Of a stretch of DNA of 64,000 bases, positions 1-64,000 are shown in pieces (within the stretch, counting starts at the first letter, position 1; each line of letters opens with the position of its first letter). Below the pieces are notes generated by a model. It saw only the letters and a program-made list of their open reading frames with translations, searched no databases and was not told the origin of the DNA. The stretch comes from Pseudomonadota bacterium (GTDB taxonomy: Bacteria; Pseudomonadota; Gammaproteobacteria; Burkholderiales; Chitinibacteraceae). The position numbers were made by a program, and so were the translations under genes. Where the stretch lies: positions 33,825-97,824 of the forward strand of contig JAPLQI010000035.1 of assembly GCA_026399755.1 (NCBI GenBank). The letters run 5' to 3'.

Positions 1-50
1 ATGATTATCTTTTGCTTGATGGCTGGGTGTAAGCAGGAAAAATAGCCGCA

Positions 51-85
51 AAAAAGCCCAGAGAAACGAGTTCTCTGGGCTTTTT
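51..85. terminator. Bidirectional rho-independent terminator downstream of dapD
   Basis: AAAAAGCCCAGAGAA-ACGAG-TTCTCTGGGCTTTTT perfect stem with A/T tracts on both sides. Confidence 0.85.
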
Positions 86-101
86 GCATTAATAATTTAG
101 A

Positions 102-923
102 TTAAATACCGCGTAGCAAATCGTTGATGCTGGTTTTTGCGCGGGTTTTTGCGTCTACTTTTTTGACAATCACTGCGCAGTACAAGCTGTATTTTCCGTC
201 AGCCGATGGCAAGTTTCCTGAGACCACTACCGAGCCCGCTGGAATGCGGCCGTAAGTGACTTCGCCGGTTTCACGATCGTAAATCTTGGTGCTTTGGCCG
301 ATATAAACGCCCATCGAAATTACCGAGCCTTCTTCAACAATCACACCTTCAACCACTTCGGAACGTGCGCCGATAAAGCAGTTGTCTTCGATGATCGTTG
401 GGTTGGCTTGCAGTGGCTCAAGTACGCCGCCAATGCCTACGCCGCCGGATAAATGCACGTTTTTACCGATTTGCGCGCAGCTACCTACGGTGGCCCAAGT
501 GTCTACCATGGTGCCTTCGTCTACATAGGCACCGATATTCACGTAAGAAGGCATTAACACCACGTTTTTACCGATAAAGGAGCCACGACGCGCCATGGCA
601 TTAGGCACCACACGGAAGCCGCCTTCGCGGAAATCGTTCTCGCTGTAATCAGCAAATTTTGACGGCACTTTGTCGAAATACTGAGTGCAGCCGCCATCCA
701 TAGGCACGTTGTCGTTGATACGGAACGACAGTAGCACGGCTTTTTTAAGCCATTGATGGGTATGCCACTGACCATCAATTTTTTCTGCAACGCGGTATTC
801 GCCCTTGTCCAGACCCAAAATCACGCTATTAATCGTGTCACGCAGCTCGGACGGTACATTGGCAGGAGTGATCTCTGCGCGGTTTTCAAAAGCAGTTTCG
901 ATGATTTGCTGAAGTTGGCTCAT
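102..923 (-). CDS. dapD: 2,3,4,5-tetrahydropyridine-2,6-dicarboxylate N-succinyltransferase
   Basis: 273 aa; left-handed beta-helix hexapeptide region and typical DapD N-terminus ([20 protein letters not shown]). Confidence 0.96.
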
Positions 924-1017
924 GGTGCTTCCTCGGTTAGGTCATTCGTGAGCGGGTGTAACCCGCCAAAGTGGTGATGCGGTATTTGCTTGCGGCTTTT
1001 ACTCGCGCTGCAGAATT

Positions 1018-2223
1018 TTAAAAAGTAGTATCAATATGGCGCTGGCAAAAGTGAGTGATGCGTTCTGCTGCAGTAATGCAATCATTCAGTGGTGCAACCA
1101 AGGCAAGGCGGATATAGCCTTCCCCGGGGTTGATACCGTGGGCGCTGCGGGCGAGGTAGCTGCCGGGTAAAACGGTAACGTGCTCTTCTTCAAATAGCTG
1201 ACGGGCAAATGCGGCATCATCCCCTTTAATTTTTGCCCACAGATAGAAAGCGGCGTCGGGCATGCTGACGTTTAAAACGCTTTGTAGCAAGGGGGTGACG
1301 GCGGCAAATTTTTGGCTATAGAGCGAGCGATTTTCAACTACATGCGCTTCATCATTCCACGCTGCAGCGCTTGCCGCTTGCACCATAGGGCTCATTGCAC
1401 AGCCATGATAGGTACGATAGAGCAAAAATTGCGCTAAAAGTTTCGCATCCCCTGCTACAAAGCCAGAGCGTAAGCCGGGTACATTGGAGCGCTTAGACAG
1501 CGACGAAAAAATCACCAGATTATGGCTATCGCGCCCCAATTGAGCTGCAGCTTCAAGCGCGCCCAGTGGCTTGTCTTCGCCAAAGTAAATTTCTGAATAA
1601 CATTCATCAGACGCAATCACAAAGCCGTATTGATCAGACAGGGCAAACAGTTTTTGCCAATCGGCCAGCGAGGCGACTGCGCCCGTTGGGTTGCCTGGTG
1701 AGCAGGCAAAAACCAATTGGGTGCGTTGCCAAATCGCGTGCGGCACGGCATCCCAATCGGGCTGAAAGCGGTTTTCTGCATTGCAGTTTACAAAATAAGG
1801 CTCTGCGCCCGCCAAAAGTGCCGCGCCCTCGTAAATTTGGTAGAAGGGATTGGGCGAGAGCACCACCGGCTGGTACTCAAGGCTGGTGTCGATTATGGTC
1901 TGGGCAAAAGCAAACAGCGCTTCGCGGCTGCCATTGACTGGGATGATTTCAGTGGCTGGATTGGGGGCTGCAATGTTGTAGCGATTGGCTAACCAACTGC
2001 TGATGCTTTGCCTGAGTGCATCTGAACCCAGTGTGGCAGGGTAGGCGGAAAGGCCATCAAAGTGGGCGATCAGCGCGTCGGTAACCAGTTTGGGTGTGGC
2101 GTGTTTTGGCTCGCCGATGGATAAATTGATATGGGCCAATGCTGGATTTGGGCTAAGGCTCGCAAAAAGCTGCTTAAGTTTTTGAAACGGATAGGGCTGA
2201 AGCAAGGAGAGTTGCGGCGTCAT
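1018..2223 (-). CDS. dapC: Succinyldiaminopimelate transaminase (PLP aminotransferase class I/II)
   Basis: ORF 1018-2343; homologous start likely MTPQLSLLQPYPFQKL at 2223; SLSKRSNVPGLRSGFVAGD PLP-lysine motif; next to dapD. Confidence 0.9.
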   Translation of the reverse strand: MTPQLSLLQPYPFQKLKQLFASLSPNPALAHINLSIGEPKHATPKLVTDALIAHFDGLSAYPATLGSDALRQSISSWLANRYNIAAPNPATEIIPVNGSREALFAFAQTIIDTSLEYQPVVLSPNPFYQIYEGAALLAGAEPYFVNCNAENRFQPDWDAVPHAIWQRTQLVFACSPGNPTGAVASLADWQKLFALSDQYGFVIASDECYSEIYFGEDKPLGALEAAAQLGRDSHNLVIFSSLSKRSNVPGLRSGFVAGDAKLLAQFLLYRTYHGCAMSPMVQAASAAAWNDEAHVVENRSLYSQKFAAVTPLLQSVLNVSMPDAAFYLWAKIKGDDAAFARQLFEEEHVTVLPGSYLARSAHGINPGEGYIRLALVAPLNDCITAAERITHFCQRHIDTTF

Positions 2224-2417
2224 GGCGTTCCAAAAGCACTGGGGAAAACCCCGATTATAGCGGCAGAGCGCCGTCAGGTCTTGTGGTGTGTGATTGTAAG
2301 AGATGATATAGGTGGCGCAGAGTGAGTGCTGGGACGTGGGCACAGAAAAGTGTCCTATACATGTCCGTTAGGTCCTTGTCATAAGCAGACTACACATCAC
2401 AAACATTGAATTATTTT

Positions 2418-2490
2418 AGGGCGGATGAAACCCGCCGTTTTTCGTAGCATTTGATGCCGAAATCTGGCGGGTTTCACCCGCCCTACAAAA
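2418..2490. repeat. GGGCGGGTTTCACCCGCC palindromic repeat (partial MITE-like element)
   Basis: agggcggatgaaacccgcc ... ggcgggtttcacccgccctac inverted repeat; core shared with other intergenic copies. Confidence 0.8.
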
Positions 2491-2560
2491 GGTGCATGTA
2501 TGCTATTTGTTTTAGTGGCGTACATGGTGGGCACAAAAACGTGCCCACCTTATAATGTGC

Positions 2561-3085
2561 TTATTTAAGCAAATCGCCATATTCCTGCATAAGCTTACGT
2601 ACTTTTCCTGCAACCACGGCCGAGCAATAAGGCTGTTGTGGGTTTTGATCAAAGTAATCTTGATGATAAGTTTCAGCAGGCCAAAATGTGACGGCTGGCG
2701 TGACATCTGTGACGATAGGATCGCTGTACTCGCTGGCCAATTCAGCGATCATTGCCTTTGCTGCGGTCTCTTGCGCTTCGCTATGGAAAAACAGGCTGGA
2801 GCGATATTGCGTGCCCACATCGCCTCCTTGGCGATTAAGCGTGGTGGGGTTGTGCAGGGCAAAAAATAATTTAAGCAGGGTGCTGTAGCTGATGAGGGCC
2901 GGATCAAAAGTCAGCTGAATCACTTCGGCGTGGCCGGTGTCGCCTGCGCATACCGCCTTATAAGTTGGGGCTTCATTCTTGCCGCCCATATAACCGCAAT
3001 CAACTTGTGAAACACCACGTAGGCGGGCAAAGGTGGCGTCGAGGCACCAGAAGCAGCCGCCAGCTAAAGTTGCGATTTCGCTCAT
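2561..3085 (-). CDS. msrA: Peptide methionine (S)-S-oxide reductase
   Basis: GGCFWCLDATF catalytic motif, 174 aa. Confidence 0.95.
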   Translation of the reverse strand: MSEIATLAGGCFWCLDATFARLRGVSQVDCGYMGGKNEAPTYKAVCAGDTGHAEVIQLTFDPALISYSTLLKLFFALHNPTTLNRQGGDVGTQYRSSLFFHSEAQETAAKAMIAELASEYSDPIVTDVTPAVTFWPAETYHQDYFDQNPQQPYCSAVVAGKVRKLMQEYGDLLK

Positions 3086-3121
3086 TATTTGTTTACCTAT
3101 TCAATTGTTTGGGTTGATGGC

Positions 3122-3949
3122 TTATTGCCGAGCGCCACGCAGGTTGCTGGGGAGCGGGCCACTAAAATTACAGCGGTAGGGGTTGATGTCCAAGCCGCCA
3201 CGGCGTGTGTAGCGAGCATAAACAGCAAGCTTCATCGGGGCACAGTCACTCATGATATCGACAAAAATACGCTCTACGCATTGCTCGTGAAATTCATTGT
3301 GATTGCGAAATGAAATTAAATAACGAAGCAGCGATTCACGGTTAATTGGTTTGCCGGTGTAGCTAATCTGAATGCTGGCCCAATCGGGCTGGCCGGTTAC
3401 AAGGCAGTTAGATTTTAACAAATTAGATGTTAAAGACTCGGTGATGGTGGTGTCCGAGCTGTCACACTTTAATAAGCCAGCTTGCGGGGCGAATTGATTG
3501 ACTTCGATATCCAGATTGTCAATGCAATAGCCATCAAGCTCCGCAAGGCGCTGCTGATGAAATTGTTCTGGGCCGATCAGCTGTACGCCGATACTTGCGC
3601 CTGCCGCTGCGGACAGGTCGGCTTGCAGCAGGTTTTGTAAGGCTTCGCGTGTTTCTAATTTAGTTTGATTAAAGCTATTTAAATAAAGCTTAAATGATTT
3701 TGATTCGATGATATTCGGGCTGCTTGCAGGAATATTAAATACCGCAATGGCCACTTGTGGCTTGCCACGGGAATTAAGCCAAGATAGCTCATAGCCGTTC
3801 CAGATATCCATGCCCATAAACGGTAGTGTTTCACCCACACCAATTTCCTCACGCTTGCCCGTGCGCGAAATAGGGAAAAGTAGGCTGGGATCGTATTCAG
3901 TGATATAGCTAACTGTTTTGCCCAGAGGGGAGAGTTCAACGTTGCTCAC
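3122..3949 (-). CDS. queF: NADPH-dependent 7-cyano-7-deazaguanine reductase
   Basis: 275 aa; long-form QueF with ESKSFKLYLNSFNQT and E(FHEQCVERIFVDI) motifs. Confidence 0.95.
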   Translation of the reverse strand: MSNVELSPLGKTVSYITEYDPSLLFPISRTGKREEIGVGETLPFMGMDIWNGYELSWLNSRGKPQVAIAVFNIPASSPNIIESKSFKLYLNSFNQTKLETREALQNLLQADLSAAAGASIGVQLIGPEQFHQQRLAELDGYCIDNLDIEVNQFAPQAGLLKCDSSDTTITESLTSNLLKSNCLVTGQPDWASIQISYTGKPINRESLLRYLISFRNHNEFHEQCVERIFVDIMSDCAPMKLAVYARYTRRGGLDINPYRCNFSGPLPSNLRGARQ

Positions 3950-4090
3950 AAGCGCTCCTTAAAGTGGATTGAGCCAGATTGGTGCGATTAAGCAGCAGTA
4001 TCTGATCATTTACGCCGTATTTTATCGTCTAAAAGCTGTATGGGGGGAAATAAGGGCTTGGCGTAGCTTAATTACCCGTTTTTGCAGCTG

Positions 4091-4164
4091 CACCATTCCC
4101 GCATGCTGTTGGCGGGAATCCGGCTGCCCAATTGGATTCTCGATAAAAAATTCGGGGATGACGG
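4091..4164. repeat. dRS3-like palindromic repeat
   Basis: attcccgcatgctgttggcgggaatccgg...cggggatgacgg; inverted-orientation relative of 42068-42143. Confidence 0.65.
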
Positions 4165-4207
4165 TTTGTTTAATCCCCTCTTTCGATAGATTATTTCGAG
4201 CAAGGCC

Positions 4208-4795
4208 TTATTTATACTTTCGGATCAGCCCCACCATTACCCCAAATATTTCTAGCCCTTCCTTAGGGCGAATAGGCTCGTAAGCGGGGTTGTGCGGCAT
4301 TAGCACATAGCCTTGTTTATCGCGGCTCAGGGTTTTAAGTGTGTACTCACCATCCACAATGGCCACCACCACATCGCCCAAATTAGCGCCATGACGCTTT
4401 TCTACCACTGCGATATCACCATCGTGAATACCGGCGTCTATCATTGAATCGCCTTTTACTCTGACCATCACCGATGCTGAGGGGCGCTCAATCAGGTAAT
4501 CGTCGATGCTAATGGCTTCGCTCATGGCGTCGTTAGCGGCGGCGGGCAGGCCGGCGGGTACGGGGAAATCAGCCAACTCGCGTTCAAAAAAACGTTTGGT
4601 TGGAGCTAGGCGTTTATCGGGCGTGGTATCCACATAGCCTGCGAGTATGAGCCGTTTAACAAGGGCTGATACTGCGGATTTGGAAGCTAAGCCGAGTAAA
4701 TCACCGATTACCGAATAGGACGGTAGGTTGCGGTAGTCAGCGTAATAGTCTTGTAGCTTGCCAAGGTATTCGGCGTCGCGATTGGGGTGTGCCAT
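4208..4795 (-). CDS. lexA: LexA-family SOS repressor (divergent N-terminal DNA-binding domain)
   Basis: 195 aa; Ala-Gly cleavage site (PVPAGLPA), GDSMIDAGIHDGD Ser motif, Lys region TLKTLSRDKQG. Confidence 0.85.
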   Translation of the reverse strand: MAHPNRDAEYLGKLQDYYADYRNLPSYSVIGDLLGLASKSAVSALVKRLILAGYVDTTPDKRLAPTKRFFERELADFPVPAGLPAAANDAMSEAISIDDYLIERPSASVMVRVKGDSMIDAGIHDGDIAVVEKRHGANLGDVVVAIVDGEYTLKTLSRDKQGYVLMPHNPAYEPIRPKEGLEIFGVMVGLIRKYK

Positions 4796-4811
4796 GAGAT
4801 TTGACCTGTAC

Positions 4812-4851
4812 AGAACAAACGTTCTACCCTAGCGTAGTGAACGTTCGTTCT
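4812..4851. promoter_or_regulatory. Two candidate LexA operators of form GAACN4GTTC
   Basis: GAACAAACGTTC at 4813-4824 and GAACGTTCGTTC at 4839-4850, between divergent lexA and dusC. Confidence 0.75.
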
Positions 4852-4994
4852 GTTGTCAAGCTTCGGTGATCAGCTTGTTGTATTGGCGCGGATTGATTTG
4901 ATTATTTGATTGAGTGAGTTTGGACTTTTACCGCACACCTTGGGGCCTGCTGTTTTACAATGACCGCCTTTCTGCATTGCTTTGGCTGTATATC

Positions 4995-5927
4995 TTGAAG
5001 ATTTTACTTGCCCCTATGGAGGGGTTGCTTGATTTTGTACTGCGCGATGTGCTGACGCGAGTGGGTGGCATTGATATGTGTGTCACTGAGTTTATTCGCG
5101 TGAGTGGCTCTTTATTGCCGAATAAAACATTTTTGCGGATTGCGCCTGAGCTGCTTAATGGCAGTAAAACCGTAGCGGGTGTGCCGGTGAGCGTGCAACT
5201 ATTGGGTTCTGATCCTGTGTGCATGGCCGAAAACGCCGCACGTTTGGCCGAGCTTAGCCCTTATGAGATCGATTTAAATTTTGGCTGCCCTGCCAAAAGC
5301 GTGAATCGCCATCGCGGTGGCGCGGTGTTGTTGCAAGAGCCTGAGTTAATTCACGAGATTGTGGGCGCGGTGCGCCGTGCTGTGCCTGCACATATCCCAG
5401 TGACGGCCAAGATGCGCCTTGGCTACAACGATAGTAGCCAGACGATTGAATGTGCGCAGGCGATGGCGAGTGCGGGTGCTGCACGCGTGGTGGTGCATGC
5501 GCGCACCAAGCTTGATGGCTACAAGCCGCCTGCTTATTGGGAGCTCATTCCTGCTGTGCGTGAGGCTTTATCTGTGCCGGTGGTGGCGAATGGCGAAATC
5601 TGGACGGTGGAAGAGTTTCATCGCTGCGCGGCGGTTTCAGGTTGTGATCAGATTATGTTAGGGCGCGGAATCGTCTCTAACCCGGGGCTGGCACTGATGG
5701 CTAAAAATGGCCGGCCACAATTGCCGTGGGCAGATTTGCAGCCATTGTTTATTTGTTTTTGGCAGCTGATTCAGGCGCAGCACATTATGCCTAAGCACCG
5801 CGCTGGGCGGATGAAGCAGTGGCTGACTTATTTGCGCCGCACTTATCCAGAAGCCGAGGCGCTGTTTGCACAGGTTCGTACGTTAACTGAGCCAGACGAT
5901 GTGGCTGCCGTATTGTTGGGAAAGTAG
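4995..5927 (+). CDS. dusC: tRNA-dihydrouridine(16) synthase
   Basis: LLAPMEGLLDFVLRDVLTRVGGIDMCVTEF, NFGCPAKSVNRHRGGAVLL; ORF from 4914, probable TTG start at 4995 by homology. Confidence 0.9.
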   Translation: MKILLAPMEGLLDFVLRDVLTRVGGIDMCVTEFIRVSGSLLPNKTFLRIAPELLNGSKTVAGVPVSVQLLGSDPVCMAENAARLAELSPYEIDLNFGCPAKSVNRHRGGAVLLQEPELIHEIVGAVRRAVPAHIPVTAKMRLGYNDSSQTIECAQAMASAGAARVVVHARTKLDGYKPPAYWELIPAVREALSVPVVANGEIWTVEEFHRCAAVSGCDQIMLGRGIVSNPGLALMAKNGRPQLPWADLQPLFICFWQLIQAQHIMPKHRAGRMKQWLTYLRRTYPEAEALFAQVRTLTEPDDVAAVLLGK

Positions 5928-5936
5928 CCTAGAAGG

Positions 5937-6824
5937 ATGGATATGCAAGGGTATTACGAAAGATTGGCGGCGGCTTTGTTGCCGATGCTGGCAGATAGGG
6001 CATTGATTCGTGATGCGATTATTTGTGCGGTATTTATTTTTTCTTTAATGGTTTGTCGCTCCCTGGTCCGCCGCGCGATTTTACGTCGGCATGATTTAGG
6101 TCCGGAGGTTCGTCGTCGTTGGGTGGTTTATTTACGTAACGGCTCTTTAGGCGTATTTACCCTCGGGATGATTTTTATCTGGGGGCATGAGATTCAAACC
6201 TTTGCGGTATCGCTGGTGGCGATTGCTGCCGCGATTGTGCTTGCCACTAAAGAAATGATTCTTTGCATGTTGGGGTCTATTTTTCGCAGTAGTAGCAATG
6301 CTTTTGCCGTAGGGGACAGGGTAGAAATTGGAGGAATCCGTGGGCAGGTCATTGATATGAATTTGGTTTCTACTACCCTAATGGAATCAAGTCATGCCTC
6401 TCATCGCCAAGGAACGGTTGGCCGTGGTGTAACCGTGCCTAATTCATTGCTGCTGAGCCAGCCTGTATTTAATGAAAGCATGTTAGGCGATTATGTATTG
6501 CAAACCATCCATGTTGCTATTTTGCGCAATGATAATTGGGAAAAAGCTGAGCGGGTGTTGATGGAGGCAGGAGGGGTGATTGCTGCTGAATATGCACATG
6601 ACTTATCCCGTCATGCCCGTGAGCTGGAGCGTCGTTATGCGCTGGAATCTCCAATGATGGAGCCCAGAGTGCGGATCTTTCTTGATCACTATGAGGAAAT
6701 TGGCCTGCAGCTGCAAATTGCGGTGCCGCTGGGGCATCGTGCCAAAATTGAGCAGCGAGTATTAAGATTGTTCTTGCAAGGCATGAGTGTTAATAAATCA
6801 TTAGCAAAAAGTGATATGAAGTGA
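5937..6824 (+). CDS. MscS-family mechanosensitive ion channel protein
   Basis: Transmembrane region then FAVGDRVEIGGIRGQVIDMNLVSTTL beta-domain motif. Confidence 0.85.
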   Translation: MDMQGYYERLAAALLPMLADRALIRDAIICAVFIFSLMVCRSLVRRAILRRHDLGPEVRRRWVVYLRNGSLGVFTLGMIFIWGHEIQTFAVSLVAIAAAIVLATKEMILCMLGSIFRSSSNAFAVGDRVEIGGIRGQVIDMNLVSTTLMESSHASHRQGTVGRGVTVPNSLLLSQPVFNESMLGDYVLQTIHVAILRNDNWEKAERVLMEAGGVIAAEYAHDLSRHARELERRYALESPMMEPRVRIFLDHYEEIGLQLQIAVPLGHRAKIEQRVLRLFLQGMSVNKSLAKSDMK

Positions 6825-6940
6825 TGGCTTTAGAATAGCGTTACATCGATTGCCGAATGCTTTTGTGGGGGATTGAGTGCAGCTGCAGTACTTAATGGCA
6901 GGTATTGTGCTGCAAGATGAAATTCTAGAAGCGTGTTGTT

Positions 6941-7750
6941 TTAGTGATCCTGCAAGGGTCTTAATACATTTACTTCCATGGGCGGCGCTTCATTAGGGAG
7001 CCATTTTCGGTGTATTTTTTGAAAGTGGCCTTCTTTTTTGAGCCAGCTCAGTGCCTCTTCCCATTCTTTAATAGTGCGGGCAGGCGTTTGGCTAGAAAAC
7101 GCTAAATAGAGCTCTAAGCTATCCAGCGTCATGACTTTTTCAACCTCATTAGCAGAGTGGCCGATTTCTTTTAAAACGGATGCTACCACTACGCTGCCAT
7201 CAACCCATAGATCAAATCGTTTGGCCATGAGTTTTGTTGCTGTTATTTGTGGTGTAGGGGCTAAGTCAATGTTGCTAAAGCCTTTCTTTGCGGCGGTATC
7301 CGCAAATATGCTGCCTCTGTAGCCGCCAATAGCTTGCTTGTAAATGCCATCGCCTAATGCCAATAGACGCTCAGCATTGCCTTTACGGGTGTAAACACTG
7401 GTACTGCTGATGGCAATGGGGCCAAGCATAATCATTAATTTCTCACGCTCGCTTGAGCGCCCCACGCTAAATAGCATCACATCCGGCCCATCAAGTAGCG
7501 CCTTATAGCCGCGTACCCATGGGACGAGCTGAATTGGGTCTTTGTTTTCCATCTTACGTTGTAATGCTTGTACTATTTCAACCCCCATTCCCGTTAATTT
7601 ATTGTCTGCCATATAACTAATGGGGGGCCAGCTCTCGGTATAAATCGTGAGCGCATGGCTTGGGGCGCTTACAAAGCAAAAAGCAAGCAAGGTGATGGCT
7701 TGCTTGAGCATGTAGGCTGTTAGAGAAGGAGAATGTGCTGGCCGCAACAT
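6941..7750 (-). CDS. Extracellular solute-binding protein (SBP_bac_3-type), copy 1
   Basis: Signal peptide plus LTIYTESWPPISYMADNKLTGMGVEIVQAL; paralog of 8136-8960. Confidence 0.85.
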   Translation of the reverse strand: MLRPAHSPSLTAYMLKQAITLLAFCFVSAPSHALTIYTESWPPISYMADNKLTGMGVEIVQALQRKMENKDPIQLVPWVRGYKALLDGPDVMLFSVGRSSEREKLMIMLGPIAISSTSVYTRKGNAERLLALGDGIYKQAIGGYRGSIFADTAAKKGFSNIDLAPTPQITATKLMAKRFDLWVDGSVVVASVLKEIGHSANEVEKVMTLDSLELYLAFSSQTPARTIKEWEEALSWLKKEGHFQKIHRKWLPNEAPPMEVNVLRPLQDH

Positions 7751-7937
7751 GGATGAGTGTCGAAAGTTAAAATCTTCAATTACGGTATAGCATGTTTTAA
7801 GCGGTAGTCGTTTGGGCTTAGCCTAATGGCCTTAATCTATCCTTTTTCTTCAGTTTTATTCCATGTCGTATCGGCTTGGCCAGCCTTAAGTTTGGGAATT
7901 GGCGCTTAGTTATTCCGTATCTGGACTGGCTTTTGAT

Positions 7938-8095
7938 AGCTTATGCACTCAAGTCGCCGAGGGTGGAGCCAAGGGTGAATATTTTTCTCGATCACAACGA
8001 ATAAATCGGCTTGCAGCTGCAAATTGCGGCTCCGCTGGGGCATCGCGTCAAAATTGAGCCGCGGGTATTCAGATTGTTTCTGCGGGGCGTTTTTT
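7938..8095 (+). pseudogene. Duplicated 3' fragment of the upstream mscS-family gene
   Basis: ctcgatcac..ggcttgcagctgcaaattgcggctccgctggggcatcgcgtcaaaattgagc aligns with 6690-6800; in-frame TAA at 8002-8004. Confidence 0.85.
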
Positions 8096-8135
8096 CTGAA
8101 GGTTTTATCAGGGTCGGAGCTGCTGAGGGCAGGCA

Positions 8136-8960
8136 CTAAGGGTATGAGGGCGGTCGATCTTGCTGAGGGCTTAATACATTCACTTCCATGGGCGGCGCTT
8201 CATTAGGGAGCCATTTTCGGTGTATTTTTTGAAAGTGGCCTTCTTTTTTGAGCCAAATCAGCGCTTCTTCCCAGTCTTTAATGGTGCGGGCAGGCGTTTG
8301 CGTAGAAAACGCTAAATAGAGCTCTAAGCTATCTAGCATCATGACTTTTTCGACTTCATCGGCAGAGTGGCCAATTTCTTTCAAAATAGCAGGAACCGCT
8401 ACGCTGCCATCGATCCAAAGATCAAAACGTTTGCCCATCAGCTTGGCTGCAGTCATTTGCGGGGTGGCGGCTAAGTCTATCCGAGTAAAGCCTTTTTTTG
8501 CGGCGGTATCCACAAAGATGCTGCCACGATAGGTGCCAATGGGTAGGGTGTAGATGGTGTCACCTAAGGCCGATAAGCGTGCTGAGTTGCCTTTACGGGT
8601 GTAGACATTGGTGCTGCTGATGGCAATGGGGCCAAGCATAATCATTAACTTCTCACGCTCGCTGGAGCGCCCCAAGCTAAACAGCATCACATCAGGCCCC
8701 TCAAGCAGCGCCTTGTAGCCTCGCACCCAAGGTACCAGCTGAATAAGGTCTTTATTCCCTAGCTTGCTTTGTAATGCCTGTACTATTTCAACCGCCATTC
8801 CAGCGACTTTATTGTCCGCCATGTAATTGATGGGTGGCCAATTTTCGGTATATATCGTGAGCCCATAGGCTAAAGTGCTGACGCTGCAAAAAACAAGCAG
8901 CGCGAGGGCTTGCTTAAGCAGGCAAATTGATAGAGAGACGTAAGATTTTGGCCGTTTCAT
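8136..8960 (-). CDS. Extracellular solute-binding protein (SBP_bac_3-type), copy 2
   Basis: Very similar to the 6941-7750 product over its full length. Confidence 0.85.
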   Translation of the reverse strand: MKRPKSYVSLSICLLKQALALLVFCSVSTLAYGLTIYTENWPPINYMADNKVAGMAVEIVQALQSKLGNKDLIQLVPWVRGYKALLEGPDVMLFSLGRSSEREKLMIMLGPIAISSTNVYTRKGNSARLSALGDTIYTLPIGTYRGSIFVDTAAKKGFTRIDLAATPQMTAAKLMGKRFDLWIDGSVAVPAILKEIGHSADEVEKVMMLDSLELYLAFSTQTPARTIKDWEEALIWLKKEGHFQKIHRKWLPNEAPPMEVNVLSPQQDRPPSYP

Positions 8961-9133
8961 AGACTACCTAGCTGCGCCTGTCATTAAAATCTTCAATGAC
9001 GGTATAGCACGCTTTAGCTTGGCTTGATTATGAGGAAGATTGCAGGGGAAGGTGCTTATCCTCGCCACTTTAAGCAAGCCCGTGGGTAATTGGGCTTGCG
9101 TGGTTTAAGTGGCAAGGAGGGCGCAGTAGATAT

Positions 9134-9826
9134 TTAGCCCGCAGCTAGACCGGTTTTAGATAATCTGAGCATGCGCCCACATTTGGCGGCAAGTTCAGGA
9201 TCATGCGTCACAATCACAAAGCCTGTGCCTGATTCCTTGGCTAATTCCAATATTAATTCAAACACACCACTGGCTGTTTCGCGGTCTAAATTGCCTGTTG
9301 GTTCATCCGCCAATACGCAAGCAGGGCGAGTGACCAAGGCACGGGCTATGGCGGTGCGCTGACGCTCGCCACCGGATAGCTCGCTTGGCTTATGGTGGCT
9401 ACGATCAGCAAGACCCACTCGGGCAAGAATGGCTTCGGCTTCTTTCATGGCAGCTGCCTTATCCATACGGCGGATAAGCAGCGGCATGGCGACGTTTTCT
9501 GCTGCGGTAAATTCGGGCAATAAATGATGAAACTGGTAAACAAAACCTAGGTGCTGATTTCGCATCAAGCCGCGTTCGGTTTCATTGCCTGCCAGCGGGT
9601 CCTTGCCCATTAGCTGAATTTGCCCACTGCTGGGCGCATCCAGTGCGCCAAGGCAGTGCAATAGCGTTGACTTGCCAGAGCCAGACGCGCCCACAATCGC
9701 CACGGTTTCACCACGGTGCAGTTCAAAATCAATATGTGCCAATACTTGGGTTTCTAGCTTGCCGGTTTTATAGCTTTTACTTAAATTTTGTGCCGCGAGT
9801 ACCGGCATTTGATCAGTATTAATCAT
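9134..9826 (-). CDS. lolD: Lipoprotein-releasing system ATP-binding protein
   Basis: Walker [10 protein letters not shown], signature [16 protein letters not shown]; probable start [13 protein letters not shown]; adjacent to LolC/E. Confidence 0.93.
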
Positions 9827-11057
9827 AACGTAAAGCCTCAGCAGGGTTGACGCGAGATGCACGCCAGCTAGGGTAGAGGGTCGCGACCAGCGCTAAGACC
9901 AGTGAAATGCCGCCAATACTGCTGACATCGCTCCATAGCACACGCGACGGCAGCTCAGAAATCAGATAAACATCGGGGGATAAGATAGTCGTGCCGAGCA
10001 CGCGTTCAATAAACGGCACAATCACGTCCAGATTCTTAGAGATAAACACGCCAGCCAATACGCCAGAGCCTGTGCCTATGAAGCCAGATAAAGCGCCTTG
10101 AATCACAAAAATTTTCATGATTGAGCCGGGGGATGCGCCCAGCGTGCGAAGAATGGCGATATCGGCTTGCTTGTCGGTCACCACCATCACAAGGGTAGAA
10201 ACCAGATTAAATGCAGCGACCGCCACAATCAGCGTCAGAATGATAAACATCATGCGTTTTTCGATTTCAACGGCGCGGAAATAAGTGGGGTTTTCTTGGG
10301 TCCAATCACCAACCAATAAATTAGGCATCTCCTGATTTAGCTCGCGCGATACGCTGCGGGCTAAATTTAGATCATCCAGCTTTAGCCTCAGGCCGGAAAC
10401 GGCAGCGCCTGTTCTGAATAGTTTTTGTGCATCACCAAGATGAATCATGGCCACGCCCATATCGTAAGGTGCGTAATCGGCTTTAAAAATACCCGTGACG
10501 GTAAATTGCTTATATCTTGGGGTAAATCCCGCAATCGTGACTTGGCCTTGCGGAGTAATCAGCGTGACGCGATCGCCCGTACGAACGCCTAGCTCATTGG
10601 CAAGAGAAATACCAAGGATGACGCCGAATTCATCCGCGCGTAAGGATTGCAGCTCACCACTGACTAGCTTGCCTGCAACTTCATTGACATCGCTTTCCAG
10701 CTTGGGGTCAATGCCTCGGATCATCACGCCTTTAACCTGCTCGCCGCCATTGGTTAATAGGCCTTGCCCTAATACATAGGGGGCGGCAGCAAGTACATGT
10801 GGGTTCTTTTTTGCGGTATTGGCGGCAGATTGCCAGTCATTCAGCTGATTACCAACCCCGCTGATTTGCACATGCGCGGCCATGCCAAGAATGCGGTTAC
10901 GCACCTCTTCTTGAAAGCCATTCATCACGGACAGCACAATAATCAGCGCCGCTACGCCTAGCGCAATACCGATCACAGAAACAAGAGAAATAAACGAGAT
11001 AAAGCCATTACGACGGCTGGCACGCGTATAGCGCAGGCCGATCAGAAGTTCATACAT
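9819..11057 (-). CDS. lolC: Lipoprotein-releasing system transmembrane protein LolC/LolE family
   Basis: [40 protein letters not shown]-terminus; 412 aa. Confidence 0.92.
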
Positions 11058-11329
11058 GGGAGGCGAAATCTAACAAGGCGAGAAAGGCGGCTAGTTTAGC
11101 ATGCTTAGATCGCGGCGCTTGCTTGCGGAAGGGGTAAATATGGAGATCACACTGGTTTTTTAGTGTGAAATGAGTGTTCTTTCATTGTGAAGGATGACGT
11201 GGGCACAAAGGCGTGCCTGATAGGCATCACTAGAGACAAAACATCGCAAGAACGCTGGTTTGCGTAGGGTGTGCAAGTTGTTGCGCACCCTACAATACTC
11301 AAAGTCCTAAAAAAGCTTAATTCTAGACT

Positions 11330-11390
11330 TGTTTTTCTCCGTGAAACTCCGTGTTCTCCGCGCCCTCCGTGTTTCAAGATTTGGGTTGTG
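11330..11390. repeat. ctccgtgttctccgcgccctccgtg dispersed repeat (NHRGHREH-type)
   Basis: Near-identical to 41080-41140: ttttctccgtgaaactccgtgttctccgcgccctccgtg. Confidence 0.8.
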
Positions 11391-11399
11391 GTGTTGCAG

Positions 11400-12185
11400 T
11401 TAACAGGTAAACAAACCGCGTTGGCGGAATTGTTCACGCACTCGCTCGACCAGCTCCATGCTTGGGCTTTTGGTGTCTGTTAGCTCGTACTTCATGCCCA
11501 GCTCTGCCCATTTGCTTTCGCCCATTTTATGAAAGGGCAGTACTTCAACGCGCTCGATGTTTTTCATTGGCTTTAGATATTCGGCCAGTTTTTCTACATC
11601 CGCGAAGTCGTCGCTGATGCCGGGGATCAGTACGTAGCGAACCCAAACCGGTTTGCCCATCTTTTGTAAGCGTTCGGCAAAGTCGAGTGTGGGTTGGAGT
11701 GGTTTGCTGGTCAGGGCTTCGTATTTGACCGGATCGCTGTGTTTGATGTCGAGTAGCACGAGATCTACATTATCAAACCATGCATCATCAAGGTGGGCGG
11801 CTAAAAAGCCTTGGGTATCGAGTGCGGTGTGTAGTTTGAGATCTTGCTTGGCGCGGCGGAAGATTTCGCCTACAAAGTGCGCTTGCATCAACGGCTCGCC
11901 ACCGGAAATCGTTAGCCCGCCTGCGATGCGCAAAAAACTGGCATATTTTTTAAGTTCGCTCATGACGGCTTCTACGGTGTAGCTTTTGCCGTTATGCAGC
12001 TTCCATGTGTCTGGATTATGGCAATACAGGCAGCGGAACTGACAGCCGCTTACAAAAAGGGCAAAGCGCATGCCGGGGCCATCGACGGCCGCACCGGTTT
12101 CGATGGAATGCACAAATCCCTGTTGATGATGTTCGGTATCAAAAGAGATCGGGATGATTTCCCCTAGTGGCTTAGTCGGCTTCAT
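11400..12185 (-). CDS. pflA: Pyruvate formate-lyase-activating enzyme (radical SAM)
   Basis: CQFRCLYCHNPDTW CxxxCxxC motif; next to pflB. Confidence 0.95.
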   Translation of the reverse strand: MKPTKPLGEIIPISFDTEHHQQGFVHSIETGAAVDGPGMRFALFVSGCQFRCLYCHNPDTWKLHNGKSYTVEAVMSELKKYASFLRIAGGLTISGGEPLMQAHFVGEIFRRAKQDLKLHTALDTQGFLAAHLDDAWFDNVDLVLLDIKHSDPVKYEALTSKPLQPTLDFAERLQKMGKPVWVRYVLIPGISDDFADVEKLAEYLKPMKNIERVEVLPFHKMGESKWAELGMKYELTDTKSPSMELVERVREQFRQRGLFTC

Positions 12186-12222
12186 GTTTTTTCCAGTGGG
12201 GCTTATTTTATTGTTTTACGTT

Positions 12223-12260
12223 AAAACGGATCATTAAGCCTGCGCTTAATGATCCGTTTT
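12223..12260. terminator. Rho-independent terminator
   Basis: AAAACGGATCATTAAGC-CTGC-GCTTAATGATCCGTTTT. Confidence 0.85.
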
Positions 12261-12295
12261 GGGGAGTTCTACTTTTCTTTCTAATGCACAACAGC

Positions 12296-12481
12296 TTACG
12301 TTTTTTCGTGGAAAGTACGGCTAATCACGTCCATTTGTTGCTCACGAGTGAGCTTGACGAAATTCACTGCATAGCCAGAAACACGCACGGTGAGCTGTGG
12401 GTAGTTGTCTGGATTTTCCATCGCGTCAACCAAGGTGTCTCGGTTTAACACATTCATATTAAGGTGAAATAGTTGTGCCAT
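12296..12481 (-). CDS. 61-aa stand-alone glycyl-radical C-terminal domain (GrcA/YfiD-like, truncated)
   Basis: [17 protein letters not shown]...[29 protein letters not shown] near-copy of the PflB C-terminus; Shine-Dalgarno aaggagccgcccATG. Confidence 0.85.
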
Positions 12482-12531
12482 GGGCGGCTCCTTGGGTGAG
12501 TGTATTCTGTAAGTTTTAGATTAATTTGCCA

Positions 12532-12554
12532 GCCCCGTAGGGGCTGACAAATTA
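12532..12554. terminator. Hairpin between pflB and the mini glycyl-radical ORF
   Basis: TAATTTGCCAGCCCCGTAGGGGCTGACAAATTA. Confidence 0.6.
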
Positions 12555-12569
12555 ACTAAGCAATACTTC

Positions 12570-14882
12570 TTAACACTTGCCGTGGAATGTACGGCTGATT
12601 ACGTCCATTTGCTGTTCGCGAGTCAGCTTCACAAAGTTCACTGCGTAGCCAGAAACACGCACGGTCAGTTGTGGGTAGTTTTCTGGGTGCTCCATCGCGT
12701 CCAGCAGGGTGTCACGGTTCAATACATTCATGTTTAGATGGAAGAGTTGATCCATTTTTTCATCAACGGCATCTTTATCTAAGCAGGTAGAGCATTCTTC
12801 GCCGTGTGGTCCAAACAGGCCATCGATCGAAGCGGCTAATGTTTTAACGCGATCTGCTGCGTTGTGGCCCAGTGCGTCAGGGGTCATGGATGCAGTCCAA
12901 GACACACCATCCAAAGCGGCTTCGTAAGGGATCTTCGATACAGAGAAGCCCGCAGCGATAAAGCCATTGGTGTCGCGGCCATTCATTGGGTTAGCACCTG
13001 GAGAGAACGGAGTGCCAGAGCGGCGGCCGTCTGGGGTGTTACCTGTTTTCTTGCCGTAAACCACATTAGAGGTAATGGTCAGTACCGATTGAGTTGGCAT
13101 GGAGTCACGATAGAACACAGGCTGAGCCTTGATCTTATTCATGAATGTTTCTGTCAGCCAAACTGCAATATCATCGACGCGATCATCGTTATTGCCGTAA
13201 GCAGGGTAATCGCCTTCGATTTTGTAATCGACTGCAATGCCTTTTTCGTTACGAATCACAGACACTTTTGCGTGCTTGATGGCAGAAAGTGAATCGGCAG
13301 CAACAGCTAGGCCCGCAATACCGCAAGCCATGGTGCGCAGAATGTCACGGTCATGCAGCGCCATTTCGATGCGTTCGTACGAATACTTATCGTGCATGTA
13401 ATGGATCGAGTTCAGCGCAGTCACGTATGTTTTTGCTAACCAATCCAGCATTACATCGTATTTCGCCATCACTTCATCGTAATTGAGCACATCGCCTTTG
13501 AGTGGTTCAAAACCATTGGCGACCACTTTGCCGGTTTTTTCGTCCACACCACCGTTGATCGCATAGAGCATGGCTTTGGCAAGGTTGACCCGTGCGCCAA
13601 AGAATTGCATTTGCTTACCGACCGCCATGGCTGAAACACAACACGCGATGGCGTAATCGTCACCCCATTTTGGATTCATCAAGTCATCGTTTTCGTACTG
13701 GATGGCGGAGGTATCAATCGAAACTTTCGCGCAGAATTCTTTAAAGCCTTGCGGGAAAGAAGTCGACCACAATACAGTCAAGTTAGGCTCTGGAGCCGGT
13801 CCAAGGTTGTACAGTGTGTGCAGAACACGGAAGCTAGATTTAGTCACCAGTGTGCGGCCATCAAGACCTGTACCACCGATAGATTCTGTGACCCATGTTG
13901 GATCGCCAGAGAATAAATCATCGTATTCTGGTGTGCGCAAGAAGCGAATAATCCGCAATTTCATGACCATATGGTCAATCAATTCTTGGGCTTGTGATTC
14001 GTTAATGCGGCCTTCGACCAAATCGCGTTGGATATACACGTCAAGGAAGGTTGAAGTACGGCCAATCGACATCGCCGCGCCATTTTGCTCTTTAGTTGCA
14101 GCAAGATAGCCAAAGTACAGCCATTGGATGGCTTCTTGAGCGGTAGTGGCTGGCTTAGAAATATCAAAGCCGTAAGACTTAGCCATTTGCTTGAGTTCGC
14201 CCAGCGCTTTGATTTGCTCGGACAACTCTTCACGCAAACGAATCACTGATTCGGTAAACGGAACATCATTGAGTTCGGTTTTTTCGCGTTTTTTGTCAAC
14301 GATCAAAAAATCAACGCCGTATAGTGCTACACGACGATAGTCACCAATAATACGGCCACGGCCATAAGAATCTGGTAAGCCAGTAATCACACCCGAGCTA
14401 CGGCAAGCCATAATTTCTGGTGTGTAAGCATCAAACACGCCCATATTGTGATCTTTACGATATTTGGTAAAGATGTCTACAATTTCTGGGTTCATTTCAA
14501 AGTGATAGGCTTCAAGGCCGTTTTGCACCATGCGCAAACCGCCGTTCGGCATAATGGCGCGACGCAGTGGTTTGTCGGTTTGAACACCGACGATGGTTTC
14601 TAAATCTTTATTAATATAGCCAGGGCCGTGCGCAGTAATCGATGCGCCAACATGGGTAGATACTTCCAATACGCCACGTTTACGCTCTTCTTTAAGCTGA
14701 GCAGATAGCTCGGTCCAAAGTTGAGTGGTGCGTTCGGTTGGGCCAGCAAGGAAGCTATCATCATCCAAGTAAGGCGTGTAGTTGAGTTGGATAAAACCAC
14801 GAGTGTCGACTTTATCTTGCCACTCGCCGGTTTTAAACCCACGCCAAGCGTCAAGTTGCAGATGATTTTCTGGTGCGTTCAT
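12570..14882 (-). CDS. pflB: Formate acetyltransferase (pyruvate formate-lyase)
   Basis: CCVSAM Cys-Cys site and C-terminal RVSGYAV glycyl-radical motif; probable start [13 protein letters not shown]. Confidence 0.96.
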
Positions 14883-14948
14883 AGCTGATGCTCCTATAGG
14901 CCTCAAGACCCTGTTGCCGTGCATGTCTTATAAGGACACGCTTTAAGT

Positions 14949-14962
14949 TTGATCTGTTTGAA
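14949..14962. promoter_or_regulatory. Possible FNR-like half-palindrome upstream of pflB
   Basis: TTGATctgtTTGAA, 8/10 to TTGATN4ATCAA. Confidence 0.3.
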
Positions 14963-15103
14963 AACGATTTTGTCGCTTCCAATGCATCCATCCTAGTCTG
15001 ATCTTTGACGTAAAAACTTAATACAAATCAACTTCTTGGTTTTGTAGCTTGTATACAGTTGACTACTTTTGCTTGGGGAAAGCAAAGCATAAATAACAAA
15101 AAA

Positions 15104-15129
15104 AAACAGCGCCATATTGCGGCGCTGTT
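15104..15129 (-). terminator. prfC terminator
   Basis: AACAGCGCC-GCAATAT-GGCGCTGTTTTTTT on the minus strand. Confidence 0.85.
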
Positions 15130-15140
15130 GGGTTGAATAT

Positions 15141-16727
15141 TTACAGGGTAACGGCGTGTTCACGGGTTGCGTGAAACACAATTTTAGGCCAGCGCTCCTG
15201 AATGAGTTGCAAGTTCACTCGGCTCGTTGCGAGGTAAGCTAGGCTGTTTGCAGCGTCCCGCCCCAGATTGTTGACCAGCTGATCTTCAAAATCTTCCAAC
15301 ATTTTTGCATCATCACAGCTCACCCAGCGTGCGGTGAAAATGGTGGTGGATTCAAATACTGCTTCTACGCCATATTCATTAGCAAGACGGGAAGCAACCA
15401 CTTCAAATTGCAATACCCCCACCGCACCTAAAATCAGATCCGAGCCGTTGAGTGGTTTAAATACCTGCACCGCGCCTTCTTCACCCAACTGTTGCAAGCC
15501 TTTATGCAATTGCTTGATCTTCAGTGGGTTTTTGATGCGCACAATGCGGAACATCTCGGGCGCAAAGTAAGGGATGCCAGTAAAGGCGAGTAATTCGCCT
15601 TCAGAGAATGAATCACCAATCTGAATATTGCCGTGATTGGGCAGGCCGATAATGTCGCCAGCGTAAGCTTCTTCTACTTGCTCACGGCCTTGCGCCATAA
15701 AGGTGACGACCGAGTTGGCGGCAATCTCACGATTCAGTCGCAAATGCTTGAATTTCATACCACGGGTAAATTCACCCGAACACACACGCAAGAAAGCAAT
15801 TCGGTCGCGGTGTTTTGGATCCATATTGGCTTGAATCTTAAACACAAAAGCCGAAAATTTTTCTTCGGTAGGGCTTACTGTACGCACGGTGGCGTGAGCC
15901 TCGCCGGGTGATGGTGCCCAATCGACCAGCGCGTTTAAGATTTCGCGAATACCGAAGTTATTAATCGCCGAGCCAAAGAAGACCGGTGTTAAATCACCTG
16001 ATAAAAACTCTTCCAGCACAAAGGGGTGCGAAGCGCCGCGTACAAGCTCTAGCTCCATACGGGTGTTTTCGATCTCCAGTGGGAATAATTCATCAAGGCG
16101 AGGGTTGTTTAGGCCTTCAATGATTTCCACTTCATCCAGCGGGCCTTTGCCTGGGGTGAACAGCAGTACGGTATCAGTGAGGATGCTGTACACGCCACGG
16201 AAGGTCTTACCCATGCCGATCGGCCAGGTAATCGGCGCGCAGCGGATTTCCAGCACGCTTTCTACTTCGTCTAATAGCTCAAGCGAATCACGTACTTCGC
16301 GGTCGAGCTTGTTCATTAGCGTAATAATCGGCGTATTGCGCAGGCGGCATACATTCAAAAGCTTGATAGTTTGCGCTTCCACACCCTTAGCCGCATCAAT
16401 CACCATCAAGGCGCTGTCTACGGCGGTGAGCACACGGTAGGTGTCTTCAGAGAAGTCTTGGTGGCCTGGTGTGTCGAGCAAATTCACGACGTGATCGCGG
16501 TAATCAAACTGCATCACGCTGGATGCCACCGAAATACCCCGTTGCTTTTCGATATCCATCCAGTCGGAAGTGGCAAACTTGCCGCCTTTTTTACCTTTAA
16601 CCGTACCGGCGTTTTGAATTGCTCCCGAGAAATAAAGCAGCTTTTCGGTGAGCGTCGTTTTACCCGCATCAGGGTGGGAGATAATGGCGAAGGTGCGGCG
16701 ACGGCCTACTTCGCGTGCTAAATCAGT
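15141..16727 (-). CDS. prfC: Peptide chain release factor 3
   Basis: [17 protein letters not shown]-loop, [31 protein letters not shown]; start [13 protein letters not shown]. Confidence 0.95.
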
Positions 16728-16799
16728 CATGTAAGGGCTACAAAAAAGCAAAAGAGGGATTTTACGTTAATTACGATGGATAAGCACGGATCAAGGCAC

Positions 16800-19694
16800 T
16801 CATTGCGTTTTGTCTGGCGCCTCGGTGGGCAGCAAGATGCTAAGGATGGCTCCACCGTCCTTGGCGTTTTCGGCATAGATTTCACCGCCATGATCGGTCA
16901 TGATTTGGCGGCTAATGGCGAGCCCCAAGCCTGTGCCGCTGGCGTGCCCATTGAGGCGACTGCTTTGAATGAATTTATCAAAAATCAAATCAAGCTCGCC
17001 CTCTGGAATGCCCAGGCCGTGATCTCTAACGCTTAATCCCATGGCGGCTTTGCCATTTTTGAGCTGTGCGTTTTCTATAAAGTGAATATGAATTTCGTTG
17101 CCATTTGGGCTAAATTTAATAGCGTTGGAGAGTAAATTAATAATAACTTGAGTAATTCGTGCTTTATCAAGGGTCAGTAAAATAGCTTGAGTGGGGGAGT
17201 CCAATATTAGTCGGATTTGTTTACTAGAAATAAGGGCAGCCAGCTCGGTTGCGGCCTGTTTGGCAATGATTTTTAAATCGTAATTCATCTTGCTATAGCG
17301 CATTTTATTGGCTTCAAGACGTGACATATCTAAAAGATCATTGAGTAAAATAAGCAGGCGATTGCCACTAGAATGAATTCGTTCAAAGTAGCGAACTAAA
17401 TTAGTTCGATCTGCATTGTCTACTTTAGATAGGCCAATTTCTGAGAACGATAAAATAGCATGCATTGGGGTGCGTAATTCATGTGACATATTGGCAAGGA
17501 AAATTGATTTTGCCATATTGGCGGCTTCTGCCGCTTCTTTGGCTTCCAGTAAACGGTATTCCACTTCTTTTAATTTTGAAATATTAGTCAAAAAGGCAAA
17601 GGCATATTCTAAGCGATGCTGTTCATCGTAAATACAGGCTGAGTTCACTAAAAATGGCCGGACTTCTCCGCCCGCCGAGCGCAAGGTGACTTCGCCTGCA
17701 TGATTGGAGCGCACGTGCTGGCTAGATAAATTGTCGGGGAAGATCGCGTCTGCGTGTTCTGGCCATAGTTGATCGGGTTGCTTACCAATAAGGGTTTCTC
17801 GGCTAAGGCCTAGTTGTTGGCAAAATGCTTGGTTGATATCCACAATATGGCTTTGGCTATCAATTAAAATAAAGCCATCGGCGGTGCCTTCGATAATGGT
17901 GCGTTTAAGCCGCTCTGATTGCTTGAGCGCATGTGCTGCAATCCGTGCGGCACTGACGTCTTCGATGACACAAATCAGCCCCTTGCTGATATCCCCCTCT
18001 ACCATTTCTTTTGCATAAACCATCGCCCAAAAGCGGGACGTGTCGCGGCGATATAATTCCATTTCACCGCGGTAAGTGCCCTTGCTCTTGATGGCATCAC
18101 GAATGGGTTTGTTATAGGCGCTAAAATCCTGTGTTGATGCGTGGAGGATGTCGGTCGGCATATCGGTAATTTCAGCTGTGCTATAGCCAAATAATGTTTC
18201 AAAAGCAGGATTAACTAAACGAATCGTGCCTTTTACAGAAAGCATAATGGCTAAAGGGCTGGCATCTAATACGGAGCGAATTTCGGCGGTGCGCTCTAAT
18301 ACGAGGTCTTGTAAATGATCTCGGTGGCGACGTAATTCGTGTTCGCTATTTTGTTGCTCAGAAATATCACGCACGGTTGCGCAGAGGTAGGCTGCATCCG
18401 AAAAAGTAATTCGACTGAAAGTGATTTCAACAGGCAGCTGTAATTGTTGGGCGTTTATTTGATGGGTTGTGTAGAGAAGTCGTTTTTCTACTATCAGCGT
18501 GTCCCAGAAAACTTGCCATTGAGCATGATCTATTTGTGGAAAAATATCGAAAAAACTTAATTTAAGTAGCTCATTTTGTGTGAAGCTGGTGCTGATTGAA
18601 GTGGCACGATTGGCGTAGCAGATTTGGCCAGATATATCAGTCCAAAGAATAATATCAGGGGCTTCATCAACGGTAAATTGGGTAAGGTGCAGTCGAGCTT
18701 CAATCTTTTCTACACGGCGTAATTGTTGTAATAGTAAATAGAGTAAGCAAGAAATAATCAGCATAAAACTGAGCCCTGCAATGGCGCGGGCAATTAAATC
18801 ATTATTAAAGCGATTTAATAAGGTATTGCGATCGGTAGAAACCAGAATAATCAGCGGCTGAGTGCTTTGGCTCGTATGAAAAGCCGTGAGTAATTGCATG
18901 TTGCTGGAGCGGCTAGGGTAGACGCTAGAGCCTTGCAGGCGGCGTTGTTCAAATAAAAGAGGATCAATCTCGCGTAAATTTCGGCCGACTTGTGCTTCGT
19001 CAAATGGGTAGCTGAGTAAAATGACGCCATCGCTGCGCAGTAAATGCACATGGCTGCCGCTTGGTAATTTAAGCGATTGATAAAACTGAATAAAGTATTG
19101 TGGCTCTACGCCTGCTAAAATCACGCCGCCAAATTCCCCTTCATTTTTTGTAATTCTTTGCGTAACAGGTATCAACCATTTTCCATCCGTGCGGCTGAGT
19201 ACTGGATTGCCTATCATTGGGCGAGGGTCATGAAATTGCTTGTGGTATTTAAAATAACTCCGATCGGCCAAAGGAACATGCCTTGTGGGGTATTCCAAAC
19301 CATGGCTTTGAATATAGCCTCTACTATCAATGGTGATAATGCCGCGCACTTGTGGGGTGAGAGAGACTTTATTTTTTAAGATCTGATGAGTTTGAAATTC
19401 ATTGGCCTGATCAACTCCACCAAATTGATTGAGATTTTCCACGATATTTTGTAAGGATTGCTCAACCGATACAAACGTGCGGGTGGCGTGCTCATCAAGG
19501 GAGCGGGCGAGCGATAGGCTGCTGCGTTCGGCTTCTTTTATCGTTTCTTGGTAGTCATTGATGGATATTAAAATCAGAGCGAGCGCGGTGACGATCGCTA
19601 AGATGGCATACAGCAGAATAAGGCCGCCTCGCAGCAGCTTTAGAGAGGTCGCGGAGCCCGTTGGGCGCAGCAAGTGGGTGAAAAACCGGGTCAT
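16800..19694 (-). CDS. Membrane PAS-domain sensor histidine kinase with periplasmic dCache-like domain
   Basis: 964 aa; [23 protein letters not shown] HisKA, GTGLGLAISRQIM HATPase, several PAS segments, no receiver. Confidence 0.9.
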   Translation of the reverse strand: MTRFFTHLLRPTGSATSLKLLRGGLILLYAILAIVTALALILISINDYQETIKEAERSSLSLARSLDEHATRTFVSVEQSLQNIVENLNQFGGVDQANEFQTHQILKNKVSLTPQVRGIITIDSRGYIQSHGLEYPTRHVPLADRSYFKYHKQFHDPRPMIGNPVLSRTDGKWLIPVTQRITKNEGEFGGVILAGVEPQYFIQFYQSLKLPSGSHVHLLRSDGVILLSYPFDEAQVGRNLREIDPLLFEQRRLQGSSVYPSRSSNMQLLTAFHTSQSTQPLIILVSTDRNTLLNRFNNDLIARAIAGLSFMLIISCLLYLLLQQLRRVEKIEARLHLTQFTVDEAPDIILWTDISGQICYANRATSISTSFTQNELLKLSFFDIFPQIDHAQWQVFWDTLIVEKRLLYTTHQINAQQLQLPVEITFSRITFSDAAYLCATVRDISEQQNSEHELRRHRDHLQDLVLERTAEIRSVLDASPLAIMLSVKGTIRLVNPAFETLFGYSTAEITDMPTDILHASTQDFSAYNKPIRDAIKSKGTYRGEMELYRRDTSRFWAMVYAKEMVEGDISKGLICVIEDVSAARIAAHALKQSERLKRTIIEGTADGFILIDSQSHIVDINQAFCQQLGLSRETLIGKQPDQLWPEHADAIFPDNLSSQHVRSNHAGEVTLRSAGGEVRPFLVNSACIYDEQHRLEYAFAFLTNISKLKEVEYRLLEAKEAAEAANMAKSIFLANMSHELRTPMHAILSFSEIGLSKVDNADRTNLVRYFERIHSSGNRLLILLNDLLDMSRLEANKMRYSKMNYDLKIIAKQAATELAALISSKQIRLILDSPTQAILLTLDKARITQVIINLLSNAIKFSPNGNEIHIHFIENAQLKNGKAAMGLSVRDHGLGIPEGELDLIFDKFIQSSRLNGHASGTGLGLAISRQIMTDHGGEIYAENAKDGGAILSILLPTEAPDKTQ

Positions 19695-19740
19695 AGCATA
19701 GAAATTTGGATGAGATGCGTCGGGATGGGCTTCACTATAT

Positions 19741-19784
19741 ATAGCGTATTGCGAACACTCTAGATGAGCACCGCAATACGCTAT
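19741..19784. repeat. Perfect 13-bp inverted repeat
   Basis: ATAGCGTATTGCG ... CGCAATACGCTAT upstream of the sensor kinase. Confidence 0.7.
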
Positions 19785-19794
19785 TCACTTAAGT

Positions 19795-19975
19795 TAAGCT
19801 GCCTGTTGAACGTAATGCTGATCGTACTGCCAAAAAGTCAGATTTGCTTATATTTCACGTATTTTTCCTTGAGCCACTAGGCTGGAAGTTTAGTAACTAC
19901 CAGCCCATCTTAAAAAATCGAGAAATCTATTTCAAGCCGCACTTTTCCTCGCGTACAGGGCTTACGTTTTACAGA
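19795..19975. repeat. Degenerate member of the GCAGCCTGTCGGACTTA inverted-repeat family
   Basis: gctgcctgttgaacgtaatgctgatcgtactgcc..tatatttcacgtattttt..cagggctta resembles 39231-39392. Confidence 0.55.
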
Positions 19976-19991
19976 ATGCAGGAAAACCGCT

Positions 19992-21893
19992 TTAAGCCTT
20001 AGCGTCTAGCTCTTCCCAAGTATTCATTTTTTCAAGAATCAAACCATCGAGCTCATCAATGCGTCGTTGCATATCCTGCGCAAGCTTTGGGCCGTTGCGA
20101 TAGATGCTGGCATCGAGTAATTGCTGCTGGATATCCAGTTTCTCGGCTTCGAGTGCGCTAATTTGTAGTGGCAATTGCTCTAAAAGACGAGCGTCATTAA
20201 AAGAAAGCTTTTTCTTGGCTTTAACCGGTTCGCTTGGCTTGGCTTGGGCTTGGGTGTTGGCTTTAGGAGCGGCAACCGGCGCGGCTGGGGCGAGGCTGGC
20301 CATCCGTGCTTTGGCTTCCATCCAGTCGGCGTAACCACCGGCGTTTTCAATCAGCACACCGTTGGCCTCAAAGGCAATCACTTGCGTCACGACGTTATCA
20401 AGGAAGGCGCGATCGTGGCTAACTAAGAACACCGTGCCGGAGTAGCCAGATAGCAGTTCTTCTAGCAGCTCAAGCGTATCGATATCCAAGTCATTGGTCG
20501 GCTCATCCAAGACCAAGACATTGGCTGGGCGAGTAAACAAACGCGCCAGCAGCAAGCGATTACGCTCGCCACCAGACAAGGAGCTAACTGGGCTGCGAGC
20601 GCGAGCGGGCGCAAACAGGAATTCTTCGAGGTAGCTGATCACATGCTTGCGCTGATTGCCAATTTCGATGAAGTCATTACCCTGAGAAATGGTATCAATT
20701 ACGGTGGCGTTTTCGTCGAGCTGCTCACGGAATTGATCGAAGTAGGCCACTTGTAGGTTAGTACCTAAGTTGACCACACCTTGATCTGGCTGCAACTCAC
20801 CCAAAATCATTTTCAGCAGCGTAGTCTTACCTGCGCCGTTCGGGCCAACCAAGCCAATACGATCGCCACGAATTAAGCGTGTGCTGTAGTTGTTGATCAG
20901 CGTGCGGCCGTTATAGCCCTTAGTCACGTTTTCTAGCTCGGCAACCAACTTGCCGGATTTGTCGCCAGCATCCACATTAAAGCTGACATTGCCTACACGC
21001 TCACGGCGCTGGCTGCGCTCGATACGTAAAGCTTCTAGGCGACGGACGCGGCCTTCATTGCGGGTGCGGCGGGCTTTTACACCTTGGCGAATCCACACTT
21101 CTTCTTGTGCTAAAGCTTTGTCGAATTTCTTATTGGTAAATTCTTCTTGCTCAAGCAATTCTTGCTTTTTGACTTCATAAGCTTTGAAATTGCCTGGGAA
21201 ACTGGTTAGGTTGCCACGATCCAGCTCAATAATGCGGGTGGAAATATTATCTAGGAAGCGCCTATCGTGGGTAATAAACAACACACTGCCGGCAAAGTTT
21301 TTCAGCAGCTCTTCCAGCCACTCAATCGCGCTCACATCCAAGTGATTGGTTGGCTCATCTAGTAGCAAGAGCTGTGGCTCAGAAACCAGCGCACGGGCTA
21401 GGGCCACGCGTTTTTTCCAACCACCCGACAATGCGCCAATTTTTGTTTCAGCAGGCAAATCGAGGTGCGACATGATAGAGGCGATCAAGGAGTCGAGTCG
21501 CCAGCCATCTTGTGATTCTAATTCGTGTTGCAAATCCATCAGATGAGTCAGGCTTTCTTCGCTGTCATCAAGGGTTTGCAAGGCTGCATGGTAATCAATC
21601 AGCACTTGACGCACGCTGCCTAGGCCTTCGGCCACGGCTTCGTAAACGGTTTGTTCCATGTCAAACACGGGCTCTTGTGAAACAAAAGCCATTTTTGCGC
21701 CTGTTTCGAGGCGAATCACACCGTCATCTAGCTTGTTGACGCCAGCAATCGTTTTGAGCATGGAAGACTTGCCCGCGCCATTGCGGCCGATCAGACCAAC
21801 GCGCTCGCCGGGCTCAAGAATAAAGCTGGCACCGTCTAAGAGGGGGACATGGCCATAGGCAAGATGGGCGTTTTCTACAATTAAAATGGGCAT
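19992..21893 (-). CDS. uup: ABC-F family ATP-binding protein Uup
   Basis: Two ABC domains (LIGRNGAGKSSMLK, LVGPNGAGKTTLLK), C-terminal coiled-coil. Confidence 0.92.
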   Translation of the reverse strand: MPILIVENAHLAYGHVPLLDGASFILEPGERVGLIGRNGAGKSSMLKTIAGVNKLDDGVIRLETGAKMAFVSQEPVFDMEQTVYEAVAEGLGSVRQVLIDYHAALQTLDDSEESLTHLMDLQHELESQDGWRLDSLIASIMSHLDLPAETKIGALSGGWKKRVALARALVSEPQLLLLDEPTNHLDVSAIEWLEELLKNFAGSVLFITHDRRFLDNISTRIIELDRGNLTSFPGNFKAYEVKKQELLEQEEFTNKKFDKALAQEEVWIRQGVKARRTRNEGRVRRLEALRIERSQRRERVGNVSFNVDAGDKSGKLVAELENVTKGYNGRTLINNYSTRLIRGDRIGLVGPNGAGKTTLLKMILGELQPDQGVVNLGTNLQVAYFDQFREQLDENATVIDTISQGNDFIEIGNQRKHVISYLEEFLFAPARARSPVSSLSGGERNRLLLARLFTRPANVLVLDEPTNDLDIDTLELLEELLSGYSGTVFLVSHDRAFLDNVVTQVIAFEANGVLIENAGGYADWMEAKARMASLAPAAPVAAPKANTQAQAKPSEPVKAKKKLSFNDARLLEQLPLQISALEAEKLDIQQQLLDASIYRNGPKLAQDMQRRIDELDGLILEKMNTWEELDAKA

Positions 21894-22095
21894 TTGATAC
21901 CTTGAAGCAGGGGTTTTGCTTGTTTTGAATGTTTAAATATACAGGACAACTATTGCACTTCTGTTTGAGCTTGTAAGGGCTGAGACGGTGGCGTGCATTG
22001 ATTTGCCAACAAAAATCTTAGCGGCGATTATACGGCAGGGCGGCCCTAGCCGATACCTACAGTATTGGAACAATCGACCTTGTGCCTTTAGAATC

Positions 22096-23520
22096 ATGCA
22101 AAAGCAAACTCGGAAACCGCGAATGATACGATTCTTAATGCTCTGTTTGTTCCTTGTAACCCCGCTTTGGGCCAAGCCCGTGGCGAGTGTAAAAAGTACG
22201 CATCCGACTTTAAGTAAGCCTACTCAATTGGCGGCAACAGGCGCTGATTTTGACCCCGAAAACCCTCCAGAGCGCTTGAGAGTTTTAGTTGCACTGGGGC
22301 CCTCCACTTTCTTTATTAAGAATGGCCGTCAGTATGGTGTGGAATACAGCATGCTCACGGAGTTTGAAAAATCCCTCAATCAAGGTCGTGGAAAAACCCT
22401 CCCCCCTATACGCATACAATTTATTCCTGTGGATGCAGGGGAGTTAATTCCCGCTCTACGAGCTGGGCGCGGGGATATTGCCGCTGGTCTGATGCCTGTC
22501 ACGGAAGGCGCTAAGCAGCTTGTGGCGTTTTCCACCCCCTATTTACAAGATCGCTGGTGTACCGTGTCGGCCACAGAAGAGAGCCGCACTCTTACACTTC
22601 CTGCGAGTAGCTATGCTCAGCGTTTATTAGGTGATTTTAATGATGCTCGCCGCCGAGTAGGGGCAAATGAGTTTGAAGTGGAAAACGCCGCCCCAGGGGT
22701 GAGCAGTGAAATGCTACTCGCGCAAATTAATAAAGGCGCAGACAAAACCACACTGGTTAGTAGCTTTGTATTGGGTTTATGGGGCAAAACACTGCCTAAA
22801 TTAAAATCCATCAGCTGTGTTGAAGAGCGAGTGCCTGTGGCATGGGCGGTGCGTAAAGAAGATAGTGTGCTGCTTGCTACATTAAATCGCTTTGCAGAAA
22901 AATCCGGCTTGATTGAGCGGGCTGCAACAGCCACCAAACACTTTCTCGTTGCTGATGGCAAGGTACAAAGCTCAGAAAAACTCGGCTCCTTGGATAAGTT
23001 GGCGTTCTTTGCCCCTGTCTTTCAAATCGTAGCGGCGGCAAATAATTTAGATTGGCTCTTATTAGCGGCAATTGGCCAAAAAGAGACAGGTTTAAATTCT
23101 ATTGTGCGTAAAAATGGCCCCACGGGAGTCATGCAAATTAACCCAAGTACAGCGCGCAATATGGGGGTTAAAAACCCACATGAAGCAGAGGGAAACGTCA
23201 CAGCCGCCGCGCGCTATCTCGGTCATTTACGCGACTTTTTTAATAATCCAGGCATCAATGATGAAGACCAGCTGTATTTTATGATCGCCGCCTATAACGC
23301 AGGTGAGGGCCGGGTGCAGCAATTACGAAATCAGGCTGCGGCCCAAGGCTTGGACCGAAATCGTTGGCTGGGGAATGTAGAGAAAGTCGCTTTAAAATCA
23401 GTAAGCAAAGGCATGGTTGATTATGTGTCTACTGTCAGCCGCTATTACATTGCGTATCAAGCCGCAGAAAAAGCGCGCAAAAAGCACGATGGAGCCTCTG
23501 CTGCAGCCGAGCATAAATAA
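22096..23520 (+). CDS. Lytic transglycosylase MltF-like (SBP_bac_3 plus SLT domain)
   Basis: IGQKETGLNSIVRKNGPTGVMQINPSTARNMGVKNP SLT motif, N-terminal solute-binding fold; start at 22096 or 22123. Confidence 0.88.
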   Translation: MQKQTRKPRMIRFLMLCLFLVTPLWAKPVASVKSTHPTLSKPTQLAATGADFDPENPPERLRVLVALGPSTFFIKNGRQYGVEYSMLTEFEKSLNQGRGKTLPPIRIQFIPVDAGELIPALRAGRGDIAAGLMPVTEGAKQLVAFSTPYLQDRWCTVSATEESRTLTLPASSYAQRLLGDFNDARRRVGANEFEVENAAPGVSSEMLLAQINKGADKTTLVSSFVLGLWGKTLPKLKSISCVEERVPVAWAVRKEDSVLLATLNRFAEKSGLIERAATATKHFLVADGKVQSSEKLGSLDKLAFFAPVFQIVAAANNLDWLLLAAIGQKETGLNSIVRKNGPTGVMQINPSTARNMGVKNPHEAEGNVTAAARYLGHLRDFFNNPGINDEDQLYFMIAAYNAGEGRVQQLRNQAAAQGLDRNRWLGNVEKVALKSVSKGMVDYVSTVSRYYIAYQAAEKARKKHDGASAAAEHK

Positions 23521-23523
23521 ACA

Positions 23524-23583
23524 GCATCGCTTACGGGCTGCACCCGCCCTAGGAATAACATTTCGCTTAAGTTGTTAGGGTTG
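23524..23583. repeat. Right-end fragment of the MITE-like element
   Basis: gggctgcacccgccctaggaataacatttcgcttaagttgttagggttg. Confidence 0.6.
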
Positions 23584-23740
23584 TGAGGAGGGGGCGTGCG
23601 ATAAATCAATCGCCCTCTTTGCATCCTATCCATGCTTTTTTACAGTTTAAACCTCCCTTTTTACACTTGATCGCAGCGCTATTTCGCCTAGGAATGGCTT
23701 TGTTTAAAGTGACATTACTCCAACTTTGCAAGAGAATGTC

Positions 23741-24313
23741 ATGAAAGCCTTAATGCTAATTGCTACTGCTCTGGTTATTTCGAACCCTGTTTTTGCTGCG
23801 CCTATTGCTAACGACGCAGTGATTATTAAGTTGCCGAGAATAGAGGTCGTTGGAAAGCGTCATGATGCAATCAATAAAGCGCCAATAAAGTGGGCCGCAT
23901 TTGATGCACCCTTGGCTAAAGACGCAGCAATTATTAAGCTGCCAAGAATAGAGGTGATTGGAAAGCGTCATGATGCAATCAATAAAGGAGCAACAAAGCT
24001 GGCCGCATTGGACACTCCCTTGGCTAAAGACGCAGTGATTATTAAGTTACCGAGAATAGAAGTGATTGGAAAGCGTCATAATACAATCAATAAAATGCCA
24101 ACAGAAATAGCCGCATCAGATACAAAATCAGCTAAAAACGCCGTGATTATTAAATTGCCAAGAATAGAAGTCATTGCAAAGCGAGAACAGGCCCCCGTAT
24201 TGCCATCAATGATCTTGGCCGCAGAACAGGGCGATGGGGTGTTTTTTAATGTTGTAACGCCATCAATGACATTGGCAAGAAAGATAAATATTTTTATGCC
24301 TTATGGCGTGTAA
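23741..24313 (+). CDS. Putative secreted protein with 36-aa tandem repeats
   Basis: Signal peptide MKALMLIATALVISNPVFAAP followed by repeats of (D/N)AVIIKLPRIEVIGKRHDAINK. Confidence 0.75.
   Translation: MKALMLIATALVISNPVFAAPIANDAVIIKLPRIEVVGKRHDAINKAPIKWAAFDAPLAKDAAIIKLPRIEVIGKRHDAINKGATKLAALDTPLAKDAVIIKLPRIEVIGKRHNTINKMPTEIAASDTKSAKNAVIIKLPRIEVIAKREQAPVLPSMILAAEQGDGVFFNVVTPSMTLARKINIFMPYGV
23813..24190 (+). repeat. 108-bp in-frame tandem repeat, three full units plus a partial fourth
   Basis: Units at 23813, 23921, 24029 and 24137 encode DAVIIKLPRIEV(V/I)GKRH... Confidence 0.9.
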
Positions 24314-24340
24314 TAAATCGTACAAATATAAAGGCTGCGT

Positions 24341-25648
24341 ATGAATGATAAAAATATAAAAATAATCAAAGCGCGCTTCTATGAGTTATTTGATTATGCG
24401 AAAAAAGTATTTGACCGGCTGGCTGTTTGGGTAATCCAGATGGGCTGGGGTAAGTTTGTTTTCTTAATGATTTTATTATTGATCATGGGTAGCGCGATCG
24501 AGGATGGGATTAATGGGTTTAGAAAAAAAGAATACCATGTTGCTTCGCCAGTCCCTCCTGCGCCGCCGGTTGTGATTCATAAGCCAAGCCAGGAAGAGGA
24601 AAAGAAAATAGACTCTAAACCATTGGATCAGTCTTCCAATGCGTGGGAGAGGCAAGTAGAGAAAGACGCAGATCAGCGGCAAGCAGAGCAAGAAAAGGCC
24701 GATGCAGAAAAAGAACTCGCAGAGGCTAAAAAAGAAAGCCACGATAAAGAAAATTTTAAGAAAAAATTGCGCGACAAAATCGCTAATTTAAGCGTGATTC
24801 AGGATAGTATTTTATCCCCAGATGATAAGGATGAATTGATTGATGCGGTGAGCGATTATTTATCTAGCGTTGAAAGAGAAGCCCCCCCTCAGACCATGGT
24901 GTCGACTAGTATTTCTGTGAATGATTGGGTATTTCTGTTTGTTATGATGTTGCTGGGTATTAAAGTATTTATGGGCGGGAAAAAACGCGCCGAAGCCCTT
25001 GCCAGAGAAGCACAAAAAGAATCCGAAAGAGAGTCCTTATTAAGGCAAGTGGCCGAGGCTAAAATACAAATGATGCAGGCGCAAATTGAGCCGCATTTCT
25101 TATTTAATACCTTGGCCTCCGTTGAGTATTTAATTGAAACCGATCCGCCACGCGCATCCGCCATGCAGCGCAGCTTAATTCAGTATTTGCGCCAAGTGTT
25201 GCCGCAGATACGGGACCATGCATCGAGCAATCATTTGGGCCGTGAGGCCGATATGGTGGCGGCGTATTTAGAGCTGTTAAAAATGCGTATGGAAGAGCGC
25301 TTAGAATTTAATATCCATATTCCCGAAGGCTTACGCTCGGCCGCTTTTCCGCCGATGATTTTGCAAACCCTCGTTGAAAATGCAATAAAGCATGGATTAG
25401 AGCCTAAAACAGAAGGCGGGAGCTTAAGCGTATATGCAGAAATTGCGCATCAGAAATTAAGAATTAGCGTGATTGATAATGGCTTGGGCTTTGGTATGGC
25501 AAAGAGCAGCGGCACAGGATTGGGATTACAAAATATTCGCGAGCGACTGGCCTTGCTTTATAAAGGAAATAGTCTTTTCTCAATTACAGAAAACAAGCCG
25601 TCGGGTGTGTGTATTACGATTGAAGTGCCTTATACTTTGGCTGCATAA
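24341..25648 (+). CDS. LytS/YehU-type sensor histidine kinase
   Basis: QIEPHFLFNTLASVEYLIETDPPRA and QTLVENAIKHGLEP motifs; TM segments and charged coiled-coil. Confidence 0.9.
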   Translation: MNDKNIKIIKARFYELFDYAKKVFDRLAVWVIQMGWGKFVFLMILLLIMGSAIEDGINGFRKKEYHVASPVPPAPPVVIHKPSQEEEKKIDSKPLDQSSNAWERQVEKDADQRQAEQEKADAEKELAEAKKESHDKENFKKKLRDKIANLSVIQDSILSPDDKDELIDAVSDYLSSVEREAPPQTMVSTSISVNDWVFLFVMMLLGIKVFMGGKKRAEALAREAQKESERESLLRQVAEAKIQMMQAQIEPHFLFNTLASVEYLIETDPPRASAMQRSLIQYLRQVLPQIRDHASSNHLGREADMVAAYLELLKMRMEERLEFNIHIPEGLRSAAFPPMILQTLVENAIKHGLEPKTEGGSLSVYAEIAHQKLRISVIDNGLGFGMAKSSGTGLGLQNIRERLALLYKGNSLFSITENKPSGVCITIEVPYTLAA

Positions 25649-25745
25649 ACAATAAGCTGATGATGTCTCTTGTTCAATCATCCTTGTGGAAATGAATTCC
25701 TAAAGAGCGGTACTCGATTTTTGAATTTGTAGGGTGGGTGAAACC

Positions 25746-26144
25746 CAATCCTAGCAACTTAGCTATTTATCATAAAAAAACAGCAAAAAAATGTATTGCC
25801 CATGCTCTCCGCACGGGGCTTTAGAGTCCCCTTGAAGCACGCCGAAACGAGGAACAAGCGGGGCGGGGTTTCGGCGAGGACTGTTCGAGCGAAGCGAGTT
25901 CCGCAGCCGCCGCCTCGATTGTCCGCAGTGAGGGGATTTCGTGCTGGACGGGGCGGCCTTCTTTGGCTTCGTTTCTTGGCCGTTCAAGAAAGGAAGGCCC
26001 CTGCGGTGGCTACCGCTCTAAAATTAACGTGCCGAAGGCACTAAAGTCTTGTTGTATTTTGGTTAGCACACATGGAGTGAAGCCCGTGTATTTCGCGGTT
26101 TGCACCCGCCCTACGAAAAACTTTGCCTTAAGTTGATAGGATTG
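25746..26144. mobile_element. MITE-like terminal repeats (CAATCCTAGCAACTTAGC ... GCCTTAAGTTGATAGGATTG) enclosing another repeat
   Basis: End sequences match the complete elements at 31534-31685 and 63334-63489; no target duplication seen. Confidence 0.55.
25800..26045. repeat. GC-rich dispersed repeat of about 245 bp, copy A
   Basis: Inverted copy at 46321-46560; shares ggaacaagcggg..ggtttcggcgaggactgt..gagcgaagcgagttccgcagccgcc. Confidence 0.85.
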
Positions 26145-26256
26145 AGATGAAGCACGCGAAATAAGTGGGTTTCACCCGTCCTACAATATTTATATTCCAT
26201 TTGCACCAGATGCATAATCAGGGTCAATAATGTGATGTTTTCATAAAAGGATTGCC

Positions 26257-27003
26257 ATGCCTACCGCGCTAATTGCCGATGATGAACGTTTAATGCGTGA
26301 TCAATTAAAACTACGCCTCGCACAGGTGTGGCCAGAATTAGAAATCATTGCTGAGGCCAAAAATGGCGAAGAGGCGATTAGCCTAACATTAGCGCATCGC
26401 CCTGATTTTGCTTTTTTAGATATTCGTATGCCAGGGCTGACCGGTTTAGAGGCGGCGCAAGCCATTTCGCAATTAACCCATGTGGTGTTTGTAACGGCTT
26501 ATGATCAATATGCGGTAGAGGCATTTGAGCATGGCGCGATTGATTATGTATTAAAGCCCGCCGACCCTGAGCGTTTAGCTTTAACGGTAGAGCGTTTAAA
26601 AAAACGCCTCGCCAGCCCGCCCAATGATATGCAAACCTTAATTGCCCAAATTGCTAAGCAGGTCACCAATAAACCTGCTTATTTGCAGTGGATACAGGCA
26701 TCAATGGGGCAGGAGTTGCGTTTGATTCCGGTTGAAGAAGTGTTGTTTTTTCAATCGGATGAAAAATATACGCGGGTACAAACTAAGAATTACGAAGCTT
26801 TAATTAGAAAGCCCGTGCGTGATTTATTAGAAGAACTTAATCCTGATTTATTTTGGCAAATTCATCGTGCCACCTTGGTTAATAGCAAGGCGATTGAAGG
26901 CGTGGTGAAGGATTTGCGTGGGCGTTTATTGGTTAAAGTGAATGGCTTGAGCGAAAAACTAGAAGTCAGTCGCAGCTTTACCCATTTGTTTAAGCAGATG
27001 TAA
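26257..27003 (+). CDS. LytTR-family response regulator
   Basis: REC domain (FLDIRMPGLTGLEAA, TAYDQYAVEAFEHGAIDYVLKP) plus LytTR domain (FFQSDEKYTRVQT..FWQIHRATLVNSKAI). Confidence 0.92.
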   Translation: MPTALIADDERLMRDQLKLRLAQVWPELEIIAEAKNGEEAISLTLAHRPDFAFLDIRMPGLTGLEAAQAISQLTHVVFVTAYDQYAVEAFEHGAIDYVLKPADPERLALTVERLKKRLASPPNDMQTLIAQIAKQVTNKPAYLQWIQASMGQELRLIPVEEVLFFQSDEKYTRVQTKNYEALIRKPVRDLLEELNPDLFWQIHRATLVNSKAIEGVVKDLRGRLLVKVNGLSEKLEVSRSFTHLFKQM

Positions 27004-27153
27004 GTTTCTGGCATGAAGTGCTTACCTCTGGCAGCCGCTGCCTACCTGCATTTTTGAAATAAATAGCTGAGTTCCTAACTATTTATTTATTGCGCACTAT
27101 CCTGATAATAAGCGTAATGCTATGTGGTGTTACTTCTTGCTTGAGGGGCGGGG

Positions 27154-27999
27154 ATGCGTAAGTATTTACTCAGCGCGATGTTGGGGTTTTGTGCCATGAA
27201 CTTGTGTTTTGCAAGTGGGGCATCGGCTCCTTCTCCGCTTAAATATACCTTTGCAGTGGTCCCTCAGTTTAGTCCCAGCCAATTGCATCAAGAATGGATC
27301 CCCGTTTTACAGCGAATTTCGCATAAGACCGGCATTGCTTTGGAGTTGAAACTCGTTGCTTCTTTTCCAAAGTTTGAGTCTGAATTGATGCGAGGTGTGG
27401 CTGATTTTGCCTATGTAAATCCCTATCATGTGGTGATGAGCCAGCCCACTCAGGGCTATTTGCCCCTGCTGCGAGACAGCAAGCCTTTGGTGGGCATTTT
27501 ATTAGCACGTAAAGATAGCGCTTTTAAATCACCGCAAGATTTAAAGGGGCAAATTATTGCTTTTTCTGCTCCAAATGCGTTCGGTGCATCTCTCTTTATG
27601 CGGGCATTGCTGACTGAGAATTTTGCGCTGCAATTTACGCCGCGTTATTTAGGCACGCACTCCAATGTGTTTAGGCATCTGGCGCACAATGATGTGGCGG
27701 CTGGGGGCAGTGTGATGTCGGCGTTTAATGACGAGCTGCCAGAAGTGCGAGAGCAATTACATATTATTTATAAAACACCTGAAGTGGCATCGCACCCGAT
27801 TGTGGTGCATCCGCGCGTGCCTGCTAAGGTGCGAGAGGCTGTTTTGCGTGCTTTGCTTGATATGACTAAAGATGAGGCAGGGCGGGCCTTACTCAAAGAA
27901 ATTCGCATTCCAAACCCTGTGCTAACTCATTATGAAAAAGATTTCTTGTCTTTGGAAACTTTGAAAATTCAAAAGTATTTGGTGGTCGAGAAAAACTAG
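27154..27999 (+). CDS. PhnD-like phosphate/phosphonate-type substrate-binding protein
   Basis: Signal peptide; FAVVPQFSPSQLHQEWIPVLQRISHKTGIALELK; SHPIVVHPRVPAKVREAV. Confidence 0.85.
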   Translation: MRKYLLSAMLGFCAMNLCFASGASAPSPLKYTFAVVPQFSPSQLHQEWIPVLQRISHKTGIALELKLVASFPKFESELMRGVADFAYVNPYHVVMSQPTQGYLPLLRDSKPLVGILLARKDSAFKSPQDLKGQIIAFSAPNAFGASLFMRALLTENFALQFTPRYLGTHSNVFRHLAHNDVAAGGSVMSAFNDELPEVREQLHIIYKTPEVASHPIVVHPRVPAKVREAVLRALLDMTKDEAGRALLKEIRIPNPVLTHYEKDFLSLETLKIQKYLVVEKN

Positions 28000-28062
28000 C
28001 CGCCGATATGGCGAAATAAATGGTTTTAGCTGACTTTTTTGAGGCGATAAGGGTTCGTTTTG

Positions 28063-31000
28063 ATGAAGAAAGAACACTACCAAGCAGCCTTGGACGCTGT
28101 GATTGATGTGCCACCTCTGCGTAAGCGCTGGCTCTATGCGGCTTACCGGCATTTTCCACGTAGCTTGTCACGGCAAATTATGTTGCTTACAACAGCGTGT
28201 TTGATGGTGTCTATCTTGGGCTACGGCGCATATACGGCACACAAACAAACTGATCTGCTGCGCAGCACGATTACGACGCATATGGCGTCCTTGGCGCAAC
28301 ACTTAGCCACGGTGGCGGGGCAATTCTTACTGGTGAATGATTCTGTAAGTATTGAATTGGTTTCCATGCAAACGGCGACCTCCCCCTCGGTTTTATTAGT
28401 GGAAGTGATGGATGCGTCGGGCAAGCTGCAGAGCGAAGTGGCGTATGAAAAAGGGCATGCAGTCCCCAAATTTAGCAAAGAAACACGGCAGGTGCCCCAA
28501 ACGGCCCAGCCACTGACCCTCTTTGAAAAACCCCTAGCGAACGCGATTCAGGCAGAAAGATACTCTGCATGGCACCCCATTTTTGCTGGCTCGCTGGTGG
28601 GTTGGGTGCGGGTGAGCTATCAGTTAGAGAGCTTAAATCAGGCAGCCATCGCCATTTGGACTCAGGCCATCTTGGCGATTGTACTGGCGTTGGGGGTGAT
28701 GTTGGGGCTGCTGACGCTCTTGTTGCGCCCACCCATGCGTGCTTTACAGTTGGCGACACAATTTGCCACCGATTTGGATCACTCCCTCGGGGCAAAAATA
28801 GATGTTTCCAGCGAGGTGATTGAGATTCAAGCCTTGGGGAATGCGCTTAATCATGTTTCGGCGCGCTTATTTACGCAAAATAGGGCGCTCAATAATCAGC
28901 AATTCGCCTTGGATCAGCATGCCATTGTGAGCATTACGGATCTTAATGGCACCATTTGCTATGCCAATGATTTTTTCTGCGAAATAACCGGCTATTTACG
29001 GGCCGAGTTAATCGGAAAAAACCATCGAATTATCAATTCGGGCTTTCATTCGGATGCTTTTTTTCAAGCGCTTTGGGCGACTATTTTGAGCGGAAAAGTG
29101 TGGCATGGTGAGATTAAAAATCGCAGAAAAAATGGCGAACATTATTGGGTAGATTCCACTATCGTGCCCCTGTTAGATGCGGGCGGCATTCCAGAGCAAT
29201 ATATTGCGATTCGCACCGATATTACTGAAATAAAAGATTTTGAATTGTCATTACAAGAGGCCAAAGCCCATGCCGAGGCGGCAACGCTAGCTAAAAGCCA
29301 ATTCCTTGCCAATATGAGCCACGAAATTCGCACGCCTATGAATGCCATCTTGGGTATGCTCAAATTATTAAAAAACACCGATTTAAGCATTCAGCAATTG
29401 GATTACACCAGTAAGACAGAAGGTGCAGCGCAATCATTATTAGGCTTGCTCAACGATATTTTGGATTTCTCTAAAATGGAAGCGGGCAAAATGGAGATTC
29501 ATCCTGAGCCGTTTCGAGTAGATAGGCTATTGCGGGATCTCTCGGTGGTTTTGTCCGCTAATATCGGATCGAAACCACTCGAAGTGCTATTTGATATTGA
29601 TCCGGAAACCCCCAAAGGAATGATCGGCGATATGCTGCGCCTGCGGCAAATTCTGATTAATTTGGCAGGTAATGCCATTAAATTTACGGCCACAGGCGAA
29701 GTGGTGGTGCGTATCAAAGTATTAGCCAAGGCAGGCGTCGATACGCGCTTGCATATTTCGATTAGAGATAGCGGTATTGGTATTTCGCCCGAGAATCAAC
29801 AACATATCTTTGATGGCTTTTCACAGGCCGAAGCCTCAACAACACGTTGTTTTGGTGGCACGGGGCTAGGGCTCTCTATTTGTAAGCGTTTAGTAGAGAT
29901 GATGGGCGGGCAGCTGATGTTGGCGAGCGAGCTGGGCAAGGGCAGCACCTTTTATTTCGCCATTACGCTGCCAGCCACGGACGAGCTGGCTAACGACGCC
30001 GATCAGCCTTATTTGCCTAAGCAGGCCCTTGAAAATTTGCAGGTTTTGGTGGTGGATGATCATGCTACTGCGCGTGAAATCATGCTGGATATGGTGCGCT
30101 CTTTGGGCTGGCAAGCGGATGAGGCAAGGGGAGGGGTAGAGGCCGTGGCCATGGTGGAGGCAAGAGCCAATGGGGCACAAGCCGGTTACCAAGTGATTTT
30201 TATGGATTGGCAAATGCCCGATATCGATGGCTTGGAAGCCAGCTTGCGTATTCGGCAAATCTGCCATGCTGCGGATGCCCCCATTATTGTGATGGTGACG
30301 ACGCATGGCCGAGAATTATTGGCGCAGCGAAGCCGCGAGGAGCACGCCGCTTTAAATGGCTTTTTAGTCAAACCCGTCACGGCATCGATGCTATTTGATG
30401 CGGTGGCAGAAGCTAAAGCGGGCGTGCTTAATCTGAGAGCCAGTCGCCCAAGAATGGCAGGAGGTAAGCCACAGCGACTTGCGGGCTTACATATTTTGGT
30501 GGTGGAAGATAATTTACTTAACCAGCAGGTGGCGCAAGAGCTACTCAACGCAGAGGGCGCACTGGTTGAGCTGGCAGCCAATGGGCAATTAGCGATCGAT
30601 GCCATCACTAAAACGCCGCAGCTTTTTGATGTGGTGCTCATGGATTTACAAATGCCGATTATGGATGGCTATACCGCCACCCATATTATTCGCCACGGCA
30701 TGGGGCTAAGGAGCTTGCCGATTATCGCCATGACCGCCAATGCCATGGCTGTAGATAGAGAGGCTTGCCTAGCCGCAGGCATGAATGATCATATTGGCAA
30801 GCCGTTTGATCTAGCGCATTTAGTTAATATTTTGCAAAGCCAACTGCGGCATGTCCATCGCCAAGTTGCTGCAAGCCCTGTTGAAACATCGATAAGCATC
30901 ATTGAAAACGTGCTGCCAAAGGAGGATGAGGTTGATACGGTGGGGGCGCTCGAGCGGCTAGGCAATAACACCGCGCTTTATGCCCGTGTGCTGCAGTCTT

Positions 31001-31518
31001 TTTTAGTGGAAATCAGCAGTGTTCCAGATCAACTAGATGCCCTCTTAAATGCGGGTAATCAAGCGGAAGCCTGCCGCTTAATGCACACCGTGAAAGGCCT
31101 TTCGGCAACCGTTGGGGCGAGCTATTTGGCGGCGGTGGCTAAAAATGCTGAAAACACCCTGAAACAAGCCGCGGACACTTTTGCAGGGGATGATTTAGCT
31201 GCGCAAATCAGAGCGGCCGTTATATCCAGCACCAAGATGATCGCTCAAGTGGCGCAAGGCACGGAACCTCCTGCTATGGTGATGACGGAGCAAGGGCTGG
31301 ATACGCAGCAGCTTGTGGTCGATATCCAAGAATTGCATGTTTTATTGCGTCGTTCTGACATGCTGGCCTTTGATGTGCACGCCAGATTACAAAAAACCCA
31401 TGCCCTCACCGCCGCAGGTGAGCTGAAAGCCCTCTACGACGCGATGGGCGCATTCGATTTTATGCGAGGGCTAAAACAATGTGAGACGCTATTGCAAAAA
31501 TACGGCGCTTTAAATTGA
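28063..31518 (+). CDS. Hybrid sensor histidine kinase (TM, PAS, HisKA, HATPase, two REC, HPt)
   Basis: [84 protein letters not shown]. Confidence 0.93.
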
Positions 31519-31533
31519 TGGGTATATCCACTT

Positions 31534-31685
31534 CAATCCTATCAACTTAAGCCATGCGCCATGGCATGCCACACAATGACAAGCATTGAATCATCTTAGG
31601 GCGGGTGCAAGCCGCGTATTTTTCAGCATTGCTCGCGGGTTGCACCCGCCCTACGTAAATCATTTCGCTTAAATTGATAGGATTG
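31534..31685. mobile_element. Complete MITE-like element, copy 1
   Basis: TIR CAATCCTATCAACTTAAGC ... GCTTAAATTGATAGGATTG; flanked by exact 10-bp direct repeat ATATCCACTT (31524-31533 and 31686-31695). Confidence 0.85.
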
Positions 31686-31694
31686 ATATCCACT

Positions 31695-34262
31695 TTAATA
31701 CGCATGAATCGCCTGTAATAGCTCGGCCTCTAAAGCGCGGGAGGCATGCTGATCTTTGAGTAATTCCCCGCTAATTAAGAAATTATCTTCCGCCCGCTCG
31801 CCCAGCGTCATAATTTTTGCCGATTGAATCTCAATTCTATTCTTCGCCAATACTCTGGCAATGGTCGAGAGCAAGCCGGTTCTATCTCCTGCTGCAATCG
31901 ATAAAACATGGTATTTGCCACGCTCATCCGCACGTATCATCACATGCGGCTGAATGGGGAAATGTTTTAATTGCCGTGATATGCGCGTTTTATGCACCGA
32001 GGCCAGCGGCAGCCCTTTTTCTAATTGCTGACTGAGTTCAAATTCGATATAGCCAATTAAATCACGGTAATTGTCGACGCGATTATCGGGGATATAAATA
32101 TAGAAACTATCTAAGGCATAGCCATTTTGCGTGGTATGAATATGTGCATCAAAAATGGTATAGCCAGCGCGCTCAAAAAAACTGCAAATTTGCGCGAATA
32201 AATCATTCTTATCCACGCTATACACCATCACTTGCAAGCCTTCGCCAGATTCTGAAAGCCGTGCACGCACAATAGGTTTGAGCGTGTTGACGCGGGAAAA
32301 CAGCATGCGGGTGTGCCAAGCAATTTCTTTGGCGTCGTGGCGTAAGAAATACACAGTATCGAGCACTTTCCAGAAATCTTCATGCGCTTCTTGGCGTAAG
32401 CCATGCAGGCGAATTAAGCGCAGCGCTTCGTCTTGACGCTCCGCTAGCCATGATCGATTACTACTGGTGTTGCTAAATAGGTGCTGAGTGGCTTTGAATA
32501 AATCTTCAAGCAGCTTGGCTTTCCATGCATTCCACACCTTGGGGCTGGTGCCGCGAATATCGGCCACCGTCAGCAAATAAATGGCAGTGAGCTTGCGCTG
32601 GTCACCCACCCAAGTGGCAAAGGCTTGAATGGTTTCGGGGTCGTACACGTCTTGTTTTTGCGCCACGGAAGACATGGTCAGGTGATGCTCAACCAGCCAA
32701 GTAATTAACTGGGCGTCATCCGTTGTTAGCGGCATGCTGGCACACCATTTAGCCGCGATCTCTTTGCCTAATAAGGAATGGTCGCCACCACGCCCCTTGC
32801 CAATATCATGAAATAGCGCAGCCAGATATAAAACCTCGGGCCGATCGAATTCCGCCAATAGTCGAGAGCACATCGGGTATTCATGGGTAAAGGCATTCAC
32901 CGCAAAGCGCCGCACATTGCGCAACACCATTAATGTGTGTTCATCCACGGTATAAACATGAAATAAATCATGCTGCATACGGCCAACAATTTGCCCAAAT
33001 TCTGGAATAAAACGCCCTAATACGCCGTATTGATTCATGCGGCGCAATACACGTGTTAAGCCGCGTGGCTCGCGAAAAATATCAATAAAGCACTGCTGAT
33101 TAACCGGATTGCTACGGAAATCATCATCAATGCTGGATCTGGCATGCCAAAGCGCCCTGAGTGTGGCGGGGCTGATATCCCGAGCATCTCTTATGCGCTC
33201 TAATTGCCAGAATAATTCCAGAATGGTTGAAGGCTGGCGTTCAAATACATCGGGGGCTGTGATTTCAATCGAGGAGCCACGTAATTGAAAGAATTCATTA
33301 ATCGGGCGAATCTCAATCCCAACCTGCGAAAAAATACGCGCTTTCAGGGCTTCTAATAATAAAGGGGTGAGTTGGCTAATAATTCGGGCAGAGCGGTAAT
33401 AGGTGGCCATGAGGGCTTCGCTGGCCCGCAAGCGAATAGAGCCTTTCTCGCTGTCTTCAAATTTAAAATCGCTGGCGAGCGTATGCTGGTAATCAAATAA
33501 AATGCGATCTTCACGGCGTTTGGCCCGCCAGTGCAATTGAATCCGATAGGCGCGCAATACCCGCTCGGCATTTTCTAATTTAATGATTTCTTCATCGGTC
33601 AGCATTTTAAGCTGCGCCAAAGCATGCCAATCGCGGCCCAAGCCTTGGCTAGCGGCAATCCAGCCAATTAAATGCAAATCGCGCAGGCCACCTGGAGCCT
33701 CTTTGATATTAGGCTCAAGATTATAAGTGGCGTTTTGAAAGCGCCCATAGCGAGCCTGCTGCTCTAATAATTTGGCTTCAAAGAATTCCTTGGTATCGAT
33801 ATAGCGATGCACAGTGTCATAAAATTCTTTAAAGCGCTCCGGGTCCCCCACCAAAAGCCGCGCTTCTAAAATAGCCGTTTGCACGGTGATATCTTTTTCA
33901 GCCTCGTGCATACAGTCCGCCGTGGTGCGCACCGAATGCCCCACTTCCAAACCAATATCCCACAGCTCACCCACAAAGACTTCGAGTTTTTCTAACAGCG
34001 CAGGCGAGGGCAGGTCGGGCAATAAAATCAGTAAATCCACATCAGAATAGGGAAACAACTCGCCCCGCCCATAGCCCCCAACCGCCACCAGCAGCACCTC
34101 ATCAATAAACTGATGCCTGCCCCACAGCTCGCTTAAGGTGCGATCAGTCAGCTGCGTCAGTTCCGCCAAGATCGGCAAGGCCTCGCTTGGCGTATCAAAG
34201 CGTTGGTGTAAGGCGGCTTTATCAGCCGCATAAGAAGCTCGGATGGCACTAACAGGACGCAT
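31695..34262 (-). CDS. glnD: Bifunctional uridylyltransferase/uridylyl-removing enzyme (PII)
   Basis: GGYGRGELFPYSDVDLLIL nucleotidyltransferase, HDIGKGRGGDHS HD domain, two ACT domains. Confidence 0.95.
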   Translation of the reverse strand: MRPVSAIRASYAADKAALHQRFDTPSEALPILAELTQLTDRTLSELWGRHQFIDEVLLVAVGGYGRGELFPYSDVDLLILLPDLPSPALLEKLEVFVGELWDIGLEVGHSVRTTADCMHEAEKDITVQTAILEARLLVGDPERFKEFYDTVHRYIDTKEFFEAKLLEQQARYGRFQNATYNLEPNIKEAPGGLRDLHLIGWIAASQGLGRDWHALAQLKMLTDEEIIKLENAERVLRAYRIQLHWRAKRREDRILFDYQHTLASDFKFEDSEKGSIRLRASEALMATYYRSARIISQLTPLLLEALKARIFSQVGIEIRPINEFFQLRGSSIEITAPDVFERQPSTILELFWQLERIRDARDISPATLRALWHARSSIDDDFRSNPVNQQCFIDIFREPRGLTRVLRRMNQYGVLGRFIPEFGQIVGRMQHDLFHVYTVDEHTLMVLRNVRRFAVNAFTHEYPMCSRLLAEFDRPEVLYLAALFHDIGKGRGGDHSLLGKEIAAKWCASMPLTTDDAQLITWLVEHHLTMSSVAQKQDVYDPETIQAFATWVGDQRKLTAIYLLTVADIRGTSPKVWNAWKAKLLEDLFKATQHLFSNTSSNRSWLAERQDEALRLIRLHGLRQEAHEDFWKVLDTVYFLRHDAKEIAWHTRMLFSRVNTLKPIVRARLSESGEGLQVMVYSVDKNDLFAQICSFFERAGYTIFDAHIHTTQNGYALDSFYIYIPDNRVDNYRDLIGYIEFELSQQLEKGLPLASVHKTRISRQLKHFPIQPHVMIRADERGKYHVLSIAAGDRTGLLSTIARVLAKNRIEIQSAKIMTLGERAEDNFLISGELLKDQHASRALEAELLQAIHAY

Positions 34263-34365
34263 AACTCAGCCAAATGTAAGGTGGTGCTGTAGTTTATAGG
34301 AGAAAAGAGCTGGGTGTGGCGGCGGATAGGATGGCTGTGTGTAAGAAGGTTATTGTAGGCATCAA

Positions 34366-34486
34366 GTTAAGACAAAAACATAGCAAACAGCCGATTTTTA
34401 TAGGGTGTGCAAGTCGTTTTTCTTGCGCACCGCCTCTCTGCGCTCCGACTTTGTCGTTGTACACCTTATGAAAACCGAGTTGCCCT
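34366..34486. repeat. Dispersed repeat (acatagcaaa..tagggtgtgcaagtcgttt..)
   Basis: Relatives at 45598-45745 (inverted) and 11200-11290. Confidence 0.6.
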
Positions 34487-34749
34487 ATGGCAAGGGCTTA
34501 AGTTGATGCATATAGGCTATGTGTTAGTGGGCTTTATGCGGTTACATCTTTTTGGCTCTTTTCGCAGTCAGTTTATTTAAACAGATCAGCATATTGCATT
34601 GAATCGCTTTGAATTCAGGCGGTTTATCGCCATTTAAAATCGTCTGATTCTGTAGTCTCGCCATTATCTGTGTCATCAGAATAATCAGCAGTGCGTAGTT
34701 TTTTCTTTGTAAGCAAGGGGTTGAAATGTAGTTGGCCCATGTCAGCCTG

Positions 34750-34766
34750 CTGGCAAGCTAATTGCT
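34750..34766 (+). promoter_or_regulatory. Candidate sigma-54 (-24/-12) promoter
   Basis: CTGGCAAGCTAATTGCT versus consensus YTGGCACGRNNNTTGCW, about 60 bp before the start codon. Confidence 0.7.
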
Positions 34767-34825
34767 AAATAGCTAAGGGACGCCTGTCAGGCTGTCTGCC
34801 TTTACCTTTTAGCTACGGAGTTGCA

Positions 34826-35791
34826 ATGATGAAATTCACTTTGATCGCATCGCTGGCCATGACTTCCTTTTCTGCCTATGCCGCAGAGGATGTGATTCGT
34901 CTAGGTAATCTCAAATTCGCCCATTACGGTGCGGTCTCGTATATCAAGGAAATCGCGCCTAAATGTGGGATTAAGGTAGAGGAGAGGATGTTTGCCAAGG
35001 GGCTGGATATTATGCCGGCCATTATTGCGGGCGAGATTGATGTGGCGGCCAGTGCGGCGGACGCGGCCATTGCCGGGCGAGCTGGCGGCGTGCCGGTGTA
35101 TGCGGTGGCGGGCTTTGCCAAAGGTGGGATCAGGATTGTGGTGCAGCCGGGTTCCACCATTAAAAGCGTGGCGGATTTTAAAGGTAAATCGCTAGGGGTG
35201 GCACGTGGCGGCGCGCAGGAGTTGGCGCTACTGGCGGAGCTGGCTAAGGCGAATCTGAGCTGGTCTGAAAAGCCGGGCAAGGATGTGAAAATTATTTACC
35301 TGCCGTTTGCAGATTTAAACCAAGCGCTGATGCAAAAGCAGATTGATGCCATGTCGCAATCCGAGCCGCAGGCTTCGCAAGCGATTAATAAGGGCTTTGG
35401 TGTGGAATTGCTGAAGCCTTACGACAGCCCGATGGGCGAGCCGATACGTACCCTTGTGATGAGCGAGAAGCTTTACAACAGCAATCGCCCGCTGGCGGAA
35501 AAGTTTATGAAATGCTTTGTGCAAGCCACCAAAGCCTTTATGGATGACCCTAAACTCGCCGAAAACTATGTGCGCAGCAATATGTTTAAAGGCCAGATTA
35601 CGGTGGATGATTATCAGGATGCCATCGCTAATTCGCCGTTTTATTACAATCTGAGCGTTGAGCATATGCAGATCACCACCGATTTTATGGTGAAGTATGG
35701 CGTGGGCAAGATGGTGAAGCCGCCGGTGGCCAAAGAGTGGGTCAAGCTTGATCTGCTCGATCAGGCCAAGAAATCTTTAAACGTGAAATAA
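34826..35791 (+). CDS. NitT/TauT-type ABC transporter substrate-binding protein
   Basis: Signal peptide; SsuA/NrtA-like fold motifs (AIIAGEIDVAASAADAAIAG, VADFKGKSLGVARGG). Confidence 0.85.
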   Translation: MMKFTLIASLAMTSFSAYAAEDVIRLGNLKFAHYGAVSYIKEIAPKCGIKVEERMFAKGLDIMPAIIAGEIDVAASAADAAIAGRAGGVPVYAVAGFAKGGIRIVVQPGSTIKSVADFKGKSLGVARGGAQELALLAELAKANLSWSEKPGKDVKIIYLPFADLNQALMQKQIDAMSQSEPQASQAINKGFGVELLKPYDSPMGEPIRTLVMSEKLYNSNRPLAEKFMKCFVQATKAFMDDPKLAENYVRSNMFKGQITVDDYQDAIANSPFYYNLSVEHMQITTDFMVKYGVGKMVKPPVAKEWVKLDLLDQAKKSLNVK

Positions 35792-35801
35792 GGGCAATCC
35801 G

Positions 35802-36623
35802 ATGAATAAAACATTATTCACTCGCGCAGTAACGGGGCTTTGGTTGCCCGTAGTCTTGATTGCGCTTTGGCAGGCTGCGGCGATGGCGGGCTGGTTAAAT
35901 CCACAGATTTTGCCTTCCCCATGGCAGGTAGTGGTGCGCTGGTATGCGTATTTATTGCCGATGGAGGCCTATGACGCCAGCCAGAGCAGCTATACCGCTT
36001 GGTTGTTTTCGGGGGAGATGATCCACGATGCCATCGGCACGCTGTATCGGGTAATTGTGGGCTTTGCGATTGGCGCGGGGCTGGCTTTGCCGCTGGGTTT
36101 ATTAATGGGGGCTAGCCCACGGGTGTATAGCTGGTTTAATCCCATGATTCAGGTTTTGCGGCCGATTCCTCCAATTGCCTATATCCCGCTCTCCATTTTA
36201 TGGTTTGGCCTGGGTAATGCACCGGCGATTTTCCTGATTGTGATTGGGGCGTTTTTTCCTGTATTGATGAATACCATTGCTGGGGTGCGTCAGGTGGATT
36301 CTATTTATCTGCGCGCGGCGCGTAATTTAGGCGCAGGCCAGAGCACCTTGTTTCTGAAAGTGATCTTACCGGCGGCCACGCCGTATATTCTGGCCGGTGC
36401 GCGTATCGGGGTGGGCACGGCGTTTATTGTGGTGATCGTTTCCGAAATGATTGCGGTAAATAACGGGCTGGGTTTCAGAATCTTGGAAGCGCGTGAATAT
36501 TTTTGGTCAGACAAAATCATTGCAGGCATGTTGACCATCGGCTTACTGGGCCTTGCGATCGATATGGCGATGAATAAACTCAATAATCACTTGTTGCGCT
36601 GGCACCGCGGCTTGGAGCACTAA
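35802..36623 (+). CDS. ABC transporter permease (SsuC/TauC-like)
   Basis: RAARNLGAGQSTLFLKVILPAATPYILAGARIGVG EAA loop. Confidence 0.93.
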   Translation: MNKTLFTRAVTGLWLPVVLIALWQAAAMAGWLNPQILPSPWQVVVRWYAYLLPMEAYDASQSSYTAWLFSGEMIHDAIGTLYRVIVGFAIGAGLALPLGLLMGASPRVYSWFNPMIQVLRPIPPIAYIPLSILWFGLGNAPAIFLIVIGAFFPVLMNTIAGVRQVDSIYLRAARNLGAGQSTLFLKVILPAATPYILAGARIGVGTAFIVVIVSEMIAVNNGLGFRILEAREYFWSDKIIAGMLTIGLLGLAIDMAMNKLNNHLLRWHRGLEH

Positions 36624-36627
36624 GATC

Positions 36628-37422
36628 ATGACGGCACAAATCAAAATAGAGCAGGTTAATAAAGTTTTTAAAACGCCTGGCGACGATGTGGTGGCCTTGC
36701 GGGATATTAATCTGGAGATCCCCAATGGGCAGTTTGTTTGCCTGCTTGGGCCATCGGGCTGTGGCAAATCAACCTTGCTCAACGCGGTGGCGGGGTTTTC
36801 TCATCCAACAAGTGGCAGCATCACCGTAGATGGCACGCAGATTAAAGACACTGGGCCAGATCGCGGCATGGTGTTTCAGGAATATGCGCTGTTCCCATGG
36901 ATGACGGTTGAGCAGAATATTGCCTTTGGCCTGACCATCCAAAAAATGCCGCAGGAGCAGATTGATAGCAAAGTGGTTGAGCTGCTAGAAACACTGAAGC
37001 TGGTGGAGTTTCGCAAGCGTTTTCCTAAGGATTTATCTGGCGGCATGCGCCAACGCGTGGCCATTGCGCGTATTTTGGCACTCAATTCGCCGATTATGCT
37101 GATGGACGAGCCCTTTGGCGCGCTGGATGCGCTCACCCGCCGCAGCTTGCAAGATGAGCTACTTAAAATATGGCAAGAGCATAAAAAGACCATTTTGTTT
37201 GTGACCCACAGCATCGAGGAATCAATCTATCTGGCCGATCGCATCATTGTGCTCACTTACCGCCCTGGCACAGTGAAGCGCGATGTGCTGGTGGATATTC
37301 CAAGACCGCGCGATCCTAGCTCGGCCGAATTCAACACGCTTAAACGCGAGCTTGGTGCCTTGGTGATGGAAGAGCAGCAGCGCCATCAGCAGGCTGAGCT
37401 ATGCGGCTCTAGCTCTGATTAA
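36628..37422 (+). CDS. ABC transporter ATP-binding protein (SsuB/TauB-like)
   Basis: LLGPSGCGKSTLLNAVAGF, LSGGMRQRVAIARIL. Confidence 0.95.
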   Translation: MTAQIKIEQVNKVFKTPGDDVVALRDINLEIPNGQFVCLLGPSGCGKSTLLNAVAGFSHPTSGSITVDGTQIKDTGPDRGMVFQEYALFPWMTVEQNIAFGLTIQKMPQEQIDSKVVELLETLKLVEFRKRFPKDLSGGMRQRVAIARILALNSPIMLMDEPFGALDALTRRSLQDELLKIWQEHKKTILFVTHSIEESIYLADRIIVLTYRPGTVKRDVLVDIPRPRDPSSAEFNTLKRELGALVMEEQQRHQQAELCGSSSD

Positions 37423-37424
37423 AG

Positions 37425-39248
37425 ATGCTTAAACCAGCGCGATATTTCTGGATATTAGCGACACTTTGTCTGGCGGGCAGCCTGTTGTGGCTGGCCGCCA
37501 GCTGGAGTGAGCGCAGCGCGCTGGCGCAATTGCGCACGGCTGGTCAGCATCGCCTCGATGTTTACACCGGCAGCTTGCGCAATGCGGTAGAGCGCTACAC
37601 ATGGCTGCCCTTTGTTTTATCCAGCCAGCGTGATCTCGCCGATTTACTGCGTGCTCCGCAAGATGCAGTGCTCTTGGAACGGGTCAATCGCCATCTAAAA
37701 GCGGTGAACGATGCGGCGCAGGCCTCGGCGATTTATGTTTTAAATGCTGAAGGCTTGGCGCTGGCATCCAGTAACTGGGATAGCCCGCAGAGCTATATCG
37801 GCAATAACTATGCGTTTCGGCCTTACTTTCAGCAAGCCCGCCTGGGCTATGCAGGGCGTTTTTATGGCGTGGGCTTTACTACACAACAACCCGGTTATTT
37901 TTTATCTTATCCAATCAGAGATGGCGAGCGGGTGCTGGGCGTGGTGGCGGCCAAAGTGAGCCTCGATGCGCTAGAGAATAATTGGCGAGCCACCGGCGAG
38001 CGCATGCTGGTGAGTGATAAAGATGGCATTGCTTTTTTAGCCACCGATCCGGCTTGGAAGTGGCACACGCTGGCCCCATTGCCCGGCTATACGCTGCGAT
38101 ATATTAAAGAGAGCCGCCAATATGGCCGCAATATTTTTCCAGAGCTGGCTTTGTTAAAGCAGCAGCGCTTGGATAGCAATACCCAATTGGCACGCTTTAA
38201 AACAGGTGGTGATCAATCCGATGTGCTGGTGCAAACCGCCAAAGTGCCTGATCTGGGCTGGCAAATGGTGCTGTTTACGGATCTCACCCCGATTCGGCAG
38301 GGCGTGAGCCGTGTCTTGCTTGGCACCAGCTTGGGTCTATTGGCTTTGCTGGCCTGGTATTTATTTTGGCGGCAAAGGCGGCGGCGTATTCGTGATAATT
38401 TGCGCGCCAGTCAAGCGCTTAAACAGGCGCATGATCAGCTAGAACAAAAAGTAGCGGCGCGTACCGATGATTTGCTGGGGGCCAATACCCAGTTGCAGCG
38501 CGAAATTGCCGAGCGTATTCGCACCGAGCTTGATCTGCGTGCGGCGCAAAATGAGCTGGTGCAAGCAGGCAAAATGGCCGTGCTGGGCCAGATGGCCGCC
38601 GGTGTCACTCATGAGCTTAACCAGCCGCTGACGGCCATGCGCGCCTTGGCCGACAATGCCAAATTGCTGCTGGAGCGCGGCAATATCACTGAGGTAGCGG
38701 GCAATCTGCTGTATATCAGCCAACTGACCGAGCGCATGGGCAAAATCACCGGCCAGCTGCGCTCTTTTGCCCGAAAAAGCGATAATCGCGCCGAGCCGGT
38801 ACTGCTGAAGCAATCCATTGCCAATGCGCTGCTTTTGCTGGAGCAACGCTTACGCCAGCAAAGGGTGGCGTTAAATATCGAGCAGCCCGATCAGGTTTGG
38901 GTGCTGTGCAATGCGGTACGGCTGGAGCAAGTGCTGATTAATTTACTTAGAAACGCTTTGGATGCGGTAAAAAACCAGCCCGATGCCAGCATCTCGCTGG
39001 CGGTGCAGCAGCTGCAAGGCAAAGTAAAAATAAGCGTGCTGGATAATGGCTCCGGCATTGCCGAAGAGCAGTTGTCTAATGTGTTTGATCCCTTTTTTAC
39101 TACCAAGGGCGACGCTGAGGGTTTGGGCTTGGGACTGGCGATTTCGCTATCAATTGTGCGTGATTTTGGTGGCAATTTGCAGGCCAGCAATCGCCCGGAA
39201 GGTGGGGCTTGTTTTGAGCTGGAATTATTAGCAGCCTGCCGGGCTTAA
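37425..39248 (+). CDS. DctB-like sensor histidine kinase
   Basis: dCache-like sensor; GKMAVLGQMAAGVTHELNQPLTAMRALADNAKLLLERG. Confidence 0.88.
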   Translation: MLKPARYFWILATLCLAGSLLWLAASWSERSALAQLRTAGQHRLDVYTGSLRNAVERYTWLPFVLSSQRDLADLLRAPQDAVLLERVNRHLKAVNDAAQASAIYVLNAEGLALASSNWDSPQSYIGNNYAFRPYFQQARLGYAGRFYGVGFTTQQPGYFLSYPIRDGERVLGVVAAKVSLDALENNWRATGERMLVSDKDGIAFLATDPAWKWHTLAPLPGYTLRYIKESRQYGRNIFPELALLKQQRLDSNTQLARFKTGGDQSDVLVQTAKVPDLGWQMVLFTDLTPIRQGVSRVLLGTSLGLLALLAWYLFWRQRRRRIRDNLRASQALKQAHDQLEQKVAARTDDLLGANTQLQREIAERIRTELDLRAAQNELVQAGKMAVLGQMAAGVTHELNQPLTAMRALADNAKLLLERGNITEVAGNLLYISQLTERMGKITGQLRSFARKSDNRAEPVLLKQSIANALLLLEQRLRQQRVALNIEQPDQVWVLCNAVRLEQVLINLLRNALDAVKNQPDASISLAVQQLQGKVKISVLDNGSGIAEEQLSNVFDPFFTTKGDAEGLGLGLAISLSIVRDFGGNLQASNRPEGGACFELELLAACRA

Positions 39249-39392
39249 GACTGATCTACTGCGGAAAAGCCGGATTTGGCCATATTTCACGCATTTTTTC
39301 GTTGAATAGCTGGCTATTCGCCTCAAAAATCCGGGAAATCTGTCTCAAACCGGTCTTTCCCTCGTTACGATCGCTTAAGCCCGACAGGCTGC
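39231..39392. mobile_element. GCAGCCTGYCGGRCTTAAG inverted-repeat element between dctB-like and dctD-like genes
   Basis: gcagcctgccgggcttaag ... cttaagcccgacaggctgc; same family as 50711-50878. Confidence 0.8.
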
Positions 39393-39411
39393 CAGCGCCA
39401 CAGGAGCCGCA

Positions 39412-40725
39412 ATGAAAGTGCTATTGATCGACGATGAAGCAATGATCCGCCACGCAGGCAGCCAAACGCTGGAGCTGGCAGGCTTTGCGGTGGAGACCTT
39501 TGCCGACGCCGAATCGGCCCTGCCATTTTTGCAAACCGATTTTGCTGGCGTGGTGGTGTGTGATGTGTGCTTGCCGGGGCTGGACGGTTTGCAGCTACTG
39601 GCCAAAAGTGTGCAGCAGGATGCCGAGCTGCCCGTGGTGCTGATTACCGGCCACGGCGATGTGGCGATGGCGGTGCAGGCGATGCGGGATGGCGCTTATG
39701 ATTTTATCGAAAAACCTTTTTCATCCGAGCAGCTGATCGAAGTGGTGCGGCGGGCAGAGGAAAAACGCAAATTGGTGCTGGAAAACCGCCAACTACGGCG
39801 TGAATTAGAGCGCAGATCCGGCATAGAAGGGCGCTTGCTGGGGCGCGGCGCAGGCATAGAGCAATTGCGCCGCCGCATTATGAATATCGCCGATACCGAC
39901 GCCGATGTACTGATTATGGGCGAAACCGGTACCGGTAAAGAGTTGGTGGCGCGTTGCCTGCACGAGCACAGTCATCGCGCAGCGCATCCCTTTGTGGCGC
40001 TGAACTGCGGCGCGCTACCCGAGCAATTGTTTGAAAGCGAAATCTTCGGCCATGAAGCTGGCGCATTTACCGGCGCAAGCAAGCTGCGGATCGGCAAAAT
40101 TGAATACGCCAATGGCGGCACGCTGTTTCTGGACGAGCTAGAAAGTATGCCGCTAACGCTGCAAGTAAAGTTGTTACGGGTCTTGCAAGAGCGGCAGCTG
40201 GAGCGCCTTGGCGGTAATGTCAGCATCCCTGTGAATTGCCGCGTGATTGCCGCCAGCAAAAGTGATTTAAAGCTATTGAGCGATCAGCAGCAGTTTAGGC
40301 TGGATCTTTACTACCGCTTGAATGTAGCAACCTTGAATCTGCAGCCCCTGCGGGAGCGGCGCGAAGATATCCCGCTATTATTTGAGCATTTTGTCCTGCA
40401 AGCCGCACTGCGCTACCACCGCCCCGCACCGATCGTAGACCCAGCTCGGATGCGGGAGCTGATGCTGCAAAGCTGGCCAGGCAATGTGCGCGAGCTGCGC
40501 AACGTGGCCGATCGCTTTGTGCTGGCGCTGCTGGACGATCTGCCCGCCAGCGAAGCCGCGCTTGATTTACCTTCTTTAGTTGAGCGCTTCGAAAAAAATC
40601 TCATCGAAGACGCCTTGTTAAGAGCCGGAGGCCAAATCACCGCCGCCAGCCTATCCCTCGGCCTGCCGCGTAAAACGTTGTATGACAAAGTGAAGAAATA
40701 TCATTTGGGGGCGGGTGAGGGGTAG
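39412..40725 (+). CDS. DctD-like sigma-54-dependent response regulator
   Basis: REC domain; GETGTGKELVARCLHEHSHR, GAFTGA motif; C-terminal Fis-type HTH. Confidence 0.93.
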   Translation: MKVLLIDDEAMIRHAGSQTLELAGFAVETFADAESALPFLQTDFAGVVVCDVCLPGLDGLQLLAKSVQQDAELPVVLITGHGDVAMAVQAMRDGAYDFIEKPFSSEQLIEVVRRAEEKRKLVLENRQLRRELERRSGIEGRLLGRGAGIEQLRRRIMNIADTDADVLIMGETGTGKELVARCLHEHSHRAAHPFVALNCGALPEQLFESEIFGHEAGAFTGASKLRIGKIEYANGGTLFLDELESMPLTLQVKLLRVLQERQLERLGGNVSIPVNCRVIAASKSDLKLLSDQQQFRLDLYYRLNVATLNLQPLRERREDIPLLFEHFVLQAALRYHRPAPIVDPARMRELMLQSWPGNVRELRNVADRFVLALLDDLPASEAALDLPSLVERFEKNLIEDALLRAGGQITAASLSLGLPRKTLYDKVKKYHLGAGEG

Positions 40726-41079
40726 TTTGCAAGGAGAGTTATATGTGGTGCAAGGGCATTTTTGGAGAGCTAGGCATCACTAAGGCTTTTATCATGTGCC
40801 AATTAGCCACTCCATTATGTCATTCGTAGGGCGTTAATAAAGCCAAGCGTTTTTTGCGTGGCTGCATTACGCCGCATGGTGGTTTGCCACATACGGCGCA
40901 ATGCGTCTGGATAAAGCCTCAGACTTATTGCGCCCTTCGGTTTGCTGTAGGTATAACTTGATGTGCATCCTCTCTGGAGTGCCCAGTGAAGGTGCTACGC
41001 CGGAATCTGGCTCTATTTCACTGAGGTTTTTTTTAGACTAAAGCGGCACCCCTGTCGCCATACTCGCGGTTCATTTTTC

Positions 41080-41140
41080 GTTTTTCTCCGTGAAACTCCG
41101 TGTTCTCCGCGCCCTCCGTGGTTCAAGGTTTGGGTTGTAA
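41080..41140. repeat. ctccgtgttctccgcgccctccgtgg dispersed repeat
   Basis: Near-identical to 11330-11390. Confidence 0.8.
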
Positions 41141-41152
41141 TGCAACACAGAG

Positions 41153-41989
41153 CTACTTCACCGCATCCCTAGGCTTATCCAATAGTCGGATTTCTTCTTT
41201 TAGCCATTGCTCATCCTCAGAGCCTACTTCTAGCAAGATCAGTAGTTTATTCCACCACTCTTTGGCGGCGGCTTTGTCACCACGCTCGACGGCGGCGCTG
41301 CCGGCTAGCATCAGGGCATCGGGCTCGCTGGCGTTGACGGAGAGTGATTTGACGAGTAGATCGGTTGGCTTACCCTTGAAGCTCTTATGCTCAATGGCGA
41401 TTACGCCTGCAAAACGGGCGATTTCTCCTGCGTCTTTTTCAATGGCAGGCCATGCTTTTTCGTAAGCGCTGATTGCTTCCGCGTAGCGGGCTTGCGATCG
41501 ATAGCTGCGTGCCAACATCAGCCAGCCTTGTTGATCGTTCGGCTCTAAAACCATCCGTGCTTCAAGTTTTTTAACCATGGCGGCGATTTCATTTGGGCCG
41601 ATATTGGGGCGCTGACGCGTGCTTGGATCGAGCGCGGTGGGCGTGCCCAGCTTGAAATACAACCCGCCTGCGGCTAATGGCAAGATCAGTAGCAGAGTGA
41701 TGACTAGGCCACGCGCAGATCGCTCGTTTAGCGTTGGGCTGGCGTTGCCGACCTCATTAATCAGGCGGCTTTCAGCCTCGAAGCGGGCGATAACGTGATC
41801 GGCTTCGCTTAAACGGCCATAGCGTAAGTCTTCATCCAGCTCGGCTAAAATAGTGTCGTGCAAGGCATAACGCGCGCGGCGAATATCACCGGCTTGCGAG
41901 CGGCCTTTAAGTAGCGGCCAAACCAGCGCGGCCAGTGTGATGACCACCATCAGTGCGCAGATGATGGCAAAGAGGGAGAAAGGATTCAT
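41153..41989 (-). CDS. ccmI: c-type cytochrome biogenesis protein CcmI
   Basis: N-terminal TM region plus TPR-like NDQQGWLMLARSYRSQARYAEAISAYEKAW; end of ccm cluster. Confidence 0.85.
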   Translation of the reverse strand: MNPFSLFAIICALMVVITLAALVWPLLKGRSQAGDIRRARYALHDTILAELDEDLRYGRLSEADHVIARFEAESRLINEVGNASPTLNERSARGLVITLLLILPLAAGGLYFKLGTPTALDPSTRQRPNIGPNEIAAMVKKLEARMVLEPNDQQGWLMLARSYRSQARYAEAISAYEKAWPAIEKDAGEIARFAGVIAIEHKSFKGKPTDLLVKSLSVNASEPDALMLAGSAAVERGDKAAAKEWWNKLLILLEVGSEDEQWLKEEIRLLDKPRDAVK

Positions 41990-42002
41990 GAGGATGTGCT
42001 CC

Positions 42003-42252
42003 CTTGCGAGCGGCGATAGGTCGACTCAATGAAGATATGGTTTGAAATAATTCTCCAATATGGCAAGCCGTCATCCCCGAATGGTTTTGTCGGGGATCCA
42101 GCCGTGCTACTGGATTCCCGCCAAAGGCACGCGGGAATGACGGAGTTTGGAATGTGGAAAATTAATAATGATCTAATCCTGGCGATAGCTAGTGTAATCA
42201 CCACCATCAGTGCGCAGATTAGGGTAAATAAGCCAAAGTGCGATGTGTTCAT
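42003..42252 (-). pseudogene. Truncated duplicate of the ccmI 5' end, interrupted by a dRS3-like repeat
   Basis: MNTSHFGLFTLICALMVVITLA versus CcmI MNPFSLFAIICALMVVITLA; RRSQG tail versus GRSQAG. Confidence 0.75.
42068..42143. repeat. dRS3-like palindromic repeat
   Basis: CCGTCATCCCCGAATGG..CTGGATTCCCGCCAAAGGCACGCGGGAATGACGG. Confidence 0.75.
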
Positions 42253-42740
42253 TGCGTGTCCTTGCCATTGTTGGTGCCATCAAACTCTGCTCGCAAAGCA
42301 GCCAGCTGGGCCGGATCGACCTCGCTGGGGGCGGCCTTTCGGTGGCGAATTTGCCGCAGCAACAGAAACAAACCAATTAAGAGCAGTAGCGGTGGTAACA
42401 GCCATAAAAGCAGCGTTCTGGCTTTGAATGGCGGGCGGTAAGTGACAAAGTCACCGTAGCGATCGGTCAGGTGGCTGATGATTTGCGGGTTACTGTCGCC
42501 AGCAGCGATGCGCTCTCGCACTTCACGGCGCAGGTCCTCGGCCAGCGGCGCACGCGAGCTGGCTAGGCTTTCATTTTGGCAAACAAGACAGCGCAGCTCG
42601 GCGGATAGCTCGACCAAACGCGCATTCGCTGCCACATCGCTGGCGGCTGGAGCGGCCACCTTGGCCGCTGCGGGCAGCATCAGTGCAAGCCATAATCCAC
42701 ATATAGCCAGAGTGCTAAAACCCAAACCTTGAATCACGGA
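42249..42740 (-). CDS. ccmH: Cytochrome c-type biogenesis protein CcmH (haem lyase subunit)
   Basis: ELRCLVCQNESLASSRAPLAEDLRREVRERIAAGDSNPQIISHLTDRYGDFV; ORF opens to 42884 but its N-terminus is repeat-derived, so the exact start is uncertain. Confidence 0.88.
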   Translation of the reverse strand, partial: SVIQGLGFSTLAICGLWLALMLPAAAKVAAPAASDVAANARLVELSAELRCLVCQNESLASSRAPLAEDLRREVRERIAAGDSNPQIISHLTDRYGDFVTYRPPFKARTLLLWLLPPLLLLIGLFLLLRQIRHRKAAPSEVDPAQLAALRAEFDGTNNGKDTQ

Positions 42741-42840
42741 GGAAAAGGAGGACACAGAGAGCCACGGAGAAAAAAGCCAAGGTTTTCTCTGTGTAACTCC
42801 GTGTTCTCTGTGTCCTCTGTGGTTCAGGGCCTGGGTTTTA
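42725..42840. repeat. ctctgtgttctctgtgtcctctgtggttc inverted repeat
   Basis: acggaggaaaaggaggacacagagagccacggagaaaa...ttttctctgtgtaactccgtgttctctgtgtcctctgtggttc. Confidence 0.85.
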
Positions 42841-42880
42841 ATATTTTGTGTTTTAAAATATGCCAATAAGCGGTAGTTAT

Positions 42881-43399
42881 TCATAGCCGTGCCTTTTGCA
42901 GCTCAGGCAGTAGGATGTTTTTAAAGATGTCGGGGGTGACTGCACCGATGTGTTTGTAAGCGATATTGCCGTTTTTATCGATTACAAAAGTCTCAGGCAC
43001 GCCGTACACGCCGTAATCAATGCCCACTCGGCCATCCCTATCCGCTACCACTACCTTGTAAGGATTGCCACGGTTTTGTAGCCATTCTTTGGCGTCCTTA
43101 TCCAAATCTTTATAAGCCAAGCCAACGATGGTGACTTTGTGCTCTGAAGCAATACTGTTGAGCACCGGATGCTCCTGTATGCAGGCGCTGCACCATGAGG
43201 CCCACACATTGAGTAGCCATGCTTGGCCCTTGAGGCTGCTTGACGAAAACTGGTCTGTGGCGTCTAAGCGATCAAGCTTAAATTGCGGCGCAGGCTTGCC
43301 GATCAGCACGGAAGGAATTTCACGCGGATTAAGCGTTAAACCCGCCGCCAGCAACAGCGCCAGTGCCGCAAAAATAATTAAAGGAGCAAAGCGTTTCAT
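42881..43399 (-). CDS. ccmG: Thiol:disulfide interchange protein CcmG/DsbE
   Basis: NVWASWCSACIQEHPVL; YGVYGVPETFVIDKNG. Confidence 0.93.
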   Translation of the reverse strand: MKRFAPLIIFAALALLLAAGLTLNPREIPSVLIGKPAPQFKLDRLDATDQFSSSSLKGQAWLLNVWASWCSACIQEHPVLNSIASEHKVTIVGLAYKDLDKDAKEWLQNRGNPYKVVVADRDGRVGIDYGVYGVPETFVIDKNGNIAYKHIGAVTPDIFKNILLPELQKARL

Positions 43400-43428
43400 T
43401 AAAACTTCCTAAGCTGCATAAAAGGTCT

Positions 43429-43530
43429 GTAGACACAGAGAACGGGAAAAACACGAAGCACACAGAGAAACCCAAAGATAGTCTTGTTTTTTCTTTGTGT
43501 TCTCCGTGTCCTCTTTTTGCTCTGTGTCTA
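43429..43530. repeat. cacagagaa-type inverted repeat
   Basis: tgtagacacagagaacgggaaaaacacgaagcacacagagaaa...tttctttgtgttctccgtgtcctctttttgctctgtgtctaca. Confidence 0.85.
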
Positions 43531-43543
43531 CAGATTTTAGGGT

Positions 43544-45520
43544 TTATTCGTCAGTGTGCTTTTTAGCCAAACGCTTTTGGCGATAGCGGCGGTCGGACAA
43601 GGCGATGGCTCCGCCCAAGGCCATTAATATGCAGCCGTACCAGATCCAGCCAACCAGTGGTTTGTAATGCACACGCACTAGCCAATCGCCGGTGAATGGG
43701 TTGTCGCCTAACGGCTCGCCTAGGGATACATAGATATCTTTGAGCGGCGTGTGGTGAATTGCCGCTTCGGTCATCGGCATCTGGCTAGAGAAATACTGGC
43801 GCTTTTCAGGCTGCAGCACGCTAATCGCCTTGCCGTTTTGGCTAAGCGTAAGCTGGCCTGTGAGCGCCGCGTAATTGCTGGCGCGGGTTGATTTAACCGA
43901 GTCAAAGCTGAGGGTATAGCCCGCAATATTGTGCGTGTCACCAAAGGCCATGCGTAAGTCATCTTCGTGCTCATAGCTCGATACCACGGTCACGCCGGCT
44001 ACAAACACGGCAATGCCAAAGTGGGCGATATGCATGCCAGAAAAAGCCGCAGGCACATTGCATAGCACTCGCCACCATGTGCTGCCATTGCGGCGATTGC
44101 TGATTAAACGGCGGCTCCAGTCACGCACTGAGGTGATCGCCACCCAAAGTGCCACGGTAAGTGCGGCGGCCACGCCCCATTTCCATTGCCCCCAGCAAAG
44201 TGGCAGCAAGATGCCACCCACAATCGCCAGAATCATCGGGCCGTAATAAGCAAGCCATAGGCCGTGGCCATCTTGGTTTTTCCAGCGCACGTTGCCACTT
44301 AAACCCATGAGCAACATGGCGGGCATCATCAGAGGGATAAACACGCTGTTGAAATAAGGTGGGCCGACGGAGAGCTTGCCTTGGCCGAGTGCGTCAATCA
44401 GCAGCGGGTAAAGCGTGCCAAGGAAAACCGTGGCGCAGGCGACGACTAAAATCACATTATTGGCGAGCAGCAGTGCTTCGCGTGAGCACCAGTTAAATGC
44501 GCCGCCACCCTCCAGCAAGGGCGCGCGCCAAGCATACAGCGCCAGCGATGCGCCGATCACAAAGCAGAGAAAAATCAAAATAAATAAGCCGCGCGCCGGG
44601 TCGGTGGCAAAGGCGTGTACCGAAGTCAGTACGCCAGATCGCACTAAAAACGTGCCTAAGAGCGAGAGCGAGAAGGTGCCAATCGCTAGCAATACCGTCC
44701 AGTGCTTAAAGGCATTGCGTTTTTCGGCCACGGCTAAGGAATGAATCAGCGCCGTTCCGGCCAGCCAAGGCATAAAGGAAGCGTTTTCAACCGGATCCCA
44801 AAACCACCAGCCGCCCCAGCCCAATTCGTAATAAGCCCATGCGCTGCCCAGCATAATGCCTAGCGTAAGCGACACCCACGCGGCGGCAGTCCAAGGTCGG
44901 CTCCAGCGTGCCCAGCTGGCATCCAATCGGCCAGAAATCAGCGCGGCCACGGCAAAGGCGAAGGCGACCGAAAAACCGACATAGCCCATATAAAGCAGTG
45001 GCGGGTGAAAAATCAGCCCCAAGTCTTGCAGTAGCGGGTTTAAGTCTGCGCCATTACTCGGTGCGGGAAGCTGGCGAATAAAGGGGCTGGATGTGAGCAA
45101 TATAAACAGATACAGGCCACTGCCTACCCAAGCCAATACGCCACTCACCAATGATTGCACCGAGAGTGGCAGGTTGCGTGCAAACACCGCCACCGCAGCG
45201 CCCCAGCCAGAGAGCATCAACACCCACAGCAGCAGCGAGCCTTCATGCCCGCCCCAGACGGCTGCAAATTTAAACCAGACCGGCAGCAGGCTATTGGATT
45301 GCCGCGCCACATAGCGAATCGAAAAATCGTCTTGCAAAAAAGCCGTGGCCAACAGCGCAAAGGCCGTGGCGGTAAGAGCTAATTGCAATAGCGCAGCTGG
45401 TCTGGCGATGCGCATGGCGGGCAGCCACTGCTTAACCCCGCCCCAAATCCCCAGCGTGCCCTGCACCAGCGCCACCAGTAGCGCCAGAATTAACGTGAAA
45501 GTACCGAGTTCACCAATCAT
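43544..45520 (-). CDS. ccmF: Cytochrome c-type biogenesis protein CcmF (haem lyase)
   Basis: WGGHEGSLLLWVLMLSGW; WAYYELGWGGWWFWDPVENASFMPWL. Confidence 0.96.
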   Translation of the reverse strand: MIGELGTFTLILALLVALVQGTLGIWGGVKQWLPAMRIARPAALLQLALTATAFALLATAFLQDDFSIRYVARQSNSLLPVWFKFAAVWGGHEGSLLLWVLMLSGWGAAVAVFARNLPLSVQSLVSGVLAWVGSGLYLFILLTSSPFIRQLPAPSNGADLNPLLQDLGLIFHPPLLYMGYVGFSVAFAFAVAALISGRLDASWARWSRPWTAAAWVSLTLGIMLGSAWAYYELGWGGWWFWDPVENASFMPWLAGTALIHSLAVAEKRNAFKHWTVLLAIGTFSLSLLGTFLVRSGVLTSVHAFATDPARGLFILIFLCFVIGASLALYAWRAPLLEGGGAFNWCSREALLLANNVILVVACATVFLGTLYPLLIDALGQGKLSVGPPYFNSVFIPLMMPAMLLMGLSGNVRWKNQDGHGLWLAYYGPMILAIVGGILLPLCWGQWKWGVAAALTVALWVAITSVRDWSRRLISNRRNGSTWWRVLCNVPAAFSGMHIAHFGIAVFVAGVTVVSSYEHEDDLRMAFGDTHNIAGYTLSFDSVKSTRASNYAALTGQLTLSQNGKAISVLQPEKRQYFSSQMPMTEAAIHHTPLKDIYVSLGEPLGDNPFTGDWLVRVHYKPLVGWIWYGCILMALGGAIALSDRRYRQKRLAKKHTDE

Positions 45521-45562
45521 TGTTTTTCCTGAAATTGAAGCTGAGCATGGAGGTCGTTAAGG

Positions 45563-45798
45563 TCCAAAGTTCTGTAGACACAGAGAGAATGAAAAACACC
45601 TTTTATAGGGTGCAAAACGCCGTAGGCGTTACGCACCAAGAAACGGTGCACAAGAGAAACGACTTGCACACCCGTATAAAAGTCAGCTTTTTTGCTATGT
45701 TTTCGTCATTGGTGATGCGCATAGGGCATGAATTGTGCCCACCCTAGATGGTTTTCTCCGTGTGCTCTGTGTTCTTCCCTTGGCTCTGTGTCTACAGA
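45563..45798. repeat. cacagagaa-type repeat ends enclosing a copy of the tagggtgtgcaagtcgttt repeat
   Basis: tctgtagacacagagagaatgaaaa ... tgtgctctgtgttcttcccttggctctgtgtctacaga; inner part related to 34366-34486. Confidence 0.7.
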
Positions 45799-45802
45799 TC
45801 TT

Positions 45803-46246
45803 TTAAATCTTTTTATCCGCCGCTTTCTGATGCGCTTTGTTTACTGCATCTTGCGCTTCGGGTGGCATGTAGTTTTCGTCGTGTTTGGCGAGCACTTCGG
45901 TGGCGGTGAAGATGCCGTTTTCCCAGCTCCCTTCCGCCACTACGCCTTTGCCTTCTTTAAATAAATCTGGCAACAGCCCGCGAAATTGTACGGGGATGTT
46001 TTTATCGGTGTCGGTAACCGTAAAGCGAATGCTCACGCCATCGCTGGCGCGGATCAGACTTTTATCCACCACCATCCCGCCCAGCCTAAAAGCCCGGCCC
46101 TGCGGCGCTTCGCCATTAACGACTTGGGTTGGCGAGTAGAAAAACACCAAGTTTTGACGAAAAGCATTCACTACAAAAAAAGCGACCAAAGCCAGCGTGA
46201 TTAAAGCGCCCACAATCCAAAATATACGTTTACGTCTGGGGGACAT
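45803..46246 (-). CDS. ccmE: Cytochrome c maturation protein CcmE (haem chaperone)
   Basis: FRLGGMVVDKSL; VAEGSWENGIFTATEVLAKHDENYMPPE haem-binding HxxxY. Confidence 0.96.
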   Translation of the reverse strand: MSPRRKRIFWIVGALITLALVAFFVVNAFRQNLVFFYSPTQVVNGEAPQGRAFRLGGMVVDKSLIRASDGVSIRFTVTDTDKNIPVQFRGLLPDLFKEGKGVVAEGSWENGIFTATEVLAKHDENYMPPEAQDAVNKAHQKAADKKI

Positions 46247-46320
46247 GGGGTTCTCCTATTTATTGATGATTCTTAGCGTGTTGCTGTCTGTGTACTAAGC
46301 CGCAAAGCAAAAAAGGTCAT

Positions 46321-46560
46321 TTTAGTGCCTTCGGCACGTTGATTTTGGAGCGGTCGCCACCGCTGGGGCCTTCCTTTCTTGAACGGCCAAGAAACGAAGC
46401 CAAGCCACAAACTCAAAGAACGAAACCCCTCGCTGCGGACAATCGAGCGGCGGCTGCGGAACTCGCTTCGCTCAGACAGTCCTCGCCGAAACCCCGCCCG
46501 CTTGTTCCTCGCTTCGGCGTGCTTCAAGGGGACTTAAAAAGCCCCGTGCCGAGCGCGGGG
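46321..46560. repeat. GC-rich dispersed repeat of about 245 bp, copy B (inverted)
   Basis: Reverse-complement relative of 25800-26045. Confidence 0.85.
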
Positions 46561-46661
46561 TTGTTATGTTTTTTCGTTGTTTGCTACTAAAAAACAAATT
46601 GCTTAGCGTGTATGGCGGTAACCCGTGTATTTGTCAGCATCGCTCGCGGGTTTCACCCGCC

Positions 46662-46883
46662 CTACAAGAGCGATGAATGCTCATATTCCTCATTCTCCAT
46701 CTCTTCTGCCAAAGCCATTCGCCGTAAATGCTGAATCACTTGCTTACGTTGCTGCTTGATCAATAGCCACTCTATGCCTAGCCCCAAAACACAGGCGATG
46801 AAAGATCCCCACACATAAAGGCCATAGCCGCCCATATGGATAAAATCGCTGAAGCTGGCCCAGTAGATGCTTGAGAACATCAT
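46662..46883 (-). CDS. ccmD: Haem exporter protein CcmD
   Basis: FSDFIHMGGYGLYVWGSFIACVLGLGIEWLLI; between ccmC and ccmE. Confidence 0.88.
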   Translation of the reverse strand: MMFSSIYWASFSDFIHMGGYGLYVWGSFIACVLGLGIEWLLIKQQRKQVIQHLRRMALAEEMENEEYEHSSLL

Positions 46884-47647
46884 TTTTCTCCTTGGGCGAT
46901 GCGCTCTTTTACCCAGCGAGTGCGGCCTTCTCTTTGTAAAATAAGCGTGCGCACGCGGGCAAGGCAAGTGGCGATGCTGTACATCCATGCCGCCAGCGAC
47001 ATCACCAGCATTGCAATTAGCATGGTGCTAGCCATGCTGCTGCCGTTTTCCATCGAGATTGACGCGCCTTGGTGCAGGGTGTTCCACCATTTAACCGAGA
47101 AATAAATAACTGGCACATTAAATACCCCTACGATGGCCAGCACTGATCCGGCCTTGTCGGCCCGATCTGGCTCATCAATGCTGCGGGTGAGGGCGATAAA
47201 ACCTAAATACAGGAAGAACAGCAGCAGCATGGAGGTGAGCCGTGCGTCCCACACCCACCAAGTGCCCCACATCGGCTTGCCCCACAGTGCGCCTGTGAAT
47301 AGCGATAAAAATGCCATCAAAGCACCTGTCGGAGCCAAGGCTTGCGCCATCATCGCGGATAAACGGGTACGCAGAGCCAGATGCATGACCGACCAAAACG
47401 CCATCACGATGTAAATAAACATCGCCATCCAGCTGGTGGGCACATGCAAAAAAATAATCCGATAGCCTTCACCCTGCTGTGCGTCACCCGGCGCAATGGC
47501 AAAGCCCAGCCACAGCCCCATAGCGCAGAGCGCAGCAGCCAATGCCATAAATAGCGGGATCAGCCTTCCAGCCAGCGGGTAAAACTGCATGGGGGAGGCG
47601 AAAGAAAATAAATTCAGCCAGCGCGGCCCGTTATGGGGTGATTTCAT
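46880..47647 (-). CDS. ccmC: Haem exporter permease CcmC
   Basis: VPTSWMAMFIYIVMAFWSV; GTWWVWDARLTSMLLLFFLYLGF; start MKSPHNGPRWLN. Confidence 0.95.
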   Translation of the reverse strand: MKSPHNGPRWLNLFSFASPMQFYPLAGRLIPLFMALAAALCAMGLWLGFAIAPGDAQQGEGYRIIFLHVPTSWMAMFIYIVMAFWSVMHLALRTRLSAMMAQALAPTGALMAFLSLFTGALWGKPMWGTWWVWDARLTSMLLLFFLYLGFIALTRSIDEPDRADKAGSVLAIVGVFNVPVIYFSVKWWNTLHQGASISMENGSSMASTMLIAMLVMSLAAWMYSIATCLARVRTLILQREGRTRWVKERIAQGEK

Positions 47648-47682
47648 TGTTTTCCTGAATATTTCTTGTGTGACAGCCATGT

Positions 47683-47743
47683 GTAGGGCGGGTGCAACCC
47701 GCCGTTTTATATATTTAATATTGGCGGGTTGCACCCGCCCTAC
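47683..47743. repeat. Perfect 21-bp inverted repeat (GTAGGGCGGGTGCAACCCGCC)
   Basis: GTAGGGCGGGTGCAACCCGCC ... GGCGGGTTGCACCCGCCCTAC between ccmB and ccmC. Confidence 0.9.
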
Positions 47744-47782
47744 AAAACATCGGTTTTTTACTCTATTTTTTTCGGAATAAAA

Positions 47783-48457
47783 TCATTCAACCGCCAGCCT
47801 CACCGCCATCGCAGCCAGCAAAGGCGCTAAAAATAAGGTGGCGCAGAGAATGGCGGTAAGTAAGGATAGCTCGGCCATGCCAGATAAGCCGCCAGCCACT
47901 GCAGCTACTGCGCCGCTGCCAAAAATCAGCACAGGTGCATAAAGAGGTAAAACTAAAAGAGCCAATAACATTTCTCCCTGACGCACACCCAGCGTGAGTG
48001 CTGCGCCTATGCTGCCTAATGCGCTGAGTGTTGGCGTGCCGAGCAGTAAGCTGGCCATTAGCATCAATAGCGTGTCGCTTTCTAATCCGTATTGAATGCC
48101 CAATAGCGGCGCAATGAGGGTGAGCGGAATGCCAGTCGTTAGCCAGTGCGCCGTTAGCTTGCCTGCCACCATCACGCTGGCGGGAGCTGGGGAGAGTAAT
48201 AGTTGTTCTAAGCTGCCATCTTGCCAGTCGTTATTAAATAGCCGTGGTAGAGCGAGCAGATTAGCAAGAATGACCGCCACCCACAGCACGCCGGGGCCGA
48301 TGCGGGCGAGTAGCTTAGGCTCGGGGCCGATGGCCAGCGGAAATAGGCAGGCCACCAAAACAAAAAACACCACGCCCACCAGCAAATCGCCGCGCTGCTG
48401 CCAGGCCAGCAATAAATCACGGCGAACAATCGCTAAAAAGAAGCGCGTGCTGCTCAT
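47783..48457 (-). CDS. ccmB: Haem exporter protein CcmB
   Basis: FLAIVRRDLLLAWQQRGDLLVGVVFFVLVACLFPLAIGPEP. Confidence 0.95.
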   Translation of the reverse strand: MSSTRFFLAIVRRDLLLAWQQRGDLLVGVVFFVLVACLFPLAIGPEPKLLARIGPGVLWVAVILANLLALPRLFNNDWQDGSLEQLLLSPAPASVMVAGKLTAHWLTTGIPLTLIAPLLGIQYGLESDTLLMLMASLLLGTPTLSALGSIGAALTLGVRQGEMLLALLVLPLYAPVLIFGSGAVAAVAGGLSGMAELSLLTAILCATLFLAPLLAAMAVRLAVE

Positions 48458-49083
48458 GCTGCACTTCCTTGGCTTAAATCCAGTTCAATAATGTTTTGAA
48501 TGGCATCAGGCAGGGCTTGATGCGAGGTAAGAATAACCATGCCTCCATTGCTGGTGTGCCGCGCTATCCATTCACCCAACTGATTTTGTGCTGCCTGATC
48601 GAGCGCCACAAAAGGCTCATCCAGTAGCCAAAGTGGGCGGCTAATCGCCAATAGCCTTGCCAGCGCAGCGCGTTTTTTTTGCCCTTGTGACAGGGTGCGG
48701 ACGGCTAGATTACTCTGGCGGATTAGCCCGACTTGAGAAAGTGTTTTAAGTGCAGAGGCTTCGCTTAAAGCCTGCCCAGATAGATCAGCTGTTAGGCGTA
48801 AATTAGCTAGCGGGCTGAGCAAGTCTTTTAAACCATCTTTGTGGCCCAGATAATGCAGCGCAGTGTAGTAATCATCACCCCAAGCCGCCAAGGCCTTGCC
48901 CTGCCAAGTGATCTCGCCAGCCTGCGCCGTGCTTAGTCCCGCCAGCATTTTAAGCAAGCTTGTTTTACCCGCACCGTTCGCGCCGCGCAGGTGCAGGCAT
49001 TGTCCCGCATTCAGGGCAAAAGATAGGTCGGTAAAAAGGGGGCGATCAGCGCGCTCTGCTGAAAGTCTGGATACAGAAAGCAT
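48454..49083 (-). CDS. ccmA: Haem exporter ATP-binding protein CcmA
   Basis: LRGANGAGKTSLLKMLAGL, LSQGQKKRAALARLL. Confidence 0.95.
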   Translation of the reverse strand: MLSVSRLSAERADRPLFTDLSFALNAGQCLHLRGANGAGKTSLLKMLAGLSTAQAGEITWQGKALAAWGDDYYTALHYLGHKDGLKDLLSPLANLRLTADLSGQALSEASALKTLSQVGLIRQSNLAVRTLSQGQKKRAALARLLAISRPLWLLDEPFVALDQAAQNQLGEWIARHTSNGGMVILTSHQALPDAIQNIIELDLSQGSAA

Positions 49084-49232
49084 GGGTCAGTAGTCAGTCA
49101 AGTTGGAAAAAGCAGCTTAGACATCGATGTTTGTTTGCTTGGCAAGTTTTCCGGCTCAGCGCAATTGTGAATGAAACGCCAACAGACCCTAGTATAGGGA
49201 TGTAGCGCTTTTTGCTGACAGGTATTTGGGCC

Positions 49233-49248
49233 TATCTCAGAAGAGGTA
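49233..49248. promoter_or_regulatory. Possible NarL-type 7-2-7 site upstream of moaA
   Basis: TATCTCA-GA-AGAGGTA versus TACCCCTnnAGGGGTA. Confidence 0.35.
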
Positions 49249-49495
49249 GTCCTAAATGCAACAGGCTAATTCACAGGCTTGGCGTTATAGTGGGAGGTGA
49301 CGATTTGGGAATACTTAGAAGTCTGTATGCACGTGTGGCTTGGCTACGTTTTTGTACACACTCAGAGCCCTACATCTAAACCCCATGGTGCAGATTGTCA
49401 GAATGTACATTGTTGAGCTGTCATAAATCACCATATAGTGCGACTAATGATGAGCTTGATTGAAAGCTGCTCTCTCCCCGTTTTAAGGAAGCCTG

Positions 49496-50491
49496 ATGTT
49501 TGCCTCACCGATTGCTCCCTTACAAGATCGCTTTGGCCGCGCGATTCGCTACCTGCGTTTATCGGTGACGGATCGCTGTGATTTGCGCTGTAATTACTGC
49601 CTGCCTAAAGGCTTTAACGGCTATGAAGAGCCTGTAAACTGGTTGAGTTTTGACGAGATGACTCGCTTGGTTGGCATCTTTGCCCAAGCGGGCGTTTCGC
49701 GCGTGCGCCTTACGGGGGGGGAGCCTTTGCTGCGGCATAACTTGCCTGAGCTGGCGGCTAGATTATCTGCGTTGCCGGGGGTGGAGGATTTATCGCTCTC
49801 TACTAACGCAACGCAACTGGTAAAACATGCCGTAGCGCTAAAAGCCGCTGGCGTGAAGCGCATCAATGTGAGCCTCGATTCACTGGATAAGGGCTGTATT
49901 AATACAATTACCGGTCGCGATAGTTTCGACGCCATTATGGCGGGGATTATGGCGGGCAAGGCCGCTGGATTTGATCCGATTAAGCTTAATATGGTGGCGA
50001 TGCGCGGTGTAAACGAGCACGAAATCAACCGCATGGTGGCGTTTTGCCTTGAGAATGATTTTATTTTGCGCCTGATTGAAGCCATGCCCATGGGCAGTAC
50101 TGGCCGCAATACCCAGTACCTAGATTTAAACCCTGTGCGTGAGCAGCTAGTCGCTCAATTTGGGCTGATTCCCGAAGTGGCCGAGTTGGGCGGCGGGCCT
50201 GCGCGTTACTGGCAAACGAGCGACGGCAGCGGGCGAGTGGGCTTTATTACACCGATCTCGCAACACTTCTGTGCCACCTGTAATCGAGTCAGGCTGGCTG
50301 TAGATGGCACTTTATATATGTGCCTAGGCCAAGAAGAAAAGTTTGAATTTGCACCGCTATTGCGTGGCGGCGCAAGCGATGCAGAGATCCTAGCCGCGCT
50401 CAAATCCGCCATCGAGCTAAAACCAGAACGCCACGAGTTTAAAGAGCAGCCCGGCAAAATCATCCGCTTTATGTCGCAAACAGGCGGTTGA
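49496..50491 (+). CDS. moaA: GTP 3',8-cyclase (molybdenum cofactor biosynthesis)
   Basis: RYLRLSVTDRCDLRCNYCLP radical SAM motif; C-terminal FCATCNRVRLAVDGTLYMCL. Confidence 0.96.
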   Translation: MFASPIAPLQDRFGRAIRYLRLSVTDRCDLRCNYCLPKGFNGYEEPVNWLSFDEMTRLVGIFAQAGVSRVRLTGGEPLLRHNLPELAARLSALPGVEDLSLSTNATQLVKHAVALKAAGVKRINVSLDSLDKGCINTITGRDSFDAIMAGIMAGKAAGFDPIKLNMVAMRGVNEHEINRMVAFCLENDFILRLIEAMPMGSTGRNTQYLDLNPVREQLVAQFGLIPEVAELGGGPARYWQTSDGSGRVGFITPISQHFCATCNRVRLAVDGTLYMCLGQEEKFEFAPLLRGGASDAEILAALKSAIELKPERHEFKEQPGKIIRFMSQTGG

Positions 50492-50710
50492 TGTTTCTTT
50501 AGTCATGGTTGAAGTTTTTGCACACAATGTTAAATCTTAAACCACAGAGTAAAACGAGCACACAGAGCGCCACAGAGAAACCCAAAAGCGAGGGGGAGTC
50601 CTCCGCGATAAGTTGAAAAATAAGTATTCGCAGGAGTGATTAAATGCGGCATAAAGGCTTTATATAGCCTCACGGCGCTTTAAAAGAGAGTGAGGGCTAT
50701 GTTGCTTGGT

Positions 50711-50878
50711 CTAGCAGCCTGTCGGACTTAGCATCAGTCGGCTGCAAAATCACCTGATTGGCCCATATTTCACCGGATTTTTGACCAATAACTCGTTATT
50801 GGCGCTGCAAATCCGGCAAAATCTGGTCTCAATCATGCGATTTTTCGCTTCGACCGCCTAAGTCCGACAGGCTGCTAG
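50711..50878. mobile_element. MITE-like element with perfect 21-bp TIR (CTAGCAGCCTGTCGGACTTAG)
   Basis: CTAGCAGCCTGTCGGACTTAG at 50711-50731 and its exact complement at 50858-50878. Confidence 0.85.
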
Positions 50879-51033
50879 GGGCTGATAAATCTTTAGCTCT
50901 GCCTGCCTTGTTTTGCCTAGTTAGAATTTTAGAGCTAGATTTCATGGCCAACATCTTCCGCGTGAATGGTGAAGATATGCTGGAAACGTATCGACAGAAT
51001 ATTGGCGGGTAGTCCTGACCAACTTAAATATTT

Positions 51034-51055
51034 AAGCCCACTTCGGTGGGCTTTT
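51034..51055 (+). terminator. Terminator
   Basis: AAGCCCACTTCGGTGGGCTTTTATTTT. Confidence 0.8.
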
Positions 51056-51219
51056 ATTTTGTGAGCTAGAGTGTATTAGCTTGGCTTCTCTTTCATGGAT
51101 TAGCCAGCAGAGTTACCACAGGCGTCAGGAATTTATGAGTGAGTGGAGTCCAGAGACCACTTAAAAAAACGGGGCGAACCCGAAAAGCCTTACGAGTAGG
51201 ATGCTACAAGGAGATTTTT

Positions 51220-51381
51220 ATGAGTGATACTGCAATAGAAAGCTCGTCATCTGAATACGAAGTAACTGTATCAACACCCGCAACAACAGAGCAGGTCGTA
51301 GAATACTTAAGATCTAAAGGCTTTACGGGAAATGTGGGCGTTAACCCAAATTATCCTGGCGTGATTTGGTTTGGCTCTTAA
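51220..51381 (+). CDS. Small protein of 53 aa, unknown function
   Basis: MSDTAIESSSSEYEVTVSTPATTEQVVEYLRSKGFTGNVGVNPNYPGVIWFGS; SD aaggaga 6 nt upstream; followed by a terminator. Confidence 0.65.
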   Translation: MSDTAIESSSSEYEVTVSTPATTEQVVEYLRSKGFTGNVGVNPNYPGVIWFGS

Positions 51382-51409
51382 GGGCTAACCCTCGCCAACT
51401 GAAATACTT

Positions 51410-51434
51410 AAGCTCACTTTGGTGGGCTTTTTTT
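51410..51434 (+). terminator. Terminator
   Basis: AAGCTCACTTTGGTGGGCTTTTTTT; near-duplicate of 51034-51055. Confidence 0.85.
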
Positions 51435-51697
51435 ATTGGGTTTTGTGGTTAATCAATCTTAATGGGTTTGGGCTTATTACTTTCGAGGGGGCAATATTTA
51501 CAAGTGGTAAGATAAGGACTTAATCCTGATTTTTGGTTCAAAAACTAAGTAGGATTAGATCTAACATATGCAATATTTTTTGTTAGAAGTTTGATCTTCC
51601 CCAGTAGTCGCCGCAGTGATTTTAAGGGCGTACATTTTATTAAAGACTCAATGCAAAATTGCCATTGCAGCGGAGCTGCTTTGCCATAGGGAATCCA

Positions 51698-52483
51698 GTG
51701 AAAATTGATTTCGGAAAAGTTGAAAGATACATTGAAGATAGAGGATTCGGCTTTGTCTCTCATACCTTTGTAGAGTCGCCTTCTAATGAGATATTTTTCC
51801 ACATAAAAAGCGTAAAACGAACTCATCCAGAGTTGGCTCGGGCATTAAGTACCCATAAGGCAGATGAGCCTATATATTTTTGGTATGAATTTGAAACAAC
51901 AGAGAAAGGCCAGCAAGTTCTCCTGATTCTAGATCCAAAAAAAATAAGTAAAGATCACATGAGTAATGCATCAGCTTTCGTCGAGATGATAGAAAAAAGC
52001 TGGATGAATGCAGTGATGCCGCTACCAGAATCGATTAAAAAAGCAACGTTTGATCTTTTACCGCCAAATGAAGTTGATCAATTAGCCGCAAAGAGGAAAA
52101 TTTTAGAAAAAGAAAAAAATAGAAAATACGAAGAAATACAAAAAATAGAAGCTACTAGGCTTCAAAAAATAGCAGATCAGACCGCAGCCCAAAAAGAAGT
52201 GGAAGAAGATGAGTTTCGCAAACTTGTTGCAGATATGTCTACTCTAGGATTTACCCGCAGCAAAGATCTGTCCGCATATATTGTTCGCCATAAGCTTGGT
52301 CATAAATACCCACACATTTCCGGTATTTTACAGATGGCGAACGGGGGCGATGTATGGGATTTTAATGGTGGTTTTCCGTCAAAGATTTATGCAAGGCTGT
52401 GCAGTGAATTAGGACTAATAAATCAAGGATCATCGGCAAGGCCACTGAAATTTACAGCTTACAAAGATATCAATAGGCTCTAA
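51698..52483 (+). CDS. Protein with N-terminal cold-shock-like domain, coiled-coil and novel C-terminal domain
   Basis: KIDFGKVERYIEDRGFGFVSH..EIFFHIKSVKR resembles CSD RNP motifs; GTG start suggested at 51698 (ORF from 51659). Confidence 0.7.
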   Translation: MKIDFGKVERYIEDRGFGFVSHTFVESPSNEIFFHIKSVKRTHPELARALSTHKADEPIYFWYEFETTEKGQQVLLILDPKKISKDHMSNASAFVEMIEKSWMNAVMPLPESIKKATFDLLPPNEVDQLAAKRKILEKEKNRKYEEIQKIEATRLQKIADQTAAQKEVEEDEFRKLVADMSTLGFTRSKDLSAYIVRHKLGHKYPHISGILQMANGGDVWDFNGGFPSKIYARLCSELGLINQGSSARPLKFTAYKDINRL

Positions 52484-52559
52484 CAACTGACTCTGCCGAT
52501 ACAGCACGGCAGGTTGGGCTAAAGCTGTAGCAGCTCAATATTTCAATATGCCTAAGAAT

Positions 52560-52588
52560 GTTGGGCTGATAAGTCACTAGCCCAACCT
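52560..52588. repeat. gttgggctgataagtcactagcccaacc hairpin, copy 1
   Basis: Same 28-bp sequence at 52965-52992. Confidence 0.85.
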
Positions 52589-52942
52589 ACCGTGCTTCGT
52601 GTCGTTTGAGTTGTCGATCCCCACGTTAATAACATTCACAATTTGGATAACTGTGATGTTTTCACCGGAAATTTTGTTTCCGTTAATCGTCACATGTTTA
52701 TCTATCTTCTTTGTATTGCCAGTGCCGCTCTTCATCCGCTCATATAGCCAAGATGCAAACAGACTTACTCCAACTGCTGATGAGAAACTAAGAAATAACT
52801 CCACCAGTTTTGGCGCGTCAAGAACAGAATCAAAAGCCATTTCGACTGGCTTGTGGCTGTAAGTAAGTCCGTCGACAGTGTTGAGGAATGAAACGATATC
52901 AATACTTTTGTCATAGATCGAAAATGAAACGGGTTTGTTCAT
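52577..52942 (-). CDS. Hypothetical protein, 121 aa, possible TM segment
   Basis: ORF with LVELFLSFSSAVGVSLFASWLYERMKSG; bracketed by two copies of the same hairpin. Confidence 0.5.
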   Translation of the reverse strand: MNKPVSFSIYDKSIDIVSFLNTVDGLTYSHKPVEMAFDSVLDAPKLVELFLSFSSAVGVSLFASWLYERMKSGTGNTKKIDKHVTINGNKISGENITVIQIVNVINVGIDNSNDTKHGRLG

Positions 52943-52964
52943 TGGTCGCTCACTACGCTCGCTA

Positions 52965-52992
52965 GGTTGGGCTGATAAGTCACTAGCCCAAC
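52965..52992. repeat. gttgggctgataagtcactagcccaacc hairpin, copy 2
   Basis: Direct copy of 52560-52588. Confidence 0.85.
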
Positions 52993-53049
52993 CATACTTC
53001 TCTTGTTAAGAATCTAAATATCAGATGTGTTACGTCTTAGTTCCATATA

Positions 53050-53244
53050 TTACTTACTGGAAGGAGGCGCATTACCTCGCCCGCCGCCCGATGGATTCCC
53101 TGTGGTACTCGGCCAGCCACCGGGTTGACCACTCCCTTTACCTCCACTACTCGACCCACCTTTGGAGCCGCCAGTGCTCCCACCGCTACCGCCCGTGTTT
53201 CCACTGCTGCCGCCCTTACCTCCACCGCCACTGCCTTTGCTCAT
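53050..53244 (-). CDS. Gly/Ser-rich low-complexity small protein (64 aa)
   Basis: MSKGSGGGGKGGSSGNTGGSGGSTGGSKGGSSSGGKGSGQPGGWPSTTGNPSGGGRGNAPPSSK; SD-like aaggtga upstream. Confidence 0.6.
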   Translation of the reverse strand: MSKGSGGGGKGGSSGNTGGSGGSTGGSKGGSSSGGKGSGQPGGWPSTTGNPSGGGRGNAPPSSK

Positions 53245-53474
53245 TTGAGTCACCTTCACGATAAGCCGGATTAAAAGGGCCAACGCCGGTCCGGCAACGA
53301 CGTAGACGCCTATAAGTATTAGCCCAATACACTGGGCTTTGCTCGTCGCCGCTAAGAAAGTCAGTCCGGTGGGCTTTTTCTAAACCCCATTAACTGACTC
53401 CCGCTCCCGCCTCCCGCAAAATCCTTTGTGTATGCCATCACGACCGGCTAATTCACTCACACAAAGGGCATCCC

Positions 53475-53984
53475 ATGAAAATCACTTTATGTTTTCCATT
53501 CACCACCGCTGCTGGCGTTCGTATTGAGTCGCTGGAATTGCCACGTCCCAAGCGTAGCGATTTAAAGGCGGCGCAAAAATTTAGCGATGATGCGATTGAT
53601 CAAGAAGACTTTTTGTTCTGCCGCCTTACTGGGCTGGTGGTGGAAGACCTTGATCAATTGGAAGTGGCAGACAATAAGGCGCTCTCCGATGCCTTTCAGG
53701 CCATGGCAGTGGCGGAGAAAACCCTGCAGTCGCTGGACGATATTCTGCTGTTGGTACTACGGCTACAGTTATCTGAAATTGATGCGCTAGAAATGGATGA
53801 TTGTTTTTTCTGGGTAGGGGCAATGGCCGAGCTGGGGCTAACCACCAGCCACATGATGATCTCCGTCAACGACATCTCAGAGATGCGTGAGGTATTTAAT
53901 GGGCTGCTTTTCGGGCAGCATGAAATGCTGCGGAAAATGATGGAAAATGCAGTCAATTCGTTTGTCGCGCGGCGATTCATTTGA
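53475..53984 (+). CDS. Phage tail assembly chaperone-like protein (Mu gp41/GpE type) with C-terminal extension
   Basis: LPRPKRSDLKAAQKF..DDAIDQEDFLFCRLTGLVVEDLDQLEVADNKALSDAFQ matches the tail-chaperone pattern. Confidence 0.7.
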   Translation: MKITLCFPFTTAAGVRIESLELPRPKRSDLKAAQKFSDDAIDQEDFLFCRLTGLVVEDLDQLEVADNKALSDAFQAMAVAEKTLQSLDDILLLVLRLQLSEIDALEMDDCFFWVGAMAELGLTTSHMMISVNDISEMREVFNGLLFGQHEMLRKMMENAVNSFVARRFI

Positions 53985-54002
53985 CGCCATGTGATACAAC
54001 CG

Positions 54003-54656
54003 CTACCCCAGCTTGATCCCTTGCTCCACCGCCCAAATCGCCGCTTCCAGCCGTGAGCGGAAGTTTAGTTTTCTGAGCAGGCTTTTCACGTGCACTTTCA
54101 CTGTGCCTTCCGCAATCCCCAGTTCTCTGCCGACCAATTTATTGGATAGGCCATTGGCAAGGCAGCCAAGGATTTCTCGTTCCCGTTCGGTAAGGGATGC
54201 CATCATGGCGTTGCGCTCGCTGCCGTCGTCTTCGCGCATCGCTAGGGCAAGGACGCGGCCTAGGCGTTCGGGAATCGCCATTTGGCCGTCCAGCGCTTCG
54301 GCAAGGCTGGCAATGATTTCTTCTGGCTCCATATCTTTCAGCAAATAACCATCAGCACCGGCCCTCACTGCGGCAACCAGATCGGATGATTGATCGGATA
54401 CGGTGAGCATTACCACCCGTGAGTCCAGATCAAGTTCTTTAATGGCGCGCAGCGTGGCAATGCCATCCATTTCTTTCATATTTAAATCTAAGATTACTAG
54501 GTCTGGATTTTGGGCTGCAACCAGCACAAGGCCTTCTGCTCCGCTGGCCGCTTCGCCGATAACATTAAAACGGCTATCTAAAGCCAAAAGCTGCACCACG
54601 CCTTTACGGAATAGGGGGTGATCGTCGATGACGACGACGGAATATCTATCGCTCAT
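54003..54656 (-). CDS. narL: NarL-family nitrate/nitrite response regulator
   Basis: REC plus LuxR HTH (LTEREREILGCLANGLSNKLVGRELGIAEGTVKVHVKSLLRKL); next to NarX. Confidence 0.92.
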   Translation of the reverse strand: MSDRYSVVVIDDHPLFRKGVVQLLALDSRFNVIGEAASGAEGLVLVAAQNPDLVILDLNMKEMDGIATLRAIKELDLDSRVVMLTVSDQSSDLVAAVRAGADGYLLKDMEPEEIIASLAEALDGQMAIPERLGRVLALAMREDDGSERNAMMASLTEREREILGCLANGLSNKLVGRELGIAEGTVKVHVKSLLRKLNFRSRLEAAIWAVEQGIKLG

Positions 54657-56503
54657 AGCGCATTTCCTTCGGCCACTGAGAATGGCGTTTTAGGGGTGAA
54701 TTGTAAGGAGATAAGGGTGCCATTGGGCTGTTGGCGGGTGATGCTTAGCTGGCCTTGTAAGCTATTAGCGCGGTCTCGCATAATGCCTAGGCCGTAATGT
54801 TGCTTTTTGTCGGGATGATCGTCGATGCCGCAGCCGTCATCTTGAACGGTGACCAAAATGGTGCTCTTTTGCCATACCAGCGTGACCCAAGCGTGCTGTG
54901 CATGGGCGTGGCGCTCGATATTGGCGAGCGCTTCACGCACGATTTGTAAAATATGGATTTCTTCGTGTGCACTCAGCTCAACCCCCATTAGGTGATTCTC
55001 TAAAATGACCGGATGGGCCGCACGCTCTGCGAATTCGCTTACGGTTTGTTCGAGTGCCTCAGCCAGCCCGCGCTCGTGCATTTGTAGGCGAAAGGTGTTG
55101 AGTAATTCGCGTAGCTGGCGGTAAGCATCATTTAAGCCTTGGCGTAGTTCAGTGAGCACAGCTTGGGCGGTGTCGCTGCGGGCGGATTCGGGGAGTTCAT
55201 TTTGTAATCTAAGTACTTGGATTTTTAAATAGGATAAAGATTGTGCTAAAGAGTCGTGCAGCTCACGTGCAATCACCGAGCGCTCTTCGTGCAAGGCTAA
55301 GCGATGCAGGGATTGCGTGCGCTTGGCATTGGCGAGAGCCGTACCAATTTGCCGCGCCACAGCTTCCAGCAATTGCTGCTGCCAGTCGGCTAATTTCTGT
55401 GCTGGTTTGAGTTGAATCGGCATGATGCCGTAATTTTTTCGGCCGTCACTGAGTTGAAAAACAGGGTAATCGGTGGATTGGGCGGGGGTATTTGTGGCGT
55501 CGCTACAGCTTGCGCAGGCTTTTTGATTGCAGTGCTCGCTCGGCCTGTTCGGCATCATGGCAAAGCGAAATGCCAGCGGAGCTTGCTCGGTTTCTGTGAT
55601 GCAAATGGCGGCGTGTTCTAGCTCGATCACGCTGCCTAAATCGCTAAGGACTTGATCAAAGGTCGTTTGGTCGGGTTCTTGATCAGAGAGGCGCTGTTTA
55701 ATGCGATAGAGCAGCTCTAGGCTGTGCTGGTTCTGAGATAGGGCCTTGGTTTTCTCGCTGACGCGCGATTCTAATTCGGCAATGCCACGGGCTAATTCGG
55801 CCACCATATGGTTGATGGCTTGGCCAAGTTGGGTAATTTCACCCGCGCCCTGCTCTGGTGCGCGCACGTTTAAATCGCCGTTTCTAATCTTGCTGGCGGC
55901 GTGTGCCATAGCAATTAAGGGCTGAGTTACCCGCAGAGATAGCCAGCGTAAAGTTCCTAGCAGGACTAAAAGCATAATGCCCAAAGCAATCCATTGAATA
56001 CGCCCCAGCCAGAGTAGGCGGGTTTCGTGCTTGGCTTCGATGGCCGCGACATAAGTATCAATTAAGGAAACAAAACGAATTGCTTTGGGGAGTAGGCTGC
56101 CATCGTGTTCGCTATTGAGTTGCGATAGTTCATTTTTAACGTCGGTACGCCAGGTCATTTCCATGCGGTTGTAGCTCACGCGTACCGGATCATCGGCTTG
56201 ATTAGGTAGATTATTCAGTAGCGTGGGGTGGTAAAGGCGTTGCTCAAATTCATCAATCACTTCTTGCAATAGGGGGCGACTGCCGGGAACTGGGGCTGGC
56301 GGGGATTCGTGGGTGGCGACGATCAAATACACTTGCTTACGTAAGGAGCCAGCCAGATTAATTGCCGCGCCTTCGCCTGTGGAGCGCACAACCGTGCTCC
56401 AGCTCATAAAAAACGCCAGAAATGCGGGCAAAACCATGAGTAATAACGCGCGGGTAATAAATTGCAAAATCGACGCTTGGCGGAAATAGTCCCCAATACG
56501 CAT
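54653..56503 (-). CDS. narX: Nitrate/nitrite sensor histidine kinase NarX
   Basis: P-box-like region, HAMP, HisKA_3 (EERSVIARELHDSLAQSLSYLKIQVLRL); SD ggaggt before ATG at 56503. Confidence 0.92.
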   Translation of the reverse strand: MRIGDYFRQASILQFITRALLLMVLPAFLAFFMSWSTVVRSTGEGAAINLAGSLRKQVYLIVATHESPPAPVPGSRPLLQEVIDEFEQRLYHPTLLNNLPNQADDPVRVSYNRMEMTWRTDVKNELSQLNSEHDGSLLPKAIRFVSLIDTYVAAIEAKHETRLLWLGRIQWIALGIMLLVLLGTLRWLSLRVTQPLIAMAHAASKIRNGDLNVRAPEQGAGEITQLGQAINHMVAELARGIAELESRVSEKTKALSQNQHSLELLYRIKQRLSDQEPDQTTFDQVLSDLGSVIELEHAAICITETEQAPLAFRFAMMPNRPSEHCNQKACASCSDATNTPAQSTDYPVFQLSDGRKNYGIMPIQLKPAQKLADWQQQLLEAVARQIGTALANAKRTQSLHRLALHEERSVIARELHDSLAQSLSYLKIQVLRLQNELPESARSDTAQAVLTELRQGLNDAYRQLRELLNTFRLQMHERGLAEALEQTVSEFAERAAHPVILENHLMGVELSAHEEIHILQIVREALANIERHAHAQHAWVTLVWQKSTILVTVQDDGCGIDDHPDKKQHYGLGIMRDRANSLQGQLSITRQQPNGTLISLQFTPKTPFSVAEGNAL

Positions 56504-56742
56504 AAGCCCTACCTCCAAATTTCCACGCCATCTATCGCCCTGAGAGCGGGGCATTTAGCCGATCAGAATATTCACTACTTAATCTGATGGGCTTGGTGCC
56601 GAAACTGAGCCTGCCTTGGCGTGGGGTAGCAAAACATAGCCTAATCGCCCGAAGTTTGCCATGTACTTTGAACAAGGCGCAGGGCTTCGTATTGTTTTGC
56701 TTACCACTTAGGAGGTAGTGGCTTGCTTGCGTCTACGGCTTA

Positions 56743-56758
56743 CACCTCTAAAGAGGCA
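56743..56758. promoter_or_regulatory. Candidate NarL/NarP 7-2-7 operator between narX and napF
   Basis: CACCTCT-AA-AGAGGCA versus TACCCCTnnAGGGGTA. Confidence 0.55.
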
Positions 56759-56817
56759 TTGTATGTATTACAAGTCCGGCCTAATCTTTAAGCTTACTAT
56801 TTAAATTAGCTGCCGCA

Positions 56818-57297
56818 GTGGACCCTTCCCGTCGCAATTTACTTTTTGGCCGTCGTCCGCAAACGCCTACTGCGCCGCGCCCCCCTTGGGCAACGGCGCG
56901 TTTTTTGGATCGCTGCACACGCTGTGGTGATTGTGCCTCTGCCTGTCCTACTCAAATTATTAAGGTAGGCGAGGGTGGTTTTCCGATTGTGGATTTTGCG
57001 CAGGCTGAATGTACTTTTTGTGGTGATTGCGCGCGCGCCTGTACGCCTTTGGCCCTCGATCAAAGCATCAGCCCCCCTTGGAAAATTTACGCAGAAATAA
57101 ATAGCAGCTGCTTGGCCGATCGCGGTGTTGAATGCCGGATTTGCGGTGAGGTCTGTGATGAGCAGGCGATTCGTTTTCAGCTTGCCGTTGGCAAAGTCGC
57201 CCATCCCCTTGTTAATGCTGAGCAATGTACTGGCTGTGGTGCCTGTGTTTCATCTTGCCCAAGCCAGAGCATTCGTTTGTTGGAGTTGATCGCATGA
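56818..57297 (+). CDS. napF: Ferredoxin-type protein NapF
   Basis: SRRNLLFGRR N-terminus; CTRCGDCASACPT, CTFCGDCARACTP, CTGCGACVSSCPS; GTG start. Confidence 0.93.
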   Translation: MDPSRRNLLFGRRPQTPTAPRPPWATARFLDRCTRCGDCASACPTQIIKVGEGGFPIVDFAQAECTFCGDCARACTPLALDQSISPPWKIYAEINSSCLADRGVECRICGEVCDEQAIRFQLAVGKVAHPLVNAEQCTGCGACVSSCPSQSIRLLELIA

Positions 57298-57575
57298 ATA
57301 TTTTTAGCCTTGTGATTCGGGCGGTTCCCGATCATTTAGAAGAAGTAAAAGCGGCGGTGCTTGCTGTGCAAGGGGTGGAGTTACATCTTGAGCACGAGGG
57401 GCGGCTGATTATCACTATCGAGGATGTGCCAGGTGTTCGATCCTCTGATCTGCTTACGCAAATTCAAGAAATTCCCCACGTTGCATCGGCCACGCTGGCT
57501 TATGAATATTGTGACGAAGAAATGCCACCACCCCCTTCATTGAAATCAAAAAAATCTGAGGAGCGCTTATCATGA
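57294..57575 (+). CDS. napD: NapD chaperone for periplasmic nitrate reductase
   Basis: [26 protein letters not shown] overlap with napF; upstream of napA. Confidence 0.92.
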
Positions 57576-60112
57576 GCTTGGATCGTCGTGAGTTTATTAA
57601 AATATCTGCTGTCGCTGCTGCGGTAGCCAGCGCAGGCATTCCCCTCGCAAATGCTGCGCCCAAACCCATGCCAGCAACGGCGGGTGATGGTAAAAGCGCC
57701 ATTCGCTGGGATAAAGCACCCTGTCGGTTCTGTGGTACGGGCTGTGCGGTGCTGGTGGGAACGCAAGATGGCCGAGTGGTGGCGACGCAGGGGGACCCCG
57801 ATGCCGAAGTTAATCGTGGACTAAACTGCGTGAAAGGCTATTTTCTTTCCAAAATCATGTACGGCGAAGATCGCTTAACTCAGCCTTTGCTGCGTAAGAA
57901 AAATGGCCAATATGATAAAGAAGGTGAATTTACCCCAGTGAGTTGGGATGAAGCCTTCGATATTATGGAAAAGAAATGGAAAGAAGCGCTTAAAACCAGT
58001 GGGCCAGAATCGGTCGCCATGTTTGGCTCGGGCCAGTGGACGATTTATGAGGGTTATGCTGCCGTTAAGCTAATGAAAGCCGGGTTTAGATCCAATAATA
58101 TTGATCCAAATGCTCGCCATTGTATGGCCAGCGCGGTGACCGGCTTTATGCGTACCTTTGGTATGGATGAGCCGATGGGCTGTTACGATGATATCGAAGT
58201 GGCCGATGCCTTTGTGCTTTGGGGCTCGAATATGGCCGAAATGCACCCGATTTTATGGAGCCGGATTACCGATCGACGTTTATCTAATCCCAAAGTAAAA
58301 GTCGCTGTGTTATCGACTTACGAGCATCGCTCTTTTGAATTGGCCGATATTGGCTATGGCTTGGTATTTACCCCGCAAACTGATTTGGCAATGATGAATT
58401 TTATTTGCCATCACATCATCAAAACCGGTCGTGTGAATCAGAAGTTTGTAAAAGATCACTGTAATTTCAAAATTGGCGAAACGGATATTGGTTATGGCCT
58501 GCGCCCGAATAATCCGCTAGAAGTGAATGCCAAATCGAATGGTTACCCTGATGCGTCAGGCAAACCAAAGAATAATCCAAATGATATGAAAGACGGCTCG
58601 TTTGAGCAGTTTTCAAAATTTGTATCCGATTACACAGTCGATAAAGTCAGCAAGCTTTGTGGTATTCCGGAAGACCGCCTGATTGCGCTGGCTGAGCTCT
58701 ACGCCGATCCTAAAATCAAAGTGACTTCGTTCTGGACCATGGGCTTTAATCAGCACACCCGTGGCACATGGGCGAACAATATGATTTACAACATCCATTT
58801 GCTGACGGGTAAAATCGCCGAGCCGGGCAATAGCCCATTCTCGCTGACCGGCCAGCCTTCGGCCTGTGGTACGGCGCGTGAAGTGGGTACTTTTGCTCAC
58901 CGCCTGCCTGCCGATATGGTAGTGACTAATCCTGAACACCGTAAACATGCCGAAGAAATCTGGCGTATCCCTGAGGGCACTATCCCCGGCAAAATTGGTT
59001 TACACGCCGTGGCAATGGCGCGGGCGATTAAAGACGGCAAGGTGAAAGTCTATTGGCAGATGTGTAATAACAATATGCAGGCTGGCCCGAATATTAATGA
59101 AGAGCTGTACCCTGGCTGGCGCAGGCCAGACACCTTTATTGTGGTGTCTGATCCTTATCCAACCGCCTCGACCTTGGCGGCCGATCTGATCTTGCCGACC
59201 GCGATGTGGGTAGAGAAAGAGGGCGGCTTTGGCAATGCAGAGCGCCGTACTCAGCTGTGGCGTCAGCAGGTGAATGCACCTGGCGAGGCTAAATCAGATT
59301 TGTGGCAGCTGATGCAATTTGCCAAGCGCTTTAAGGTGGAAGACGTTTGGCCTGCCGATTTGATCGCGAAACAACCGGCAGTTAAAGGCAAAACGTTGTA
59401 CGACGTGCTGTATGTGAATGGCAATGTCGATAAATTTAAAGCGGCGGATCAATTCAAGGGCTTTGAAAACGTTGAGGCTAAACTAGCTGGGTTTTATATT
59501 CAGAAAGGCTTGTTTGAAGAGTACGCCCAGTTTGGTCGCGGCCATGGTCACGATTTAGCACCGTTTGATCTCTATCACCAAGTGCGCGGCTTGCGTTGGC
59601 CTGTGGTGAATGGCAAAGAAACCAAATGGCGCTATCGTGAAGGCTACGATACTTACGTGAAAAAAGGCGAGGGCGTGCGTTTCTACGGTAATAAAGATGG
59701 CCGCGCCAATATTATTGCCCTGCCATACCAAGCGCCGCCGGAAATGCCTGATGCTAACTTTGATATGTGGCTCTGTACGGGGCGTGTATTAGAACATTGG
59801 CATACCGGAACCATGACCCGTCGCGTGCCTGAGTTACATAAAGCCGTGCCAGAAGCAATGGTGTTTATGAATCCGAACGACGCTAAAAAACGCGGCTTGC
59901 AGCGCGGTATGTTAGTGAAAGTATCGTCACGTCGTGGCGACATCCAAGCTCGCTTAGAAACGCGTGGCCGCAATAAGCCACCGATGGGGCTGATTTTTAT
60001 CCCCTTCTTTGACGAAGGCCGTTTGGTGAATAAGCTGACGCTGGACGCGACTTGCCCGATTTCTAAGCAAACCGACTACAAGAAATGTGCGGTGAAAGTG
60101 GTCAAGGCTTAG
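57572..60112 (+). CDS. napA: Periplasmic nitrate reductase catalytic subunit NapA
   Basis: Tat signal ([19 protein letters not shown]), [13 protein letters not shown], molybdopterin oxidoreductase domains. Confidence 0.97.
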
Positions 60113-60120
60113 GCGTGTAT

Positions 60121-60176
60121 GGTGGGTGCATCCCGCCAAATTACTTGGAATAAATGGCGGGTTTCACCCGCCCTAC
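60121..60176. repeat. GGGCGGGTTTCACCCGCC palindromic repeat between napA and napB
   Basis: ggtgggtgcatcccgcc ... ggcgggtttcacccgcccta. Confidence 0.8.
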
Positions 60177-60239
60177 GAATGGGTGAGGGATAAATGGCGC
60201 GGGGTGATCGGGCCATTTATTCATCCAAAGGAGAAAAAA

Positions 60240-60683
60240 ATGAAAAAATTAATGTCAATGCTGGCGCTGTTTCTGAGCTTCTGTATGATCTGCGCCCCCG
60301 TGGCGCAGGCAGAAACCTTGAAGTCTTTGCGTGGTAGCGAAGCGGTTAAAGGCGATGCACCTTCTGAAAATTATCGCTGGGAAAAAGATCGCAAACCGCT
60401 GCCTCGCCAATTTGTGCAGCAGCCACCGCTGATTCCGCACACCACCAAGGGCTATTTGATTACCAAAGAGTTTAATAAATGCCTCGATTGCCATAGCTGG
60501 GATCGCACCGCGGATACGGGTGCAACCAAGGTATCGATTACTCACTTTAAAACCCGTGGCGGCACTGAGCTTACCAATATCTCGCCACGCCGTTATTTCT
60601 GCCAACAATGCCACGTACCACAAACGGATGCCAAACCTTTGGTTGGCAATACCTTTAAGCCCGCGATCGGCTTGGTTAAGTAA
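60240..60683 (+). CDS. napB: Periplasmic nitrate reductase cytochrome subunit NapB
   Basis: CLDCH and CQQCH haem sites; signal peptide; start MKKLMSMLALFLSF. Confidence 0.95.
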   Translation: MKKLMSMLALFLSFCMICAPVAQAETLKSLRGSEAVKGDAPSENYRWEKDRKPLPRQFVQQPPLIPHTTKGYLITKEFNKCLDCHSWDRTADTGATKVSITHFKTRGGTELTNISPRRYFCQQCHVPQTDAKPLVGNTFKPAIGLVK

Positions 60684-60695
60684 AAGGATTGAATA

Positions 60696-61397
60696 ATGAG
60701 CGATGAAACCAAGCCCTCACTTAAGGCACGCCTTTGTGCCTTGCTGGCAAAACTACGCAGCTTACGCATCGGCTATGTCGGTGTGATTGTGGCGTTTATT
60801 GTGGGGATTATCTTTTGGGGCGGTTTTAACACCGCGCTAGAGATGACCAATACCGAGAAATTCTGTTTAAGCTGCCATGAAATGGCCAGCAATGTGTATC
60901 CGGAATATCAAGAAACTGTTCACTACACCAATCGCTCCGGTGTACGCGCTACCTGTCCAGATTGCCATGTGCCGCATGAATGGGGTCCAAAAATGTGGCG
61001 TAAGCTTGAGGCTTCTAAAGAAGTCTGGGGCAAGCTCACTGGCTATATCGATACGCGTGAGAAATTCTTAGATAAACGTATCGAGCTGGCACAGCACGAA
61101 TGGGCAAGGATGAAGGCCAACGATTCCAAAGCCTGCCGTAACTGCCATAACTACGAATATTTTGACTATATGGAGCAAAACACCCGCTCGGCCAATGCCC
61201 ACCAAAAAGGCTTGTCTGAAGGCATGACCTGTATCGACTGCCACAAAGGCATCGCCCACCACCTGCCAGCCGTGAATCAAAACGTAGGGCCAGATGGCAA
61301 GGGTGTAAGCAAAGAGGTCATGCACCCTGTTCAGCCTAAAGCTGCAACGCCTAAGGCAGAAAGTGCCAGTGAGGAAGAGATGGCTGGGACGCAGTAA
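60696..61397 (+). CDS. napC: NapC/NirT tetrahaem cytochrome c
   Basis: CLSCH, CPDCH, CRNCH, CIDCH; N-terminal TM anchor. Confidence 0.95.
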
Positions 61398-61418
61398 CAG
61401 TTAAGCAGGGCCAATTCT

Positions 61419-61530
61419 TGAACCACAGAGAGCACAGAGAGCACAGAGTTTCACAGAGGACATGATAGATTGGATGGTTTTCTCTGTGGCACTCTGTGTG
61501 CTCGTTCTCCTCTGTGGTTCAAGGTTTAGT
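61419..61530. repeat. cacagagaa-type inverted repeat
   Basis: cttgaaccacagagagcacagagagcacagagtttcacagagga...tctctgtggcactctgtgtgctcgttctcctctgtggttcaagg. Confidence 0.85.
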
Positions 61531-61598
61531 ACTCTATTCCCTTAGCCAATGGGACGAAGTTCGCGTTTTTCAAAGGCTGTGTATCATTAGTTAAGTAT

Positions 61599-61632
61599 GC
61601 AAAAACGGGCATCTTCAGATGCCCGTTTTTGC
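61599..61632 (+). terminator. Terminator downstream of napC
   Basis: GCAAAAACGGGCATCTTCAGATGCCCGTTTTTGC. Confidence 0.85.
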
Positions 61633-62070
61633 GTGGATGGCGTGTTTTGTTGTAAATACGTGCGCCTTGTTCAGATATATTGAGATTATATTTACAGCAT
61701 GCTTTCAGTTTGATAAATTCGCCGCTCATTTCATAAAAGGATATCCGCGAATGTTTCGTGCGAGCCTTTCCTCAGTAGCCCGTTCTGCTGATGCATTTCT
61801 GATGACTCCCCACTAGTCTCCTGCCCAGCAGGTTGTGAACGCCTGCGTGTTATCCAAACCGTTGATGTTTTGTTTGAGCATGGGCTTTGCCGTGTATGGC
61901 GTAGCTTGATGGCGCACTGCTGCGCGTCTCACTTTTCGATACTGTGCATCGCTAAGCGAAACGCTTCGAGAGCGCCCTACAGCCTCGCGCCCAAAAAATC
62001 ATCACGGGATAAATTCCCTTTCTAACTCGTTTGCCTACGGCTAGGCAGGCGCGTGCGCGCTATTGGAATC

Positions 62071-63291
62071 ATGATGATTAAATTATTAATGTCTTCCCGC
62101 TGGTATCTGTGGTTTAGCCTCGGCTTGCTTATTACCAATATTGGCTCTGGGTTAACTGCGGTGGCGGTGTTTGGTGCTTTGTCTAAAACAGCTGCAGCGC
62201 CGTCTGATTTTGCTTTGACTTTCTCAGTGTCGATTGTGCCGACTTTATTTAGCGCTGAAATTGGCAAATATTTAGGGCGGTGGTGCAAGCCTTTTTCTAT
62301 ATTGATCGCCGTAGAAATAGGTGGGGTCTTGTCTTTATTGCTGCCTTTTTATGCCTTGGCTTCGGGTAATTTACTGATGCTGAGCATGGCACTGGCTTTG
62401 CCGAGTCTTTTTTCTGGCTTGGCGGTTTCGGCTTATCACACGATTAATAAGCGGGGTTTTGGCGAGGCAGACTATTTGCATATTGCCACCATAGAAACCA
62501 TTTCATTTTCTGCTATTACCATTGTTGGTACGGGAATCGGCGGGGTGATTTATCCTTTGCTCAGTAGCGCTCTCTATTTTGCCTTGGATGCACTGTCTTA
62601 TCTTTTAGCGATGGCGTGTTTGTTTTATTCGCGCGCTTTGATTGAGGATGCTGCGCTGAATCGTATCGATCAAGAGATGGTGATCAAAATACGGTTTTTC
62701 TCTTTGAATCTTGAGAAAAAAACCATTTTAATGATTATGCCGCTACTCACTTTAATCTCTGCGCCCGCCATGGCTTTGTTGCCGGTTAAGGGTTTAGAAT
62801 TTAATGATTTTAAAGTATTAGGGCTGGTGATTAATCCGGTATTGATTCTGCTCTTTGCCCGCTGCATTGGCCAATTGATTGGGCCATTGTTAACGAGCCA
62901 GAAGATGATAGATCGCTTGTTTTATTCGGCCTGGGCCAAATCCATATTGGGTCTGGGATTTTTCCTCATGTATTTATTGGCGTTTTATAGCCAGTCATTA
63001 GTCTTAGTGATTTTGGCGGTGATTCTGGCGCACATTAGTTCGAATGTTTTATTTGCCTTGTCGTATTCCACCATGCTGAGTCGTTTTGGCGAGGATGAAA
63101 TCGGCGCGGCGTCGGTGTTCTCTTACCAAAGCACCACGCTAATCTTGGCGTTGTTCTCGCTGCCGCCCGGCTTTTATGCCGATCAATATGGCCTAGTTGC
63201 TGCCATGCTGTTGTTTTCCTTGCCTGCAGTTTTGGTGATGATGGTGGTGTTTGTTAAGCTTAAACCGAGGCCGAAATTCAGCGCGATCTAA
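62071..63291 (+). CDS. Major facilitator superfamily-type membrane transporter
   Basis: About 12 hydrophobic segments over ~405 aa; family assignment by topology only. Confidence 0.7.
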   Translation: MMIKLLMSSRWYLWFSLGLLITNIGSGLTAVAVFGALSKTAAAPSDFALTFSVSIVPTLFSAEIGKYLGRWCKPFSILIAVEIGGVLSLLLPFYALASGNLLMLSMALALPSLFSGLAVSAYHTINKRGFGEADYLHIATIETISFSAITIVGTGIGGVIYPLLSSALYFALDALSYLLAMACLFYSRALIEDAALNRIDQEMVIKIRFFSLNLEKKTILMIMPLLTLISAPAMALLPVKGLEFNDFKVLGLVINPVLILLFARCIGQLIGPLLTSQKMIDRLFYSAWAKSILGLGFFLMYLLAFYSQSLVLVILAVILAHISSNVLFALSYSTMLSRFGEDEIGAASVFSYQSTTLILALFSLPPGFYADQYGLVAAMLLFSLPAVLVMMVVFVKLKPRPKFSAI

Positions 63292-63333
63292 TGATATAAG
63301 CTGATTTTTCTGTTGTGGCGAGGGCCATTGCAG

Positions 63334-63489
63334 CAATCCTATCAACTTAGCCCTTCGTCATGATGCTAGTGGCCGCACAATGGCCAGCATTGCATCATCT
63401 TAGGATGGGTGCAATCCGCGTTCTGTTCAGTATTGCTTGCGGCGTGCACCCGCCCTACAAATATCATTGCGCTTAAGTTAATAGGATTG
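63334..63489. mobile_element. Complete MITE-like element, copy 2
   Basis: CAATCCTATCAACTTAGC ... GCTTAAGTTAATAGGATTG; flanks GCCATTGCAG / GCCATTGCTG (9/10 direct repeat). Confidence 0.82.
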
Positions 63490-63748
63490 GCCATTGCTGG
63501 CCTTCGCTATCAATATTGATGTTTTTATATTTTGGGCTAGGGGGCTTCTACTCTGGCTAGACATCTCGGCGTAAACCCAACATTGGGTTTTGTTGTAGTG
63601 TTTTTTTCTTATTTTAATCAATCACTAAGTGTAAACACTTACGCCGGTAGTATGTAAGTTTGTTAATAATCACAAGCTTTTGTAATCGTTGGGACGGGCT
63701 GTTAAATCATCGGGTAATCTGCGGCATTGATAAAATCGTGGAATACCC

Positions 63749-64000
63749 GTGCGCCCCGATCAGTTACTTGCTTCTTTTGCTGCTGCTTTTTCACAAGACC
63801 AACGATTAATCTCTTTGCAATTAGGTGATGGTGCAGCTTGGGGAGAGCAGCTCTTACCCCAGCGCGTAAGCGGTAGTGAGGGGATCAACCAAGCGTATCG
63901 CTACCAGATCGATTGCTTGTCGCCCGATGCAGCCTTAGAGCTTAAATCCTTGCTGGGCCTGCCGATTGTGCTATCGATTGCCGATGCGGGCGGGGCAGAA
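63749..64000 (+). CDS. VgrG/type VI secretion tip protein, N-terminal part (runs off window)
   Basis: Open GTG frame: VRPDQLLASFAAAFSQDQRLISLQLGDGAAWGEQLLPQRVSGSEGINQAYRYQIDCLSPDAALELKSLLGLPIVLSIADAGGAE; absent from the ORF track because it is open at the edge. Confidence 0.75.
   Translation, partial: MRPDQLLASFAAAFSQDQRLISLQLGDGAAWGEQLLPQRVSGSEGINQAYRYQIDCLSPDAALELKSLLGLPIVLSIADAGGAE

Follow-up and report, generated by a model that had tools for sequence, protein, structure and literature searches.

A 156-bp repeat of Iodobacter with the ends, 10-bp duplication and target preference of an IS4-family insertion sequence

The 156-bp element at positions 63334–63489 of the window, by which the whole 64,000-nucleotide stretch of DNA analysed is meant, is most probably (at roughly 93%) a MITE derived from an insertion sequence (IS) of the IS4 family, of its IS4/IS4Sa branch, in Iodobacter, with the IS transposase presumably acting in trans. 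The window belongs to an Iodobacter genome of 4.95 Mb in 145 contigs. The element has the features by which a MITE is recognised: it is short and non-coding, is bounded by terminal inverted repeats (TIRs), is flanked by a duplication, occurs in many copies and has its TIRs in common with an autonomous element. The MITE inserts as one unit with exactly 10 bp duplicated, and the full-length IS and the MITE have the same ends, the same duplication length and the same target preference. Because these three features are common to both, the MITE would be mobilised in trans by the IS transposase. The features referred to below are as follows, in window coordinates unless a locus is named.

63324–63333, forward strand: left target-site duplication GCCATTGCAG, one base changed, read from the sequence.
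63334–63352, forward strand: left TIR CAATCCTATCAACTTAGCC, the first 16 bases being those of both full-length IS ends.
63334–63489, forward strand: MITE of 156 bp, non-autonomous and IS4-type, recognised by its TIRs, its duplication and 77 similar places genome-wide.
63400–63459 (approximate), forward strand: degenerate REPIN core, two facing GTAG-headed palindromes, placed by alignments with other copies and with RAYT-flanking REPINs.
63471–63489, reverse strand: right TIR GCTTAAGTTAATAGGATTG, 18 of 19 bases being those of the IS left end.
63490–63499, forward strand: right target-site duplication GCCATTGCTG, read from the sequence.
31524–31695 with duplications, forward strand: sister MITE (copy A) of 152 bp at 31534–31685, with ATATCCACTT on both sides (10/10) and an empty site in G002.
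25746–26144, forward strand: TIR-bounded element of 399 bp with a different, longer interior and no clear duplication (6/10).
23522–23583, forward strand: partial copy with a REP palindrome and the right TIR only, belonging to families D8 and D10 of the window repeat comparison.
Loci L040:1360–1516, L305:4634–4788, L314:9141–9304 and L341:105–235: TIR frames with other palindromic cores.

Across 63324–63499 the sequence reads GCCATTGCAG, then CAATCCTATCAACTTAGC...GCTTAAGTTAATAGGATTG, then GCCATTGCTG, with TIRs of about 19 bp; the flanking copies are identical at 9 of 10 bases (GCCATTGCAG against GCCATTGCTG), as the sequence-only reading had described. Two random 10-mers would agree at 9 or more positions in about 3 of 100,000 cases (arithmetic with equal base frequencies). 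An MFS-like gene, whose Pfam match falls below the cut-off, ends at 63291. From 63749 runs an open reading frame that extends beyond the window end and whose first 84 residues weakly match Phage_GPD (phage baseplate-hub/VgrG domain), again below the cut-off; the earlier placement of the element next to vgrG is plausible. An Rfam scan of the window found no family on the MITE, the sole match in the window being a DUF805 RNA (RF03081) at 51138–51206 (76.5 bits). A promoter and terminator scan of 63250–63800 gave nothing at the scan thresholds, and a PDB profile search gave chance matches only.

The interiors of this MITE and of copy A are 80% identical, and the 16-bp TIR, allowing up to 2 mismatches, was counted 245 times in the genome, whereas a reversed control gave 2; the TIR-bounded structure is therefore not a product of chance. 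The interior of the 399-bp element recurs in inverted orientation at 46321–46582, where it is up to 95% identical. A separate dispersed repeat family, TTCTCCGTGAAACTCCGTGTTCTCCGCGCCCTCCGTGGTTCAAG, was seen in both orientations at 11331–11389, 41080–41138, 42716–42839 and 61417–61534, with 66–97% identity. A literature search, mostly beyond subscription journals, returned no paper on an Iodobacter MITE and none on REPIN-cored IS4 MITEs.

To compare flanks across many copies, TIRs were paired over about 1.6 Mb of fetched genome tiles (about 1.9 Mb were fetched in total, chosen partly for containing matches). A preferred duplication length of 10 bp was found: 18 of 39 short TIR-bounded elements (<400 bp) had 10-bp flanks agreeing at 80% or more, and 13 of 39 at 90% or more, whereas at lengths of 4–9 and 11–16 bp at most 2 of the 39 reached 80%. 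With shuffled right flanks, 2.1 and 0.9 of the 39 elements, respectively, would be expected at length 10, because many targets have a common motif. About half of the 39 elements have no clear duplication, a lack that age or recombination could explain. In G001, G003 and G007, too, some MITEs have flanks that agree at 9–10 of 10 positions. At the site orthologous to copy A, the sister species G002 lacks the element and carries ATATCCGCTT once, so that the filled and empty sites differ by 152 bp plus 10 bp, and the unit that inserted there was the whole TIR-bounded element. An exact empty site for the MITE at 63334–63489 was not found in other species, the orthologous flanks being too diverged; in G004, G006 and G007 a GGCC...GGCC stem persists at this site, with no MITE.

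These flanks, together with the G002 empty site and the IS end pairs described below, support a fixed 10-bp staggered cut, and thereby the defined integration mechanism that had been proposed from the two copies, as well as the view that these two were independent insertions. The earlier identification of the element as a MITE was likewise correct, and the outcome named beforehand as refuting that reading, many copies without a preferred duplication length, was not obtained. The premise that 10 bp is unusual among families that mobilise MITEs was wrong: the TIRs are those of an IS4-family element, and members of this family duplicate about one helix turn (10–13 bp in subgroup IS4, 8–10 in IS4Sa, 10 in ISH8 and 10–12 in IS231; PMC2266710). 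The 10-bp duplication is thus an IS4-family signature and gives no sign of a new integration mechanism.

The autonomous partner was recognised from its effect on the assembly. Many contigs stop about 110–140 bp inside a TIR, and the interiors reached there are of two recurring kinds, which is a sign of a long high-copy repeat; about 20–28 copies of a transposase-bearing IS with the TIRs of the MITE break the assembly of its own genome, where only the ends of the IS are present. The interiors, those of recently moved copies included, are unassembled there, so that no intact transposase was seen in this genome. One of the two interiors encodes a protein ending in LKLALNELCKAVIYFDPHAKKDRPKHPKPHDFTAYKSGV before the stop. 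When the flanks of left- and right-type contig ends were matched, 22 exact agreements were found at 10 bp and none at 5–9 or 11–14 bp. Twelve of the 22 involve a repeated target, GGTTTCACCC, and are ambiguous; the other 10 are one-to-one and 8 of those are non-REP, an example of a predicted pair being C101/C69 with GTAAAGCTGC. Same-side control pairs gave 10 and 6 exact matches at 10 bp, and because these stem from near-palindromic REP targets, weight was placed on the non-REP pairs.

The only complete IS found is in the sister species G001. It is 1280 bp long and has the same TIRs, a perfect GGATTACCGG on both sides and a 388-codon open frame. Its transposase matches DDE_Tnp_1 above the cut-off (E = 5e-9), and its best NCBIfam match is NF033592 IS4 (92.9 bits, E = 2e-26), below the cut-off of 115 in this internally deleted copy; that cut-off is a naming threshold and not a defining property. 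The copy carries the motif YHQRWRIEEAFKRLK, of the form Y(2)R(3)E(6)K, in which Y256, E263 and K270 are invariant and R259 is nearly so among 25 aligned proteins. The triad D(63–69)D(105–110)E is present in 24 relatives, within the D(60–110)D(100–150)E criterion. In the G001 protein (L073:454–1617) the second catalytic Asp is replaced by Glu with loss of a codon (DRGY to EGY), and the protein lacks about 26 residues before the first motif; because of this replacement and the deletion, the copy is probably inactive. The transposase has 170 relatives among GTDB species, mostly proteobacterial, and among 21 relatives, 12 combine exact 10-bp duplications with ends of the CAATCCTC, CAATGCT or CAATCCACC type; where 12-bp duplications were scored, the scoring frame begins one base inside the TIR. 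Comparison of the IS C-terminus with the plasmid collection gave no match. PF01609 matches on contigs C128, C102 and C49 were considered as the partner IS and set aside as other transposases that lack these ends. A second IS4-type element in the genome of the window, at C128:1–1673 (L061), has CAATGCTGTTCACTTAAT ends, a length of about 1473 bp and a 408-codon frame (PF01609, 59.7 bits).

The interior of most MITE copies contains an inverted pair of GTAG-headed palindromes (GTAGGGCGGGTGMAACCCGC), that is, a REPIN. The GTAG palindrome was counted 261 times in 1.62 Mb, against 4 in a shuffled control, and 103 REPINs were found in 1.92 Mb. An IS4-type TIR accompanies 42 of them, on one side or on both and usually about 32 or 63 bp away, with a chance rate of about 0.7% per side. 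Many copies have conserved spacers between TIR and REPIN, and the composite has therefore been amplified as a unit. At least two other palindromic cores occur in the same TIR frame (GTGTACAACGAC...GTCGTTGCGCACC and GTAGGGTGGGCGCG). A RAYT gene with REPINs on both flanks is present on contig C27 (REP_Tyr_transpos, 192.9 bits, cut-off 80). In the RAYT/REPIN cluster at C27:120030–121150 (L296), IS4-type TIRs and a full-IS end are inserted, and a second RAYT lies on contig C12 (L254:881–1444).

Target choice was examined at 139 classified distinct ends (18 left IS, 22 right IS and 99 other), in the sequence that flanks each of them on the outside. All three classes show the same preference, namely a G-rich start, T at position 4, A at 7, C at 9–10 and a run of C thereafter, with AGGGgGGnTtaAnCCcCCCT as the symmetrised target. 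Half of a REP palindrome adjoins 45 of 113 ends (about 40%), against a REP coverage of roughly 0.35% (about 340 REPs, each of 20 bp, in 1.92 Mb). Targets outside REPs likewise exceed random sites in dyad symmetry (6.46 vs 5.67 paired positions, resampling P = 0.001), and none of 2000 shuffles of these targets reached the observed symmetry; the effect outside REPs is modest. The joined flanks of the MITE at 63334–63489, GGCGAGGGCCATTGCTGGCCTTCGC, lie inside a strong hairpin of -23.9 kcal/mol (56-base stretch) 3' of the MFS-like gene, and the insertion split this hairpin within about 1 bp of its axis. Pairing in this hairpin suggests that the right copy of the duplication, with T, is the original one. 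That the interrupted hairpin is a terminator is only a suggestion, because it lacks the T-run that the terminator scan demands. Taken by sequence, the IS and the MITE appear to prefer DNA hairpins as landing sites.

Other explanations of these repeats were weighed against mobilisation by the IS. The REPIN itself could be the mobile unit, moved by the RAYT (HUH) transposase with the IS4-like TIRs as mere conserved flanks, and indeed the genome holds a RAYT flanked by the same palindromes, and 61 of the 103 REPINs have no TIR nearby. However, it is the whole TIR unit and not the REPIN that the 10-bp duplication and the empty site delimit, other cores sit in the same TIR frame, and for copy A this explanation is already contradicted by G002. 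Target duplications are not known from RAYT/IS200-type single-strand transposition. Movement of these units by RAYT is very unlikely. It is just as improbable that a transposase of another family, with TIRs that resemble those of the IS4 element, moves the MITE. The MITE and the IS are alike only over their first 16–20 bp and the genome encodes further transposases, but the start of the TIR, the duplication length and the target motif are identical at IS and MITE ends, and the remaining PF01609 transposases, on small contigs, are without these ends.

An immobile intergenic hairpin repeat, with flanks that match by chance or through a common motif, would account for the strong folding of the elements (z = -8.1 for copy A and -2.8 for copy B), and common REP targets do inflate flank matches, as in the same-side controls above. 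Non-REP flanks nevertheless agree at length 10 only and an empty site exists for copy A, which makes an immobile repeat scarcely credible.

For the preferred reading, a MITE moved by the IS4-family transposase, the following course is proposed. The IS transposase would act in trans on the MITE ends, which, by analogy with IS4-family DDE transposases, would be joined to the two target strands at points one helix turn, or 10 bp, from each other. Targets tend to be dyads of a G-tract and a C-tract, forming hairpins, among them REP palindromes and stems that resemble terminators, and would be cut near the dyad axis. The usual MITE core, a REPIN belonging to the resident RAYT system, is taken along as a passenger. 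We put forward only tentatively that the IS4-type transposase and the RAYT system of Iodobacter are interlocked, with the REPs that the RAYT system spreads serving the transposase as preferred landing sites, and with cores that can be exchanged in the MITEs, palindromes from several families and for the most part REPINs; were this so, each MITE insertion would add landing sites and each system would spread the other. A high-copy intergenic repeat family of Iodobacter is now tied to its likely mobilising IS, and it offers a natural case of DDE-type and HUH-type mobile elements that use common intergenic palindromes. Where an element lands in a terminator-like hairpin, as next to the vgrG-like gene, read-through into neighbouring genes may be altered.

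Among known systems, the IS resembles subgroups IS4 and IS4Sa in its CA/AAT-type ends, YREK motif, single-ORF DDE transposase and duplications of about 10 bp, and some members of these subgroups have, as here, a strong preference in the target arms (PMC2266710). Against the subgroup IS4 consensus (-AATR--------WTW; PMC2266710), AAT and TTA agree and the ends here, CAATC, have C rather than R at position 5; several relatives have CAATG. At 1280 bp, the internally deleted G001 copy is shorter than the 1400–1650 bp of subgroup IS4 and lies inside the IS4Sa range (PMC2266710). All IS4Sa features fit (ends CA------T, duplication of 8–10 bp, length of 1150–1750 bp), these being loose and overlapping with subgroup IS4. 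The REPIN core and the hairpin targeting are less ordinary; each either has known precedents or is a purely descriptive finding in this analysis. MIC231 and other non-autonomous elements of the IS4 family are likewise short, have IS4-family ends and no transposase, and their mobilisation in trans is presumed. The Iodobacter MITE differs in its IS4/IS4Sa-type ends and its REPIN core, MIC231 being a member of the IS231 subgroup of Bacillus. MIC231 is named in PMC2266710. ISRm22 of Sinorhizobium meliloti, also of the IS4 family, is inserted in REP palindromes near their symmetry axis, with all nine chromosomal copies in REPs and six-bp repeats reported (PMC1525189); in Iodobacter, by contrast, about 40% of the ends adjoin REPs and the duplication is 10 bp. 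The palindromes themselves resemble known REPINs and RAYTs with GTAG-tagged REPs in their inverted GTAG-headed pairs, their hundreds of copies and the RAYT gene that they flank (PMC3116915, PMC3733652). Unlike known REPINs, about 40% of those in Iodobacter are accompanied by an IS4-type TIR on at least one side, and the REPIN would move within the TIR unit.
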